A DNA stretch of 64,000 nucleotides from Qipengyuania gaetbuli. GTDB lineage: Bacteria > Pseudomonadota > Alphaproteobacteria > Sphingomonadales > Sphingomonadaceae. The notes beneath the pieces are model-generated. The model was not told the origin of the DNA. It was given only the letters and a program-made list of their open reading frames with translations, and made no database searches. The position numbers were made by a program, and so were the translations under genes. The stretch covers positions 558,001-622,000 of the forward strand of contig NZ_WTYF01000004.1 of the NCBI RefSeq assembly GCF_009827315.1, given 5' to 3'. Within the stretch, counting starts at the first letter, position 1, and the number at the start of each line of letters is the position of its first letter. Shown piece after piece: positions 1 through 64,000 of this stretch.

Positions 1-857
1 TCTGGGAAAACCTCGGCATCATCGCCGTCGCGGTCGTAGGCGTGCTTGTATTCAAGGCGCTGCTGACCGGCGTCCTCCTTCGCCTGATGGGTGCGCGGCG
101 CAGCACGGCCGCGGAAACCGGCATCCTGATGGCAAGTCCTTCGGAAACGACGCTGATCGTGCTGGCGGCGGCGAGCAGCGCGCTGCTCATCCAGCCCGGC
201 ACGGCGCAGTTCTGGCAGATCGTGACGGCAATCGGCCTCACCATCACGCCCCTGCTGGCAAGACTCGGTCGCATGGTTGCCCGCCGTATCGAACCCGCCC
301 CCGAACTGCCGCCCGAAGACGAGGGTGAACCGCGCGTCATTATCGTGGGCGCAGGCCGCGTCGGCCGCCTGATCGCCCAGATGCTTGACGCACATGACAA
401 GCCCTATGTCGCGATCGATTCCGATGCCGATATGATCGAGAACGCCAAGCGCAAGGGCTATCGGGCGACCTTCGGCGATGCCGCCCGAGGGGATGCGCTC
501 AGGAGGTTGGGCGTCGACAATGCGCTGGCGGTCGTCCTCACCATGGACGAGCCTGTGCTGGCCCAGCGCCTAGTGGCGAAACTTCGTGCAGAGCACCCGG
601 ACCTGCTGATCGTCGCGCGTGCCCGAGACATCGCCCATGCATCGGAGCTTTACCGTGCAGGTGCCAGCCATGCCGTGCCCGAAACGCTGGAGGCGACGCT
701 GCAGCTTTCCGAGGCGGTGCTTGTAGACATCGGCGTCGCCATGGGGCCGGTGATAGCTTCCATCCACGAGAAGCGCGACGAATTCCGCGCGCGGATCGAG
801 GAGGATGGGGCGCTGACCTACAAGCCGAAGCTGAGGTCGAGCACGGCGGAAGGCTGA
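1..857 (+). CDS. Monovalent cation:proton antiporter-2 (KefB/KefC type), C-terminal part
   Basis: The reading frame is open from base 3, so the gene begins outside the window and only about 284 C-terminal residues are seen. The first 80 or so residues are the last membrane helices of a CPA2 exchanger. They are followed by a cytoplasmic RCK/TrkA-N domain opening with the nucleotide-binding stretch VIIVGAGRVGRL (GxGxxG) and an acidic residue at the end of strand 2 (AIDSDAD). The family moves K+ or Na+ against protons across the inner membrane, and the RCK domain senses NAD(H) or glutathione adducts. The substrate cannot be told from this fragment. The protein ends in a short polar tail. Confidence 0.85.
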   Translation, partial: WENLGIIAVAVVGVLVFKALLTGVLLRLMGARRSTAAETGILMASPSETTLIVLAAASSALLIQPGTAQFWQIVTAIGLTITPLLARLGRMVARRIEPAPELPPEDEGEPRVIIVGAGRVGRLIAQMLDAHDKPYVAIDSDADMIENAKRKGYRATFGDAARGDALRRLGVDNALAVVLTMDEPVLAQRLVAKLRAEHPDLLIVARARDIAHASELYRAGASHAVPETLEATLQLSEAVLVDIGVAMGPVIASIHEKRDEFRARIEEDGALTYKPKLRSSTAEG

Positions 858-912
858 CTTTCCAAGAACCTTTGCCTTTTCCGTGCGTTAATCGGGAAAG
901 GAGATAATTCTT

Positions 913-1092
913 GTGAGCAACCCCGACCCGACCCAGCCCACGCCGAACAGCGAGAAATTCAAGCCGCAGAACGTGGCCGATCCCCTCAAGGACCAGGCGC
1001 CCGACCAGCTTCGCGGCAAACCGGGGGACACGGAAGGCTATGATATCGAGCAGGGCTCCAGCGGCATCACCAAGAAGACGCCCGCCGCCTGA
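913..1092 (+). CDS. Small hydrophilic protein of unknown function (59 aa)
   Basis: A GTG start at 913 lies about 9 bases after a good Shine-Dalgarno sequence (AAAGGAG, ending near 904). The 59-residue product is rich in Pro, Asp, Lys and Gln, with no hydrophobic segment or Cys, and looks intrinsically disordered (for example DPLKDQAPDQLRGKPGD). It lies between the antiporter and the convergent alaS gene and ends 14 bases before a strong hairpin. I do not recognise a family. Clear RBS, codon pattern and terminator support a real small gene, probably co-transcribed with the antiporter or from its own promoter in 858-900. Confidence 0.6.
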   Translation: MSNPDPTQPTPNSEKFKPQNVADPLKDQAPDQLRGKPGDTEGYDIEQGSSGITKKTPAA

Positions 1093-1105
1093 ACCGACTG
1101 AGATA

Positions 1106-1138
1106 GAAAACGCCTGGGGGTAACCGTCAGGCGTTTTC
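1106..1138. terminator. Bidirectional rho-independent terminator
   Basis: An 11-bp perfect stem (GAAAACGCCTG at 1106-1116 with CAGGCGTTTTC at 1128-1138) encloses an 11-nt loop. It has A-rich and T-rich sides, so it can work in both directions between the small gene at 913 and the convergent alaS. The right arm is part of the last codons of alaS, whose stop codon occupies 1127-1129. Confidence 0.8.
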
Positions 1139-3790
1139 TTTGGCCAGCACCTCTCGCACCGCGGCAATCGCGTCCTCGGCCTTCGAACCGTCCGGACCAC
1201 CGCCCTGCGCCATGTCCGGACGGCCACCACCGCCCTTACCGCCGAGCGCCTCGACTCCAACGCGAACGAAATCGACCGCACTGAAGCGAGAGGTGAGGTC
1301 GTCGGTCACGGCAACCGCGAAGGCGCCCTTGCCCTCGTTGACAGCGCAGATTGCAGCGACGCCCGAGCCGAGGCGCTTCTTCGCCTCGTCGAGGAGCGGG
1401 CGCAGGTCCTTGGGATTGAGGCCCTCGATCACCTGGCCGGAAAATGCAACGCCGCCGATCTCTTCGTCGGCCGGCCCTGCATCGCCGCTACTGCCGCCGC
1501 CCAGCGCGAGAGCGCGCTTGGCTTCGGCGAGTTCCTTTTCGAGGCGCTTGCGCTCCTCTACCAGTGCCGACACGCGCGCGGCCGCCTCGTCCGGCGAGGT
1601 CTTGAGCGCACCGGCAATGACGCGCACGGCCTCGTCGCGGGCGAGCAGCCACTGACGCGCAGCTTCTCCGGTCAGCGCCTCGATACGGCGCACGCCGGAA
1701 CTGACCGCGCTTTCCGACACGATCTTGAAAAGGCCGATATCGCCCGTTGCCTCAACATGGGTGCCGCCGCACAGTTCTACCGAGTAGTTCTTGCCGCCGT
1801 CGGCCTTGCGGCCCATCGACAGGACGCGAACCTCGTCGCCATATTTCTCGCCGAACAGCGCGAGCGCGCCCGCCGCCACCGCATCGTCGGGCGACATGAG
1901 GCGCGTGCCGACGCTTTCGTTGGCGCGGATTTCAGCGTTCACCTCGGCCTCGATCGCCGCAATGTCCTCGTCCGCAAGCGGCTTGGGATGCGAGAAGTCG
2001 AAGCGGAAACGGTCGTCGGACACGAGCGAACCCTTCTGCGTCACATGGTCGCCGAGCCGGTTGCGCAGCGCTGCATGGACAAGGTGCGTCGCCGAATGGT
2101 TCGCGCGAATGCGGTCACGGCGATCGGCATCGATTTCCAGATGCACCGCATCGCCGACCTTTACGCTGCCCTTTTCCACCTTCGCGACATGCGCGTGCAG
2201 GCGGCCGAGCGGCTTGTTGGTCGTGCTGACAGTGATCTCGAGGCCTTCGGGCGTCCAGATGCGGCCGGCATCGCCGGTCTGGCCACCGCTTTCGCCATAG
2301 AACGGCGTCTGGTTGGTGAGGACGATCAGCTCATCGCCCGCAGCAGCGCTGGCGACTTCCTGCCCATCCTTGACCAGCGCGACCACCGCGGCCTCGCCCG
2401 TGTCGGAGCTGTAGCCGGTGAATTCCGTCGAGCCTTCGCGCTCGGCGATGTCGAACCAGACTTCCTCGCTCGCGGCTTCGCCCGAACCCTTCCAGGCAGC
2501 ACGGGCAGCCGCCTTCTGCTTCGCCATGGCGGCATCGAAGCCGGCCTTGTCGACGCCGATACCGCGATTGCGCAGCGCGTCTTCGGTGAGGTCGTAGGGG
2601 AAGCCATAGGTGTCGTAGAGCTTGAAGGCAGTCTCGCCGTCGAGCGTGCCACCCTCGCCCATATCGCCCGTCGCCTCGTCGAGCAGCTTTAGCCCCTTGT
2701 CGAGCGTACGGCGGAACTGCGTTTCCTCGCGCTCCAGCACTTCCTGGATCAGCGCCTGACCGCGGACGAGTTCGGGATAGGCCGCGCCCATCTCGCTCAC
2801 CAGTTCGGGCACGAGGCGGTGCATCAGTGGCTGGCTCGCGCCGAGCAGGTGGGCGTGGCGCATGGCGCGGCGCATGATACGGCGCAGGACATAGCCGCGC
2901 CCTTCGTTGGACGGCAGGACGCCGTCGGCCAGCAGGAAGCTGGTGGAGCGCAGGTGGTCCGCGATCACGCGGTGGCTGGCCTGCTGGTCGCCTTCAGCCT
3001 TCACGCCGGTGAGCGCTTCACTCGCGCCGATCAGCGCCTTGAATGTGTCGGTTTCGTAATTGTCGTGCACGCCCTGCATGACGGCGGCCACGCGCTCGAT
3101 CCCCATGCCGGTATCGATGCTGGGCTTGGGCAGGTCGCCGACGATTTCGTCATTTTCCTGCGTGAACTGCATGAAAACGAGGTTCCAGATCTCGACGAAA
3201 CGATCACCGTCCTCTTCCGGCGATCCGGGAGGGCCGCCCCAGATGTTATCGCCGTGATCATAGAAGATTTCCGAACACGGCCCGCACGGACCGTCCGAGC
3301 CCATGGCCCAGAAATTGTCCTTGGTCGGGATGCGGATGATGCGGTCGTCGGCAAAGCCGGTGCGCTTCTTCCACAGGTCGAAGGCTTCGTCGTCGGTGTG
3401 GTAGACGGTGACCAGCAGCCGGTCCTTGTCCAGCCCCCATTCCTTGGTCAGCAGGGTCCAGGCGTGATCGATCGCCTGTTCCTTGAAGTAATCGCCGAAC
3501 GAGAAATTGCCGAGCATCTCGAAGAAGGTGTGGTGCCGCGCCGTGTAGCCGACATTGTCGAGATCGTTGTGCTTGCCGCCGGCACGCACGCACTTCTGCG
3601 CAGTGGTCGCACGGGGAGCAGGCGGCGTTTCGAGGCCCGTGAAGGCGTTCTTGAACGGCACCATCCCTGCGTTCACGAACATCAGCGTGGGATCGCTGAA
3701 GGGGACGAGCGGCGCGCTCTGGATCTCCGCATGCCCGTTGGCAGCGAAATAATCGAGGAAAGAGCGGCGGATTTCGTTGGTCGACGTCAT
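1127..3790 (-). CDS. alaS: Alanyl-tRNA synthetase
   Basis: This class II aminoacyl-tRNA synthetase charges tRNA-Ala in the cytoplasm. The length of 887 residues is normal for AlaRS. The catalytic core carries the motif [17 protein letters not shown]. The editing domain has the zinc-binding HSATH element and the later [13 protein letters not shown] element. The C-terminal C-Ala domain ends with the Gly-rich stretch [16 protein letters not shown] place the start at the ATG at 3790 ([11 protein letters not shown]). The frame extends 12 residues further upstream, but those residues do not look like AlaRS. Its last codons form one arm of the terminator at 1106-1138. Transcribed alone or as the last gene of a leftward unit. 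Confidence 0.97.
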
Positions 3791-3867
3791 GGGAGCGCAG
3801 TTAGGCAATCGGCGCGCAGCCGACAAGCGCGAATGCCCGTTCAGACTGTGCAGAGCCTGCGATCAGT

Positions 3868-4692
3868 TCAGGCGCGGGCGGTCACGATCCAGCTGGAGGC
3901 GGGAAGCGCCACCCGTTCACCGTCGAAATTCGCGGCCAGCAATTCGCGCAGGCGCTCGATCGCGGCAGCGCGCTGTTCACCATCAAGGGCTGCAATCGCT
4001 CCCGCGGCAGGGCCGATGCGGAGGAAGTAGGACAGCGCATCCTCGACCGCATCGACCCCCTCGCCCGCAATCATGGGATAATCGACCGCTTCCAAATCCA
4101 CGTCGCGCCAGCCCGCGGACGAAAGAAGCTGCTCCACGTATTCCGCATCGCCAAAGGCGAAGGGACCGGGCGCACGGGGGTCGGAAGGCGGCGATGCTTC
4201 TGCCGACGCCACGCCTGCGAGTTTCATCGCCCATTCGTTCTCGGATTGTGCCCGGAAGCACGAAAAGGCCAATCGGCATCCCTCTTCGGCCTGCGACCGG
4301 ATTTGCGCGAAGGCTGCTTTCGGCTGGCCGAAGAACATCACACCGTGGCGCGACAGGACGAGATCGGGCCGATCCTGCCCGCGCGCCGCCCACTTCGAGG
4401 CATCTGCAAACCGGAATTCGACATTGGCACGATCGCCGACCCGCTCGCGCGCCATGGCCAGCAGGTCTTCGCTGATATCGATGCCGAGCACGCGCGCTTC
4501 TCGGCGGGCATCGGCAAGACGGAGCGAGGTTTCCCCGGCCCCGCAGCCGATATCAAGCGCAAGGCTGAACGCCTCCCGGTCAGCAACCTCGACCAGCCTG
4601 TCCGTCAGAACGCCGAAGCTGCGGTCGGTCCGGCGCCATTCATCGGCCCAGCTGCGCCCGACGCGCCCTTCCCAGTCCGACCGGTCCGTCAT
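3868..4692 (-). CDS. Class I SAM-dependent methyltransferase
   Basis: The 274-residue cytosolic protein has a Rossmann methyltransferase core. Motif I is LDIGCGAGETSLRLAD, near residue 45, followed by an acidic strand-2 end (VLGIDIS) and the motif IV region PDLVLSRHGVMFF. It resembles the UbiE/type 11 methyltransferase group, but the substrate cannot be read from the sequence. It starts 3 bases after the epimerase stop and so is the last gene of a ugd-epimerase-methyltransferase unit. A role in modifying surface polysaccharide is possible, but this is inferred from position only. Confidence 0.8.
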   Translation of the reverse strand: MTDRSDWEGRVGRSWADEWRRTDRSFGVLTDRLVEVADREAFSLALDIGCGAGETSLRLADARREARVLGIDISEDLLAMARERVGDRANVEFRFADASKWAARGQDRPDLVLSRHGVMFFGQPKAAFAQIRSQAEEGCRLAFSCFRAQSENEWAMKLAGVASAEASPPSDPRAPGPFAFGDAEYVEQLLSSAGWRDVDLEAVDYPMIAGEGVDAVEDALSYFLRIGPAAGAIAALDGEQRAAAIERLRELLAANFDGERVALPASSWIVTARA

Positions 4693-4695
4693 CGC

Positions 4696-5718
4696 CTAGA
4701 CCCGGTAGTAATCGCGATACCAGTCGGTGAAGCGGCGGACGCCTTCCCTGATATCGGTTTGCGGTACATAGCCGGTGAGCGATTTCAGGAGCTCCGCATC
4801 GGCCCATGTCGCAGGGACATCGCCCGGCTGCATCGGCATGAGATTCCGCTTCGCCTCGATACCCAGTGCGTCCTCGACCGAAGCGATCATATCGCCTAGC
4901 TGGACCGGCTGCGAATTGCCGATGTTGACGACCCGCCACGGAGCGACGGGGGAAAGGCTGTCGCCTTCCGCGATGTCTTCCCGGCTTTCGGGGCGCACCG
5001 GCGGAGTGTCGATCAGGCGGCGGATCGCTTCCACGAGGTCTTCCACATAAGTGAAATCGCGCATCATCTCGCCGTGATTGTACACGTCGATCGGATCGCC
5101 GTTCAGCATCGCCTTGGTGAACTTGAACAGCGCCATGTCCGGGCGGCCCCACGGACCATACACGGTGAAGAAGCGGAACATGGTGACCGGCAGGTCGAAC
5201 AGGTGGGCGTAGGAATGCGCCATCGCCTCGTTCGCCTTCTTGGTCGCCGCATAAAAGGACATCTGGTGGTCCGTCTTCATCGTCTCGCGATAGGGCATCT
5301 CCTCGTTCGCCCCGTAGGCCGAGGACGTCGAGGCGAGCAGCATGTGCTGCGGCGGGTGTGCGCGTGCCGCTTCGAGCAGCTCGAATGTGCCGACCAGATT
5401 GCTTTCTAGGTACGAGCGGGGGTTCTCGATCGAGTAGCGCACACCTGCCTGCGCGGCGAGGTGGATCACCACATCCGGCTTCTCGTCGGCAAACAACTGC
5501 ATCAGCAGGCCGGGCGTCTCGATCGGCTCGTTCTCGATCCGGAAGGCTGCGTTCTGCAGCAGTTCGGCCTGCCGCCGGCGCTTGAGCTGCGGGTCGTAAT
5601 AGTCGCTGAGGGAATCGATGCCGACGACTGTGAAACCGTCGGCCAGCAGGCGTTTGCAGGTGAAATAGCCGATGAAACCGGCAGCACCCGTGACGAGCGC
5701 CGTGCGCTGTTCACCCAT
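4696..5718 (-). CDS. NAD-dependent UDP-glucuronate 4-epimerase
   Basis: This extended short-chain dehydrogenase interconverts UDP-glucuronate and UDP-galacturonate, precursors of acidic surface polysaccharides. It has the N-terminal NAD motif TGAAGFIG (residues 10-17), the catalytic Tyr in SFYAATKKANE, the ASTSSAYG motif, and the TVYGPWGRPDMALF motif typical of CapI/LpsL-type UDP-glucuronate epimerases. Its length is 340 residues. The start is the ATG at 5718, which shares one base with the upstream ugd stop (TGATG), so translation is coupled. The frame upstream of this ATG overlaps ugd and is not coding. Context fits: ugd makes the substrate. Confidence 0.92.
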   Translation of the reverse strand: MGEQRTALVTGAAGFIGYFTCKRLLADGFTVVGIDSLSDYYDPQLKRRRQAELLQNAAFRIENEPIETPGLLMQLFADEKPDVVIHLAAQAGVRYSIENPRSYLESNLVGTFELLEAARAHPPQHMLLASTSSAYGANEEMPYRETMKTDHQMSFYAATKKANEAMAHSYAHLFDLPVTMFRFFTVYGPWGRPDMALFKFTKAMLNGDPIDVYNHGEMMRDFTYVEDLVEAIRRLIDTPPVRPESREDIAEGDSLSPVAPWRVVNIGNSQPVQLGDMIASVEDALGIEAKRNLMPMQPGDVPATWADAELLKSLTGYVPQTDIREGVRRFTDWYRDYYRV

Positions 5719-6884
5719 CAATCCGCTCCGAACAGATCGCGGGTGAAGACTTTCTCGCTGACGTCGGCCAGTTCGGGATCGAGGCGGTTGGCGATGATGA
5801 CATCGCAATCGGCCTTGAACCGCGCCAAGTCGCGTTCAACACGCGAGCCGAAGAAGCTGTCTTCCTCCATCACGGGTTCGTAGACGATGACCTCGATACC
5901 CTTGGCCTTGATCCGCTTCATGATGCCCTGGATCGAGGACTGGCGGAAATTGTCGGATCCGGCCTTCATCACGAGCCGGAAAACGCCGACTTTCGCCGGG
6001 TTCTTCTCGATAATGCGGTCGGCGAGGAAATCTTTCCGGGTCCGGTTTGCATCGACGATCGCGCGGATCAGGTTCTGCGGCACCTCGCTGTAATTGGCGA
6101 GGAGCTGCTTCGTGTCCTTGGGCAGGCAGTAGCCGCCGTAGCCGAAGGAGGGATTGTTGTAATGCGAACCGATGCGCGGATCGTGCCCGATGCCCTCGAT
6201 GATCTGGCGCGTGTCGAGGCCGCGGGACAGGGCATAGCTGTCGAGCTCGTTGAAGAAGGCGACACGCATGGCAAGGTAGGTGTTGGCGAAGAGCTTGATC
6301 GCCTCGGCCTCGTCGGCATCGGTCAGCAGGATCGGCACATCGTCGTCGAGCGCAGGCTGGAGAAGAAGGTCGGCAAAACGCTGGCCGCGCTCCGAACGTT
6401 CACCCACGATGATCCGCGAAGGATGGAGATTGTCGTGCAGCGCCTGCCCTTCGCGCAGGAATTCGGGGCTGAACATGATCCGGTCGCTGCCGAAGCGCTG
6501 CCGCGCAGAGGAAACGTAACCCACCGGAATGGTCGACTTGATCACGATGACCGTCCGGTCGTTCGCCGCAAGCACGTTTTCGATCACGGAATCGACTGCG
6601 GATGTGTCGAAGAAATTGGTATCGACATCATAATTGGTCGGTACGGCGACGATGGCGAACTCCGCCCCTGCGACGGTTTCGGCAAAATCGGTCGTGAAGG
6701 TCAGGTCGAGGTCGGCTTCTGCAAGGTACTGCTGCACCAGCGCGTCCTGGATCGGCGACGTGCCATCCCGGAGCATGGCCACGCGATCGGAAGAAACATC
6801 GCAGCCAACGACTGTGTTGTGCTGGGAGAGCATGATGGCGTTGGACAGCCCAACATAGCCGAGGCCGAAAACTGCGATCTTCAT
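5718..6884 (-). CDS. ugd: UDP-glucose 6-dehydrogenase
   Basis: Oxidises UDP-glucose twice with NAD+ to UDP-glucuronate. The 388-residue length equals that of the enterobacterial short-type Ugd. The N-terminal NAD fold begins [14 protein letters not shown]. The catalytic cysteine is in [12 protein letters not shown], near residue 253. The C-terminal UDP-binding domain includes YEPVMEE. The start was set at the ATG at 6884. The longer frame runs into an intergenic hairpin and has no homology-like content. It is the first gene of the three-gene unit, so the product feeds the epimerase immediately downstream. Confidence 0.95.
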
Positions 6885-6925
6885 CTTGTTACCTGTATTG
6901 AAAGCGACGGCCCGGGCCGTTTGGT

Positions 6926-6954
6926 CGAGGGCCCTGTAAAGGTTAGGGCCCTCG
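6926..6954 (-). terminator. Hairpin downstream of the GST gene
   Basis: A perfect 10-bp stem (CGAGGGCCCT with AGGGCCCTCG) encloses a 9-nt loop between the GST gene and ugd. No T-tract follows on either strand, so it may be a weak terminator or an RNA processing signal. A second GC palindrome, CGGCCCGGGCCG, lies next to it at 6908-6919. Confidence 0.4.
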
Positions 6955-6983
6955 CATGGCAAGGCCGCTCCCGCAGCCCGGAT

Positions 6984-7610
6984 TTACCAGACGAAATAGG
7001 CTCCGCCGCGTTCACGGGCACGCTGCCAGGCCGGGCGTGCATGCACGGCTTCCACGAAGCGCGCGAGCTTGGGTGCTCGATCAGCATATCCCTGCATGAC
7101 CGCGATTTCCGCGGGGAAGCTCATCATCACGTCCGCTGCACTCCAGCCGTTGCCGACGAAGTGCAGGTCATCGGAGATATTCTGCTCCGCGAAATCGATG
7201 TGTGCGGCCAGCTGTTCGTCCACGCGGGGCATGAGCGGTGCTGCCGCTTCACCCAGACGGCCCGCATATATCTTGAGCATGACCGGCACGAAGAAGGAGC
7301 TTTCCCCGAACTGCATCCATTCCAGATGGTCCACCCACTCATCCGATCCCTGCGCAGGAAGCCAAGCCTCGCCGCCGTGCAGTGCGCAGAGATATTCGAT
7401 GATCGCACCGCTTTCGGAGACCATCCGCCCGTCGTCCTCGATAACCGGGGACTTGCCCAGGGGATGCACGCCCTTGAGTTCCGGCGGGGCGAGATTGGTT
7501 TCCGCATCGCGCTGGTAGGCCTTGATCTCATAATCCGCTCCCAGTTCCTCGAGCAGCCAGAGGATGCGCTGCGAACGGCTGTTGTTGAGATGGTGGACGA
7601 TGATGGTCAT
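6984..7610 (-). CDS. Glutathione S-transferase family protein
   Basis: The 208-residue protein has an N-terminal thioredoxin-like fold. The catalytic-Ser-type start is HHLNNSRSQRILWLLEELG, and the glutathione-binding elements are GKSPVIEDDG and SESGAIIEYL. An all-helical C-terminal domain follows. The family conjugates glutathione to electrophiles or acts as a lyase or isomerase, and the specific substrate is unknown. It is a single gene between the recA terminator and ugd, with hairpins on both sides, so probably monocistronic. Confidence 0.88.
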   Translation of the reverse strand: MTIIVHHLNNSRSQRILWLLEELGADYEIKAYQRDAETNLAPPELKGVHPLGKSPVIEDDGRMVSESGAIIEYLCALHGGEAWLPAQGSDEWVDHLEWMQFGESSFFVPVMLKIYAGRLGEAAAPLMPRVDEQLAAHIDFAEQNISDDLHFVGNGWSAADVMMSFPAEIAVMQGYADRAPKLARFVEAVHARPAWQRARERGGAYFVW

Positions 7611-7677
7611 GCACTGCTCCTGCTGGTTACGGCAGCCTGCCTACGCCCGTGGCAGGTCCATTACCATAGGCGGATAC

Positions 7678-7726
7678 GGAAAAGCCGGTGCGGCAGCCAT
7701 GGAATGGGCGCGCGCACCGGCTTTCC
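7678..7726 (-). terminator. Rho-independent terminator of recA
   Basis: A 12-bp stem (AAAGCCGGTGCG at 7681-7692 with CGCACCGGCTTT at 7713-7724) is followed on the minus strand by a T-rich run. It lies about 90 bases after the recA stop and before the GST start, so it ends recA transcription. Confidence 0.75.
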
Positions 7727-7813
7727 GTTTCATCGGGAGCACCGGGGGACAGTCCGGCTTGCTGGCGGCAGGGGTTGAAGCGCCGCCCGCGCTCCCGCTT
7801 CGAGGAGTGATGA

Positions 7814-8875
7814 TCAGTCGTCCGCGTCCGGACCCGTCATCATTTCCTCGGCGACCTCGTCGGTTTTGCCGCGAATGGCGGCTTCCAACTTGGCACACAT
7901 CTCGGGGTTTTCCTTCAGGAAGGTCTTCGCGTTCTCGCGGCCCTGGCCGATGCGAACGCTGTCGTAGCTGAACCAGCTACCCGACTTCTCGACAACGCCG
8001 GCCTTCACGCCGAGATCGAGGATCTCGCCGATCTTGGAAATGCCTTCGCCGTACATGATGTCGAATTCGACCTGCTTGAACGGAGGGGCAACCTTGTTCT
8101 TGACCACCTTCACGCGGGTCGAGTTGCCGATGATATCGTCGCGGTCCTTGATCTGGCCGGTGCGACGAATGTCGAGACGGACCGATGCATAGAACTTGAG
8201 GGCATTGCCGCCCGTCGTGGTTTCCGGATTGCCGTACATCACGCCGATCTTCATGCGCAGCTGGTTGATGAAGATCACCATGCACTTGGAGCGGTTGATC
8301 GAACCGGTCAGCTTGCGCAGCGACTGGGACATGAGGCGGGCCTGGAGGCCGACGTGGCTGTCACCCATCTCGCCTTCGATTTCGGCGCGCGGCACGAGGG
8401 CTGCGACCGAGTCGACCACCAGCACGTCGATCGCGTTCGAGCGGACCAGCGTGTCGGTGATTTCCAGCGCCTGTTCGCCGGTATCGGGCTGCGAGACGAT
8501 CAGTTCGTCGATGTCGACGCCAAGCTTCTTGGCGTAAACGGGGTCGAGGGCATGTTCGGCGTCGACGAAAGCGGCAGTGCCGCCGGCCTTCTGCGCTTCG
8601 GCGATGACATGCAGCGCGAGCGTCGTCTTGCCCGAGCTTTCCGGGCCGTACACTTCGATCACGCGGCCTTTCGGGAGGCCGCCAACACCGAGTGCGATGT
8701 CGAGGCCGAGCGAACCGGTGGAGATGACCTCCACGTTCATGGCTTCCTTCTGGCCCAGCTTCATCGCCGAGCCTTTACCGAATGCGCGATCGATCTGCGC
8801 GAGAGCTGCGTCCAATGCCTTCTGGCGATCTGCGTCCACTTGTTTTCCTTCCACGAGCTTCAGACTGGCCGCCAT
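7814..8875 (-). CDS. recA: DNA recombinase / SOS coprotease RecA
   Basis: The 353-residue RecA forms nucleoprotein filaments on single-stranded DNA, drives strand exchange and stimulates LexA self-cleavage. Walker A is GPESSGKTT at residues 77-85. The core has [20 protein letters not shown] and the loop 2 region [20 protein letters not shown]. An acidic tail ends DADD. The start at 8875 gives the usual short N-terminal helix. A perfect alphaproteobacterial LexA box lies 78-92 bases upstream (8953-8967), so SOS control is well supported. A terminator follows the gene. Confidence 0.98.
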
Positions 8876-8952
8876 GACACATACCCCTTTCGTATTTCCA
8901 GAGCCGTTCGTGACTCTTCAACACAACAGGGTGTACTGCCTTTGTTCCACAA

Positions 8953-8967
8953 GAACAAGAGTGGAAC
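8953..8967 (-). promoter_or_regulatory. LexA-binding site (SOS box) of recA
   Basis: The + strand reads GAACAAGAGTGGAAC, which is GTTC-N7-GTTC as read from recA. This matches the direct-repeat operator described for alphaproteobacterial LexA. Position upstream of recA supports function. Confidence 0.85.
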
Positions 8968-8984
8968 GCAATTTTTTTGCCGAA

Positions 8985-10607
8985 CTAGTCCTGGCGCTCC
9001 CGGAAACGCACCGCACGGCGTGAATTCGCGGGCACTTCGAACTCGTAGATCACGCGCCCGTCCTTGATCTTCGTGCCCGAAAGATTGCGCAACCTGGTGT
9101 AGCCGGCCATCCCGAGATCGAGCCTGACGGTCACCGGTGCATCATTGGCATTGGATACCTGCGCCCGCTTGCGGACCCAGCGCTTTTCATCGTCGAGCTC
9201 GTCGTCGTCCACATGGCCGCACTGGGCGAAGACCTGCGAGCTCGCCCCGAGCTCCAGCTCGATATCTTCCGACAGGGCGAAATCCCGCAGCCGGGTTTCG
9301 GCGACCAGCAGGTCGCCTGCTGCAGTCGTCTCGTAGATCGCCATTCCGCCCATCGGCAGCGACTGGCCCAGCCCCTTCGCGTCCTCGTTGGCGGTCACCA
9401 GCAGCATCGGGACGGGATCGAAATACTCGACCTCGTCAAAGGCATCGACCTCACCGTAGTCGCAAGAGACCCGGTAAACGAAGCGGGCCTCGACCGCGTC
9501 CTTCTCGAGGAAGGCGACCTGCTTCTGGCCCTGCGCGGACACGGTGACCGGTTCGGGAATGCGATACAGCTTGAGGTCGCCCAGCGCCTCCTCGGCAGCG
9601 ATTACCGCGACGGGCGCGGCTGCTTCCGCTGAGACCTTCAGCACCCGCGCGCCGGTAACGACGATCGAATTCGCGCTGTCGTACATCATCGCGGGCGAAG
9701 GCGGTGGTGGAGGTGGCGGTGGCGGTGGCGGATAGGCGACCGGACTCCCGCGCGCCGTGCTGCCGAAAGGATAGCAGGTCAGCCGCAAGGGATTGGCCAT
9801 CGGCTCTTCCGACAATTCGTCGAAGTCGCTCTCGATATTGAGCGTGCCTGCCACCGCCATCAGATCGGCATCGGGAAAGCTCTGGTTGTTGTCGTTGAGG
9901 ATGGTGAGCCAGGACAGCAGCTCCATTCGCAGCGTGCCGTCGCGCTTCGCTTCTTGGAGACGCGCGACGTAGTTCGCCTCCCAGTCGAAACCCCATGCAA
10001 GGTAGGACAGCGTTACCGTGTAGGTGCCCCCCTCCTCGCTGCGCGTATCGATAGAGAACACGGGATCCGAGGAAAGTCCGGACGGCACGCGATCGAAAAC
10101 GAGCTTTTCCGGTAGGCCCGAACAGCGCACCGCTTCGTACCCCTGCTGCGTCTGCAGCACGAGGCCGCCATCCGCACGCGTCCTGACAATGGCATCTTCG
10201 GAGCGCGCGATACCAGTGGCCGGATCGGTCCGCGTGATGGTGACACGGTTGCCGAGCGAGCGGTCGACCAGCGCCGCCGGGCTCAGCAGTTCGGCATTGC
10301 GGTTCTTCTCGATGGTGCCCCCAGGCAGGCCAGTGACGATGGCGCTCACGGCGACCATGCCTTCGGCAACGCCCGTAAAACGGATGGTCGAGACGCCCTT
10401 GGGCAGAGTGACGGTCCGCACCTCGCTGATCATGGCAAAGCCTTCGGGCCAGTCGCGGTTCATCCGGCCGTCCTCGTCCCGGCCGGGGTCGCGATAGACA
10501 GTCACCGCAAGGCTCTGCGGCTTCGAGGCATCGACTGCCTCGCGCGCGGCAGCGGGAGCCGCGATGGATGCCGCGAACACCGCCAGTCCGATGAGGATGC
10601 ACTTCAT
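8985..10607 (-). CDS. DUF4139 domain-containing secreted protein (copy 1)
   Basis: The 540-residue protein has a Sec signal peptide (MKCILIGLAVFAASIAAPAAA) and a long beta-rich region. Near residue 295 a low-complexity linker of eleven consecutive prolines is followed by the DUF4139 part, which ends VIYEFEVPANSRRAVRFRER. The family is widespread but poorly characterised and is thought to be exported or envelope-associated. It lies 10 bases downstream of a second DUF4139 gene, so the two form an operon. There are several Cys residues (for example CSGLPE, SCDYGE), which may form disulfides in the periplasm. The exact function is unknown. Confidence 0.8.
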   Translation of the reverse strand: MKCILIGLAVFAASIAAPAAAREAVDASKPQSLAVTVYRDPGRDEDGRMNRDWPEGFAMISEVRTVTLPKGVSTIRFTGVAEGMVAVSAIVTGLPGGTIEKNRNAELLSPAALVDRSLGNRVTITRTDPATGIARSEDAIVRTRADGGLVLQTQQGYEAVRCSGLPEKLVFDRVPSGLSSDPVFSIDTRSEEGGTYTVTLSYLAWGFDWEANYVARLQEAKRDGTLRMELLSWLTILNDNNQSFPDADLMAVAGTLNIESDFDELSEEPMANPLRLTCYPFGSTARGSPVAYPPPPPPPPPPPSPAMMYDSANSIVVTGARVLKVSAEAAAPVAVIAAEEALGDLKLYRIPEPVTVSAQGQKQVAFLEKDAVEARFVYRVSCDYGEVDAFDEVEYFDPVPMLLVTANEDAKGLGQSLPMGGMAIYETTAAGDLLVAETRLRDFALSEDIELELGASSQVFAQCGHVDDDELDDEKRWVRKRAQVSNANDAPVTVRLDLGMAGYTRLRNLSGTKIKDGRVIYEFEVPANSRRAVRFRERQD

Positions 10608-10617
10608 CGCGATGGCC

Positions 10618-12144
10618 TCAGAAGCGCGCCTCGTAGGTCACGGTGATTTCGCGCTTGCTGTTGGCAGCGACCGGCACGGTCCATTCGCGTCGGTCCAGGC
10701 CGGACCGGCGACCCTGGATATCCTCGGAAATGACGCGGTAGTCCTCCGACCACCACCCGCGGTAGAGGCCCGCCTGCGACAACTCGACCTCGACCGGGAC
10801 GGGCTTCGCGTTGGTGATGGTGTAGCGCATGGTGGTGCGCCAGAATTCCTTGGCCTCCTCGACTTCGACATCGCGGATGACCTTGCCGTTCTCGATCACG
10901 CGGTAGCGCGCGGACTTTTCGAATTCGGCCGAGGAGATCTTCTCGCGCTCGACCACTTCGGCAAGCACGAGCACCTCGAAGGCATCGCCCGTCTGCAGGG
11001 TCAGCTGGCTGCCCATGGGCGTGTGGCCAATGCCGCTTTCGCCGATGAACTGCGGGTTGCCCTGCGCATCTCGCTGGTAGAAGCGGACCGTGCCTGCGGG
11101 AAGCGCATCGCCCAGCCCCTGGTCGCGGCTGGTGCTAAACTGCAACTGGCTGGCAACATTGATCGAGCGGGCGTCGTTGGTCAGCCAGTCGACCGTGCGC
11201 TCGTAACGCCGCTTGGCAGGCACGCTCTGCACGTCGAGGAAGCTGACCTGCTTGGTCTGCTGGTTGGCGATCGTCGTGCGCTCGGACAAGGGATAGAGGT
11301 AAAAATCGCCCAGCTGCTCGCGGTTCGCCGTTTCCGTGCCGGGGCGCATCGCATTCGGCGGCGGGGGCGGTGAAACGCGGCGGCGCGGGTTGTAATTGCC
11401 GTTGTTTCCGCCAGCGGGACTTCCGGCGACCAGCAGCGTGTCCGCCCGATGGAAGGTCGTGCCGGTCTGGTTGGTCAGCGTCACCCAGCCCTGCATATCC
11501 ACCGTGCCGCGCTGCTCGTCGAACAGCGCGACGTAATCCGCGCTCCAGCCGAGGCCGGGCGTCAAATAGCGGATCGAGGCCGGACGTGTCCCGCTGCGGT
11601 CGCTCTCCACAGTGACCGACAATGTCGGGCGGGCGCGCAAATTGGTCGGCACTCGGTCGAAGATGGCGCGCACCGGCAGGCCGTCGTCGCGCAGTACCTC
11701 GATGCGGTCGCCGATCTTCACCACCACGCCGCCAGCGGTGGAAAGCACGGTCGCCCGCTCGCGCGTCTCAGCGCCGGTCGCGGGGTTCGTGCGGATCAGC
11801 GTGATGGTCTGGCCGATGGCCTTTTCCATCAGCTTGGTCGGGGTCAGGAGGTCGAAGTCGAAGTTCTGTTCGACGATGCCTGCACCCGCGGCTGCGAAGC
11901 TGAGCGTTTCGGGACGGATGCGTGCGGATACGTCCGGAAACTCGATCCGGCTGCGACCGGCACCTATGGCCAGCTGCCGCACGTCCTGAACCAGTGCCTG
12001 GTCGTTGTTGTAGATGGTGACGGAGACATCGCCCTGCGCAGTCGCGTCAGGATCGGCCAGCACCTGCTCTGCCGACTGGGCCAGCAAGGGTGCCGCCCCC
12101 AGCGCCGCAAGACCTGCCAGAGCCGTTATCGAATGCACCTTCAT
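10618..12144 (-). CDS. DUF4139 domain-containing secreted protein (copy 2)
   Basis: The 508-residue product starts with a signal peptide (MKVHSITALAGLAALGAAPLLA). It has the same order of N-terminal beta region, Pro-rich linker (VSPPPPPNAMRP, near residue 260) and C-terminal DUF4139 region as the neighbour at 8985. The C-terminus ends in a possible beta strand closing with Phe (ITVTYEARF). Unlike copy 1, it shows few or no cysteines. It is probably a diverged tandem duplicate transcribed together with copy 1. Role unknown; envelope location is inferred from the signal peptide. Confidence 0.8.
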   Translation of the reverse strand: MKVHSITALAGLAALGAAPLLAQSAEQVLADPDATAQGDVSVTIYNNDQALVQDVRQLAIGAGRSRIEFPDVSARIRPETLSFAAAGAGIVEQNFDFDLLTPTKLMEKAIGQTITLIRTNPATGAETRERATVLSTAGGVVVKIGDRIEVLRDDGLPVRAIFDRVPTNLRARPTLSVTVESDRSGTRPASIRYLTPGLGWSADYVALFDEQRGTVDMQGWVTLTNQTGTTFHRADTLLVAGSPAGGNNGNYNPRRRVSPPPPPNAMRPGTETANREQLGDFYLYPLSERTTIANQQTKQVSFLDVQSVPAKRRYERTVDWLTNDARSINVASQLQFSTSRDQGLGDALPAGTVRFYQRDAQGNPQFIGESGIGHTPMGSQLTLQTGDAFEVLVLAEVVEREKISSAEFEKSARYRVIENGKVIRDVEVEEAKEFWRTTMRYTITNAKPVPVEVELSQAGLYRGWWSEDYRVISEDIQGRRSGLDRREWTVPVAANSKREITVTYEARF

Positions 12145-12182
12145 CGCAGTCCCTCCCCGCGGCCAGATGCACCCGAAAAAGC

Positions 12183-14666
12183 CTAGGCGTCGATCTTGGC
12201 CTGTTCTCCAAGCACTTCTGATACCTTACCGTTTATTTGCTGTACGCTGAACGGCTTAGGAATGAAGTGCATGTTGTCGATATCGATTTCGTTGCGCAAC
12301 TGCTCTTCGGCGTAACCCGACATGAAAAGGATCGGGATCTTCGGTTTTACCCGGCGGATTGCCCGCGCCATCGCCGGACCATCCATGGCCGGCATGACCA
12401 CGTCCGACACGATGAGGTCGAATTCGGTCTTTCCGTTGGCAACTGCCGCGAGGCCTTCTTCGCCGTCGCGCGCGGTGGTCACGGTATAGCCTGCCCGCGT
12501 AAGCGCGCGTTCGGCGACTGCGCGGACCATGTCCTCGTCCTCGACCAGCAGGAGATTGCCGCCGCCCGACCATTCGCTGGCCTTGGCATCCTCGTTGTCA
12601 TCGGAGCGCTGGACGACGGGCATCTCACCCTTGTGGACCGGCAGGTAGATAGTGAAGCGCGCGCCCGAAGGGCGACCGTCCGGCCCGCCGATATTGTCGG
12701 CGAAGATGAAGCCGTTGGACTGCTTTACGATACCGTAGACGGTCGAAAGGCCGAGACCGGTGCCCTTGCCCTGTTCCTTGGTGGTGAAGAACGGCTCGAA
12801 GATCTTGCTGAGGTGTTCGGCGGGAATGCCCCCGCCCGTGTCCTGCACGATCAGCACGGTGTAATCGTCGGCGGGCATGATATCGATGCCCATCTTGCGC
12901 ACGTCGCGCGCGGAAACGCGGCGGGTGGCAAGGGTCAGCTTGCCCTTCCAGTTTTCCTTGCCCGAGCGCGCGGCATGGGCCTGCATGGCATCGCGCGCAT
13001 TCACGGCAAGGTTGATGATGACCTGTTCAAGCTGCTGCGGGTCGGCGCGGACAGGCCCGAGTTCGCGGTCGTGGCGGACGGCGAACTCGATCTTGTCGCC
13101 CATCAGGCGCTTGAGCAGCTGGCTGACTTCGCTCACCACGTCGGGCAGTTGGAGGACCACGGGGCGCAGCGTCTGCTGGCGGCTGAAAGCGAGCAGCTGG
13201 CGGGTCAGGCTGGCCGCGCGGTTAGAGTTGGCCTTGATCTGCTGGATGTCATCGTAATCGCTGTCACCCGGCGTGTGGCGCAGCAGCATGAGGTCGCAAT
13301 AGCCGATGATGGCGGTCAGGACGTTGTTGAAGTCATGCGCGACACCGCCTGCCAGTTGGCCGACAGCCTGCATCTTGGTGGCCTGCGCGACTTGGCGGCG
13401 CAGGCGCTTTTCCTCGGTGGAATCGGTGATCGAGAGCAGCACCGCCGCATCGCCCAGCCCTCGCACACCGGCGAGGCCGATCGACACCGGCTCTTCCTTG
13501 TCGCCTGCAAGCCGCACGGCCATGTCGCCGCTCGACGTCGCGCCCTTGGCAAAGCGGCGCACGGTGTCGGCAATGGCCGGCTTGTCCTCGCGCACGACGA
13601 GGTCGGAGGGGAATTGCGGCAGGCCCTGTTCCTCGCGCTCGACCGCGCGCAGGAAAGCCTTGTTGGCGAACAGGAAGCGGCCGTCGCGGTCGGTCAGCGC
13701 CAGTCCCAGCGGCAGCGCGGAAAGCAGCGCCTCCAGCTGCGGGATGGCCGCCTTGCCGCTGCCCTGCCAGCCACCGCCGATGCCGACATTGCTGTCGACC
13801 AGCAGCATCAGCGACGGGGCCTTGTCGGCGGGTGCGCCAGCATCGCCGTCGGGCTGGTCGAGCGGGATGTGCACCAGCGTCTGGGGCGTGCCCTGCTGGC
13901 CTTCGCGCGCAAAGAAGATACGGTCGCGGTCGTCGGACCGCAGGAGCTGCACGAATTCCTGACCCACCAGCGATCCGCCCTGCTCGCCCAGCGCCCGTTC
14001 TGCGAGGCCGGGAGTGGCCGACTGCACGATACCGTCAGGTGCAACCAGCGCGAGTTCGATACCCGAAGCAGACAGCAGCGCGCCGAATGGTCCGGCAATG
14101 CGGTCAGCAACGCCTTCCTGTCCCTTGTCGTCGATCCGCTCGCCGAAACGCCAGACGAGGTAGTCCTCTCCGCGGCCGACCCGCTCGACCTGCAGGGTGA
14201 AGTTGCGATCCCTTGCCGGGGTCGACAGCTCGTCGGTTTCGGCCGACCCTTCGCGCCATGCCTGCCGCGCCGCATCGGCGAGCCGCTTGCGCGACGCATC
14301 GTCCAGCGCAATTTCGTGCGGGGCGCCTTGCCCGCCGAACCATGCCTCGTAGGTGGCATTCGCACACACAAGCCGGTTGGCCCGGTCGATGATGGCAACG
14401 GCCCGGCGCCGGTTCTCGATCGCGGCGGCGGTGACCGCCCAGTCGGGCTGCGTCAGCTGGGCCGTCTCCTCGGGCGTTTTAAGCCGTGCCGCCAGCAGAA
14501 GCGTCAGCAGAACCGTGAGCAGCGCGCCCCCATAGGCAAGCGCCACCAGCGAGGTTCCTCCGACCAGCCAGACCAGCCCGACCGATACGGCCAGCGCCAG
14601 CAGGATGCCGAAAAGCAGCGGAATGGGCGGGAGGCCGGGCCCGTCGCCGTGGCTGCCGAGGCTCAC
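12183..14666 (-). CDS. cckA: Hybrid sensor histidine kinase CckA
   Basis: The 827-residue kinase has two N-terminal membrane helices. Two or more PAS-like regions follow (one contains [19 protein letters not shown]). The DHp/HisKA domain has the phospho-accepting His in [14 protein letters not shown] (near residue 443), followed by a HATPase with the [14 protein letters not shown] motif. A C-terminal receiver carries Asp in [13 protein letters not shown] (near residue 754). This architecture matches alphaproteobacterial CckA, which phosphorylates CtrA through ChpT to control the cell cycle. Start chosen at the GTG at 14666, because it overlaps the upstream stop (GTGA). The upstream extension overlaps the DUF2062 gene. 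Confidence 0.93.
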
Positions 14667-15250
14667 TGGCCGTGCTCCTTGAGCCGTTCGACGAGGCGCT
14701 GCTCCATCTTCACCAGCCGCTTGCGGCGCTTGTGGGCGACGATGTAGCGCCATCCGAACCCTGCGATCAGGTAGCCGAGCGCCGCGCTGACCACGGCGAG
14801 CACCACGAAGCCGAAAGCAGTCACGCCCCCCACCTCGAGCCAGCGGGCCAGCACACCGCTGTCTTCAGCCAGCGTATTGGCGGCACCTGCGCCCAGAGTG
14901 GCGTCGATGTTGAGCGTGAGTTCGCCCACGCGATTGGCAACCACCAGCCAGAAGGGCAGCGTGAAGGGGTTCGTCACGAAGGTCACGAGGGCCGACAGCG
15001 GCACGTTCGCGCGCGCTGGCAGCGCCAGGAAAGCGGCGAGGAAAATCTGGCCCAGCGGCACGATGAAGGCAGCGAACAGTCCCAGCGCCACGCCGCGCGG
15101 CACGCTGCGGCGGGTAAAGCGCCAGAGTTCGGGCGACAGGAAACGGTGAGCAATCGGCCGCAAATAGCGGTTGGACGCCATTTCCTCGCGCGTGGGCATA
15201 TGCTTGCGGATCAGGTCCGACAGCCAGGTCTTCGATCTGGGCCCGCTCAT
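14663..15250 (-). CDS. DUF2062 domain-containing membrane protein
   Basis: The 195-residue inner-membrane protein has the DUF2062 pattern: a basic N-terminus, then helices around GVALGLFAAFIVPLGQIFLAA and NPFTLPFWLVVANRVGE, and a last helix near VTAFGFVVLAVVSAALGYL before a basic tail. Function unknown for the family. Two in-frame ATGs lie 6 bases apart. The second (15250) has the better spacing from AGGAAG and is used here. Its stop overlaps the GTG of cckA by 4 bases, suggesting coupled translation. Confidence 0.85.
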   Translation of the reverse strand: MSGPRSKTWLSDLIRKHMPTREEMASNRYLRPIAHRFLSPELWRFTRRSVPRGVALGLFAAFIVPLGQIFLAAFLALPARANVPLSALVTFVTNPFTLPFWLVVANRVGELTLNIDATLGAGAANTLAEDSGVLARWLEVGGVTAFGFVVLAVVSAALGYLIAGFGWRYIVAHKRRKRLVKMEQRLVERLKEHGQ

Positions 15251-15374
15251 TGGCATCTTCCTGCAATGGGACGCGGCCCTGCCAAGCGCAAGGAGCGGCA
15301 ATCAGATATCGGCGACGAAAACTGCATGACTGGCGACGGGATTAGCACGATTTGATTGCGGCTTGCTGAAAAGC

Positions 15375-15857
15375 TCAACCCTTCTCCCGCATCAGGCGCG
15401 CCTTGTCGCGCTGCCAGTCCCGGTCCTTGATCGTCTGGCGCTTGTCGTGGGACTGCTTGCCCTTGGCCAGGGCCAGCTCCACTTTCGCCCGCCCGGTCGA
15501 GTTGAAGTAGATCGACAGCGGGACCAGCGTCATGCCCTTGCGCTCGACCGCGCCGAACAGCTTTTCGATCTCGCGCGCATGGAGCAGCAGCTTGCGCGGC
15601 CGGCGCGGCTCATGGTTCAGGCGGTTGCCGTGCGAATATTCGGGGATGTTGGCATTGACCAGCCAGACCTGCCCGTCGCGCACCTCGGCATAGGCTTCCT
15701 TGATTGAAGCCTCGCCCGCCCGCAGCGCCTTGACCTCGGTTCCCTGCAGGGCAAGGCCCGCCTCGAACGTATCCTCGACATGATAGTCGAACCGCACGCG
15801 CCGGTTGTCGGCGACGGTTTTCTGCTTGTCGAAAGTGACGGGTTTGGGACGAGCCAT
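15375..15857 (-). CDS. smpB: SsrA-binding protein SmpB
   Basis: The 160-residue SmpB binds tmRNA and brings it to stalled ribosomes for trans-translation. Diagnostic stretches are [20 protein letters not shown] near the N-terminus, [12 protein letters not shown], the [14 protein letters not shown] block, and the basic tail ending [14 protein letters not shown]. The start at 15857 ([13 protein letters not shown]) fits known SmpB proteins. The 32 residues in the frame upstream are not conserved. No tmRNA gene was seen in the window. Confidence 0.96.
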
Positions 15858-15952
15858 AGGGTGGGCGCATGTAGGCGAGGCATGCGCGATTGGAAAGGGT
15901 ACAGGCGCGAATTCGCTTGCCAAAGAGCGCCGCTGCGTGGCGAAAGCGGGCA

Positions 15953-17026
15953 ATGGACGCAGGAAATTCGAACGAACCGTTTGCCATTCACGACAAGGTG
16001 ATCGCTCCCGGGACCAGCGCGACGGTCTCGATCCCGGTCAGTCAGCACGTCACCGGCCTCGATTCCTCGCTGTCGCTCAAGGTATTCAACGGCGCAAAAC
16101 GGGGCGCCTGCATTTTCGTCAGCGGAGCGATCCACGGCGACGAGATCATCGGGGCGGCAGTGATCCAGCGGCTGATCGAGCAAATCTCGCCCGAAATGCT
16201 CTCGGGCACGATCATCTTCGCACCCGTGGTCAATATCTACGGCTTCGTCTCGCACAGCCGCTACCTGCCCGACCGGCGCGACCTCAATCGCAGCTTCCCG
16301 GGCGCGGAACGCGGCAGCCTGGCAGCACAGCTGGCACATTGCTTTCTCGAAAACGTGATAGACCGCTGTTCGCTCGGCATCGATATCCACTCGGCCGCAG
16401 TCCATCGCTACAACCTACCGCAGATACGCATCGCCTCGGGCAGCCCCTACCTATCCGAACTCGCCATGGCCTTCGGCGCACCGATCATCATCGAAAGCCC
16501 TCTGCGCCCCGGTTCGATGCGCGCGCTGGCTGCCGAACGCGAGACCCCGATGCTCTTGCTCGAAGCGGGAGAAGCGCTGCGCCTCGACCGCTTCGCGATC
16601 GAGGTCGGGGTGGCCGGCGTGCTGCGTGTGCTTGCCCATATCGGCATGATCGACGCCGACGACGGCCTCGAGGAAGTCGAGGTCCCGCTGCGATCGAGCC
16701 GCTCTACCTGGGTACGGGCGCCCCGAGGCGGGATCAGCCGCCGCGCCTGCAAATCGGGCGATGTGGTGCGTACGGGCGAATTGCTGGCGATGGTCGGTGG
16801 ACTGTTCGGCGAAGATCCCGAGGATCTCGTTAGCCCGATCGACGGCGTGGTGATCGGCCACGCAACTCTGCCCATCGTGAACCAGGGCGACGCGATGTTC
16901 CATATCGCCGAGGTCGAAGGGCTCGACCATGCAGGCAAGCACGTCAACAGCATCGTGGAAGCGCTTGCCGCCAGCGCCCCGCCCTTCCCGGCGACCCCGC
17001 TGCTGGACGAGGACGAGGTGCTCTAG
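15953..17026 (+). CDS. Succinylglutamate desuccinylase/aspartoacylase family zinc hydrolase
   Basis: The 357-residue protein belongs to the M14-like AstE/AspA family of zinc-dependent amide hydrolases. Zinc ligands appear in SGAIHGDE (His and Glu, near residue 60) and in GIDIHSA. The substrate Arg loop is [15 protein letters not shown], and the catalytic Glu is probably in LLLEAGEA. The C-terminal part ([16 protein letters not shown]) resembles a lipoyl/biotinyl-like barrel common in this subgroup. The substrate is unknown. Start set at ATG 15953; the frame further upstream overlaps the divergent smpB promoter. It converges on dapA with a 4-base 3' overlap. Confidence 0.85.
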
Positions 17027-17904
17027 AGCAGGCCTGCGATTTCCAGCGCCTCGTCGACTGCCCTGCGCGAAGCTTCGCTCGCTGGGACCAGCGGCAAGCG
17101 AACTTCGTCGGAAAACCAGTCATGCACGCGGCTGAGCGCGTATTTGGCCGGCGCCGGGCTCGCGTCGGAGAACATCGCGTAATGGAGCGGGAACAGCCTG
17201 TCGTTGAGCTTGCGAGCCTTGACGAGGTCGTTGGCAGCAATCGCCTCGTGGAATTCGGCGCACAGGGCCGGGGCGACGTTCGCCGTCACGGAGATGCATC
17301 CCGCACCGCCCGCAGCCGAATGCGGCAGCCACAATTCGTCATTGCCCGACAGCTGGCAAAAATCATGGCCGATGCCCATGCGGTGATCCGCCACGCGCGA
17401 AAGGTCTCCGCTCGCATCCTTGATGGCGACGATCCGGTCGGGATACTTGCGCACCAGTTCGACCACGGTTTCGTCCTCGAGGTCGGTCACCGTGCGCCCG
17501 GGAACGTTATAAAGGACGATCGGCAGGTCGCTGTTTTCCGCAAGGAAACTGAAATGCGCGATCAGGCCCGCCTGGCTCGGGCGATTGTAATAGGGCGCCA
17601 CGCACAGGCCCGCGGTCGCACCCGCCTTCTTGGAAAAATTCATGTGCAGCAGCGCATTGCGCGTATCGTTCGATCCGCAGCCCGCGATAACCGGCACGCG
17701 CCCGGCAGCCTGTTCGATGCAGACCTCGATCACCCGGTGGTGTTCGGCATTGGACAGCGTCGAGGCTTCACCGGTGGTGCCGCAGGGCACGAGACCCTTG
17801 CTGCCGTTTGCGATTTGCCAGTCGACAAGCTTGCGGAAAGCGGCCTCGTCAAACGATCCGTCGCGAAAAGGAGTCGCCAGAGCCGGAATTGAGCCAGAGA
17901 ACAT
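17023..17904 (-). CDS. dapA: 4-hydroxy-tetrahydrodipicolinate synthase
   Basis: Condenses pyruvate with aspartate semialdehyde in the lysine / meso-diaminopimelate pathway. The 293-residue TIM barrel has the substrate-binding loop CGTTGEASTLS, the conserved Tyr in LYNVPGRT, and the Schiff-base Lys in IVAIKDASGDL. Length and N-terminus (MFSGSIPALATPF) are typical. It is convergent with the upstream deacylase and divergent from slt, so it probably has its own promoter in 17905-17990. Confidence 0.96.
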   Translation of the reverse strand: MFSGSIPALATPFRDGSFDEAAFRKLVDWQIANGSKGLVPCGTTGEASTLSNAEHHRVIEVCIEQAAGRVPVIAGCGSNDTRNALLHMNFSKKAGATAGLCVAPYYNRPSQAGLIAHFSFLAENSDLPIVLYNVPGRTVTDLEDETVVELVRKYPDRIVAIKDASGDLSRVADHRMGIGHDFCQLSGNDELWLPHSAAGGAGCISVTANVAPALCAEFHEAIAANDLVKARKLNDRLFPLHYAMFSDASPAPAKYALSRVHDWFSDEVRLPLVPASEASRRAVDEALEIAGLL

Positions 17905-17999
17905 TTACGCGAGTCCTGCGTTAGAGCTATGAAAAGGGGCGCTTTGTGGCACCGCGTGCCGCAATTCATTCAGCGCCTGATAAGGAGGGGCCGGGCACT

Positions 18000-19949
18000 A
18001 TGTCCAGCATGGGCAGTAAATCTCTTGTTTCGTTCGTTTTCCTGGCCGGCAGCGCGCTGGCTTCACCCGCATTCGCGCAGACGATCGAAGTGCCCCAGAG
18101 GACCATGGTAGCCCAGCAGCCCACCCGGATGGCAGCCGCCCTGTCGCAGTGGGAATACCTGACCAAGACTGACAACCTCTCGTTCTCGCAATATGCGGGC
18201 TTCCTTTCCACATATCCCAACTTCCCGAAGGCGGAACTGATCCAGCGCCGCGCGGAAGCCGCGCTCGACAATGATGCGGTCTCGCCGCAATCGCTGGTCG
18301 CTTTCTTCGAACAGTACCCACCGCTATCGAACGGGGCCAAGGCGCGCTATGCCCTCGCCCTTGCCGCGATGAACCGGCCCGAAGCCTTCGACCTCGCCCG
18401 CGCGGCCTGGCGCGGAGGCCGGATGAGCGGCCCGGCAGAAGCTTACATGCAGGGCCTGTTCGGCCAGCGCTTTGGCCCCGAAGACCATGATGCGCGCATG
18501 GATGCGCTGCTCTGGCAGGGCGAATCCGAAGCGGCAGTGCGCCAGATCGTGCGCGTGTCGCCCGCTTATCGCGATATGGCGCAAGCACGCCTCTCGCTCC
18601 TGCAGGGGACCGATCCGGCCAGCATCGGCCTGCGGGTTCCGGCTGGCGCGATGAACGATGCCGGCTACGTCTATAATCTTGCGCGCTACAGGCGCAGCAG
18701 CGGCAACCTGCCCGAAGCGGTGAACCTTCTCGCAACCCGCGCACCGGCATCCACCCCCGCCTTCGACGGCACGGATTTCGTCGTCGAGGCGCTGCGTATC
18801 GCCAAGGGTGCGGGCACCTCGCAGGCGATCGCGATTGCCAGCAAGGTCGACGACCTGTTTGCCCCCGGCACCGACATCTCGCAGGGCAGCTTCCAGCTGC
18901 GCGACAAATACACCGACCTCATGTGGCTCGGCGGCACGAAGGCGCTGTGGTCGATGGGCGACGGCGCGAAAGCCGCCCCTCTGTTCTATCGCTACGGCTC
19001 TGCGGCAAAAAGCCAGCTGACCCGCGCCAAGGGCTTCTACTGGGCTGGCCGCGCCGCGGCGCGCGCAGGCAATCGCGAAGAGGCGCAGCGCTATTGGGAA
19101 ATGGCCGCCCGCCACCCCGAATATTACTACGGCCAGCTCGCGCTGAGCGAACTGGGTCGCCCGATGAAGCAATTCGCCGGCGGCCTTCCCGTCCAGCCCT
19201 CACCGGAACAGCGTGCCGCGTTCAACGCGCAGCCGCTGACGCAGGCCCTGCGCGAAATCTCGCGCAACCGGCGCGCCTGGCAGACGGAACGCGCTTTCTT
19301 CGAAGCCATCGCCGAAAATGCCAGGACGCCCGAAGAAATGGCCCTCGTCGCCGAACTGGCACGCGAGACAGGCCTTGAAGAAATGGCCGTCGTCGCCGGC
19401 ATGGTTGCTGGCGAGCGCGATTTCGCCGATTTCGAATGGCTCGGCTTCCCGACCGTGACCACCCACTCGGGCGCGAACTGGACGATGGTCCATGCGATTG
19501 CCCGGCAGGAAAGCGAATTCGACCGCACCCGTGTCAGCCATGCCGGCGCGCGCGGGATGATGCAGCTGATGCCCGGTACCGCCCGCGAAGAGGCGGGCAA
19601 GCTCGGCATCACCTATATGTCGGCGAACCTGACCGACAGCCCGAGCTACAACATCCGCCTCGGCGATGCGCATTTCGCGCGGCTGATGGACCGCTACAAT
19701 GGCGCCTATCCGCTCGCCATCGCGGCCTACAACGCCGGGCCGGGACGCGTGAACGAATGGCTGCGTCTCAATGGCGATCCCCGCACCGGAGCGGTCGACT
19801 GGATTTCGTGGATCGAACAGATCCCGTCCAATTTCGAGACCCGCTATTACGTCATGCGCGTGATCGGCAACGCGGTCACCTACGCCAATCTGCATCCGGA
19901 CAAGTCGGCCCCCTACGAACGCGATATTCGCCATTACGTCGGGCGCTGA
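18000..19949 (+). CDS. slt: Soluble lytic murein transglycosylase
   Basis: The 649-residue periplasmic enzyme cleaves peptidoglycan with formation of 1,6-anhydro-MurNAc. A signal peptide ending PAFA precedes a long helical superhelix (about 60-470). The C-terminal SLT domain carries the catalytic Glu in IARQESEFDRT (near 505), then SHAGARGMMQLMPGTA and the AAYNAGPGRV motif. The start is the ATG at 18000, about 10 bases after a strong AAGGAGG. The earlier frame start at 17946 lies upstream of that RBS. Length matches Slt70 proteins. Confidence 0.94.
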   Translation: MSSMGSKSLVSFVFLAGSALASPAFAQTIEVPQRTMVAQQPTRMAAALSQWEYLTKTDNLSFSQYAGFLSTYPNFPKAELIQRRAEAALDNDAVSPQSLVAFFEQYPPLSNGAKARYALALAAMNRPEAFDLARAAWRGGRMSGPAEAYMQGLFGQRFGPEDHDARMDALLWQGESEAAVRQIVRVSPAYRDMAQARLSLLQGTDPASIGLRVPAGAMNDAGYVYNLARYRRSSGNLPEAVNLLATRAPASTPAFDGTDFVVEALRIAKGAGTSQAIAIASKVDDLFAPGTDISQGSFQLRDKYTDLMWLGGTKALWSMGDGAKAAPLFYRYGSAAKSQLTRAKGFYWAGRAAARAGNREEAQRYWEMAARHPEYYYGQLALSELGRPMKQFAGGLPVQPSPEQRAAFNAQPLTQALREISRNRRAWQTERAFFEAIAENARTPEEMALVAELARETGLEEMAVVAGMVAGERDFADFEWLGFPTVTTHSGANWTMVHAIARQESEFDRTRVSHAGARGMMQLMPGTAREEAGKLGITYMSANLTDSPSYNIRLGDAHFARLMDRYNGAYPLAIAAYNAGPGRVNEWLRLNGDPRTGAVDWISWIEQIPSNFETRYYVMRVIGNAVTYANLHPDKSAPYERDIRHYVGR

Positions 19950-19972
19950 TAGGCGCTAGAGCCCCTCGCCTG

Positions 19973-20452
19973 ATGCAGGGCAAGACCAATCCGATCACCC
20001 CGGCGGGCTATTCCGCGATGAAGGCGCGTTACGACCACCTGCTGGGCAAAGAGCGCCCAGAGATCGTCGAAATCGTCAGCTGGGCTGCGGGCAATGGCGA
20101 TCGCAGCGAAAACGGCGATTACCTCTATGGCCGCAAGCGCATGCGCGAGATCGACCGCGAGCTTGCCCATCTCGCCCGGCGGATGAAGGCCGCGCGAGTC
20201 ATCGAACCTTCCGAACAGCCCGACAAGAGCCGTGCCTTTTTCGGCGCGCGCGTCACGCTGGCGGACGAGGACGATGTCGAGAAAGTGGTCACGCTCGTCG
20301 GTGATGACGAACAGGACGCGAGTGCCGGAAGGATCGGCTGGTCCAGCCCCCTCGCCCGCGCGCTAAAGGGTGCAAGCATCGGGGATTTGCGCAGCGTGCG
20401 GCTTCCATCGGGCGACAAGGAATGGGAAATCGTGGCAATCGACTATGCGTAG
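19973..20452 (+). CDS. greB: Transcription elongation factor GreB
   Basis: The 159-residue protein rescues backtracked RNA polymerase by stimulating transcript cleavage. The N-terminal coiled coil carries the acidic tip region GDRSENGDYLYGRKRM, and the C-terminal FKBP-like domain contains the FFGARVTLADED and ISLAR-like IGWSSPLARALKG elements. The frame is open far upstream, overlapping slt, but ATG 19973 gives the proper Gre N-terminus (NPITPAGYSAM). It follows slt by 23 bases and overlaps the next gene by 8 bases, so the three probably form one unit. Confidence 0.92.
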   Translation: MQGKTNPITPAGYSAMKARYDHLLGKERPEIVEIVSWAAGNGDRSENGDYLYGRKRMREIDRELAHLARRMKAARVIEPSEQPDKSRAFFGARVTLADEDDVEKVVTLVGDDEQDASAGRIGWSSPLARALKGASIGDLRSVRLPSGDKEWEIVAIDYA

Positions 20453-20930
20453 CCTGTTCGTCGCCTCTCTCCCCCTGCTCTTCGCCGCGCCGCTGGCGGC
20501 GAAGGACGGCCTGGGCGTGTTCGGAGACTGGGGCGCCTTTCGCGATGCCAGCGTGCCGCGTTGTTATGCGATTTCCTCGCCCATACCCGATCGCGGCGCC
20601 ACCAATCGAGGGGCCTATGCCAGCGTCGGCACCTGGCCGCGCCAGCGCATTCGCGGACAGGTCTATTTCAAGCTGTCCCGCCCAGCCCCATCGAAGAGCG
20701 CGACGCTGCGCATCGGCAGGCAGAGCTTTGCCTTGAGGTCCGAAGGCGACGGGGCCTGGGCGCGCGACGCGAAGATGGATGCGGCAATCGTTTCAGCCAT
20801 GCGCTCTGCCAGCGAAATGACAGTCCGCTCGCGCGGGCCCGACGGGCGCAGCTATTCCGCCACCTACCGGCTCGGCGGCGCAGCCAGCGCGCTGGACGCG
20901 GCAACGCTGGCCTGCGCACGGCGCAAATAG
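20445..20930 (+). CDS. Secreted protein resembling the IalB (invasion-associated locus B) family
   Basis: The 161-residue protein has a signal peptide (MRSLFVASLPLLFAAPLAA). A mature domain opens with VFGDWGAFRDASVPRCYAIS, the pattern of IalB-like periplasmic proteins. Two Cys residues (RCYAIS and the C-terminal LACARRK) could form a disulfide. The ATG at 20445 lies inside the end of greB. Family function is unclear outside Bartonella. A terminator follows immediately. The assignment to IalB is by pattern only. Confidence 0.65.
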   Translation: MRSLFVASLPLLFAAPLAAKDGLGVFGDWGAFRDASVPRCYAISSPIPDRGATNRGAYASVGTWPRQRIRGQVYFKLSRPAPSKSATLRIGRQSFALRSEGDGAWARDAKMDAAIVSAMRSASEMTVRSRGPDGRSYSATYRLGGAASALDAATLACARRK

Positions 20931-20932
20931 AA

Positions 20933-20966
20933 ACGGGGCCGGCAGCACGATGGCTACCGGCCCCGT
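20933..20966. terminator. Hairpin terminator between convergent genes
   Basis: A perfect 10-bp GC-rich stem (ACGGGGCCGG with CCGGCCCCGT) around a 14-nt loop sits between the end of the IalB-like gene and the end of the convergent barrel gene. No long T run is present, but the position fits a shared terminator. Confidence 0.65.
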
Positions 20967-20984
20967 CCATCGGTTCAGCTACGC

Positions 20985-21647
20985 TTAGAAGCGGTAGCCG
21001 AAGCCGACCATGACCTGGTGACGATCGGTGTCGATTTCCCCGAGGTCCACGTCGGGCGCGTCACCTTCGAAGTCGAGTTCCGCATCGCTGTAGTTCGAAT
21101 AGCGGTATTCGACCTTGGCGAAGGTGTTCGGGTTGAGCGCGTATTCCACGCCCGCACCCACGCGGAAGCCGTCGGTGTCGATCTTCGAGTTGTACTGCTC
21201 GCCGTCGAACGAGCTTTCGACGTTGTAACGGGCGTTGGTGTAGCCGCCCTTGGCGTAGATCAGCAGGTCCGGCTGGGCGAGCACGCCGACGCGAGCACCG
21301 ACGTAAAGGTCGCGGCCGGTTTCGACTTCGCCGAGGCCGAAGCCTTCGAAATCACCGTCTTCGAACTCGGTGCTGGCGGTGGAATCAGCCAGTTCGGCCT
21401 CGAGACCGAGGACGACGCCGCCGGCGTTGAAGTCATAGCCGACGCCCACGCCGTAGCCGATGCCTTCGATCGACTGGTCGTTGTCTTCGTTGGCGTCGTC
21501 ATCGACCGTGCTGCCGGCCTTGCTCACGTCGTAACCGCCGAGCACTTCGACGCGCGGGCCGGTGAAGGGCGTGTTATCCTGCGCCATGGCGGGGGTTGCG
21601 ACTGCTGCTGCCGTACCTGCGACCAGAAGGGCTGCGAACTTGTTCAT
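20985..21647 (-). CDS. Outer-membrane beta-barrel protein (opacity/OmpA-like porin family)
   Basis: The 220-residue protein has a signal peptide (MNKFAALLVAGTAAAVATPAMA). Alternating strands typical of an 8-stranded barrel follow (GIGYGVGVGYDF, LYVGARVGVLAQ, YAKGGYTNARYN, TFAKVEYRYSNY), with acidic external loops (DDDANEDNDQ). It ends in the outer-membrane signature VGFGYRF with terminal Phe. It resembles the Omp25/Omp31-type barrels of alphaproteobacteria. Start at ATG 21647 with GGAG upstream; the longer frame is non-coding. The 280-base divergent region to rlmN holds its promoter and a TGCACAA...TTGTGCA inverted repeat near 21734-21763. Confidence 0.88.
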   Translation of the reverse strand: MNKFAALLVAGTAAAVATPAMAQDNTPFTGPRVEVLGGYDVSKAGSTVDDDANEDNDQSIEGIGYGVGVGYDFNAGGVVLGLEAELADSTASTEFEDGDFEGFGLGEVETGRDLYVGARVGVLAQPDLLIYAKGGYTNARYNVESSFDGEQYNSKIDTDGFRVGAGVEYALNPNTFAKVEYRYSNYSDAELDFEGDAPDVDLGEIDTDRHQVMVGFGYRF

Positions 21648-21930
21648 TGGGTAACTCCATTGTTGTTTTCTACGCACCGTCAGCGATGCGTGGACCCATT
21701 CAACGGAGCGGCGGGCGTCGCGTTTCATGAACGCTGCACAACAAGAGCGCGTTGTTTTTGTGCAACAAAATTGTCGACGAGCTGCACACGTTGTGCGACG
21801 AAACGACGCGAACCGGAAAAATCGACGAAGCGGTTTGAATTGGGCGCAGAATGCGGAAACCGAATGCGCTTTTGCGGATTGGTCGCGCCCCTTTCCTTTG
21901 CGTGCGCTCGCGACTATATGCGGCGCTCCC

Positions 21931-23172
21931 ATGGCCGACACGACACTCATGAGCATTCCCGGGCAGATCGACCCGGTTCCCGTCGCGCGTGACATCACGC
22001 CGCGCGCCGATGGCCGCATCGATTTGATCGGCCTGCCCAAGGACCGCATCCGCGAACTCTTCGCCGACGCAGGGCTGGAGCCCAAGCAGGCCAAGCTGCG
22101 CGCCAAGCAGGTGTTCCACTGGCTCTACCACCGCGGCGTAACCGATTTCGAGGCCATGACCGACATCGCCAAGACGATGCGCCCGTGGCTTGCGGAACGC
22201 TTCGTCATTGGCCGCCCCGACGTGGTCGAGGCCCAGCATTCGGTCGACGGCACCCGCAAGTGGTTGCTCCGCACTGCCGACGGCCACGACTTCGAGATGG
22301 TCTTCATCCCCGACGCTGACCGCGGCACCCTGTGCGTGTCGAGCCAGGTCGGCTGCACGCTCAACTGCCGCTTCTGCCACACCGGCACGATGAAGCTGGT
22401 GCGCAATTTGACACCCGGCGAAATCGTCGGCCAGGTCATGCTGGCGCGCGATGCGCTGGGCGAATGGCCCAAGGGTTCGATGGCCGGCCTCGACGAGGCT
22501 GAGGACGAGGGCCATTATACCTCCGACGGCCGCCTGCTCACCAACATCGTGATGATGGGCATGGGCGAACCGCTCTACAATTTCGACAATGTGAAGGGCG
22601 CGCTGAAGCTCGTCATGGACGGCGACGGGCTGGCCCTGTCGAAGCGCCGTATCACCCTGTCGACCAGCGGCGTCGTGCCGATGATGGACCGCTGCGGCGA
22701 AGAAATCGGCGTGAACCTCGCCGTTTCGCTCCATGCGGTAACCAAGGAAATCCGCGACGAGATCGTGCCGCTGAACAAGAAATACGGCATCGAGGAACTG
22801 CTCGAAGCCTGCGCGGCCTATCCCGGCGCCAGCAACGCCCGCCGCATCACGTTCGAATACGTGATGCTCAAGGACAAGAACGACAGCGACGAACACGCGC
22901 GCGAGCTCGTCCGCCTGCTCAAGCACTACAAGCTGCCGGCGAAGGTGAACCTCATCCCCTTCAACCCCTGGCCGGGCGCGGAATACGACACTTCGACGCC
23001 GGAACGGGTGAAGCGCTTTTCCGATATCGTGTTCGAAGGCGGCATCAGCGCGCCGGTCCGCACCCCGCGCGGGCGCGACATCGACGCGGCCTGCGGCCAG
23101 CTTAAGACGGCGGCCGAGAAGAAGAGCCGCGCCCAGCTGGACCGCGAGGCGGCAGAGGCTGCTTCCGCGTGA
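21931..23172 (+). CDS. rlmN: 23S rRNA (adenine-2503-C2) / tRNA methyltransferase RlmN
   Basis: This radical-SAM enzyme methylates C2 of A2503 in 23S rRNA and A37 in some tRNAs. The 413-residue protein has the N-terminal helical domain, the [4Fe-4S] motif in [16 protein letters not shown] (CxxxCxxC, near residue 142), the [12 protein letters not shown] motif and the [10 protein letters not shown] strand. The catalytic Cys pair includes one near the C-terminus (the AACGQL region). Start chosen at ATG 21931; a second in-frame ATG at 21949 is possible. It overlaps the next gene by GTGA. Confidence 0.96.
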
Positions 23173-23777
23173 GCGATAGCGCAACGCTGGCCTATTACGA
23201 GCGCGCAGCGCCCCGTTATACAGCCAGCAGTGCGCAAGATCGCCACCAACTGCTTGACCCGTTCCTAGACCGCTTGGCGCCGGGCGCGGAAATTCTCGAA
23301 CTCGGCTGCGGCATAGGCCTCGATTCCGCGCATATCCTGAAACGCGGTTTCACCCTCGACGCGACCGATGGGGCCGCGGCCATGGTCCGCAAGGCGAACG
23401 AGCGTTTCGACGTCGGCGCCCGGCAGATGCGCTTCGACGAGCTCGCTGCGGTCGAGCGCTACGACGCCATCTGGGCACATGCCTGCCTGCATCACCTGCC
23501 GCGTGCGGACCTTCCCCCGGTGATCGCCAGGATTTCCCGGGCCCTCAAACCCGGAGGACTGCACTTTGCGAACTACAAGCTGGGCGACGAAGAACACCCA
23601 GACGAAGGACGCGACACCACGGGTCGATGGTCGAGCCTGCCAACTTCGGACTGGCTGGATGCGCTCTATGGCGAGGTGGGTTTCATGATCGAGCATCGTT
23701 ACTCGTACAATGCCGCCAGCACCGACGGAACGCGCCGCGACTGGTACGCACTGACGGTCAGGAAAGGTACGCAATGA
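23169..23777 (+). CDS. Class I SAM-dependent methyltransferase
   Basis: The 202-residue cytosolic protein has motif [17 protein letters not shown], strand 2 LDATDGA, and a motif IV / post-IV region [18 protein letters not shown]. It belongs to the broad type 11/12 group, and its substrate is unknown. The GTG start overlaps the rlmN stop (GTGA), and its own stop overlaps the ATG of the MOSC gene (ATGA), so the three genes are translationally coupled. Confidence 0.82.
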
Positions 23778-24415
23778 CCTGCGAAATCCGGGCGATCTGC
23801 GTCGGCCTGCCGAAGCCCTTCAACGGTGCCGAACCGAGCGCAATCGCAAAGGCTCCGGTCGCAGGACGGGTAAAAATCCGCGCCTTCGGCATCGAAGGCG
23901 ACATGGTCGCGGACACGAAGCACCACGGCGGGGCCGACATGGCGGTGCATCACTATCCGGGCGACCACTATGCCGACTGGAACGACTGGCTCGGCGGCCA
24001 CGAACTGCTCGCAGGCCCTGCCGCATTCGGCGAGAACCTCATGTCGCTCGGCCTCGTGGAAACGCAGGTCCATGTCGGCGACCGGTTCCGCCTCGGCACC
24101 GCGATCCTCGAGATCAGCCAGGGCCGCCAGCCCTGCTGGAAAATCGAACACCGCTTCCAGCGCAAGGGCATGGTCGCACGCATCCTAGAGACGGGGCGGT
24201 GCGGCTGGTACTACCGCGTGATCGAGGAAGGCGAGGCCGCCGCTGGCGACAGGCTCGAACGCATCGAGACCGTGAACCCGGAATGGTCCGTCGCACGGGT
24301 GTTCGCAGCGCTCTATGACAAGGCGAATCCGCCCTCGCCAGCGGACCTCGAAACGCTCGCCAACATGAACCGGCTGAGCGAGGTCTGGCGCGGCAAGGCA
24401 GCCGCAAAGCTCTGA
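23774..24415 (+). CDS. MOSC domain-containing protein (YiiM-like)
   Basis: The 213-residue protein has a MOSC (molybdenum cofactor sulfurase C-terminal) domain with IEGDMVADTKHHGGADMAVHHYP, the FGENL motif and the conserved Cys in ISQGRQPCWKIEHRF. YiiM-type proteins reduce N-hydroxylated bases and related compounds using the molybdenum cofactor. That substrate range is known for the family only. Start at ATG 23774 by ATGA overlap; the longer frame overlaps the methyltransferase gene. Confidence 0.88.
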   Translation: MTCEIRAICVGLPKPFNGAEPSAIAKAPVAGRVKIRAFGIEGDMVADTKHHGGADMAVHHYPGDHYADWNDWLGGHELLAGPAAFGENLMSLGLVETQVHVGDRFRLGTAILEISQGRQPCWKIEHRFQRKGMVARILETGRCGWYYRVIEEGEAAAGDRLERIETVNPEWSVARVFAALYDKANPPSPADLETLANMNRLSEVWRGKAAAKL

Positions 24416-24543
24416 ATTGCGAACAACTCGTCCCGCGTTTCCCCACGGTTTATCGCTAATTTCGGGTTAAGCGCATTCGTTCAGGCGCGGTTGTAATAGC
24501 CGGCGCATTCTGGCGGTCGAACAATCCTAAAAGGGACCGCACA

Positions 24544-24930
24544 ATGAAGAAGATCGCTCTCGCTTTTGCTACCGGCACGATGGCCCTCACCGGCCTTGGC
24601 ACCGCAGCGCCCGCTGCCGCTGACCCGCCACACTGGGCCCCGGCCCACGGCAAGCGCGCCAAGGACCGCGCCATGTACGATTCGCGCGGTTACTACGTCG
24701 AACCGCGCCGGATCACCCGTGACAGCTACATGTGGCGTGGCCGCGATGGCCGTTACTACTGCAAGCGCGACAATGGCACGACCGGCCTGGTGATCGGCGC
24801 AGGCGTCGGCGCCCTTGCCGGCCATGAGCTCGCCGGCCGCGGCGACAAGACGCTCGGCGCGATCCTCGGCGGTGCGATCGGCGCCGTGGTCGGACGCGAA
24901 ATCGACCGTGGCAGCCTGAGCTGCCGTTGA
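24544..24930 (+). CDS. Glycine-zipper 2TM domain secreted/envelope protein
   Basis: The 128-residue protein has a signal peptide (cleavage near TAAPAAA) and a basic, Tyr-rich middle (RDGRYYCKRDNGTTG). A Gly-rich zipper follows (IGAGVGALAGHELAGRGDKT, then ILGGAIGAVVGREIDRG), of the 17-kDa antigen / glycine-zipper 2TM type. Such proteins sit in the envelope; their role is unclear. Two Cys, one near residue 78 and one at the C-terminus, could pair. A monocistronic unit: 128 bases of promoter region precede it, and a small hairpin (GTAGG-gcttt-CCTAC, 24935-24949) follows. Confidence 0.8.
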   Translation: MKKIALAFATGTMALTGLGTAAPAAADPPHWAPAHGKRAKDRAMYDSRGYYVEPRRITRDSYMWRGRDGRYYCKRDNGTTGLVIGAGVGALAGHELAGRGDKTLGAILGGAIGAVVGREIDRGSLSCR

Positions 24931-25011
24931 CCTTGTAGGGCTTTCCTACCTGCGCCAGCGCCGCTAGGCGTTGGGCATGCAAGGACCGCAAAGCCTTCCC
25001 AAGATACATGG

Positions 25012-25044
25012 CGCCGCTCCCGATCCGTCGGGGGCGGCGTTTTT
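25012..25044 (+). terminator. Strong rho-independent terminator, possibly of a small RNA
   Basis: A 10-bp stem with one G-U pair (CGCCGCTCCC with GGGGGCGGCG), 8-nt loop and a T5 tail. It lies 80 bases after the glycine-zipper gene, which already has a small hairpin. The stretch 24950-25011 could therefore be the body of a short independent RNA. I see no clear promoter for one. Confidence 0.75.
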
Positions 25045-25048
25045 GCTG

Positions 25049-25082
25049 CAGGACCGTGTTCCATCCGTTCCACCCTGTAGGA
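25049..25082 (+). repeat. 34-nt dispersed repeat, copy A
   Basis: This 34-nt sequence recurs at 34054-34087 on the other strand with a single difference (33/34 identical). Its core holds two direct TTCCA units 9 bases apart (TTCCATCCGTTCCA) and it ends CCCTGTAGGA. Here the last bases supply the Shine-Dalgarno (AGGAG, 25079-25083), 6 bases before the start of the SDR gene. Confidence 0.8.
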
Positions 25083-25089
25083 GTACGCG

Positions 25090-25857
25090 ATGAGCGCTCC
25101 TGCCGTGCTCGTGACGGGCGGAGCGGCACGGATCGGTGCCGCGATCAGCCGCGCCTTTGCCGCTGCCGGATGGCACGTGGTCATCCACTACCGCGATTCC
25201 AGCGACGAGGCTGAAGCGCTCGCCGCCACCCTGCCCTCTGCCGAAACGGTCCGCTGCGACCTGTCCGACATGCAGGCGGCGTTGGCGATGATCGGCAATC
25301 TGACAGAACGGCTCGATGACTGGCGGGTGCTGGTCAACAATGCCTCGCTGTTCGAGTGGGACGATGTAACCGCGCTCGACCTGCCGACGAACGAACGGGC
25401 GATGCAGGTCAACGCCCAGACACCCGCGCGCATGGCGCAGGCCTTTCTCGCCCATGCCCGGGCGCAGGGCGGTCGCAGGGTCATTCAGGTCACCGACCAG
25501 AAGCTGCGCAACCCCAACCCCGACTTCTTCAGCTACACCATGAGCAAGCACGCGCTGGACGCGACCATCCCGATGCTGGCGATGGGCGCAGCGCAGCCCG
25601 ACGACCGGATCTACGGATTGGCGCCTGGTGCAATCCTGCCGAGCCACGACCAGTCCGACGCGGAAGCCGAAGTGTCGCACCGCCTGAACCTGCTCGCCCG
25701 CCGTACCGGACCCGCTGAAATCGCGGATGCCGCCCTTTTCCTCGCTTCGGGAGCGCTGGCGAGCGGCCAGACGCTCTACATCGACAGCGGGCAGCACCTC
25801 ATGCGGCAGGACCGCGATGTCATCTATCTCGCCCGCGAAGGGGCCGGGGCATCGTGA
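25090..25857 (+). CDS. SDR-family oxidoreductase, pteridine reductase (FolM/PTR1)-like
   Basis: The 255-residue short-chain dehydrogenase has the NAD(P) motif VTGGAARIG (TGxxxxxG) and an Arg-containing strand-2 end (HYRDSSDEAEA), which suggests NADP(H). The NNAS motif is present, with the catalytic Tyr/Lys in FFSYTMSKHALDATI. The pattern ITDQ/VTDQKLRNPNPDFFSY fits FolM / PTR1-type dihydromonapterin or dihydrofolate reductases. The start codon is preceded by AGGAG taken from the dispersed repeat. It overlaps the cytochrome b gene by GTGA, so a pterin reductase is coupled to a molybdopterin enzyme pair. A functional link is inference. Confidence 0.78.
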   Translation: MSAPAVLVTGGAARIGAAISRAFAAAGWHVVIHYRDSSDEAEALAATLPSAETVRCDLSDMQAALAMIGNLTERLDDWRVLVNNASLFEWDDVTALDLPTNERAMQVNAQTPARMAQAFLAHARAQGGRRVIQVTDQKLRNPNPDFFSYTMSKHALDATIPMLAMGAAQPDDRIYGLAPGAILPSHDQSDAEAEVSHRLNLLARRTGPAEIADAALFLASGALASGQTLYIDSGQHLMRQDRDVIYLAREGAGAS

Positions 25858-26525
25858 AGCGCCACGCCCTTTCCACGAGGATGTGGCACTGGGTGAACCT
25901 CGTGTGCGTGGTGGTCCTGTTCATGTCGGGCCTCACCATCTCGAACGCGCACCGGCTGCTCTACTGGGGCGATTGGGGCTTCTCGCGCTCGCAGGCATGG
26001 CTCGAAGTGCCCCGCTTTCCCGACTGGATGACCATTCCCGGCTATTACGACCTCGCACTTGCGCGGGACTGGCACATCCTGACGGCCTGGCCCTTTGCGC
26101 TGGGATTGCTTTTCATGTGGGCCGCGATGCTGCTGAACCGGCATTTCCGTCGCGACATCGCGACCGCGCGCAGCGAATGGCGCTGGCCGGCAATCCGCGA
26201 AGACATCCTCCGTCACCTGAAGCTCGATTTCGACCACGGCGGCGGCAAGTACAACTTCCTCCAGAAGCTCGCCTACGGACTCGTCCTCGGCGTGTTCCTC
26301 CCGATGATGGTGTTCACGGGACTCGCAATCAGCCCGGGTATCGAGCCGGTGCTCGGCTGGATGGTCGACTTGCTCGGAGGCAGGCAATCGGCGCGCAGCC
26401 TGCACTTCATCTTCGCCTTCGCACTGTTCGGCTTCTTTCTTGTCCACCTGGCACTCGTGCTGCTGTCCGGTCCGGTGAAGCAGGTGGGCGCGATGATTAC
26501 AGGGGGCCGCAGCGATGAAGCGTAG
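25854..26525 (+). CDS. Cytochrome b/b6 domain-containing membrane protein
   Basis: The 223-residue inner-membrane protein resembles the cytochrome b561 / Ni-Fe hydrogenase b-subunit fold. About four to five hydrophobic helices carry candidate heme ligand His in STRMWHWVNL, DWHILTAWPF and SARSLHFIFAFALFG. It passes electrons from quinol to a periplasmic partner. GTG start overlapping the SDR stop; it overlaps the downstream molybdopterin oxidoreductase by 11 bases, which is the obvious partner. Confidence 0.85.
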   Translation: MKRHALSTRMWHWVNLVCVVVLFMSGLTISNAHRLLYWGDWGFSRSQAWLEVPRFPDWMTIPGYYDLALARDWHILTAWPFALGLLFMWAAMLLNRHFRRDIATARSEWRWPAIREDILRHLKLDFDHGGGKYNFLQKLAYGLVLGVFLPMMVFTGLAISPGIEPVLGWMVDLLGGRQSARSLHFIFAFALFGFFLVHLALVLLSGPVKQVGAMITGGRSDEA

Positions 26526-27255
26526 AGGGTTCCTTGCCGTCATGGGCGCGGCATTCGTCGCTGGCTGCAACAAGATTGCCGAAAGCGAGACGGGATCGCG
26601 CCTGCTCGGCGCTGCGGAAGGCTGGCACAAGAACGCGCACCGTTTCCTGCAGGACCGCAAGGCGCTGGCCCCGGAATTCCCGCGCAGTGCAGTCTCTCCC
26701 TTTTTCCGCGGCAATGGCTCGGTCGATCCCCAGAACGGGGACTATCCCGCACAGGCGGCGAACGGATTTGCCGACTGGCGGCTGGAAGTGCGGGGGATGG
26801 TGGAAACACCGCTTTCGCTCAGCCTCGACAACATCAGGCGCCTGCCGCAGCGCACGCAGGTCACGCGCCACGATTGCGTGGAAGGATGGAGCGCGATCGG
26901 GGAATGGACCGGGCCGCAGCTGTCCGTGCTGCTCGATGCGGCCAAGCTGAAGCCAGAAGCGAAGTTCATCGTGTTCCGCTGCGCCGACAACCTCAAAGGG
27001 CAGGACTATTACGAGAGCGTCGACCTCATCGATGCCTACCACCCGCAGACCATCGTGGCGCACTTGCTGAACGGCGAACCGCTGCCGATCCGCAACGGGG
27101 CGCCGTTGCGCATGCGGATCGAGCGGCAGCTGGGCTACAAGCACGCCAAGTATCTCACGGCCATCGAAGCGGTCGCCAGCCTCGACGATATCGGCGGCGG
27201 AAAAGGGGGCTACTGGGAAGATCGCGCCGGATACCAGTGGTACGCGGGGATCTGA
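26515..27255 (+). CDS. Molybdopterin-dependent oxidoreductase (sulfite oxidase/MsrP-like), probable Tat lipoprotein
   Basis: The 246-residue protein has a twin-arginine start (MKRRGFLAVM) followed by a lipobox-like VAGC at residue 18. It is therefore probably exported folded by Tat and anchored as a lipoprotein. The SUOX-type molybdopterin domain has the Moco-ligating Cys in RHDCVEGWSAIGEW (residue 121), then FRCADN, and a C-terminal IERQLGYKHAKYL motif. It works with the cytochrome b encoded just before it, much like MsrP with MsrQ, although the membrane partner here is a different b-type family. The substrate is unknown. Confidence 0.85.
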   Translation: MKRRGFLAVMGAAFVAGCNKIAESETGSRLLGAAEGWHKNAHRFLQDRKALAPEFPRSAVSPFFRGNGSVDPQNGDYPAQAANGFADWRLEVRGMVETPLSLSLDNIRRLPQRTQVTRHDCVEGWSAIGEWTGPQLSVLLDAAKLKPEAKFIVFRCADNLKGQDYYESVDLIDAYHPQTIVAHLLNGEPLPIRNGAPLRMRIERQLGYKHAKYLTAIEAVASLDDIGGGKGGYWEDRAGYQWYAGI

Positions 27256-27693
27256 CTATTCGGGGTAGAGCCGCGCCATCGCGTCCCAGTCGTTGCGAAG
27301 CATCTCTTCCAGCACCGCCATGTCCACGTCGGCGAGCTTGTTGATGTAGAGGCAGCTTTTGCCGGTGGAGTACTTGCCCAGCTTCGCCAGCAGCGCATCG
27401 CGGCGCTGGCCGGTCAGCTCGTCGCAATAGCCGCCCATCAGGTAGAGCGAATGCTTCGCCTTGCGAGGGCTGAAACCGGTCCGCATCCAGTGCACGTCGC
27501 GTCCACTGGCATAGGTTGTCCGGTACTGGCCATAGCCGATGATCGACGGCCCCCACATGACGGGCTGTTCCGCGGTCACCTTGCGGAACAGGGCATCGAG
27601 GACGAGCGCCTCCTCCCGGCGCCGCTCGGGTTCCACCCCGGCGATGAAGTCCGCAGGCGACTGGTCCGTGATCGTGGTTTTCGCCTCTGCCAT
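27256..27693 (-). CDS. DUF1801 domain-containing protein
   Basis: The 145-residue cytosolic protein has the DUF1801 pattern: RRREEALVLDALFRKVTAEQ, MWGPSIIGYGQYRTTY, GFSPRKAKHSLYLMGGY and the KSCLYINKLADVDMAVLEEM block. The fold is YdhG-like and the function is unknown. The start is ATG 27693 (MAEAKTTITDQSPADF). The frame runs much further upstream antisense to cfa, which is a high-GC artefact. Confidence 0.82.
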   Translation of the reverse strand: MAEAKTTITDQSPADFIAGVEPERRREEALVLDALFRKVTAEQPVMWGPSIIGYGQYRTTYASGRDVHWMRTGFSPRKAKHSLYLMGGYCDELTGQRRDALLAKLGKYSTGKSCLYINKLADVDMAVLEEMLRNDWDAMARLYPE

Positions 27694-27774
27694 GGGATGA
27701 AGCCTACCACCACGCGCCGCCGGGCGCGACAGGTCACTTAACAGCGCGTGCGAAAACGCATATCCATCGTGCTC

Positions 27775-29022
27775 ATGAGCAAGCGACTTCTCACGCGCTT
27801 CCTGGGATCGGTGGTCAAATCCGGCACGCTGGAGGTCGCTTATGCCGACGGCACGCACGAGAAGCTTGGAACGCCCGCAGAGGGCTTTCGTGACGTCGCC
27901 ATCCGCTTCACCGATAACAGCGCGCCGCGAGACATCCTCCTCGATCCCCGGCTCGGCGCGGCGGAGGCCTTCATGGACGGGCGGCTGGTGGTCGAGCGCG
28001 GCGGGATCATGGAGCTCGTCGAACTCATGCGCAGCAACCAGCCCTGGGACCGCGGCGGCGAACTGCGCGGGCCGAGCCTGCGCAAGCGGGTTCTCAATTC
28101 GCTCGGCTTCGCGCGGGAATCGGTCAACAACCGGATCGGTGCCAAGCGCAACATCGCCCATCACTACGACATCGGGAACGACTTCTACCGGCTGATGCTC
28201 GATGCCGAGCACATGCAATACAGCTGCGCCTACTGGACGACGCAGACGACGACACTCGCCGAGGCGCAGGAGGCCAAGCTGGCGCATATCGCGGCGAAGC
28301 TGGCGATCGCACCCGGCCAGCACGTGCTGGACATCGGCTGCGGCTGGGGCGGCATGGCGATCTACCTTGCCCGGCACTGCGACGTGCGCGTCCACGGCAT
28401 TACGTTGTCCGAAGAGCAACTGTCATTGGCCCGCGTCCGGGCGAGCGAAGCCGGCGTGAGCGACCGCGTGCAGTTCGAACTCGTCGACTACCGCGATCTT
28501 GCCGCGCGGGGCGAAAGCTTCGACCGGATCGTGTCCGTCGGCATGTTCGAACACGTCGGCCGCCCGCAGTTCGAAGCCTTCTTCCAGGCCTGTACCGCGC
28601 TTTTGAAGGCAGACGGCGTGATGCTGCTGCACACCATCGGCCGCTTCGGATCGCCCGGGACGACCGATGCCTTCACGCGCAAGTACATCTTCCCCGGCGG
28701 CTACATCCCTGCCCTGTCCGAGACGGTCGCGGCAAGCGAGAGGTACCGCCTGATCGCGACCGACGTCGAGACGCTGCGCCTGCACTACGCGAAGACCCTG
28801 CGCGCCTGGTACGCCAAGTGCGAGGCGAACCGCGAGTCTATCGTCGCCATGTACGACGAGCGCTTCTACCGCATGTGGACCTTCTACCTCGCCGGGGCGA
28901 CAGCGGCCTTCGAATGGGGCGGCATGGGCAACTACCAGATCCAGTTCGCCCGCAGCCGCCACGCCCTGCCGTTCACCCGCGACTATATGGCCGAGGCGGA
29001 GGCGAAGCTCTTACCTCGTTAG
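27775..29022 (+). CDS. cfa: Cyclopropane-fatty-acyl-phospholipid synthase family methyltransferase
   Basis: Transfers a methylene from SAM onto unsaturated acyl chains of membrane phospholipids. The 415-residue protein has an N-terminal domain and the Cfa signature AHHYDIGNDFYRLMLDAEH, then MQYSCAYW. SAM motif I is VLDIGCGWGGMAIYLA, followed by VSVGMFEHVGRP with the conserved catalytic Glu-His, and a C-terminus with FYLAGATAAFEWGGMGNYQ. An alternative GTG start at 27748 adds nine residues. No clear Shine-Dalgarno sequence decides between them. Confidence 0.93.
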   Translation: MSKRLLTRFLGSVVKSGTLEVAYADGTHEKLGTPAEGFRDVAIRFTDNSAPRDILLDPRLGAAEAFMDGRLVVERGGIMELVELMRSNQPWDRGGELRGPSLRKRVLNSLGFARESVNNRIGAKRNIAHHYDIGNDFYRLMLDAEHMQYSCAYWTTQTTTLAEAQEAKLAHIAAKLAIAPGQHVLDIGCGWGGMAIYLARHCDVRVHGITLSEEQLSLARVRASEAGVSDRVQFELVDYRDLAARGESFDRIVSVGMFEHVGRPQFEAFFQACTALLKADGVMLLHTIGRFGSPGTTDAFTRKYIFPGGYIPALSETVAASERYRLIATDVETLRLHYAKTLRAWYAKCEANRESIVAMYDERFYRMWTFYLAGATAAFEWGGMGNYQIQFARSRHALPFTRDYMAEAEAKLLPR

Positions 29023-30342
29023 TCAGCCTTTCGCCCACCGATACACCGGCCCGAACCCCACCAGCGCCGCTCCCACGAAGGGCAGCGCCACCACCCATAG
29101 CCGCACGCCGGTCACCCCTTCCGGACTGGCGATGCTGATGGCGGCGGTCATGGCCAGCCCCACGCAGATCGCGATCATGCCGATGACGAGGCGCAGGCGG
29201 GGTACCGGGCGCTCGCGGGCGGCGGGGACGCTGCCGCGCTCGTAGCGGGCGAAGATCGCGATCAGCGGCAGCAGGGCCGCGATCCAGAGCGCGAACCATA
29301 CAGGCCGGCCCAGCCACCATTCGCCAGTGCCCGGCATGACGCGCAGGCCGATGCCTCCTGAAAGCCATGTCGCCACCATCACCAGCACGTAGGCCGTCAG
29401 GTGCCAGAGATAGACGGTCATGTTCATGCCGTTCATCAGCACGGTCGCGGTTCAGACCGTCAGATTGTCGAGCAGCTTCCTGCCCCAGGGCTCCAGCGCC
29501 AGCACCAGCCCGTTCTGCGTCATGCCCAGTGCCAGCAGCGCGAGCGTGGGCGGCATGGAATTGGTGATCTCTGCCCCCGGCACGCCAATCATGGCGATGG
29601 GGTACGGGCCATAGACGGTGAGGCCGAGCAGCACGGCGAGGCCCACGAGGAACAGCGCCAGCGCCTTGTTCGGCCCCAGCCTCCCCTGCTGCCAGGCATA
29701 ACCGAGCTGGTGGATGCCGACCCACACGAAGATGAAATTCGCAAAGTTCACGTAAGGCACGCCGCGCGCTAGCGTCAGCCAGTCTACCACAACCGCGCCT
29801 GCCACCAGCAGGGCGACGCTGCCGAAGCCCAGCCTCTCCCACAGCTTCCACGTCAGCGGGGCGAGCGCGGTCACCAGCAGATAGACCGCGAGGAACCACA
29901 CCGGGATCAGCGCAAGGAAGACCGCCATCCGCACCGTCTCGCGCGCCATCCCCAATTGCGTGGCGGCAAAGGCGAATGAGGCCCAGACCAGCAGCACGGG
30001 GAATACGGGGTTGATCAGGCGCTGGATGCGGCTGGCGAACCAGTCGGAATAATGGCCGCCCTTCGCGCGGGTCGAAGCCCAGCTCACGCCGTTGGAATAG
30101 CCGCCCACGAGGAAGAACACCGGCATGACCTGGAAGCTCCAGGTGAGCCATTGCGACCAGGGCAGTATCCCGAGCAGATGGCCGCCGACCACCTTTCCGC
30201 TCGCATCGACATAGGGCGCAGCTACCAGCCAGTGCCCGACCACGACGGCAAGGATCGACAGGGCGCGCAGGAAATCGACATAGCGGTTGCGTTCTGGCGG
30301 GGCCTGCTGCGCCAGCCCTTTCGCCTTGCTCCACATGCCCAT
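29023..30342 (-). pseudogene. Acyltransferase-3 family membrane protein, interrupted by one in-frame TGA
   Basis: Two consecutive frames encode one acyltransferase. The first (from 30342) starts with RNRYVDFLRALSILAVVVGHW, the catalytic-His motif of membrane acyltransferases, and has about eight helices. It stops at a TGA at 29452-29454. The same reading frame then continues without a shift as ACC GCG ACC GTG and ends at 29023 after NMTVYLWHLTAYV and further helices. In this family a Trp is expected where the TGA lies (Trp-Thr-Ala before the last YLWHLT helix), so the change is most simply TGG to TGA. The gene is probably recently inactivated, unless it is a sequencing error or read-through. 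Intact, it would be 439 residues. Confidence 0.8.
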
Positions 30343-30499
30343 CAGCTACGCCCTCCCCCGCCGTGTCCTGCCAATCTAGGGTCTTGCCTCGCGCCGAACC
30401 AGTCAGCGCGCCATCTTTCCCGCAACTTAGCGCTTCTTGATTGCCTACAGCGTCGCGCTCCTGCTAGCGGCGCCCCCCTTAATCGAAAGGTGTGTCCGA

Positions 30500-31714
<1,215 letters not shown>

Positions 31715-31794
31715 TTGCGTGAAATCGCGTGCAGGAAGCGCAAAATTGCGCATTCCCAGCGCTCGCCTTCCGGAAATTGCGACGAACCGTTGAC

Positions 31795-31837
31795 TTATCC
31801 ACCTCCGTCCACAGCGAATTCGGGGGAAAGTGGATAA
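31795..31837. promoter_or_regulatory. Inverted pair of DnaA-box-like 9-mers
   Basis: TTATCCACC (31795-31803) and GTGGATAA (31830-31837) form an inverted pair 26 bases apart, each matching 8 of 9 positions of the DnaA box TTATCCACA. They lie downstream of argG at the upstream edge of the structured non-coding region. Only two boxes are present and there is no AT-rich unwinding element, so a replication origin is unlikely. A DnaA titration or regulatory site is possible. Confidence 0.35.
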
Positions 31838-31904
31838 CTCGCGTCTTGCAAGCTTGAAGAATCGGGCGATCAGGCGCAGCTTCAATTCATCGGAACGGCG
31901 AAGA

Positions 31905-32412
31905 AAGCTTCCGGTCCAGACGGTCTAACGGCCTGAAAGATTTGGGAAATTCGGAACCGGAAAGACGTAGCGGGATCTGTCCGCGCGACTTTCGAGACCC
32001 TCGTGCAGAAGGCTTCGGCCAGACGCAAGGTGGGTCGATGACGGAGACGCGTAACATCCCATTACGGGCCGGACCAACCCGGTCGGATGCCGAGGAGGCG
32101 TCGCAGAATGGTCTTCGGACCGGATGGTGATGCAACCGCTCGAGGCTCCGGCCATCAACGGAAGGTCGGGCTGCGGAGCCGCCCGTCGAAGGTCGGCTGG
32201 GGAAGGTAAGCGAATGGCTTCGGCCACGACGCGACCGGACCGGGCTGATTGGAGGGTGGAGCCGGATGCCGGTGCGAGCGCCGGTGACAGACCCGGAAGA
32301 CCGTCTTCGGACGGACAGAAGGGAAAAGCATCGGATGCCAAGCTCTCGTCTTCGGACAAGACCACGCATCGGTGAGAGTGGGGTCGGCAGCAATGCCGGC
32401 CCCATTTGCTTT
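31905..32412 (+). ncRNA. Candidate large structured non-coding RNA of about 500 nt
   Basis: No plausible protein is encoded between argG and rlpA (31715-32649), but the + strand is packed with hairpins. Stems are TTCCGGT/ACCGGAA (31909-31962), CGAG-acc-CTCG (31993-32003), CGTAA/TTACG (32050-32066), GATGCC/GGCGTC (32086-32102), GGCTCCG/CGGAGCC (32144-32180), CCGGTG-cgag-CGCCGG (32269-32284) and CTCTC/GAGAG (32343-32378). Five cUUCGg tetraloops occur, centred near 32015, 32115, 32220, 32307 and 32352, with stems of 3 to 5 bp. A final 10-bp hairpin has a GCAA loop. All these loops are the stable form only on the + strand, so transcription should follow argG. It lacks the core motifs of RNase P RNA, tmRNA, 6S and SRP RNA. 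The 5' end is uncertain. Confidence 0.55.
32380..32412 (+). terminator. Terminal hairpin of the candidate ncRNA
   Basis: A 10-bp stem (GGGGTCGGCA with TGCCGGCCCC) is capped by a GCAA tetraloop and followed by ATTTGCTTT, a weak T-rich tail. It may end the ncRNA. The 237 bases from here to rlpA hold only the rlpA leader, plus an AATCAC...GTGATT inverted repeat near 32464-32483. Confidence 0.55.
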
Positions 32413-32649
32413 GGGGCTTCCCTTCCCGCATTCCCGCTTCTTCCAGACAAGGCATGCAGACTCTCGAATCACGCGATAGTGTGATTGCCCTGTGCCACCC
32501 ACGACATGCTGTAGGAAAGCGCGCCCGGTCCGCGCCGCGAAGGCGCAATCGCGACGAACTGTGGCCAAATCGAGGCAGCCGCCCCTGGCCTTAACGACTC
32601 GGCTTGCGGGGTCCTCTATAGCCTCCCGAACCGAACGGGAGGTCCATTC

Positions 32650-33162
32650 ATGGCCAAACGCGCGCTACGCAGCATGCTCTTCTTCGCAGCCCTCACGCTG
32701 CCCGGTACCGCCGGTCATTCCGAAGAGCGTGAACTTACCCCAGTAACCGACACCCAGTTCGCGACCACTTTCGCCGCCTACGCGCCTCTGCCCGAAGCGC
32801 CTGCGCCGGGTCCGGAGGTGGTCGACCTCGCCACGATCGAGCCGGTCGTCGAGGCGGAACCTGCGGGCACCTCGCTCGGATCGGGCGTCGCCTCCTATTA
32901 CGGCAAGCGTTTCCACGGCCGCCGCACTGCCAGCGGGGAGCGGTTCGACATGAACAGCTATACCGCCGCGCACCGCACCCTGCCCTTCGGCAGCCGCGTT
33001 TCGGTGACCAACCCGCGCACCGGCAAGTCGGTGGTGGTCCGCATCAACGACCGCGGCCCCTTCCACGGCGGCCGCACGATCGACCTGTCGCGCGCCGCGG
33101 CAGAGGAGATCGGCATCGTCAACCGCGGCCACGGCGAAGTGGAACTGGCGCTGCTCGACTGA
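32650..33162 (+). CDS. rlpA: RlpA-like double-psi beta-barrel septal protein
   Basis: The 170-residue secreted protein has a signal peptide, a Pro/Glu-rich linker ([12 protein letters not shown]) and a C-terminal double-psi beta-barrel. The DPBB motifs are [43 protein letters not shown] and [21 protein letters not shown] with the catalytic-type Asp. RlpA proteins cleave denuded glycan strands at the septum. It has no SPOR domain, so septal targeting may differ from E. coli RlpA. A clear GGGAGG precedes the ATG. Confidence 0.88.
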
Positions 33163-33182
33163 GCGAGCGCCCCGCGCACCCC

Positions 33183-33743
33183 TTATTCGCGCGTCCTGGC
33201 CCTGCGGGGCCGCTCCGCCGGATCCATCGCCTCCACCTTCGAGAAGTTGAGCGTCACCTGCTCGGCAGAGCAGGCCGTGACGGTCGCCATTGGCACGCGC
33301 ACCACCTGTGCGGTTTCCTCGTTGCGGATGGTCAGGTTGCGCAGGGTCGCGCCGACCTCGCACGCCATGCCTGCAGGCCGCGCCGCGGCCACCTCGCGCA
33401 CCTTCTGCACCGCGGGGAGCAGCAGGCTGGCCGCCTGCGGTCTCGGACCCGGCGCCGCCACATCGCCCGGAGCGGCCGAGGCAGCCCCGGCGGAGTCCCG
33501 CCACACCGTGTAGTCGCCCGCATCGGTCCGGCCATCACCGCTCGCATCGGCCGTGCCGTCGCCGGTCACGTCCCCGCTCGCGACCCTGACGCCGCCGGTG
33601 AAGCCCTCGCCCTCGCCCTTGAAGCCCATTGCGGCGATCCGGCTTTCGCCCTTGATGCCGTCGAACTTCATGTAGGCCGCCGCCTGCGCCGCGCAGGGCA
33701 GTGCGAGTGCCCCCAGCGCTATGAACCAGTTTCCTGCACGCAT
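33183..33743 (-). CDS. Secreted Hcp-like protein with a dockerin-type calcium-loop insert
   Basis: The 186-residue protein starts with a Sec signal peptide (cleavage near AAQAAA). The mature N-terminus (YMKFDGIKGESRI) and the C-terminal strand (EQVTLNFSKVEAMD) both match the type VI secretion tube protein Hcp fold. Between them lies DVTGDGTADASGDGRTDAGD (residues 58-77) followed by YTVWRD, which has the Asp-rich loops of dockerin / EF-hand repeats. Sec-exported Hcp-like proteins are known from sequence surveys, but their role is unclear. No T6SS genes lie nearby. Its start overlaps the end of the HTH gene by 25 bases. The identification rests on short motifs. Confidence 0.6.
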   Translation of the reverse strand: MRAGNWFIALGALALPCAAQAAAYMKFDGIKGESRIAAMGFKGEGEGFTGGVRVASGDVTGDGTADASGDGRTDAGDYTVWRDSAGAASAAPGDVAAPGPRPQAASLLLPAVQKVREVAAARPAGMACEVGATLRNLTIRNEETAQVVRVPMATVTACSAEQVTLNFSKVEAMDPAERPRRARTRE

Positions 33744-34594
33744 GATCTCTCCCCTTCCGCAGGGGAAGGTACGCCTTCGGACAGGTTAGCACAATCGCCC
33801 CCGCCCGATGCGCGCAGCGCCGCCGCCAGCTCCTCCTCCGTAGTGAGCAGCCACCATTCGGGTACGCCCGCCTCGAAGGCTTCCATCTGCACCGCCTCCA
33901 CCTCGTGGCGGTCGAGCTCCCACCCGGCGAGCTGGGCAAAGCTCTCCACGCCATCGGGCCGCGCGTCGTAGAACCGCTCGAGCCGGTTGCCGAACCACTG
34001 GCAATCGGCCTGCGTCAGCTTGGCGTCCGGATCGTCGCATTGCCCTCCGCACATCCTACAGGGTGGAACGGATGGAACAGGGTCCTGGGGAGAATTTCCG
34101 GCGGCCTCCGCAGAATCGGCAGCATCGGCTCTGGGCCGGTCTTCCAGCGCGCACCCTTCGCGCAAGGTCTCGATATCCCCGTCGAGCGTGGCGAGCGCCG
34201 CGACCACCTCGGGCCGCTCCTCCAACCGGTCGAGCCGCGCCAGGTGCGCGAGCAGCAGGCGGCTGTCATAGCGCCGCCGCCGCGCGACCTCCTCGCCGTG
34301 GTAGAACCCCGCCTCCTCCACCCGCTCGATCGCCCGCTCCGCCAGCGTAGCCTCCGCATGCGCGCGCGCCGCGAGCAGCGCCGCATCCCACGCCCGCGCG
34401 ATCGCCGCCGACGCCCGCCGCTGGCGATAGGCCGTCTGCGCCGAGACCCGCGCGGCGCGGCACGCAAACCGGACATTGCCGAACAGCTGGAGACTGGCGA
34501 GAAACTCCGCCTGCCGCGCGGGTGAGAACACGGTGTGCCCCTCCCCGTGCGGGCCGGCGGTGGGAGCGGGTTCGATGGGGACGAGAGCGTTCAT
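33719..34594 (-). CDS. HTH-containing protein of unknown function (terminase-small-subunit-like N-terminus)
   Basis: The 291-residue protein opens with a helix-turn-helix-like segment (LQLFGNVRFACRAARVSAQT, residues 35-54), similar to those of phage small terminases and transposase-associated proteins. An Arg/Ala-rich helical region follows, then a disordered linker (150-185) and a Trp-containing C-terminal part (LTQADCQWFGNRLERFYDARP). The linker includes QDPVPSVPPCRM, which is encoded by the 34-nt dispersed repeat in frame. A four-Cys cluster is possible (CRMCGGQC). It overlaps the Hcp-like gene by 25 bases. Function unknown. Confidence 0.6.
   Translation of the reverse strand: MNALVPIEPAPTAGPHGEGHTVFSPARQAEFLASLQLFGNVRFACRAARVSAQTAYRQRRASAAIARAWDAALLAARAHAEATLAERAIERVEEAGFYHGEEVARRRRYDSRLLLAHLARLDRLEERPEVVAALATLDGDIETLREGCALEDRPRADAADSAEAAGNSPQDPVPSVPPCRMCGGQCDDPDAKLTQADCQWFGNRLERFYDARPDGVESFAQLAGWELDRHEVEAVQMEAFEAGVPEWWLLTTEEELAAALRASGGGDCANLSEGVPSPAEGERSCVQETGS
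34054..34087 (-). repeat. 34-nt dispersed repeat, copy B (inside a coding region)
   Basis: The minus strand carries the same 34-nt sequence as 25049-25082 with one base different. Here it lies in frame in the linker of the HTH protein and encodes about residues 169-181. The reading frame is kept, so either the repeat inserted without harm or the repeat is itself of coding origin. Confidence 0.8.
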
Positions 34595-34769
34595 GGTTCA
34601 CCTCATGGAGTGGAGTGAACCGGGTTAGTTATAGGGGGTTTGGCGAGTAGGACATCCAAAATTCAACCACTTGTTGAAGTTCTTGGGCACTATGGGAGTG
34701 GAAATTCCTAGGCCAGGGATTTGCAACGACAATCACTGCCAATAGCTAGATAAACTGCAGGAGGATCGA

Positions 34770-35393
34770 ATGACGAGAGCATCGTTGAAAAAATGGAGGC
34801 TAGCGGTTCCCGTTTTCATTTTTCTCTCATTCCAATCCATTGCAGCGGAGAATCTCGGGCTTCCCGCGCTAGCAGCCCCAAAGAGTTTCGAGAGCGCTCT
34901 CTTCAACCTTCCTGCGTTGCTGACAGTGCTCGCTTACAGCGCGCTTCCGCTTAGAAAGTGGACAAACCACGGCTACCATAAAGAGATAAAAGGGAATATC
35001 CGAAAGATAATCTTCGAAATCATAGGGGAGCCGGATGACGGAAAGACTCCGGAATCGAAGATAATGAATATCTTCTATCGTCAAATTGATCGCGACAAAA
35101 CTCTAGAGGTGAAATCGGAGATAATTATGTCCAATGGCTTTATCTGGACAAGCCTCGCAGACCTTTCCGTGATATCTATCATATTTTCTTTATTTTCTTT
35201 TTTTACTTACTACTTTGGTATTTTTGATAGCGGTCAAATCTATATTTTATTTGCGACAATAGGAATTGCTTCCCTGCTGCTCCAATCTGTTGTTACCAAA
35301 AAGCATGTCAAGTTGAGCACAGAGCAACTTGAGTACATGCGCGATTACCGCTCTGCAGAAATCAAAGCGGACTTCGAAAAGGCTCGTAGATGA
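34770..35393 (+). CDS. Four-helix membrane protein of unknown function, partner of the DndC-like gene
   Basis: The 207-residue protein is AT-rich and uses codons unlike its neighbours. Hydrophobic segments lie at about residues 9-25, 44-62, 126-150 and 155-175. Between the second and third is a charged soluble stretch (EIKGNIRKIIFEIIGEPDDG), and a charged cytosolic tail follows the last (about 180-207). Pairs of helices around soluble regions resemble SLATT-type pore effectors of defence systems, but similarity to a named family is not shown. A good Shine-Dalgarno sequence (CAGGAGG) precedes the ATG. Its stop overlaps the ATG of the next gene (ATGA), so the two products are made together. Confidence 0.65.
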   Translation: MTRASLKKWRLAVPVFIFLSFQSIAAENLGLPALAAPKSFESALFNLPALLTVLAYSALPLRKWTNHGYHKEIKGNIRKIIFEIIGEPDDGKTPESKIMNIFYRQIDRDKTLEVKSEIIMSNGFIWTSLADLSVISIIFSLFSFFTYYFGIFDSGQIYILFATIGIASLLLQSVVTKKHVKLSTEQLEYMRDYRSAEIKADFEKARR

Positions 35394-36430
35394 ATGACCC
35401 CGTTTTATCTGCGATTGAACATTCTGCAGAGGCGCTGGAGGTAAGGCATGATAGTAGGTGGATAGTTGGCTACTCAGGCGGCAAGGACTCTACCGCCACG
35501 CTAAAAATTTTACTCTCGGCCTGGAAACTCGCGACGAAGAAGCCACCATTCTTCGATTTGATTTATTGCGACACGGGCGTCGAGAACCAGATACTCGACA
35601 AATACATCAAGAATCAAATTCAAGACATAAATCGCGAAGCGGAACTTGATGGGCTCCCCATCAGGACGACAATTCTGAAAGCACCGGTGCAAGAGTCTTT
35701 CTTCGTGAAGATTATCGGTCGCGGTTATCCGCCGCCGACCAACAGCTTCCGATGGTGTACGAAGGCACTGCGCATCAATCCGGTAGCCTCTTTCTTGAAG
35801 GCGGCCACTGCTGAGCAATCTGTCGTTGCACTGGGATTGCGCCGCGATGAAAGTCAGCAACGCACGCGTTCGTTGGAGAAAAATGGCTCTAGCCACTGGC
35901 AAAGACAGAGGGAGTCAACGTTCTCTTACGACGTCTACCTGCCGATTTTAGAATTAGACGTGCCTGCAGTGTGGGATGCAATCTTTGGATTGACTAAGCC
36001 TCGGTCAATTAGCGCGTCTGATTTAGAGGATCTTTACAGGGGAGCTTCGGGTGAGTGTCCGATCATCAAATCTCCTCAAAGTCCGCCGTGCGGATCAGGC
36101 AGATTTGGATGCTGGACCTGTACAGTTGTGCGAAAAGACAAGTCAGCTGAGAAGCTTATTCGTTCTGGGTATACCCAATTGTCCCCGTTTCTGGAGTTCA
36201 GAAATTGGCTCGCTGAATTCCGCAACGACCCAAATGCACGCTGGAAGAAGCGCCGAAATGGCTCCGAAGGATTGGGCCCGTTCACGATGGACGCACGCTA
36301 TGAAATTTTACGACGAGTAGACGCATTGGAAGATGCGACAGGGACCGAAATAATCACATCGGAAGAGCGGGGCATGATCGCAGCGCTCTGGAAATTCGAT
36401 GACGTCCCTCGGCTATCATTTAAACTTTAG
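35390..36430 (+). CDS. DndC-like PAPS-reductase-family ATP pyrophosphatase with Fe-S cysteines
   Basis: The 346-residue cytosolic protein has the PP-loop YSGGKDSTATLKI (from residue 28), then NSFRWCTKALRI (Cys123), GLRRDESQQR (149-158) and PPCGSGRFGCWTCTVVRKDK (Cys234, 241, 244). This order and the Cys set match DndC/SspD, the sulfurtransferase-type enzyme of DNA phosphorothioation, which holds a 4Fe-4S cluster. It is shorter than typical DndC proteins, and no dndA, B, D, E or ssp gene lies near. Its role may therefore be a different nucleic-acid or nucleotide modification. It is coupled to the membrane protein upstream, AT-rich, and stops 10 bases before the uvrA fragment. Confidence 0.8.
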   Translation: MNDPVLSAIEHSAEALEVRHDSRWIVGYSGGKDSTATLKILLSAWKLATKKPPFFDLIYCDTGVENQILDKYIKNQIQDINREAELDGLPIRTTILKAPVQESFFVKIIGRGYPPPTNSFRWCTKALRINPVASFLKAATAEQSVVALGLRRDESQQRTRSLEKNGSSHWQRQRESTFSYDVYLPILELDVPAVWDAIFGLTKPRSISASDLEDLYRGASGECPIIKSPQSPPCGSGRFGCWTCTVVRKDKSAEKLIRSGYTQLSPFLEFRNWLAEFRNDPNARWKKRRNGSEGLGPFTMDARYEILRRVDALEDATGTEIITSEERGMIAALWKFDDVPRLSFKL

Positions 36431-36440
36431 CTCAGCCCTA

Positions 36441-36626
36441 CTAACCCGCTTCCCGCTGCCGTGCCAGCATCGGCTTGAGGTACTGCCCGGTATAGCTCTC
36501 CGGCACCTCCGCCACGTCCTCCGGCGTGCCCTGCGCGACGATTCTGCCGCCACGCACGCCGCCGCCGGGGCCGAGGTCGAGGATGTGGTCGGCGGTCTTG
36601 ATGACGTCGAGATTGTGTTCGATCAC
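36441..36626 (-). pseudogene. Detached 3' end of a second uvrA copy
   Basis: The minus strand encodes the last 60 or so residues of UvrA ([20 protein letters not shown] ... [13 protein letters not shown] and a stop). Bases 36451-36626 align with 37115-37290 in the intact uvrA with about 10 mismatches in 176 positions. Homology breaks off at GATCAC. No start or ATPase core remains, so it cannot function as UvrA. It is a relic or recombination arm between the DndC-like cassette and the DUF7662-like gene. Confidence 0.9.
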
Positions 36627-36669
36627 AACCAAGGAATTCGCCAGCCCCTGCAGTCGGCTGGCTCGTCCT

Positions 36670-37032
36670 TCAGGCACGGATAGTGATCTCGACCTGGCTC
36701 GGGTCCACCCCGAAAGCGGCTGCCAATCCGTCCTTGGCGGCCTGAATGGTCAGCGGTTTGGCGTTTGCGCTGCGCTTGTCGGGATCGTCACCCGCCACAT
36801 AAACCAGCGTCACTCGCTCATTTTCGAGATCGAGCGCGGTGGTCTTCCAGCCGGCCAATTGCCAGCCGAGGCTTTGCGAGCGCATCTGGTTCGACCACCA
36901 AGCCTGATGCTGCCTCGCGCTTTCTGGCAAGCGGAATCCGAGAACCCTCTCGATCTGCTCGAAGGTTGCTTCCCATTCGGTATCGTCGATTGATGCGAGG
37001 TACTCTGTGAGTTTTTGATATTTCTTAGACAT
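36670..37032 (-). CDS. Small DUF7662-like protein
   Basis: The 120-residue protein has the compact pattern [20 protein letters not shown], then [18 protein letters not shown] (residues 31-48), a conserved Trp in [11 protein letters not shown], and a C-terminal tail ending VEITIRA. The LP-x-SAR-x-H-x-x-WW-x-N core resembles DUF7662, a family of unknown function. It has its own AGGAG Shine-Dalgarno, an AT-rich promoter and a palindrome upstream. It sits between the uvrA fragment and the true uvrA 3' end, so it is part of the inserted DNA. Confidence 0.65.
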
Positions 37033-37036
37033 AGCA

Positions 37037-37055
37037 ATTCTCCTTCGTTGAGAAT
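37037..37055 (-). promoter_or_regulatory. Palindrome overlapping the RBS of the DUF7662-like gene
   Basis: ATTCTC-N7-GAGAAT is a perfect 6-bp inverted repeat ending 4 bases before the start codon and covering the Shine-Dalgarno AGGAG. It could be an operator for a repressor or a hairpin that hides the RBS. Confidence 0.45.
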
Positions 37056-37068
37056 CGCTCTATGGTGT

Positions 37069-37074
37069 ATTATA
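37069..37074 (-). promoter_or_regulatory. Probable -10 element of the DUF7662-like gene
   Basis: The minus strand has a perfect TATAAT in a very AT-rich tract (37060-37085), about 37 bases upstream of the start codon. A -35 match is weak. The tract contrasts sharply with the GC-rich surroundings. Confidence 0.5.
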
Positions 37075-37101
37075 TAATATATGTCCATGTATGTTGCATG
37101 A

Positions 37102-40017
37102 CTACTCCGCCGCCTCCCGCTGCCGTTCCAGCATCGGCTTGAGGTACTGCCCCGTATAGCTCTCCGGCACCTCAGCCACGTCCTCCGGCGTGCCCTGCGC
37201 TACGATCTTGCCGCCGCGCACGCCGCCGCCGGGGCCCAGGTCGAGGATGTGGTCCGCGGTCTTGATGACGTCGAGATTGTGCTCGATCACCACAACCGAA
37301 TTGCCTTGGTCCACCAGCCGGTGAAGCACTTCGAGCAGCTTGCGCACGTCCTCGAAGTGCAGGCCGGTGGTGGGCTCGTCGAGGATGTAGAGCGTCTGGC
37401 CGGTGCTGCGCTTCGACAGTTCCTTCGCCAGCTTCACGCGCTGCGCCTCCCCGCCTGACAGCGTGGTCGCCTGCTGGCCGACCTTGACGTAGCCCAGGCC
37501 CACCTCGTTCAGCATGTGCATCTTGTCGCGGATCGGGGGGACGGCCTTGAAGAATTCCTCCGCATCCTCGATCGTCATGTCGAGCACGTCGGCGATGGAG
37601 TGGCCCTTGAACTTCACCTCCAGCGTTTCGCGGTTGTAGCGCTTGCCGCCGCATTCCTCGCAGGTGACGTAGACGTCGGGCAGGAAGTGCATCTCGATCT
37701 TGATCAGCCCGTCGCCCTGGCACGCCTCGCAGCGGCCGCCCTTGACGTTGAAGCTGAAGCGGCCGGGCTTGTAACCGCGCGCCTGCGCTTCCGGCAGGCC
37801 GGCGAACCAGTCGCGGATCTGGGTGAAGGCGCCGGTGTAGGTCGCCGGGTTGGAGCGCGGGGTGCGGCCGATGGGCGACTGGTCGATCTCGATCACCTTG
37901 TCGCAATATTCGAGGCCGGTGACCTTGTCGTGCGCGCCTGCGACCACGCGTGCGCCGTTCAGGGCGCGCGCCGCAGAGGCGTAGAGCGTGTCGATAGTGA
38001 AGGACGACTTGCCGCTGCCCGATACGCCGGTGATGCAGGTGAAGGTGCCGAGCGGCAGGCTGGCGGTCACGTCCTGAAGGTTGTTCGCCCGCGCGCCGTG
38101 GACGGTCAGCTGGTGGCCGTTGCCCTTGCGCCGGACGGCGGGGACGGTGATCTCGCGCGTGCCGTTGAGATAGGCGGCGGTGAGCGAGGTCTTGGACTTG
38201 AGCACCTGTTTGAGCGTGCCCTGCGCCACCACCTCGCCCCCGTGGACGCCCGCGCCCGGGCCGAGGTCGACCACGTGGTCGGCGGCGCGGATCGCGTCCT
38301 CGTCATGTTCAACCACGATGACCGTGTTGCCGAGATCGCGCAGGCGCTTGAGCGTTTCCAGCAGCCGGTCGTTGTCGCGCTGGTGGAGGCCGATGCTGGG
38401 CTCGTCGAGCACGTAGAGCACGCCCGACAGGCCGCTGCCGATCTGCGATGCGAGGCGGATGCGCTGGCTCTCCCCGCCGCTCAACGTGCCGCTGGTGCGG
38501 TCGAGGTTGAGGTAATCGAGCCCGACATTGTCGAGAAAGCCCAGCCGCTCGTTGATTTCCTTGAGGATGGCCTGCGCGATCTGGCGCTGCGTGTCGTTCA
38601 GCTGGTCGGGCAGCGCGAGGAACCACTTCTTCGCATCGGCGACGCTCATCTTGGTGGGCGTGGCGATGTCGGTTCCGGCGATCTTCACGCTGAGCGCCTT
38701 CTCGTTGAGACGCTTGCCGTGGCAGGTCTCGCACGGCTGGGCGGTCTGGAACTTGGCCAGCTCCTCGCGCATCCAGGCGCTTTCGGTCTGCAGCATGCGG
38801 CGGTTGAGGTTGCCGATGACGCCTTCGAACGGCTTGCGGACGGTGTATTCCTTGCGCCCGTCCTTGAAGGTGAGCGGGATGGCCCGGCCGCGGGTGCCGT
38901 AGAGGATGATCTCGCGGATCTCGCGGTCGAAATCCTCCCACGGGGTTTCGAGGCTGAACTCGTATTCCTTCGCAAGGCTCGCGAGCACCTGCATGTAATA
39001 GGGCGACGGCGGGTTCGACTTGGCCCAGGGCACCACGGCGCCCTTCTTGAGGCTCAGCGCTTCGTTGGGGACGACCAGCTGCGGGTCGAACAGCTGCTTT
39101 TCGCCGATCCCGTCACACGTCGGGCAGGCCCCCTGCGGCGCATTGAACGAGAACAGACGCGGCTCGACCTCCTCGATTGTGAAGCCGGAGACGGGACAGG
39201 AGAACTTCTCGGAGAAGACGATGCGGTTGGCGGGGATGCCGGCACCCTTCATCGCGCCGCCGCTGTCGGCCTCGCCCTCCCTGCCCGGCACGACGCCGTC
39301 GGCGAGGTCGACATAGGCCAGCCCCTCGGCCAGCTTCAGCGCCTGTTCGAAACTGTCGGCCAGACGCGTTTCGATGCCTTCCTTCACGGCGAGGCGATCG
39401 ACCACCACCTCGATGTCGTGCTTGAATTTCTTGTCGAGCGCGGGCGCGTCCTCGATCGCGTACATCTTGCCGTCGATGCGCACGCGGGTGAAGCCGCCCT
39501 TCTGCCATTCGGCCAGTTCCTTGCGGTATTCGCCCTTGCGCCCGCGCACCACCGGCGCGAGCAGGTAGAGCCGCGTGCCTTCGGGCAGCGCCATCACGCG
39601 GTCGACCATGTTGGAGACGGTCTGCGCCTCGATCGGCAGGCCGGTGGCGGGCGAATAGGGCACGCCCACCCGCGCCCACAGCAGGCGCATGTAGTCGTAA
39701 ATCTCGGTAACCGTCGCCACGGTTGAGCGCGGGTTGCGGCTGGTGGTCTTCTGCTCGATCGAGATCGCAGGGCTGAGGCCGTCGATATGCTCGACATCGG
39801 GCTTCTGCATCATCTCGAGGAACTGGCGCGCATAGGCCGACAGGCTCTCGACATAGCGCCGCTGCCCTTCGGCATAGATCGTGTCGAACGCCAGGCTCGA
39901 CTTGCCCGAGCCCGACAGCCCGGTGATCACGATCAGGCTGTCCCTCGGCAGGTCGATATCGACGCCCTTGAGGTTGTGTTCACGCGCGCCGCGTACCGAG
40001 ATTTGCGTAAGTGCCAT
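37102..40017 (-). CDS. uvrA: Excinuclease ABC subunit A
   Basis: DNA damage recognition ATPase of nucleotide excision repair. The 971-residue protein has two ABC modules: Walker [21 protein letters not shown] near residue 31 and [15 protein letters not shown] in the second half. Signature motifs are [16 protein letters not shown] and [15 protein letters not shown]. Zinc-finger Cys pairs are in CPTCDG and CEACQGDG / CEECGGKRY. Start ATG 40017 has a perfect LexA box 12-26 bases upstream. Its last 176 bases are duplicated at 36451-36626. Confidence 0.98.
37115..37290 (-). repeat. uvrA 3'-end segment duplicated at 36451-36626
   Basis: This is the intact-gene copy of the duplicated uvrA end. The two copies lie in the same orientation 664 bases apart and flank the DUF7662-like gene. 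I count about 10 mismatches, so this is not a recent exact duplication, but fits import of one copy from a related strain. Confidence 0.85.
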
Positions 40018-40028
40018 GGGGAGAGCGT

Positions 40029-40043
40029 GTTCCCGAATTGTTC
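40029..40043 (-). promoter_or_regulatory. LexA-binding site (SOS box) of uvrA
   Basis: The + strand reads GTTCCCGAATTGTTC, i.e. GAAC-N7-GAAC from the uvrA side, identical in form to the recA box. It ends 12 bases before the uvrA start, a position that would block transcription initiation. Confidence 0.85.
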
Positions 40044-40186
40044 GCTTTGGTCAAGAGGGCCGCGTTCCGCGCGAAGGGCCCTGCAACAGGGAGCGGACGA
40101 GCGGCGCGAGAGTTCCAGCGATGTGGGAAAGGCCGGCGCGAATGCAAGCGCGGGACCCCGATGGCGCTGCAGTGCGTTTCTCCACC

Positions 40187-41164
40187 ATGATCGCCCAGCT
40201 GCACCGCGCCGGTTTTACCGCCCTACTCTCAATGGCTTGGCTAGGGGCATGCTCCGGACCCGCGGCAGACCAGCCAGCCGCGACCCAAACCGAAAGCTCG
40301 TCGACCTGGCCGGGCGATCCGGTCACTTCGCTGGAGGATATCGAGGGCTTCTGGCTGGTGCAGAGTTTCGGGGATTTCGAACCGGGCTGGCAGAACGGCA
40401 CGCCTTGGCGCCGTGCCTATGTGCAGGTTGGAAAGGACGGCCTGTCCTATTCGGTCGGCTGCAACCATTCAGGCAATGCCGCCAGCCTGGGCGCGGACGC
40501 GATCCTGCGCGACACGGGCGACGGATCGCGCTTGCAAACGTTGATGGGATGCCCGCCCGACTGGGAAGACCGCGACGGGCGCTTCTTCGGGTTCTTCGGT
40601 TCCAACCCGGAAGTGACCCGACCAGGCGAGGACCGGATAATTCTGACAAGCGCGGCGGGCGAGCTGGTCCTCGTCAGGCCCGAGGCATGGCGCCTCGCCA
40701 ATACTCCCGAACTTTCGGAGATAACGGGCCGCTGGATTCCCATTTCGGCAAACAATTACGACGGCTGGGGACATTCCGGTTTCGGCATCGGCGAGAATGC
40801 AGGCGTCATCACCATTGGCCCGCGCCGGATAGTCTGGTCGCAATGCCCGGAGACGCCCGTCGCCATCAGGTGGGGCGAGGATGCCCGCCTGTCCCGCGTC
40901 GAAGGCGATCCCGGCAACTGCAAGGCGGTCGAACGGGCCGCCGACAAGGGTGCCTGGGAAGTGATGCGGATGCTGGCTGCCAGCCCTGCCGTCGTCAGGA
41001 CCGGTCCGCATTCCATCGTGCTGATCGACGGCACCGGCGAGAAGGGGCGCGAGCTCCACCTCCAGACCGAGGACAGCGTGCTAAACCCGCCCGAGCCACC
41101 TCCCGCACCGCCCGCCCAGCCGAGGCCGCCGCCACCTCCTTCGCCCCCGCCGATCAGGCCATAG
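40187..41164 (+). CDS. META-domain-like lipoprotein
   Basis: The 325-residue protein has a lipoprotein signal (AWLGAC lipobox). Two beta-rich repeats of the META/HslJ type follow: the first holds YSVGCNHSGNAASLGADAIL, the second ITIGPRRIVWSQCPETPV. The C-terminal tail is strongly Pro-rich (PPEPPPAPPAQPRPPPPPSP). META domains occur in envelope stress proteins. The start is ATG 40187; the longer frame overlaps the uvrA promoter. Function is uncertain. Confidence 0.7.
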   Translation: MIAQLHRAGFTALLSMAWLGACSGPAADQPAATQTESSSTWPGDPVTSLEDIEGFWLVQSFGDFEPGWQNGTPWRRAYVQVGKDGLSYSVGCNHSGNAASLGADAILRDTGDGSRLQTLMGCPPDWEDRDGRFFGFFGSNPEVTRPGEDRIILTSAAGELVLVRPEAWRLANTPELSEITGRWIPISANNYDGWGHSGFGIGENAGVITIGPRRIVWSQCPETPVAIRWGEDARLSRVEGDPGNCKAVERAADKGAWEVMRMLAASPAVVRTGPHSIVLIDGTGEKGRELHLQTEDSVLNPPEPPPAPPAQPRPPPPPSPPPIRP

Positions 41165-41282
41165 GGTCCGAATGCCGAATGGAGGTTTGCGAGCGGCAAG
41201 CCGTGGACCTTTCGCGGCTTGCCGACCGTTGAGTGAGTGAAGCGACAGCCGACCACCATTCGCAGTTTAGGACCATCACGAG

Positions 41283-42194
41283 ATGACGCAGGAAACCGAG
41301 AAGGACCAAGGGGCCATGCCGCCCCTGCCCTCCCAGTGTCCGTCATCCGTTGCCAACCAGCTCCAGACCGAGCGCATCCGCGCGCTGTTCAGCGATTACG
41401 ACAGGCCGCTCGATGACGAGAAATGGACCTCGACGCCGCACGCCGGGCAGCAAAAGGGGGCCAGGGGCCTGCTCTCGCGGATCAAGGGCCATCGCGACCA
41501 CCGCAAGGATTTGAAGCGCGCCCGCAAGGCCGCGCAGGCAGTCTTCGGTGTGAAGCCCCGCCTTTCCGCCCGCAAGCGCGCAACCCTGATGATGGGCGCC
41601 GGCGCGATGGGGCTGACCGCCTTTACGGGTCCGCCGATCCAGCAATCAGGTGACAGGGTTTCGGCGAACACGCTCTCTCTCGACGACACGGAACGGACCA
41701 TCAGGCTGCCCGCCGCGCTGCTGAAGGCAAGCGACGCGTTCAAGCAGGCGCTGATCGAGGAGGAAGGCGTCCGCTACACGGTGTACCGCGACGTCGCGGG
41801 CTATCCCACCGTTGGCGTCGGACATCTTGTAACACCCGGTGACAACCTCAGGGTCGGTGACCGGATCGACGAGGACCGGGTGCTGGCACTGCTCGACCGC
41901 GACCTGCGGATTGCAGAACAGGGCGTTCGCAAGCTGGTCGGCACGCTGCCGCTCTACCAGCACGAATTCGATGCCCTGCTAGATCTCGTCTACAATGTGG
42001 GCCTCGGCAATGTATCCCAAAGCGAGAGTCCCCGGCTCAACGAGGCCATTCGCGCACGCGATTACGAGGCCATCGCGGCAGAGCTCGAATATACCCATGC
42101 AGCCGGTCAGATTGCCCGCGGGCTTGAGTTCCGGTCCGAACGTCGCGCACAGATTTTCATGGATGCAAGTTACGACGATCCGCGCGAAATCTGA
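41283..42194 (+). CDS. GH24 family lysozyme (muramidase) with an N-terminal extension
   Basis: The 303-residue protein has a basic N-terminal region (about 45-110, KGHRDHRKDLKRARKAAQAV) and a hydrophobic segment (MMGAGAMGLTAF, 102-113). The glycoside hydrolase 24 domain follows, with the catalytic Glu in ALIEEEGVRYTVYRDVAGYP, then TVGVGHLVTPG and the helix FDALLDLVYNVGLGN. Phage lysozymes have this fold, but no other phage genes are nearby. The N-terminal part suggests a membrane-anchored cell-wall enzyme of the host. Confidence 0.85.
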   Translation: MTQETEKDQGAMPPLPSQCPSSVANQLQTERIRALFSDYDRPLDDEKWTSTPHAGQQKGARGLLSRIKGHRDHRKDLKRARKAAQAVFGVKPRLSARKRATLMMGAGAMGLTAFTGPPIQQSGDRVSANTLSLDDTERTIRLPAALLKASDAFKQALIEEEGVRYTVYRDVAGYPTVGVGHLVTPGDNLRVGDRIDEDRVLALLDRDLRIAEQGVRKLVGTLPLYQHEFDALLDLVYNVGLGNVSQSESPRLNEAIRARDYEAIAAELEYTHAAGQIARGLEFRSERRAQIFMDASYDDPREI

Positions 42195-42322
42195 GCAATA
42201 ATCAGGTTATCATACGGATATTCAGCGACATTTATTATTATCATTTCCCGTTCATGTGAAACATGCCATAGGCGCCGCCATTTAGCGGGCGAGACAGTCC
42301 GGAGCAATAACAGGGGGCGCGC

Positions 42323-43492
42323 TTGTCCGAGGCGCAGGCATTCGGGACCGTTACAGAACGGGATGCGGACTGGGTTCGTGAAAGCTGGCGGGAAACCGTG
42401 CGTTCGGTGCTCATTACCGAGCACCGCGCATTTCCTGCCAATGTGCTTTCGGTAATCCTGTTCGCCGGTGCAGCCAGCTTCCTGCCGAATGCCTCGGCCT
42501 ATATCCTGCCCCTGCTCATGCGCGTGCTGGCGCTTGTCGGGGCACACCTTTCCTACAATCACCTGCGCTCCCGGATCGAGAAGGGCGCGCCGCTCGAACC
42601 GGCGCTCCGTTTGCTGGGGGTCATGCTGTTTTTCGGCGGGATGAGCTGGGCCTACCTCCTTCTCCCCTCCCTCGATCCCACGGTCGACCACCCTCTCAGG
42701 GTGCTGGTCGCAGGCGGCACGCTGGTCGGCGTGGCGCTCATCGTCACCATGACGGCTACGCTGCGCCTCCCGACACTGGCCTATGTCGCTGGTTTCCTGA
42801 TTACCCTGTTCGCCGGCGTCATGCTCGGCGAACCCGACGCGGCCTTCGTCTATTCGGTCGGCGTTACGTTGCTGGCGGCAGGCGTGCTGATCTTCGCTTT
42901 CGCCAATGTCCGCCAGCGCGAGGCATCGGCCGATATGCTGGTCGAGAACCGACGGCTGAACGAGGACCTGGCCGAGGCGCTGGCCCATGCTGAATTTCTT
43001 GCCGGGCACGATCCGTTGACCGGCCTGTACAATCGCCGCGCGCTGTTCGAGGAACGGCTGGTCGAAGGCGCCCATAACGATACGGCGCACATGCTCCTGA
43101 TCGACCTCGACCATTTCAAGAAGCTCAACGACAGTTTCGGCCATGACATGGGCGACCGCGCGCTGATCGAGGCAAGCAAGCTGATGCGCGACGTCATGCG
43201 CGACTATGGTCCGGGCTATCACTTCGCCGCCCGGCTTGGCGGGGAAGAGTTCTGCCTGTTCATCGACGAGCCGGACGCGGCGAAGGCATTGGTCTTCGCC
43301 GAGGATCTGCGGGAGGCCTTCTCACAGCTTCACGAGGCGGTGGGGCTGCCCGCCGGCGCACTCAGCGCGTCGATCGGGCTTACGCACCACGACCGCGGCG
43401 AGACTGTCGACCTCAGCCTGCAGCGCGCCGACGCGGCGATGTACGATGCGAAGACGCAGGGCCGGAACCGCGTCCGAAGGGTCGAACGTTAA
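42323..43492 (+). CDS. Membrane diguanylate cyclase (GGEEF)
   Basis: The 389-residue protein has about six N-terminal membrane helices (residues 40-200), a short coiled coil (ASADMLVENRRLNEDLAEAL) and a GGDEF domain starting HDPLTGLYNRRALFEERL. The active site is ARLGGEEFCLFIDE (near 306), a functional variant of GGDEF that makes cyclic di-GMP. The product-inhibition site RxxD before the motif is not seen (YGPGYHFAARLGG), so feedback inhibition may be missing. The start is TTG at 42323, preceded by GGGGG and an AT-rich promoter region. No earlier ATG fits. Confidence 0.85.
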   Translation: MSEAQAFGTVTERDADWVRESWRETVRSVLITEHRAFPANVLSVILFAGAASFLPNASAYILPLLMRVLALVGAHLSYNHLRSRIEKGAPLEPALRLLGVMLFFGGMSWAYLLLPSLDPTVDHPLRVLVAGGTLVGVALIVTMTATLRLPTLAYVAGFLITLFAGVMLGEPDAAFVYSVGVTLLAAGVLIFAFANVRQREASADMLVENRRLNEDLAEALAHAEFLAGHDPLTGLYNRRALFEERLVEGAHNDTAHMLLIDLDHFKKLNDSFGHDMGDRALIEASKLMRDVMRDYGPGYHFAARLGGEEFCLFIDEPDAAKALVFAEDLREAFSQLHEAVGLPAGALSASIGLTHHDRGETVDLSLQRADAAMYDAKTQGRNRVRRVER

Positions 43493-43501
43493 ACCCCTGT
43501 C

Positions 43502-44041
43502 ATGAGCCACCGCCTGTTCATTGCCCTGCGCCCGCCGCAGACCCTTCGCGATGCCCTTCTCGATACGATGGACGGGGTGGACAGTGCCCGCTGGCAGGAT
43601 GACGACCAGCTTCACCTGACCCTGCGATACATCGGCGAGACCGAGACCCACCGGGCCGACGATTTGGCCGAGGCCCTTGGCACTATATGTTTCGAACCGT
43701 TCGAGCTTCGCATCGCAGGTACCGGGATTTTCGAACGAAAAGGTATTCCGCGCACCCTCTGGGCCGGAGTGGAGAAGAACGAGCCGCTTGGCCGGCTGCA
43801 ACGCCGCGTCGAGCGGGTGTGCCAATCGGTCGGCATCGAGGCCGAGCACAGGAAATTCACCCCTCACGTGACTCTCGCCCGCCTAAACACGGCGAGCGGC
43901 CCGGTGGCCCCGTGGCTTGCGCAGCATGGGAAATTGGCATTGGCGCCATGGACCGTGCAGGAATTCGTTCTGTTCGAAAGCGAACTGCACGAAGAAGGGT
44001 CGATTTACACGCCTGTCATCCGCTATCCAGCCACGGCATGA
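43502..44041 (+). CDS. thpR: RNA 2',3'-cyclic phosphodiesterase (2'-5' RNA ligase family)
   Basis: The 179-residue 2H phosphoesterase has both HxTx motifs: HLTL at residue 38 and HVTL at residue 122. ThpR opens 2',3'-cyclic phosphates in RNA and can join tRNA halves with a 2'-5' bond in vitro. Start MSHRLFIALRPP is typical. It follows the cyclase gene by 9 bases and overlaps the next gene by ATGA. Confidence 0.93.
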   Translation: MSHRLFIALRPPQTLRDALLDTMDGVDSARWQDDDQLHLTLRYIGETETHRADDLAEALGTICFEPFELRIAGTGIFERKGIPRTLWAGVEKNEPLGRLQRRVERVCQSVGIEAEHRKFTPHVTLARLNTASGPVAPWLAQHGKLALAPWTVQEFVLFESELHEEGSIYTPVIRYPATA

Positions 44042-44670
44042 AGTCCCTGCCCCTCGCCCTCCTGCCCGTAGCGCTGCTGCTCGCCTGCTCGCCTGCCGAG
44101 GTAGCGGAAGGCGAGCCGCAGCAATCGCCCCAGCTTCCCGAACCCGAGGTCGCCGAAAGCCCCGATCCGGGCCAGAATTGCCTGCTGCTGGTGTGGTCGG
44201 AACAGGACGCGCCCGATGTCGAGTTCGACCGGAAGCACGACACCGTGAAAGGCGGTGCGATCTCCTGCGCCACCGGTACCAGTGCCAGCCAATTCGAAGC
44301 GGCCATCGCTGCCCTGCGCGATGCCGCCCGCAGCGGCGACAAGGAACGGCTGCTGCGCGAGGTGGGCATTCCCCTGCTCTATATCGACGCCAAGGGAGAC
44401 CGCCGCGAGTTGACCGGGGACGAGATCGACACGCTGTTCGACGAGGTGTTCGATGCACGCATGATTGCCTTGCTGCAGAACCTCGACCTGTCGCAGATGA
44501 CCGTGGAGAAAGACCAGGGCGCCTTCTTCGAACTCGGATCGCTCTGGCTGGTGGTCGATGCCACCGGCGGGCGGCCACGCGTAGTGACGGTCAACCGGCA
44601 GGCGCTGGGCGAAGCGGCCGAAGCGGCTCGGCGGCAGGCGGACAAGGGACGCGGCCAAATCCTCGACTAG
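44038..44670 (+). CDS. Lipoprotein of unknown function
   Basis: The 210-residue protein has a lipoprotein signal with lipobox LLAC (MKSLPLALLPVALLLACSP). A Pro/Glu-rich linker follows, then a soluble domain with ERLLREVGIPLLYIDAKGDR and ELGSLWLVVDATGG. The ATG overlaps the thpR stop (ATGA). I do not recognise a family. The location is periplasmic or outer-membrane by inference. Confidence 0.7.
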   Translation: MKSLPLALLPVALLLACSPAEVAEGEPQQSPQLPEPEVAESPDPGQNCLLLVWSEQDAPDVEFDRKHDTVKGGAISCATGTSASQFEAAIAALRDAARSGDKERLLREVGIPLLYIDAKGDRRELTGDEIDTLFDEVFDARMIALLQNLDLSQMTVEKDQGAFFELGSLWLVVDATGGRPRVVTVNRQALGEAAEAARRQADKGRGQILD

Positions 44671-44835
44671 CCAAATCCTCTCCTAGATGGGTTTCGCAGA
44701 TCCCCATCGCACATTTGCCGCTGGAACCTTGCACATCGGCTGCAATTCCTGTTCATGCGCCATTGTCGCAAACGAAACCATATTGCGGGTGCACCATCCC
44801 ATAGCCCCCGCGTTTCGCACAGTATTGGAGAGACC

Positions 44836-47052
44836 ATGAAGGCCCAGATCCTGGCCAGCGCAGCGCTCGCTGCAATTCTCACGACCCAGCCCCAGGCGGC
44901 GATGGCCCAAGAGCTTCCGCCGGTCGAATGGCAGGTCAGCTATTTCGCCAACGACAGCACGCTGCCGTTCCGCGCGCCCGACTTCACCAAGTTCAGCGAG
45001 GATGCCTACATCCCCGCCTTCGAAACCGCGATGAAGATTCACGCCGCGGAAATCGAGAAGATCAAGAGCAATCCTGAAGCACCGACTTTCGAGAACACGA
45101 TCGTCGCGCTCGAAACCTCGGGCAAGATGCTGACGCGCGTCGCCACCGTGTTCTTCGCGCTGACCGGTTCGAACACCACCGACAAGCTCGACGCGATCAA
45201 CACCGAGATCAGCCCCAAGCTGACCGCGCACGGCGATGCCATCACGCTCGACCCGGTGCTCTTCGCCCGCGTGAAGGCGGTCTACGACAACCGCGCCGCG
45301 ATGACGATGACCCCGGAAGACGCCAAGCTGCTGGATAGCACCTATGAAGGCATGGTCCAGGCCGGCGCGCTGCTGACCGACGCCCAGCGCGAAGAGGTCA
45401 AGACGCTCAACTCGCAGCTGTCCACGCTGACCACCGAATTCGGCCAGGCCGCCCGCGCCGCGATGAGCGACCAGCCGGTCTTTTTCGACAGCCGCGACGA
45501 CCTTGCCGGCCTGTCGGACAGCGACATCAAGGCCGCCGCCGACCTCGCTGCCGAAAAGGGCCAGCCGGGCAAGTTCGCCATCGCCCTCCAGAACACCACG
45601 CAGCAGCCGCTCCTGCCGAGCATGGCCAACCGCGCCGCCCGCGAGAAGCTGTTCAAGGCGAGCTACCACCGCGCCGACGGCCGCATGACTGTCGACACAC
45701 GCATGCTGATCGCAGAAATCGCGGAACTGCGCGCCAAGAAGGCGGCCCTGTTCGGCCAGCCCGACTGGGCTAGCTACGCGATGTGGGACCGCATGGCCGA
45801 AAAGCCCAAGACCGCGCTCGACTTCATGGAGCAGATGGTCCCCGCCCTCGCCGCGACCCAGCGCCGCGAAGCCGCGCTTCTCACCGAGGCCATCAAGGCC
45901 GACGGCGGCGACTACGAAGTCCAGCCGTGGGACTGGTACCGCTATGCCAACCGCATCAAGGCCGAGAAGTACGATCTCGATGAAGATGCGGTCATGGAAT
46001 ATTTCGTGCTCGACAAGGTGCTCGAGGACGGCGTGTTCTACATGGCGGAGAAGCTCTACGGCCTGACCTTCCAGCGCCGCACCGACCTGCCGGTCTATCA
46101 CCCGGACGTGTGGACCTACACCGTGTTCGACCGTGACGGCAGCGAACTGGGCATCTTCTACTTCGACCCGTTCCAGCGCGCGTCCAAGCGCGGCGGTGCG
46201 TGGATGAGCAACTTCGTCGACCAGAGCCATCTCTACGGAACGAAGCCGGTCATCTACAACGTGCTCAACATCCCCAAGGCGCCGGAAGGCGAAGTGCAGC
46301 TGGTCAGCTTCGACTGGGTGAACACCACCTTCCACGAATTCGGCCACGCGCTGCACGGCTTCTTCGCCGACCAGCGTTACGCCAGCCTGTCGGGCACGGC
46401 GACCGCGCGCGACTTCGTGGAATATCCCAGCCAGGTCCACGAAATGTGGGCGACCTGGCCGTCGATCCTCTCGAACTATGCCAAGCACTACAAGACGGGC
46501 GAGACGATCCCCGACGAGCTGATCGAGAAGATCGAGGCCGCGGCCAAGTTCAACCAGGGCTATGATTTCGGCGAAGTCGTCGAAGCCGCCCTGCTCGACA
46601 TGAAGTGGAGCGCTCTGTCGCCCGCAGAAGCCGCCGCCATCGACACGCCGGAGAAGGTCGACGCCTTCGAACGCAAGTCGCTGGAAGAACTCGGCCTCGA
46701 GATCGACCTCGTGCCGCCGCGCTATCGCAGCACCTACTTCAACCACATCTTCAGCTCGCCCTCGGGCTATTCCGCGGGCTATTACAGCTATCTTTGGACC
46801 GAGATGCTCGACCGTGACAGCCGCAAGTGGTTCATCGAGAACGGCGGCCTGACCCGCGAGAACGGCGACCACTACCGCGCCACCGTGCTCAGCCGCGGCG
46901 GTACGATGGACTACTTCAAGATGTTCGAGAACTTCGCGGGCCGTGCGCCGGACGTGACCCCGATGCTCGAAGCCCGCGGCCTTGTCGCCGGCGACGAAGC
47001 GGCGGACAGCGAAGTTTCGGACGGGGCGTTGCCGCCCCAGTCAGTGAACTGA
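44836..47052 (+). CDS. dcp: M3 family metallopeptidase (peptidyl-dipeptidase Dcp-like)
   Basis: The 738-residue protein has a signal peptide (ending QAAMAQ) and the M3 zinc-peptidase fold. The catalytic motif is FHEFGHALHG near residue 501 (HExxH), with the third ligand Glu downstream in DFVEYPSQVHEMW. Dcp removes C-terminal dipeptides. The signal peptide predicts the periplasm. Start ATG 44836 follows GGAGAG. It ends before a strong terminator. Confidence 0.93.
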   Translation: MKAQILASAALAAILTTQPQAAMAQELPPVEWQVSYFANDSTLPFRAPDFTKFSEDAYIPAFETAMKIHAAEIEKIKSNPEAPTFENTIVALETSGKMLTRVATVFFALTGSNTTDKLDAINTEISPKLTAHGDAITLDPVLFARVKAVYDNRAAMTMTPEDAKLLDSTYEGMVQAGALLTDAQREEVKTLNSQLSTLTTEFGQAARAAMSDQPVFFDSRDDLAGLSDSDIKAAADLAAEKGQPGKFAIALQNTTQQPLLPSMANRAAREKLFKASYHRADGRMTVDTRMLIAEIAELRAKKAALFGQPDWASYAMWDRMAEKPKTALDFMEQMVPALAATQRREAALLTEAIKADGGDYEVQPWDWYRYANRIKAEKYDLDEDAVMEYFVLDKVLEDGVFYMAEKLYGLTFQRRTDLPVYHPDVWTYTVFDRDGSELGIFYFDPFQRASKRGGAWMSNFVDQSHLYGTKPVIYNVLNIPKAPEGEVQLVSFDWVNTTFHEFGHALHGFFADQRYASLSGTATARDFVEYPSQVHEMWATWPSILSNYAKHYKTGETIPDELIEKIEAAAKFNQGYDFGEVVEAALLDMKWSALSPAEAAAIDTPEKVDAFERKSLEELGLEIDLVPPRYRSTYFNHIFSSPSGYSAGYYSYLWTEMLDRDSRKWFIENGGLTRENGDHYRATVLSRGGTMDYFKMFENFAGRAPDVTPMLEARGLVAGDEAADSEVSDGALPPQSVN

Positions 47053-47074
47053 TTATCCCGTAACGGGTAGCAAG

Positions 47075-47107
47075 AGGGGTCGGGCCTTGAAGGTCCGGCC
47101 CCTTTTT
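47075..47107 (+). terminator. Rho-independent terminator of dcp
   Basis: A 12-bp stem with two G-U pairs (AGGGGTCGGGCC with GGTCCGGCCCCT), a 5-nt loop and a T-rich tail directly follow the dcp stop and face the convergent btuD. Confidence 0.88.
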
Positions 47108-47129
47108 CGTGACCTCAGCCCTTGCCGCA

Positions 47130-47858
47130 TCAGGCGGCGACCAGTGCCCTTGCCCCGGCTTCACCGATCCATTTGACCGCCACCCGCCAGCACTGCGCGA
47201 CGCGTTCGGGCGAGAGTGCTTCCTGCGGCGGGCCATCGGCAGCGATGCGGCCTTCATGCAGCACGATGACGCGGTCGGCATGGTTCATCGCATGGGCGAG
47301 GTCGTGCAGCACCAGTATGACGCCGGTGCCCCTGTCGGCCTCGGCGCGCAGGTGCCGGAGCAATTCCAGCTGGTGCGCGATATCGAGCGCGGCGAGCGGC
47401 TCGTCGGCAAGGATCCAGCGCGGCTTGCCTGCCAGTACGCGGGCCAGCAGTACACGGACCGTTTCGCCTCCCGAAAGCGACTGTGCGCGCCGATCCGCCA
47501 GTCCGGTAATATCAAGCGCATCCAGCGCTTCATCGACCGGTCCTGCCAACCGGTCGCCATGCGGCATGCGCCCCAGTTCGACCAAGCGGCGGACGGGAAC
47601 ATCCCACGCGATTTCATGCTCTTGTGGAAGATAGCCGAGACGCATTGCACGTTCGCGTGGCGGCAAGGTTGCGATGCTCTCGCCATCAAGCTCGACCGTT
47701 CCGCCATCCAGCGAGAGCAGCCCCGCAAGCGCTTCAAGCAAGCTGGACTTGCCCGCCCCGTTCGGCCCGCAGATCGCGGTGATCGCGCCCGATTCCAGCG
47801 TGCAATCCACACCGGCCAGCCGCCCCCCGAGCACCAGTCCCTTCGCTTCCAGCCTCAC
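47130..47858 (-). CDS. btuD: Cobalamin ABC transporter ATP-binding protein
   Basis: The 242-residue ABC ATPase has Walker A CGPNGAGKSSL, the Q-loop in LGYLPQEHEI, signature QSLSGGETVRVLLARVLAG, Walker B RWILADEPLAALD and the H-loop VLHDLAHA. It powers the BtuCD importer. The GTG start at 47858 overlaps the btuC stop (GTGA). It is the last gene of btuB-F-C-D and ends close to the dcp terminator. B12 specificity comes from the riboswitch and operon; the protein alone resembles other FecE-type ATPases. Confidence 0.88.
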   Translation of the reverse strand: MRLEAKGLVLGGRLAGVDCTLESGAITAICGPNGAGKSSLLEALAGLLSLDGGTVELDGESIATLPPRERAMRLGYLPQEHEIAWDVPVRRLVELGRMPHGDRLAGPVDEALDALDITGLADRRAQSLSGGETVRVLLARVLAGKPRWILADEPLAALDIAHQLELLRHLRAEADRGTGVILVLHDLAHAMNHADRVIVLHEGRIAADGPPQEALSPERVAQCWRVAVKWIGEAGARALVAA

Positions 47859-48808
47859 GCCAGGCCCCTCCTCATGCGCAGCAGCAGCCAGAGGAAGAAG
47901 GGTCCGCCGAGCAGGCTTAGCGCAATGCCGAGGCGCAGTTCGGTCACCAAAGGCAGGACGCGCACCACGCTATCGGCGACCAGCACCAGCAGCGCGCCTG
48001 CAAATGCACTCGGCAGGATGAGCTGGGATGGCCTGCGGTCGGTCAAGGGGCGCACGAGATGCGGCACGATCAGTCCGACGAAGCCGATGATGCCTGCCAC
48101 CGCTACGCCCGCTCCCACGGTCAGCGCGATGCCGAGGATTAGGAGCCACAGCAGGCGAGCGGGTTCTACCCCGAGCGAGCGAGCTACCGGCTCTCCCAGC
48201 GTCAAGGCATCGAGCGATGCACCTGCACGCCACAACAACGCCACGCCCAGCGCGACGAGCGGCGCGGCAATCCACACCTCGCGCCAGCTGCGGTCTGTCA
48301 GCGCGCCGTTCAGCCACAGGACGATCTCGCTCATGGCAAAGGCATTGGGGGCCATCGAAATCGCGAGCGCGGTCAACGCGCCTGCAAGGCTGGCGACCAT
48401 CAGGCCGGCCAGCGTGAACAGGGCGATCCCACCCGTGCGCCCGGCGATGAGCGCAAGCAGGCCCATCGCTCCGCCTGCCCCGACCAGCGCGAATACGGGC
48501 AGCAACCAAGCGCTCGCCGCATAGCCGAAGAACAGCGCCGTCACTGCGCCCAGCGCCGCGCCTGGCGCAATGCCGAACAACCCCGGATCGGCGAGCGGGT
48601 TGCGCAAATAGCCCTGCATCGCCGCCCCTGCCGCTCCCAGCCCCGCACCGACGACGACCGCCAGCACGGCGCGCGGCAGGCGCAGTTCTCCAAGGATGAG
48701 CCATGCATTGGGCGTGCTCGCCGGATCGATCCAGACGCGACCCGCCAGCAGCGACAGCGGCACTGCAAGCGTCAATAGCGCGGCAAAAATCAGGACAGCG
48801 CGGTTCAC
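47855..48808 (-). CDS. btuC: Cobalamin ABC transporter permease
   Basis: The 317-residue FecCD-family permease has about nine to ten helices. Family motifs are LRLPRAVLAVVVGAGLGAAG and AMQGYLRNPLADPGLFGIAPGA near the N-terminus, and VAGIIGFVGLIVPHLVRPLT near the C-terminus. The start is the GTG at 48808 (NRAVLIFAALL), which overlaps the btuF stop. The longer frame is antisense to the btuF gene. It forms the membrane channel of the B12 importer. Confidence 0.9.
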   Translation of the reverse strand: MNRAVLIFAALLTLAVPLSLLAGRVWIDPASTPNAWLILGELRLPRAVLAVVVGAGLGAAGAAMQGYLRNPLADPGLFGIAPGAALGAVTALFFGYAASAWLLPVFALVGAGGAMGLLALIAGRTGGIALFTLAGLMVASLAGALTALAISMAPNAFAMSEIVLWLNGALTDRSWREVWIAAPLVALGVALLWRAGASLDALTLGEPVARSLGVEPARLLWLLILGIALTVGAGVAVAGIIGFVGLIVPHLVRPLTDRRPSQLILPSAFAGALLVLVADSVVRVLPLVTELRLGIALSLLGGPFFLWLLLRMRRGLA

Positions 48809-49617
48809 TGCGCGCCCTTGCGGATATTCGCGAGCCGTTCGGCCGCGCGGACAATAGTCGGACCGCCGCAATAGATGAGGCGCGTGTCGAAGGCTTCGCG
48901 GCGCATTTGCGGGAGGCGCGAGAGCAACGGGTGGCGCTGGCCCGTCTCGCCGCCCGCTACGAGCAGGACTTCGGGCGGATCGGCAACCACCTGCTCCAGC
49001 GAAAGGTAGTCGGCCTGCGCCATGCCGCGACTTGCCGAGTAGCTGGCAAAGCCCGTCCGGTGCAGCAGGTCGCTCACCAGCGAGCTTTCGCCCGGCACGA
49101 TCCCGCCGGGCTGCCACAGGGCAGTTTCTACCGGAGCGCCCGTCGTGGCGGCAGCCTGCAAGGCCGCTTCCATCCTTACCACCAGCGCCTCGCCGGCGGC
49201 GACATTGCCCGCAAGCTCTGCCAGCTCGCGGACCTGCTCTGCGCTGTCCTCTACCGTCGATGCGGCGCCGAAGGTCGCGACTTCGAGCCCGAGGTCTTCC
49301 AGCGCGGCGCGGGTGGCGGGATCGATGAAAGTGCTGGCGACCACCAGATCGGGGTCGAGTGCCAGCACCTCCTCGACCGTTCCGCCTGTCGCGAGGTAAC
49401 GGGCAGCGTCCTGCGGCTCCATCGAACTGGCGCGGGGGTCCTTGCTGTAATGCGAGATCGCCAGCAGCTGTCCGGGTGCCGTGACCTCGGCAAGGATGGC
49501 GTCGGTGCAGGGATTTAGGCTGACGATGGTCGGCCGCGCATCGCCCTGCGGCGCGCGGGCCTCTGCTCCCGCGCAGGACGCGAGAACCAGGGCCAGCGCG
49601 GGCAGGAGCGGCTTCAC
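48805..49617 (-). CDS. btuF: Cobalamin-binding periplasmic lipoprotein
   Basis: The 270-residue class III solute-binding protein has a lipobox (LASC) and the motifs IVSLNPCTDAILAEV, VEEVLALDPDLVVAS and a C-terminal lobe with ADPPEVLLVAGG. It delivers B12 to BtuCD. A lipid anchor to the inner membrane is inferred, unlike the soluble E. coli BtuF. The GTG start overlaps the btuB stop (GTGA). Confidence 0.86.
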   Translation of the reverse strand: MKPLLPALALVLASCAGAEARAPQGDARPTIVSLNPCTDAILAEVTAPGQLLAISHYSKDPRASSMEPQDAARYLATGGTVEEVLALDPDLVVASTFIDPATRAALEDLGLEVATFGAASTVEDSAEQVRELAELAGNVAAGEALVVRMEAALQAAATTGAPVETALWQPGGIVPGESSLVSDLLHRTGFASYSASRGMAQADYLSLEQVVADPPEVLLVAGGETGQRHPLLSRLPQMRREAFDTRLIYCGGPTIVRAAERLANIRKGAQ

Positions 49618-51536
49618 ATCCGCGCCCTCACCCCGACGAAACCGCCGCGACCGGGCGTGTTGTAGCCCGCCACGGTGCGATAGTCGGCGTCGAAGGCGTT
49701 CTCCACCCTCCCGAAGAGCTCCAGGTGCTCGCCGATATCGAAGGCGGCGCGAAGGTCCAGCACCTCATATCCGTCCAGCCGGACCGTATTGAAGGCATTG
49801 TCGAAGCTCGCGCCCGAAATGCGCAGGTCCGCGCCCAGCCTGAGGCCGAAATCGCTCTCCCAATCGGCGAAGATGGTGCCGAAATGCTGGGGCCGGCGCG
49901 CAAGGTCGAGGCCGGTATCGCGGTCCTCGGCATCGACGAAGGCGTAGGCACCGGACAGGCGCAGCGTGCCGGTGATGTCCACGCCCGCTTCTGCCTCGAT
50001 GCCTTGTGCGCGCGCACGGGCGGTGTTCTCGTAACCGGCAGGGAAGTTGAAGCCGATCAGATTGTCGCTGTCTCGGCGGAAGGCGGTCAGTGCTAGGTGA
50101 AGCCCGCTGTCGCGCCGGCCATGCTCGATACCGAGGTCAAGGCTGGTGCTTTCCTCCGGTTCGAGATCCGCATTCCCGTAGAACGACAGCAGCTGGTAGA
50201 GCGTGGGCGCCTTGAACCCTTCGCCGATGCTCGCCCGCACGCGCCAGCTATTGCCGAGGCTGTAGCTCACATCGCCGCCGAAGCTGGTCGCGCTGCCGAA
50301 CTGCTCGTGATCGTCGAGCCGCGCTCCGGCATGGATCGCAAAGTCGCCCATCACCCAGCCGAGCTGTGCATAGGCGCCGGTAATCTCGGTTTCGGCACGC
50401 GGGTCGAAATTGGTTTCGAAGGCGGTCCACTCGCGCTCGCCGCCGAACGCTAGGCTGAGGCCGCCGATGAGGCGGTATTCTCCGCGCAGCTGGATCCGGT
50501 CGGACGTCCCTTCGCTGCCGAAAGTGAGCGCGCCCGTCTCGTCGAGATTGTCGCGCTTCGTCTCCGATCGGCTGAAGGCCGCGCGCAAGGTCAGGTCGTT
50601 GCCGTAATAGGCTAGGCCCAGATCGCCCCACAGGCGCTGCGTCTCCTGCGTTTCCGCCGTGTCGGCAAAGGCGTAGTCGGGCGGCGGGAAACCGTCGATG
50701 TCGAGCGTGCCTTCGCTCCAGTTCACATGACTGAACAGCGACAGGTTGTGGGTCAGGTCCACGAAAGCCGTCCCGCTGATGGCGAACTGCTCGAAACCGT
50801 CGGCTTCGCTGCCTGTGTCGGCGGTGGAAAAGCCGTCGGTGCTGAGCCACGATCCGGTGAGGCCGAGGTAGCCGAAGTCCTCGTCCACGCCTGCCGCAAG
50901 GTTCGCGGTCAGGGTGTCGCGCGCTCCATATTCGAACGTGCCGACCATGCCGGTTTCCGCGCGGGTCGAGATATCGACCACCCCGCCGATCGCCTCGCTG
51001 CCCCAGATCGTACTGTTGGAGCCGCGCAGGATGTCGAACTTCCCCGCCATGCCTGAAAGCTGGTTGCCGAAGTCGAACCCGCCGCCCGGTGCCGCCGGAT
51101 CGGCCACGCGCACGCCGTCGACAAGGACCAGCAACTGGTCCGCGCTGGCCCCGCGAATGTTCACGCCGGTGAAGCCGCCGATGCCGCCATTGCGCGAGAG
51201 CGACAGGCCGGGCGTGCGCTGGAGCACGCGGGTCACGTCCGCGCCCTGCACGCTCTCGATCTCGTCACGGCCGATGACGGTCACCGCCTGGCCGGTATTC
51301 TGGACATTGGTGCCGAGCCCGTTGGCCGTCACCGTGACCAGCGGAACGCGGTAGTCGGCAATGACGATCTGCTCGGACTGCGGCGCGCCTTCGGCGGTCT
51401 GCTGCTGCCCTTGCGCGGCATCCTGCTGCGCGATGATTTCGGCCAGCGCTTCTTCGCTAGCGGATTGCGCGTGAGCGGACACCGGAATGGCGGATACGGA
51501 AAGTAAGAACAGGTATTTATGCACAATAGCTCCCAT
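49614..51536 (-). CDS. btuB: TonB-dependent vitamin B12 receptor
   Basis: The outer-membrane receptor is about 640 residues long. It has a signal peptide (LFLLSVSAIPVSAHA), an unusual Gln-rich spacer (QDAAQGQQQTAEGAPQ), a TonB-box-like EQIVIADYRV, a plug domain (IRGASADQLLVLVDGVRVAD) and a 22-strand barrel ending GGFVGVRARM. BtuB identity is supported by the cobalamin riboswitch just upstream and by btuFCD downstream. Three starts are possible: ATG 51539, ATG 51536 and GTG 51524. The frame upstream of these runs through the riboswitch and is not coding. Confidence 0.9.
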   Translation of the reverse strand: MGAIVHKYLFLLSVSAIPVSAHAQSASEEALAEIIAQQDAAQGQQQTAEGAPQSEQIVIADYRVPLVTVTANGLGTNVQNTGQAVTVIGRDEIESVQGADVTRVLQRTPGLSLSRNGGIGGFTGVNIRGASADQLLVLVDGVRVADPAAPGGGFDFGNQLSGMAGKFDILRGSNSTIWGSEAIGGVVDISTRAETGMVGTFEYGARDTLTANLAAGVDEDFGYLGLTGSWLSTDGFSTADTGSEADGFEQFAISGTAFVDLTHNLSLFSHVNWSEGTLDIDGFPPPDYAFADTAETQETQRLWGDLGLAYYGNDLTLRAAFSRSETKRDNLDETGALTFGSEGTSDRIQLRGEYRLIGGLSLAFGGEREWTAFETNFDPRAETEITGAYAQLGWVMGDFAIHAGARLDDHEQFGSATSFGGDVSYSLGNSWRVRASIGEGFKAPTLYQLLSFYGNADLEPEESTSLDLGIEHGRRDSGLHLALTAFRRDSDNLIGFNFPAGYENTARARAQGIEAEAGVDITGTLRLSGAYAFVDAEDRDTGLDLARRPQHFGTIFADWESDFGLRLGADLRISGASFDNAFNTVRLDGYEVLDLRAAFDIGEHLELFGRVENAFDADYRTVAGYNTPGRGGFVGVRARM

Positions 51537-51629
51537 CATGAACGAACTGCCGCCCATGACGGGAGCGCGCAGGATTGCCCGCTTCCCCGCTTGCCATCGG
51601 TACACCCCGCCCGCGGCCGAACGACTGGT

Positions 51630-51785
51630 AGAGGCAGGTCTCCTGGCTCGCCGGATCTCCGCTTTCCCGCCGCCTTCCCACCCTTTCGAGCAGTGGCATC
51701 TGGCGGGATCGCTCCCCGGTAACAGTTGCGGGGGCAGCCGGGGGCTATGCACCCCGTTCCCTCTTAGGTCCGGTCTCCCGGACAA
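51630..51785 (-). promoter_or_regulatory. Cobalamin (adenosylcobalamin) riboswitch
   Basis: On the minus strand, in order, are GGGAACGGGGTG, GCTGCCCCCGCAACTGT, ATGCCACTG and the B12 box AGCCAGGAGACCTGCC (51633-51648). These are the conserved core and box of the cobalamin aptamer. It sits about 100 bases before btuB, so high B12 should repress the btuB-F-C-D operon. Ends are approximate. Confidence 0.93.
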
Positions 51786-51859
51786 CCCTTACCAATGGCG
51801 CGCTCATTAGACCCATCTCGCAGGTGCGGCAAGGGGACAGCCATTAACCTTTCCCCGCT

Positions 51860-52957
51860 ATGCAAAGCTGCGATATGAAGCACTTCATGCCGGACAGAGG
51901 TGAACAAGGGTCGAGCAGGCGCGCCATGCGTGAAGCGCGCGCGGCTGCTCGTCGCGAGCTTGCCAAGCGCGCCGGTGTGCTCGCGCTGGCCGTGGCAGTG
52001 CCGACGGCCGCGGCGCAAGGAGCCTGGCCCGGCTTCGCCATCGCCATGGGCATCGACGAAAGCGCACGGTACGTAGAGCCGATGCCGTTCGAAATCGCCG
52101 GGCAAAGCTTTCCCGGGTCGGCCTTCTACTATCTCGACCAGCCGCCGCAGCCCGTGTTCGACATCGACGAACTGCGCGTGGCCGAAGGCACGCTGGATGC
52201 CGAAAAGCTGACCGAAAAATTCGGCGCGGGCGCAACGGCACGCGCCTTCATGAGTGCGGGCACCGGCATCGACAAGGCACGCGCGCTCAAATGCCTGTCG
52301 ATGGCAGTCTATTACGAAGCGGCGAGCGAGAGCCAGTCAGGCCAGGAGGCCGTGGCGCAGGTCGTGCTCAACCGCGTGGCGCATCCCGCATACCCATCCA
52401 GTATCTGTGGCGTCGTGTTCCAGGGATCGGAGCGCAAGACCGGTTGCCAGTTCACCTTCACCTGTGACGGCTCGCTCAACCGCCAGCCTTCGCGGGCCGG
52501 CTGGGCACGGGCGCAGTCAGTCGCGCTGGCGGCATTGTCGGGCAACGTATTCGCCCCCATCGGCCTCGCCACGCATTACCATACGCACGCGGTGAACCCG
52601 TATTGGGCCAGCAGCCTCGACCTCATCGGATCGATCGGGGCGCATCGCTTCTACCGGTGGAAAGGCAATGCCGGGCGCGCCGCGGCCTTCACCAATGCCT
52701 ATGCCGGGCGCGAACCGCTCGCCCTGCCCAACCCGCGTGAAGCTTCACCGCTTCCCGCGTCGGCAGGAGCGGGGACGACCGACCTGTTCTCGCCCTTGCC
52801 GGAAACGGGTGCACCCCAGGTCGCCGAACCTAGGGCATCGACCGAGGCGCCGCGCGGCGGCAATGCGCCGCTGCAATCGGGCGACGTGAAGCCCGAATTC
52901 CGCAACAGCGGGCGCTGGATCCGCGAACCCGGTGCAGCCAAGCCGGCTACGGAATAG
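51860..52957 (+). CDS. Cell wall hydrolase (SleB / Hydrolase_2 family)
   Basis: The 365-residue protein has a basic N-terminus followed by a hydrophobic segment (VLALAVAVPTAAAQGAWPGF) and a SleB-type domain. The domain has ALKCLSMAVYYEAASESQSG with the catalytic Glu, AVAQVVLNRVAHPAYPSSIC, CQFTFTCDGS and a C-terminal HYHTHAVNPYWASSL. A long Pro/Ala-rich tail follows. Related proteins are spore-cortex lytic enzymes or N-acetylmuramyl hydrolases; in Gram-negatives they remodel the wall. ATGs at 51875 and 51887 are alternative starts. Confidence 0.86.
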   Translation: MQSCDMKHFMPDRGEQGSSRRAMREARAAARRELAKRAGVLALAVAVPTAAAQGAWPGFAIAMGIDESARYVEPMPFEIAGQSFPGSAFYYLDQPPQPVFDIDELRVAEGTLDAEKLTEKFGAGATARAFMSAGTGIDKARALKCLSMAVYYEAASESQSGQEAVAQVVLNRVAHPAYPSSICGVVFQGSERKTGCQFTFTCDGSLNRQPSRAGWARAQSVALAALSGNVFAPIGLATHYHTHAVNPYWASSLDLIGSIGAHRFYRWKGNAGRAAAFTNAYAGREPLALPNPREASPLPASAGAGTTDLFSPLPETGAPQVAEPRASTEAPRGGNAPLQSGDVKPEFRNSGRWIREPGAAKPATE

Positions 52958-53071
52958 CCGTTTAACCCAATCATAAGCATGCTGCGGAACCGATGCTTAG
53001 CGCGTGCGCGCTAAAGCAATCCTCAGCCGGACCGCGACGACAGATCGCGGCTTTACTGAAGGATCGTGTTG

Positions 53072-53407
53072 ATGCCTGTTCATTTCGCCGCCGCGCGCTG
53101 CACCCTGCGTTCCCACGTAGCGCGGGTGCTGGGACCCCTGAAACCCGGCGCGGCGGCGAATGATAATGCAGGCCCGGCGGCAACGCCCTTCGTGTTCGAC
53201 GAGGCCCTGCGCGAAACACTCATGCATTTCGCCCGCCACGGCCTTGCCGCTGTCAGCGAGGCGCGCAAGCTCGCCGAACGGGCGCATAACGACGGGGACG
53301 ACGATGCCTTTGCGCGCTGGAACGGCATTTTCCGCACCCTCGACCAGCGCCAGGCGAGCGCGTTCGAGCGGCAGCTGATCCTCGATAACCAGCCGCTCAT
53401 CGGCTGA
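53072..53407 (+). CDS. Small conserved hypothetical protein (111 aa)
   Basis: The 111-residue cytosolic protein has a helical C-terminal half (FDEALRETLMHFARHGLAAV, SEARKLAERAHNDGDDDAFA, then a helix to DNQPLIG). No family is recognised, and it has neither signal nor membrane segment. The start is ATG 53072, with AAGGA 9 bases upstream; GTG 53066 and TTG 53069 are in frame just before. It lies alone between the SleB-type gene and mdh. The 289 bases up to mdh hold no gene. Confidence 0.6.
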   Translation: MPVHFAAARCTLRSHVARVLGPLKPGAAANDNAGPAATPFVFDEALRETLMHFARHGLAAVSEARKLAERAHNDGDDDAFARWNGIFRTLDQRQASAFERQLILDNQPLIG

Positions 53408-53546
53408 CGTTTTGCCCGAGCTGAAGTCCCGGGCTTTCCAGCGATTTAAGCACCGATTGCGCGGAACCGGCGCAGGGGGCAGCCATTGCCCTCTTGAAGC
53501 ACGGCCGAAACATCTTATTGCTACTGCGAACCAGTTGCAAAGATAG

Positions 53547-54671
<1,125 letters not shown>

Positions 54672-54700
54672 GCGCGCCCGTCATCCAGGGACGCACCACG

Positions 54701-55198
54701 ATGAAGACGCTTCGCTTCCTCCCCTTCCTTGCCCTCGCCGCGGCGGCGCCCGCCGCTGCGCAGGACAAGCCTGCAACGGCTTTCCAGATCGTCGACGCGA
54801 TCGAGGCCTGCAAGCAGATCACCACGCCGACGTGGCTCGACCTCGACAGCCTTTCGGACCACGGCTGGAGGCCGTACCGCAAGGCTGCCGGTCGCCGTGC
54901 GCAGGTCGTGCGCGGTGCCTATGAAAAGGTCGGGAACGAAGCGCTCATCATCATCAGCAAGGAAGAGCTGAAGACCAAAGCCTGCGTCGTGTTCGCCAAG
55001 CTGGACAACACGTCCGACTATGGCCCCACCGCGCAAGGCGTGTCGCAGATCGTCGGCATGCCCACTCGCGCCGAAGGTCCGACATATTTCTGGTCGCTGG
55101 GCGACGGCATGAACATGCGCGTTGACCCGGCTGGCGACCGTGACAAGCCGATTGCGCGGTTCGAAATCACCGCCACCGCCGAGGAAACCGCCGAGTGA
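54701..55198 (+). CDS. Small secreted protein of unknown function in the TCA cluster (1)
   Basis: The 165-residue protein has a signal peptide (MKTLRFLPFLALAAAAPAAA). Its mature domain contains IVDAIEACKQITTPTWLDLD, HGWRPYRK and KACVVFAKLDN, with two Cys that may pair. It follows mdh by 29 bases and overlaps the next gene by GTGA. It shares size and general layout (early Cys-containing helix, then a strand with a second Cys) with the neighbour at 55195, so the two may be distant duplicates. Why a periplasmic protein sits in this operon is unknown. Confidence 0.7.
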   Translation: MKTLRFLPFLALAAAAPAAAQDKPATAFQIVDAIEACKQITTPTWLDLDSLSDHGWRPYRKAAGRRAQVVRGAYEKVGNEALIIISKEELKTKACVVFAKLDNTSDYGPTAQGVSQIVGMPTRAEGPTYFWSLGDGMNMRVDPAGDRDKPIARFEITATAEETAE

Positions 55199-55683
55199 GC
55201 GTGCTCCGCCCTTCGGCTTTCGCCCTGTGTGCGCTCGCATTCGCGACACCTGCGCTTGCGGGCGAGAAAACCGCAGGCGGCGACGAGTTCGCGATGGCGG
55301 CCGAAGCCTGCATCGACGGCCTCGCGCAAGGTGCGAGCCTTGCCGACAGCATGACGAAGGCCGGCTGGAAGGAAATGGGCAAGAACCCGTTCGGTACGCG
55401 CTACAAGCATGACGGCACCAGCCTTGCCATCGTGACGTCGGACATGATGGGTTCGCCGACTTGCGTGGTCGACGGCTATTCCAAGCAGGGCGAGCGCGAC
55501 GGGCTCGACGAGACGATCGAGGCACGCCTTGCCGCGAAATTCGCAGACCAGCTGACCGTCAACCGCAGCGGGTCGGGAGCAGGCTTCGTGGTCGGGGACG
55601 TCATCGCCATCCTGTCCTTCGAAAACCGCAGCGGCGGGCTCAGCACCCGCATCACCGCCATGTCCATGGCCGACGAACAGTAA
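55195..55683 (+). CDS. Small secreted protein of unknown function in the TCA cluster (2)
   Basis: The 162-residue protein has a signal peptide ([14 protein letters not shown]), then [38 protein letters not shown] and [16 protein letters not shown], again with two Cys. The GTG start overlaps the previous stop. Weak resemblance to the neighbour at 54701 in layout, not in detailed sequence. It ends 31 bases before sucD. Confidence 0.7.
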
Positions 55684-55714
55684 CGCCCGAATTCAAGACG
55701 CAAGAGAGAGACTT

Positions 55715-56605
55715 ATGAGCATCCTCGTCGACAAGAATACCAAGGTCATCACCCAGGGTATGACCGGTGACACCGGCACCTTCCACACGCAGCAGGCACT
55801 GGATTACGGCACCCAGATGGTCGCGGGCGTTACCCCCGGCAAGGGCGGCACCTCGCACATCGGCCTGCCGAACTTCAACACCGTGCGCGAAGCCAAGGCC
55901 GAAACCGGCGCGACCGCATCGTGCATCTACGTGCCGCCGCCGTTCGCGGCCGACGCCATCCTCGAAGCGATCGATGCCGAGATGGAACTGATCGTCGCGA
56001 TCACCGAAGGCATTCCGGTGCTCGACATGGTCAAGGTCAAGGCCGCCCTGCGTGGGTCCAACAGCCGCCTGATCGGCCCGAACTGCCCCGGCGTGCTGAC
56101 GCCCGGCGAATGCAAGATCGGCATCATGCCCGGTTCGATCTTCCAGAAGGGCAGCGTCGGCGTGGTCTCGCGCTCGGGCACGCTGACCTACGAAGCCGTC
56201 CACCAGACCACCATGGTCGGCCTCGGCCAGACCACTGCGGTCGGCATCGGCGGCGACCCGGTCAACGGCACCAACTTTATCGACGTGCTCGACCTCTTCC
56301 TCGACGACGACGACACCAAGTCGATCATCATGATCGGCGAAATCGGCGGCAGCGCGGAAGAAGAAGCGGCCGAGTTCATCAAGCAGGAAGCCGCCAAGGG
56401 CCGCAAGAAGCCGATGGTCGGCTTCATCGCGGGCCGCACGGCGCCTCCGGGCCGCCGCATGGGCCATGCAGGCGCGATCGTCTCGGGCGGCCAGGGCGGC
56501 GCCGAAGACAAGATCGCCGCAATGGAAGCGGCGGGCATCCGCGTGTCGCCCTCGCCCAGCGAGCTTGGCACCACGCTGGATGCGATGCTGAAGGAACTCG
56601 CCTGA
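55715..56605 (+). CDS. sucD: Succinyl-CoA ligase [ADP-forming] subunit alpha
   Basis: The 296-residue alpha subunit binds CoA and carries the phosphohistidine. Motifs: [66 protein letters not shown] and the active His in [16 protein letters not shown]. The beta subunit gene sucC, which normally sits directly before it, is not in the window. Confidence 0.97.
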
Positions 56606-56711
56606 TCCACGGCACGGCGCGGCAAGGTTTTCTCCTCCCCGGGAGCCTTCCGCACCGCCGAGGCATTGGCGTTTAGGAGCCGGCACAAGATCCGGCGCGA
56701 AAGGTAGCCCG

Positions 56712-59543
56712 ATGGGTAACGAAAGCCACGATTTCCTCCCCGAACTGGGGGACCAGGAAGCCCCGCAGCCGGGCCCCAGCTGGGGCAATCCGCGCTGGAT
56801 GGCAGAGGTCGTCGACAGCGGCGCGGACCTGACCGCCGCGCTCGACCCGACGCAGATGCGCCTCGCCGTTGCGCAGGCCGCCGAGAAGGCCGGCAAGGCG
56901 AACGATCCCAAAGCGATCGCGCAGGCCGCCGACGACAGCATCCGCGCGATGCTGCTGGTCCGCCTTTACCGCGTGCGCGGCCATTTGGCGGCCAACCTCG
57001 ACCCCCTCGGCCTCACCCACCGCGAAGTGCCGGAAGACCTGACGCTGGAATGGCACGGCTTTGCCGGCCAGGAAGACAAGGAAGTCTACGTCGGCGGCGT
57101 GTTCGGCTTCGAATGGGTCACCGTTCGCGACCTCTACAACGCCCTGCGCGCAACCTATTGCGGCAAGGTGGGCCTCGAATACATGCACATCTCGGACACG
57201 GAGGAACGCCGCTTCCTCCAAGACAAGTTCGAGCAGCCGGAAGACACGATCCAGTTCACCGAGGAAGGCAAGCGCGCCATCCTCGCGGCGGTGATCCGCG
57301 GCGAGGAATACGAGAAGTTCCTTGGCAAGAAATACGTCGGCACCAAGCGCTTCGGCCTCGACGGCGGCGAATCCATGATCCCGGCGCTGGAAGCGGTGAT
57401 CAAGTATGGCGGCCAGCTCGGCGTGCGCGAGATCATCTACGGCATGGCCCACCGCGGCCGCCTGAACGTCCTCGCGAATGTGATGGGCAAGCCTTACAAG
57501 GTCATCTTCCACGAATTCTCTGGCGGCAGCGCCAACCCCGACGATGTCGGCGGTTCGGGCGACGTGAAGTACCATCTCGGCACCAGCACCGACCGCGAAT
57601 TCGACGGCATCGACGTGCACATGAGCCTTGTGCCCAACCCCTCGCACCTCGAGGCGGTGAACCCGGTTGTGCTCGGCAAGACCCGCGCGCAGCAGGCAAT
57701 CCGCGACGACCTCAAGAAGCACGAACAGGTCCTGCCGGTCCTCCTCCACGGCGACGCGGCTTTCGCGGGCCAGGGTATCGTGTGGGAGTGCCTCGGCTTT
57801 TCGGGCGTGCGCGGCTACAACACCGGCGGCTGCCTGCACTTCGTCATCAACAACCAGATCGGCTTTACCACCAGCCCGCAGTTCGCGCGCTCCAGCCCCT
57901 ATCCCTCCGACGTGGCGAAGGGTGTCCAGGCGCCGATCCTGCACGTCAATGGCGACGATCCGGAAGCGGTGACCTTCGCCTGCAAGCTGGCCATCGAATA
58001 CCGCCAGGTCTTCGGCCGCGACATCGTGATCGACATGTGGTGCTATCGCCGCTTTGGCCACAACGAGGGCGACGAACCGAAATTCACCCAGCCGCTGATG
58101 TATGACGCCATCCGCCAGCATCCGCGAGTGAGCGAGATCTACGCTGCGCGCCTCGAGGAAGAGGGCGTGATCGCGAAGGGCTATGCCGACGAGCTGCGCA
58201 AGGAGTTCGACGCCCACCTCGAAGAGGAATTCGCCGCCGCCAAGGACTACAAGCCCAACGAGGCGGACTGGTTCGGTGGCCGCTGGGCCGGCATGAACAA
58301 GCCTGCCGATCCCGAAAACGCGCGCCGCAACGTCGAGACCGCGATCGAGAAGAAGCTTTTCGACAGCCTCGGCCGCACGCTGACCACCGTCCCCGAGGAT
58401 GTGACTATCCACAAGACGCTGGAGCGCGTGCTCAAGGCCAAGAAGGACATGTTCGACAGCGGCACCGGCTTCGACTGGGCCACCGCCGAGGCATTGGCCT
58501 TCGGCAGCCTCGTCACCGAAGGCTTCGGCGTGCGCCTGTCCGGCCAGGATTCGGGCCGCGGCACCTTCAGCCAGCGCCACGCCGTCTGGGTCGACCAGAA
58601 GACCGAGCGCAAGTACATCCCTCTCACCACCCTGCCCCACGGCAAGTTCGAGGTCTACGACAGCCCGCTGTCCGAATACGGCGTGCTCGGCTTCGAATAC
58701 GGTTTCGCCATGGCGGACCCGAAGAGCCTGGTCATGTGGGAAGCGCAGTTCGGCGATTTCGCCAATGGTGCGCAGATCATGATCGACCAGTTCATCGCTG
58801 CGGGCGAAGTGAAGTGGCTGCGCGCTAACGGCCTCGTCCTGCTGCTGCCTCACGGCTACGAGGGACAGGGCCCCGAACACAGCTCGGCGCGTCTCGAACG
58901 CTTTCTGCAGCTGTGCGCGAACGACAACATCCAGGTCTGCAACATCACCGACCCGGCGAATTACTTCCACGTGCTTCGCCGCCAGATGCTGCGCCCGTTC
59001 CGCAAGCCGCTCGTCATCATGACGCCCAAGTCGCTGCTGCGCCACCCGATGGCCAAGAGCGAGGCGGAAGGGTTCCTCGGCGATACGCATTTCATGCGCA
59101 TCAAGTCGGACCTGAAGACCATTGCTGACGACAAGGTGAAGCGCCTCGTCCTGTGTTCGGGCAAGGTCGCCTACGACCTGATGCAACGCCGCGACGAAGC
59201 CGGTCTCGAAGACGTCTCCATCGTCCGGATCGAGCAGCTCTATCCCTTCCCCGGCGACCCGCTTGCGGTCCGCCTGGAGCGGATGAAGAACCTCGAGACG
59301 ATCGTCTGGTGCCAGGAAGAACCGAAGAACAACGGTGCTTGGTTCTTCGTCGACCGTCTCATCGAAGAAGCGGCCGACAAGGCCGGCAAGAAGGGCATGC
59401 GCCCCTGCTATGCCGGCCGCGAAGTCGGCGCGTCGCCCGCCACCGGGTTCGCCAGCCGTCACCAGGTCCAGCAGGAAGCGCTGGTCAATATCGCACTCGG
59501 CCTGAACGGCGACACCTCCGCCGCTTCTACAACCTGCTCCTGA
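56712..59543 (+). CDS. sucA: 2-oxoglutarate dehydrogenase E1 component
   Basis: Thiamine-diphosphate-dependent decarboxylase of the OGDH complex. The 943-residue protein has the N-terminal segment ([13 protein letters not shown]), [35 protein letters not shown], the ThDP motif around [16 protein letters not shown] and [10 protein letters not shown], and the C-terminal [20 protein letters not shown]. Length is normal. It is followed by sucB after 28 bases. Confidence 0.97.
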
Positions 59544-59571
59544 TCGAGGCCCTAGAAGGAAAAATCTGACC

Positions 59572-60810
59572 ATGGCCACCGAAGTCAAAGTCCCCACGCT
59601 CGGCGAGAGCGTTACCGAAGCCTCCATCGGCGAATTGCTGAAGAACGTCGGCGATGCCGTCGCGGTCGACGAGCCGATCGTCAGCCTTGAAACCGACAAG
59701 GTCGCGGTCGAGGCCCCCTCGCCCGTCGCCGGCGTCATCAAGGAATTCAAGGTCGCAGTCGGCGACACTGTCGAAGTCGGCGCTGTACTCGCCATCATCG
59801 ACGAAGGCGGCACTGCCGCTGCCGCGCCTGCTGCAGAGCCCAAGGCCGCCGCGCCCGATGCCGGCGTCGAGAAGACTGCCCCGGCACAGGCCAAGGAAGC
59901 GCTCGGCTCCGACGCATCGCAGACCCTGTCGCCCGCCGTGCGCCGCGCGGTGCTGGAACACGGTGTCGATCCCTCCACCATCAAGGGCACCGGCAAGGAC
60001 GGCCGCTTGACGAAAGAAGACGTGATCGCAGCCGCCCAGGCCAAGACCAGCAGCCCCGCACCGGCCCAGGCCGCCTCGGCACCTACACCTGCTGCTGCCG
60101 CCACCGGCGAACGCCGCGAGGAACGGGTCAAGATGACCCGCATGCGCCAGACCATCGCCAAGCGTCTCAAGAGCGCACAGGACACGGCCGCGCTGCTGAC
60201 GACCTTCAACGACGTCGACATGTCCGCCGTCATCGAATCGCGCGAGCGTTACAAGGACCTCTTCGCCAAGAAGCACGACATCAAGCTCGGCTTCATGAGC
60301 TACTTCGCCAAGGCCGCCTGCCTTGCGCTGAAGGACATCCCGGGCGTCAACGCGCAGATCGACGGCGATGAAATCGTCTATCACGATTACGTCGACATCT
60401 CGGTCGCGGTCTCGGCTCCCAATGGCCTCGTGGTCCCCGTCGTGCGCGATGCGGACAGCAAGAGCTTCGCCCAGATCGAGAAGGACATCGCCGACTTCGG
60501 CAAGCGCGCCAAGGAAGGCACGCTGACCATGGAAGACATGAAGGATGGTACCTTCACCATCTCCAACGGCGGCGTGTTCGGCGGCCTGATGTCGACCCCG
60601 ATCATCAACCCCCCGCAGAGCGCCGTTCTCGGCCTCCACCGCATCGAGGACCGTCCGGTCGTACGCAACGGCGAGATCGTCATCCGCCCGATGATGTATA
60701 TCGCCCTGTCCTACGATCACCGCCTGATCGACGGCCGCGAGGCGGTCACCGCACTGAAAATCATCAAGGAAGCGATCGAAGATCCGACCCGGATGCTGAT
60801 CGACCTCTGA
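59572..60810 (+). CDS. sucB: Dihydrolipoyllysine-residue succinyltransferase (OGDH E2)
   Basis: The 412-residue E2 has one lipoyl domain, with the modified Lys in [14 protein letters not shown] near residue 43. An Ala/Pro linker, the peripheral-subunit-binding domain ([20 protein letters not shown]) and the catalytic domain follow. The catalytic domain has [20 protein letters not shown] and the active His in [14 protein letters not shown]. Its specificity for succinyl transfer follows from linkage to sucA. Confidence 0.97.
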
Positions 60811-60820
60811 GGAAGAAATC

Positions 60821-62233
60821 ATGGCTGAATACGACTACGACGTCCTCGTCATCGGCGCTGGCCCGGGTGGCTATGTCGCTGCAATCCGCGCCGCGCAGCT
60901 GGGCCTGAAGACCGCCTGCGCCGAAAGCCGCGAGACGCTGGGCGGGACCTGCCTCAACGTCGGCTGCATTCCGTCGAAGGCGATGCTGCACGCATCGGAA
61001 TTCTTCGATGCCGCGGCGAACGGCACGATGGCCGACATGGGCATCGAGGTCGCTCCCAAGCTCAACCTCGACAAGATGCACGCACAGCGCATCGACGCCG
61101 TGGACGGCCTGACCAAGGGCATCGAATTCCTGTTCAAGAAGAACAAGGTCGACTGGAAGAAGGGCCACGCCACCTTCCAGGACGCGCACACGGTCAAGGT
61201 CGGCGACGAAACCGTCACCGCGAAGAACGTGATCATCGCCACCGGGTCGTCGGTCACCCCGCTTCCGGGAGTGGAAGTCGACAATGACAAGCAGGTCGTG
61301 GTCGATTCCACCGGTGCTCTCGAACTTAAGGCCGTGCCGAAGAAGATGGTCGTCATCGGCGGCGGCGTGATCGGGCTGGAGCTCGGTTCGGTCTGGCGCC
61401 GTCTGGGTGCAGAGGTCGTGGTGGTCGAATATCTCGACAAGCTACTGCCCGGCATGGACGACGACGTCCGCAAGGAAGCAGCCAAGATCTTCAAGAAGCA
61501 AGGCATGGAACTGCGCCTGTCGACCAAGGTCACCGGATGCACCGTCAAGGGCAAGAAGGCCACGCTGACGCTCGAACCCGCCGCCGGGGGCGAAGCCACG
61601 ACGCTGGATGCGGATTGCGTGCTGGTCTCGATCGGCCGCCGTCCGAACACGCAGGGCCTCGGCCTCGAGAACATCGGTCTCGAGGTGAACCAGCGCGGCC
61701 AGATCGAAACCGATCACGACTTCCGCACCAAAGTCGACGGTGTGTGGGCCATCGGCGACGTCGTTCCCGGCCCCATGCTTGCGCACAAGGCCGAGGATGA
61801 AGGCATCGCCTGCGCCGAGAACGTGGCGGGCCTGACCGGCATCGTGAACCACGACATCATCCCGGGCGTGGTCTACACTTGGCCCGAATTCGCCGGTGTC
61901 GGCCTGACCCAGGACGAAGCCATCGAAAAGATGGGCGGCGACAAGGCCAAGGTGAAGATCGGCAAGTTCCCGATGATGGCGAACAGCCGCGCCAAGACCA
62001 ATCACGAACCCGACGGCTTCGTGAAGATCATCGCCGAAGCTGAAAGCGACCGCGTGCTGGGCGTCTGGGCGATTGCCAGCGTCGCCGGCACGATGATCGC
62101 GCAGGCGGCACAGGCGATGGAATTCGGCGCAACGTCGGAAGACATCGCCTATACCTGCCACGCCCACCCGACGCATTCCGAAGCGATCAAGGAAGCGGCG
62201 ATGGCGGTGCAGGGCAAGCCTATCCACATCTGA
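60821..62233 (+). CDS. lpdA: Dihydrolipoyl dehydrogenase (E3)
   Basis: The 470-residue flavoprotein reoxidises lipoamide. It has VIGAGPGGYVAAIRAAQLG, the redox Cys pair in GGTCLNVGCIPSKAML, the NAD site VVIGGGVIGLELGS, IGDVVPGPMLAHKAEDEG and the C-terminal His-Glu in CHAHPTHSEAIKEA. The gene lies 10 bases after sucB. Confidence 0.97.
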   Translation: MAEYDYDVLVIGAGPGGYVAAIRAAQLGLKTACAESRETLGGTCLNVGCIPSKAMLHASEFFDAAANGTMADMGIEVAPKLNLDKMHAQRIDAVDGLTKGIEFLFKKNKVDWKKGHATFQDAHTVKVGDETVTAKNVIIATGSSVTPLPGVEVDNDKQVVVDSTGALELKAVPKKMVVIGGGVIGLELGSVWRRLGAEVVVVEYLDKLLPGMDDDVRKEAAKIFKKQGMELRLSTKVTGCTVKGKKATLTLEPAAGGEATTLDADCVLVSIGRRPNTQGLGLENIGLEVNQRGQIETDHDFRTKVDGVWAIGDVVPGPMLAHKAEDEGIACAENVAGLTGIVNHDIIPGVVYTWPEFAGVGLTQDEAIEKMGGDKAKVKIGKFPMMANSRAKTNHEPDGFVKIIAEAESDRVLGVWAIASVAGTMIAQAAQAMEFGATSEDIAYTCHAHPTHSEAIKEAAMAVQGKPIHI

Positions 62234-62241
62234 TGCATTCC

Positions 62242-62274
62242 GGCGGTACCGGACGATGAATGACCGGTACCGCC
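62242..62274 (+). promoter_or_regulatory. Perfect 11-bp hairpin enclosing a start codon
   Basis: GGCGGTACCGG and CCGGTACCGCC pair without mismatch around the loop ACGATGAATGA, which holds the ATG of the next gene (62256). No T tract follows. It may attenuate transcription after lpdA or control translation of the membrane protein gene. If translation starts at the next ATG (62277), it would be a plain intergenic hairpin. Confidence 0.6.
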
Positions 62275-63068
62275 TGATGCTCTCTCTGGCCGTTCCTGCC
62301 GTCGCAGGACTGGCCTATCTCGCAGCATCCGGCGCGCCTGCGCACTACCTCGCTATAAATGGCGGTGGATTGCTGCTGGCACTTGGCTGGATAGCATTCG
62401 GCCGCGTTCCCGATAGCGAAATCGCCAAGCACGTCCTGCAGGCAGTGCTGCTCGCCCTGTTCGCCCTGCCCCTGTTCACTGGCCCCGACATCGAGGGCGT
62501 GCGGCGCTGGCTCCCGCTCGGCCCGATGTCGCTTCATGCAGGAATGCTGCTCATCCCGTTGCTTGTCTGCTTGTGCGTGCGCGATCTGCGCTACGGTCCG
62601 TGGGTTCTCGGCGCGGGCCTAGGGATCGCTCTGCTACAGCCCGATGCGGCGAGTGCCACTGCCCTAGCGCTCGTCGCCGCCGCGCTCTCATGGATGCACC
62701 GCAAGCCGCTCTTCGCTGCCATTGCGGCGCTTGGCCTTGCAGCTTGCATCATCGCGTTCGGTGCTGGCGACCTGCCCCCCGAACCTCTTGTCGAGCACGT
62801 ATTTGCCGATGCCTGGGCGGTGCAGCCGTTGATCGCACTAGCACTTGCTGCGGCAGTATTTACCGCCCTTGTCCTGCTTTTGACGGCGCGAACCGTGCCC
62901 CATGAGGAGAGGGTTGCAATGGCCGCCGCCATGATCGGATTCACAGCGATGTCCCTCATCGGAAACTACCCGACACCCATCCTCGGCTATGGCGCGGCGC
63001 CAATCCTCGGCTTCGGGCTTGCGTTGGGTGCGGTCCCGCGCGACTATCGGCATTCGACCGAGGATTGA
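62256..63068 (+). CDS. Multi-pass membrane protein, shortened SEDS (FtsW/RodA)-like
   Basis: The 270-residue protein has about eight hydrophobic helices. Three places recall SEDS glycosyltransferases: GVRRWLPLGPMSLHAGM (residues 81-97, like the GARRW-LG-QPSE region), IALLQPDAASATALALV (124-140, like the QPDFGT region with its catalytic-type Asp), and a C-terminal PTPILGYGAAPILGFGLALG (like the loop ending in SYGGSS). It is about 100 residues shorter than FtsW or RodA and lacks the Glu of QPSE. Function unknown. An alternative start is ATG 62277. Confidence 0.55.
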   Translation: MNDRYRLMLSLAVPAVAGLAYLAASGAPAHYLAINGGGLLLALGWIAFGRVPDSEIAKHVLQAVLLALFALPLFTGPDIEGVRRWLPLGPMSLHAGMLLIPLLVCLCVRDLRYGPWVLGAGLGIALLQPDAASATALALVAAALSWMHRKPLFAAIAALGLAACIIAFGAGDLPPEPLVEHVFADAWAVQPLIALALAAAVFTALVLLLTARTVPHEERVAMAAAMIGFTAMSLIGNYPTPILGYGAAPILGFGLALGAVPRDYRHSTED

Positions 63069-63100
63069 CCGCCGGGAACGGCGCGGGGGGGGGAGACGCA

Positions 63101-64000
63101 ATGGCCTATCCGAAACTGACCAAGAAGCCCGGCGCGCTGGAAACGGCAGCGGCAGTCGCAAAGGGCGAGCTGTCTCCGCTGGAAGCGGTCGATGCGGCCA
63201 TCGCCCGGATCGAGCATCTCGATACGCATATCAACGCCGTGGTGGTCTGCGATTTCGAGCGCGCCCGCACCACTGCCCGCGCGATGGCCGGGGGCAAGCC
63301 CGCAGCCGACCAGCCCCTGTTCGGCGTGCCGATGACGATCAAGGAAAGCTTCGACATCGAAGGCCTGCCCACGTGCTGGGGGCACACCGCCTACGCGGAC
63401 AACATCGCGTCCGCCGATTCCGCAGTGGTTCGCAAGCTGAAGGCAGCGGGGGTCATCTTCCTCGGCAAGACCAATGTCCCGCCCGACCTTGCCGACTGGC
63501 AGTCGAACAACCCCGTATATGGCCGCACCAACAATCCCCACGACCACGAACGCTCGCCGGGTGGGTCGTCAGGCGGCTCCGCAGCGGCCGTGGCAAGCGG
63601 CATGGTGCCGTGCGAATTCGGCACCGACATCGGCGGTTCGGTCCGCGTGCCGGCCCATTTCTGCGGGGTCTGGGGCCACAAATCGAGCTGGGGGCTGATC
63701 AGCAAGGAAGGCCACGACCATCCGCTCGTCGCCGGCATCGGCGCCCATGATGGCGCGCTATCCATCGCCGGACCGCTCGCCCGCAATGCAGCCGATCTCG
63801 CCGCTCTCGTGACCATCACGAGCGAACGCCCCCTTCATACCGAGCGCAAGCCGGTGAAGAAGATGCGCCTGCTGGCCCTGACCGGTCATCCGACCTGTCC
63901 GACAGACGAGGGCGTGAGGGTTCCGCTCGAAGAAGCCTTTGCCGCGCTTGAGGCCGAAGGCGCGCAGGTCGACCGGACCAGCGATCTCCTGCCGGACCTT
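63101..64000 (+). CDS. Amidase signature family hydrolase, N-terminal part
   Basis: The gene runs off the window edge after 300 codons. The amidase signature triad is visible: Lys81 in GVPMTIKESFD, the Ser in RSPGGSSGGSAAAVASG (near 156) and the nucleophile Ser180 in GTDIGGSVRVPAHFCG. The RTNNPHDHERSPGG context fits hydrolases of small amides as well as GatA-like proteins. Since the C-terminus is missing, the substrate cannot be guessed. The ATG at 63101 is preceded by a GGGGGAGA Shine-Dalgarno sequence. Confidence 0.9.
   Translation, partial: MAYPKLTKKPGALETAAAVAKGELSPLEAVDAAIARIEHLDTHINAVVVCDFERARTTARAMAGGKPAADQPLFGVPMTIKESFDIEGLPTCWGHTAYADNIASADSAVVRKLKAAGVIFLGKTNVPPDLADWQSNNPVYGRTNNPHDHERSPGGSSGGSAAAVASGMVPCEFGTDIGGSVRVPAHFCGVWGHKSSWGLISKEGHDHPLVAGIGAHDGALSIAGPLARNAADLAALVTITSERPLHTERKPVKKMRLLALTGHPTCPTDEGVRVPLEEAFAALEAEGAQVDRTSDLLPDL

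What the first reader, a model, noticed from the sequence alone, without database searches (positions are those of the whole stretch)
34770..36430. Two-gene cassette: membrane protein plus solitary DndC-like enzyme, AT-rich
Seen: two AT-rich genes with an ATGA overlap, unlike the GC-rich flanks. The second has the full DndC/SspD motif set (SGGKDST, RWCT, CGSGRFGCWTC), but no dndABDE or sspABE partner is present and it is shorter than DndC. The first has four hydrophobic segments in two pairs with soluble parts between and after. Known: DndC-type enzymes serve DNA phosphorothioation, and membrane effectors are common in abortive-infection systems. Inference: this could be a minimal modification-or-sensing enzyme coupled to a membrane effector, a possible undescribed defence system.
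Basis: partly seen in the sequence, partly recalled or inferred. Interest (0 to 1): 0.82.

Follow-up and report, generated by a model that had tools for sequence, protein, structure and literature searches.

The report
New two-gene candidate phage-defence module
Two neighbouring genes, one for a new kind of membrane protein and one for an enzyme related to those that put sulphur into DNA, travel together in very different bacteria and sit where related bacteria keep swappable virus-defence genes, so they are probably an undescribed defence system, though nobody has yet tested them.

Summary
Window 34770-36430 carries two coupled, low-GC genes: a 207-aa four-TM protein of a family that no Pfam, NCBIfam or PADLOC model covers, and a 346-aa DndC-like PP-loop enzyme with the DndC cysteines. 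Two viral contigs also carry the pair. The clade is monophyletic (100/100), spans six phyla (four known here from metagenome bins only) and lies in lower-GC patches than its flanks (30 of 30). In the window's genus the uvrA 3' end is a hotspot: by my ORF reading 18 of 20 relatives examined hold a one- or two-gene cassette there, and 13 of the 18 match PADLOC models at E<=1e-7 (0 of 10 control genes). A 220-nt uvrA-end copy beside the pair marks transfer. Best reading: an undescribed two-gene antiphage module in which a DndC-derived enzyme controls a membrane effector. Defence is well supported by context only; the mechanism is inferred. Phosphorothioation is unlikely: no DndD was found in this genome.

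The parts
34770..35393 (+). gene 1: 207-aa four-TM membrane protein, new family (motifs LKxxRxxxPG, FYxxVDxDxSL, NGxxWTSxAD, KHxxLxxxQLExI)
35390..36430 (+). gene 2: 346-aa DndC-like PP-loop (N-type ATP pyrophosphatase) enzyme, C-terminally short, DndC cysteines kept, extra clade-specific C60
34655..34769 (.). left junction: non-coding stretch between the conserved region upstream of the flanking gene (which begins at about 34654) and gene 1; carries the ribosome-site-like sequence of gene 1
36438..36657 (-). 220-nt copy of a uvrA 3' end (88% identical to the resident end), convergent with gene 2 and 7 nt from its stop; probably the donor's, a transfer scar
36670..37032 (-). DUF7662 gene, a separate small insert between resident uvrA and the uvrA fragment; shared with relative G007 (83% identity)
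37102..40017 (-). resident uvrA, right anchor of the hotspot
33719..34594 (-). 291-aa flanking gene, left anchor; at least part of it found in 14 of 20 relatives, rlpA and argG beyond it in 19 of 20

Best explanation
A mobile two-gene antiphage module. Gene 1 is a four-TM inner-membrane protein with both ends and a helical domain in the cytosol (inferred from the model and charge). Gene 2 is a DndC-derived PP-loop, probably Fe-S, enzyme that lacks the C-terminal part of DndC and has no DndD nearby or found in the genome. I think gene 2 senses infection, or is licensed by it, and transfers sulphur or AMP to a small molecule, a nucleic acid or gene 1 itself; this opens or assembles the membrane protein, which stops the infected cell by disturbing the membrane. 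Shown in the sample: constant pairing, one clade, spread over six phyla, low GC, residence in a defence hotspot, preserved PP-loop and cysteines. Inferred: defence itself, division of labour, chemistry, outcome.
Against: No experiment. Hotspot evidence is association, and several of the 13 PADLOC matches are to widespread domains (ATPases, methylases) or to part of a model (L129, L130). Many clade copies have ordinary chromosomal neighbours. The membrane fold has no significant relative, so a pore is a guess. In L013 the membrane gene is broken while the enzyme is kept, which fits a costly effector but also plain decay or a sequencing error. The cytosolic part of about 100 residues and the conserved residues that seem to lie near the cytosolic face could equally mean a sensor or an anchor.
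Confidence: 0.5

Rival explanations
1. Kiwa-like logic: the membrane protein is the sensor or anchor at the injection site and the DndC-like enzyme is the effector, modifying or damaging incoming DNA or RNA there.
For: The architecture (membrane protein plus a cytosolic partner, two genes) resembles Kiwa, where a review describes KwaA tetramers in the membrane bringing KwaB to injecting DNA (PMC12904381, passages). DndC acts in DNA modification (PMC10853773, passages).
Against: None of the 27 membrane proteins matched a Kiwa model in PADLOC (that PADLOC holds such models is recalled); no Foldseek match at E<=0.001. No DNA-binding domain was recognised in the enzyme.
Confidence: 0.25
2. Toxin-restraint pair: the enzyme keeps a toxic membrane protein silent (by modifying it or through its product) and infection releases it.
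For: Tight overlap and constant pairing; the one broken copy found is the membrane gene, with the enzyme intact (L013).
Against: One broken copy is no statistic, and one search was anchored on the enzyme, so loci with a lost enzyme could not appear there. Searches anchored on the membrane family were small: viral contigs gave one confirmed locus, with the pair, and the family 2 of 397 genomes, the window's own and G825, whose gene is identical in DNA to that of L009.
Confidence: 0.15
3. A minimal phosphorothioation or restriction component that works with partners in trans.
For: The PP-loop and the five DndC cysteines are kept; PADLOC calls it DndC at 2e-77.
Against: No DndD and no second DndC at E<=1e-10 in the host genome; score under the TIGR03183 cut-off; separate clade on a long branch; Paracoccus onubensis has both this pair (L015) and a separate DndC (L048), so the two can coexist.
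Confidence: 0.07
4. Not defence: a metabolic or stress enzyme with a membrane partner that happens to travel with accessory genes.
For: Chromosomal, non-defence neighbours at many loci (reading).
Against: Patchy across six phyla, rare (2 of 397 family genomes), in low-GC patches (30 of 30), in viral contigs, and in a slot where 13 of 18 other cargoes match PADLOC models.
Confidence: 0.12

Closest known systems
DndC (Dnd phosphorothioation; with SspD and BrxP)
   Same: PP-loop, RWCT, five conserved cysteines, RFGCWTC block
   Different: Shorter; extra C60 in 31 of 31 clade rows and 0 of 24 others; separate clade; partner is a membrane protein, no DndD found in the host
Kiwa (KwaA/KwaB)
   Same: Two genes, a membrane protein (four TMs in KwaA: recalled) plus a cytosolic partner; possible membrane siting of defence
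   Different: No sequence or fold match found; partner is a PP-loop enzyme, not KwaB
SLATT effectors (e.g. RT-associated SLATT in relative G017, L136, same hotspot)
   Same: Small membrane protein beside an enzyme; weak sub-threshold SLATT_1/5 scores, for the window over the second TM pair
   Different: Four TMs, not two; under the curated cut-off; hhalign with the L136 SLATT protein 0.9%
Enzyme plus membrane-effector modules such as Hailong or Pycsar (recalled, not tested)
   Same: Signal-making enzyme coupled to a TM effector is the proposed logic
   Different: The enzyme is a PP-loop protein, not a nucleotidyltransferase or cyclase

Membership tests
DndC (TIGR03183 / Dnd system) | PP-loop SGGKDS and DndC cysteines | tested here: met
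   PP-loop invariant in the 29 rows of A2; C123, C241, C244 in 31 of 31 rows, C223 and C234 in 30 of 31
DndC (TIGR03183 / Dnd system) | Score above the curated family cut-off | tested here: not met
   246.8 bits against 290.4
DndC (TIGR03183 / Dnd system) | DndD partner in locus or genome | tested here: not met
   No TIGR03185 match at E<=0.001 in G000; control rang in 9 of 14 genomes, but in none above the cut-off, so it shows detection of related ATPases only
DndC (TIGR03183 / Dnd system) | DndE partner | tested here: inconclusive
   No match, but nothing rang in the controls
DndC (TIGR03183 / Dnd system) | DNA phosphorothioation activity | not testable with these tools
   needs LC-MS of DNA
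SspD / BrxP (Ssp, type 4 BREX) | DUF4007/SspB partner | tested here: inconclusive
   No PF13182 match in G000, controls silent
SLATT | Score above SLATT family cut-offs | tested here: not met
   Window: SLATT_5 12.1 bits against 60; 3 of 27 members weak SLATT_1, best E 0.0062
SLATT | Two-TM architecture | tested here: not met
   Four TM segments
Kiwa | KwaA/KwaB homology | tested here: inconclusive
   No PADLOC Kiwa model hit for gene 2 or any of 27 membrane proteins; that PADLOC holds KwaA/KwaB models is recalled; no fold match in the lists
Antiphage defence system (as a class) | Protects cells from phage | not testable with these tools
   Only context evidence

The most novel reading that the evidence does not exclude
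A categorically new immune module: a DndC-derived Fe-S PP-loop enzyme, freed from DNA modification, makes a sulphur- or adenylyl-based signal (small molecule, tRNA, or mark on its partner) that gates a new family of four-TM membrane effectors. It would be the first defence signalling built on PP-loop thiolase chemistry that I know of (recalled; no search was made for that wider claim).
Probability: 0.3. Interest if true: 0.9.

Novelty: new variant of a known kind. Interest (0 to 1): 0.74.

Why it matters
A DndC relative that has left the phosphorothioation machinery and is tied, without exception in the sample, to one membrane-protein family would show that this chemistry has a second use in immunity, and it would make the purpose of DndC genes that lack Dnd partners testable. 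The uvrA 3'-end slot is a ready source of further small defence systems in the genus: five of its 18 cargoes have no clear PADLOC match.

Tried and rejected

Literature: ten searches. None of the titles and abstract starts listed names a DndC plus membrane-protein pair or a uvrA defence hotspot. Seen: PMC10853773 (outline, abstract, 12 of 16 passages), PMC12839542, PMC12904381, PMC11662687 and PMC7159879 (passages only); all others search listings only. Supplements and bioRxiv were not available, so a candidate list elsewhere could hold the pair.

The 20 relatives for the hotspot were 20 of the 39 genomes with a match (window's own among the 39), chosen partly because one search showed extra uvrA pieces, so the share with pieces (11 of 20) is not a rate. 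Cargo ORFs come from a simple longest-ORF rule and GC, not a gene finder. In one search I picked 10 neighbours by eye because they looked like defence genes (7 matched strongly, L009 and L028's ATPase in part, L028:4585-5628 and L024 not at all were among the rows), so it gives no enrichment. The 10 controls were picked by hand. One of the 31 cargo ORFs (L120:769-1332) was not scanned.

Full report
The observation. Two ORFs overlap by ATGA at 34770-35393 and 35390-36430 on the + strand. The kilobase 35001-36000 has 46% GC where the others range from 58% to 71%. The second protein has SGGKDST, RWCT and CGSGRFGCWTC. It matches PADLOC DndC at 2.3e-77 and TIGR03183 with 246.8 bits, under its cut-off of 290.4. 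The first protein has no match up to E 1 in Pfam or PADLOC and only SLATT_5 at E 0.11 in NCBIfam.

Conservation of the pair. A profile of the membrane family was searched against the stop-to-stop ORFs of 100 loci, L002-L085 and L137-L152 (L137 and L138 are the same contig). It found the membrane gene next to gene 2 in 28 of the 80 loci (L006-L032 and L034) and in two viral contigs (L138, L139). It did not find it at the other 52 of the 80, at the other 13 viral loci, or at the four relatives' loci; at 7 of the 52 fewer than about 700 upstream bases are held. In L013 the membrane gene is in two pieces in different frames. In L034 the order is swapped but the genes still touch. With the starts I chose, gene 2 begins inside gene 1 in 26 of 27 intact, same-order loci including the window. 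A tree of 55 rows (31 with the pair, 24 of the 69 others) puts the pair on one side of one branch with 100/100 support. The rows with the pair are labelled Pseudomonadota, Bacteroidota, Actinomycetota, Ignavibacteriota, Acidobacteriota, Thermodesulfobacteriota and viral contigs; the last four phyla named rest on one metagenome-bin contig each. The pair has lower GC than its flanks in 30 of 30 loci, median difference 0.108. It is rare: 2 of 397 genomes of the family by profile, and only the window's own of 385 of the class by single-sequence search.

The membrane protein. The alignment of 27 shows invariant R10, P14, L112, N122, G123 and Q186 and near-invariant F102, D107, D109, W126, D131 and H179 among others. 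The model (pLDDT 92.9) is all helical, with helices 3-28, 40-45, 47-58, 62-85, 95-108, 110-148 and 155-206. Hydropathy and charge suggest N- and C-termini and residues 60-125 in the cytosol (inference). Neither Foldseek nor VIA found a convincing relative. Scattered weak family matches, none in more than 3 of 27 members, are listed under Tried and rejected.

The uvrA hotspot. A 220-nt copy of the uvrA 3' end lies 7 nt from the stop of gene 2. I took the region downstream of uvrA from 20 same-genus genomes of those that matched (39 of 41, the window's own included). rlpA and argG follow in 19 of 20 (the last, L133, is cut by a contig end), and at least part of the 291-aa flanking gene in 14 of 20. 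Between uvrA and this block 18 of 20 carry, by my ORF reading, an AT-rich cassette of one or two genes. L121 and L124 have only a LuxR-like and a regulator-like gene that also occur in L125, L126 and L128-L130, so I count those two as empty. Among the 18 cargoes only L126 and L135 (36% identity) and, weakly, L133 resemble one another. PADLOC matched at least one protein at E<=1e-7 in 13 of the 18: TIR (L118), 'beta' (L120), AbiLi/AbiLii (L122), dCTPase (L123), PDC-M55C (L125), AriA/Old (L126, L133, L135), type II methylase (L127), DzbA (L128), PD-T4-10_B (L129), PsyrT (L130), UG17 RT with RT-associated SLATT (L136). L134 was weak (3.5e-4); L117, L119, L131 and L132 had none (30 of 31 ORFs scanned). 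Several of these models describe widespread domains. Ten window genes chosen as a control gave 0 of 10 at that level and 2 of 10 at E<=1e-3. uvrA-end fragments lie downstream of uvrA in 11 of these 20, a set chosen partly for them.

How the pair came in. The resident uvrA end of the window is closer than the fragment to the uvrA ends of 19 of 20 relatives, and it is 95% identical to the displaced piece in G011. So the resident looks native and the fragment foreign, or else decayed. Similarity to G007, which shares the DUF7662 insert, stops at window 36657, where the fragment begins. In Sphingomonas PsM26 (L008) the pair sits beside uvrA in the same orientation, its stop codon beyond the uvrA stop so that the two genes overlap tail to tail. 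I infer that the pair moved from a relative with the tail of that donor's uvrA attached. I saw no integrase in the segment.

Other contexts. L010 lies beside type I restriction genes and PDC-S18, L016 near PDC-S28, L138 beside a type II methylase and a restriction-like gene in a viral contig, L009 near a nuclease-like gene, L028 near an ATPase with partial matches (ten neighbours chosen by eye; two of the ten, from L028 and L024, matched nothing). L139 is next to an integrase-like gene and L014 among phage-like genes by my reading. Many other copies have ordinary neighbours.

No dnd system for it. G000 (2.78 Mb, listed 100% complete) has one DndC-like gene at E<=1e-10, no DndD match (the controls rang only below the cut-off), and no DndE or DUF4007 match with controls that did not ring. 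Paracoccus onubensis carries the pair (L015) and a separate DndC (L048). A comparative study describes DndD/DndE as the functional core to which DndC is recruited (PMC10853773, passages); a DndC-like enzyme without DndD is outside that scheme.

Mechanism. The preserved active site argues for catalysis. The constant partner argues that the product or target concerns the membrane protein. I commit to an enzyme-controlled membrane effector as most likely, with a Kiwa-like sensor as the main rival. Defence I hold at about 0.8, the effector mechanism at about 0.5.

Verdict. Confirmed, probably an undescribed antiphage module, mechanism open. Rated a new variant of a known kind because two-gene enzyme plus membrane-protein defence modules and DndC enzymes are both known, while I found this combination and this membrane family in none of the libraries and paper listings searched.

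Noticed in passing
window 34595-37101; L117-L136: The uvrA 3' end in this genus is a slot where 18 of 20 genomes examined hold a one- or two-gene, AT-rich cassette, most of them matching PADLOC models; pieces of uvrA ends of varying length lie among them, perhaps transfer scars.
   Followed up: partly
L127:8697-9194 (G011): This relative, 99% identical to the window in argG, has a foreign-looking uvrA 3' end (72% identical to the window's) followed after a few bases by a displaced piece that is 95% identical to the window's resident end, so here the resident gene tail itself seems to have been replaced.
   Followed up: partly
window 36670-37032: A DUF7662 gene is inserted directly after uvrA in the window and in G007 (83% identity); similarity between the two ends where the uvrA fragment begins in the window; its role is unknown.
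   Followed up: no
L117, L119, L131, L132 and L134 cargo: Cassettes in the uvrA slot without a clear PADLOC match (460 aa; 486 aa; 700 aa; 288 and 138 aa; 387 and 89 aa): candidates for further undescribed defence genes.
   Followed up: no
L144:5920-6978, L151:1352-2389: Two viral contigs hold another short DndC-like protein (about 350 aa) on a long branch of its own, without the membrane gene: perhaps a second kind of small DndC.
   Followed up: no
L121, L122, L124 after uvrA; L119 before the 291-aa gene: A GC-rich intergenic sequence (cgcggcttatgccgcgaagcc) follows uvrA in three genomes and its reverse complement lies at the other edge of the slot in L119; possibly a REP-like repeat.
   Followed up: no
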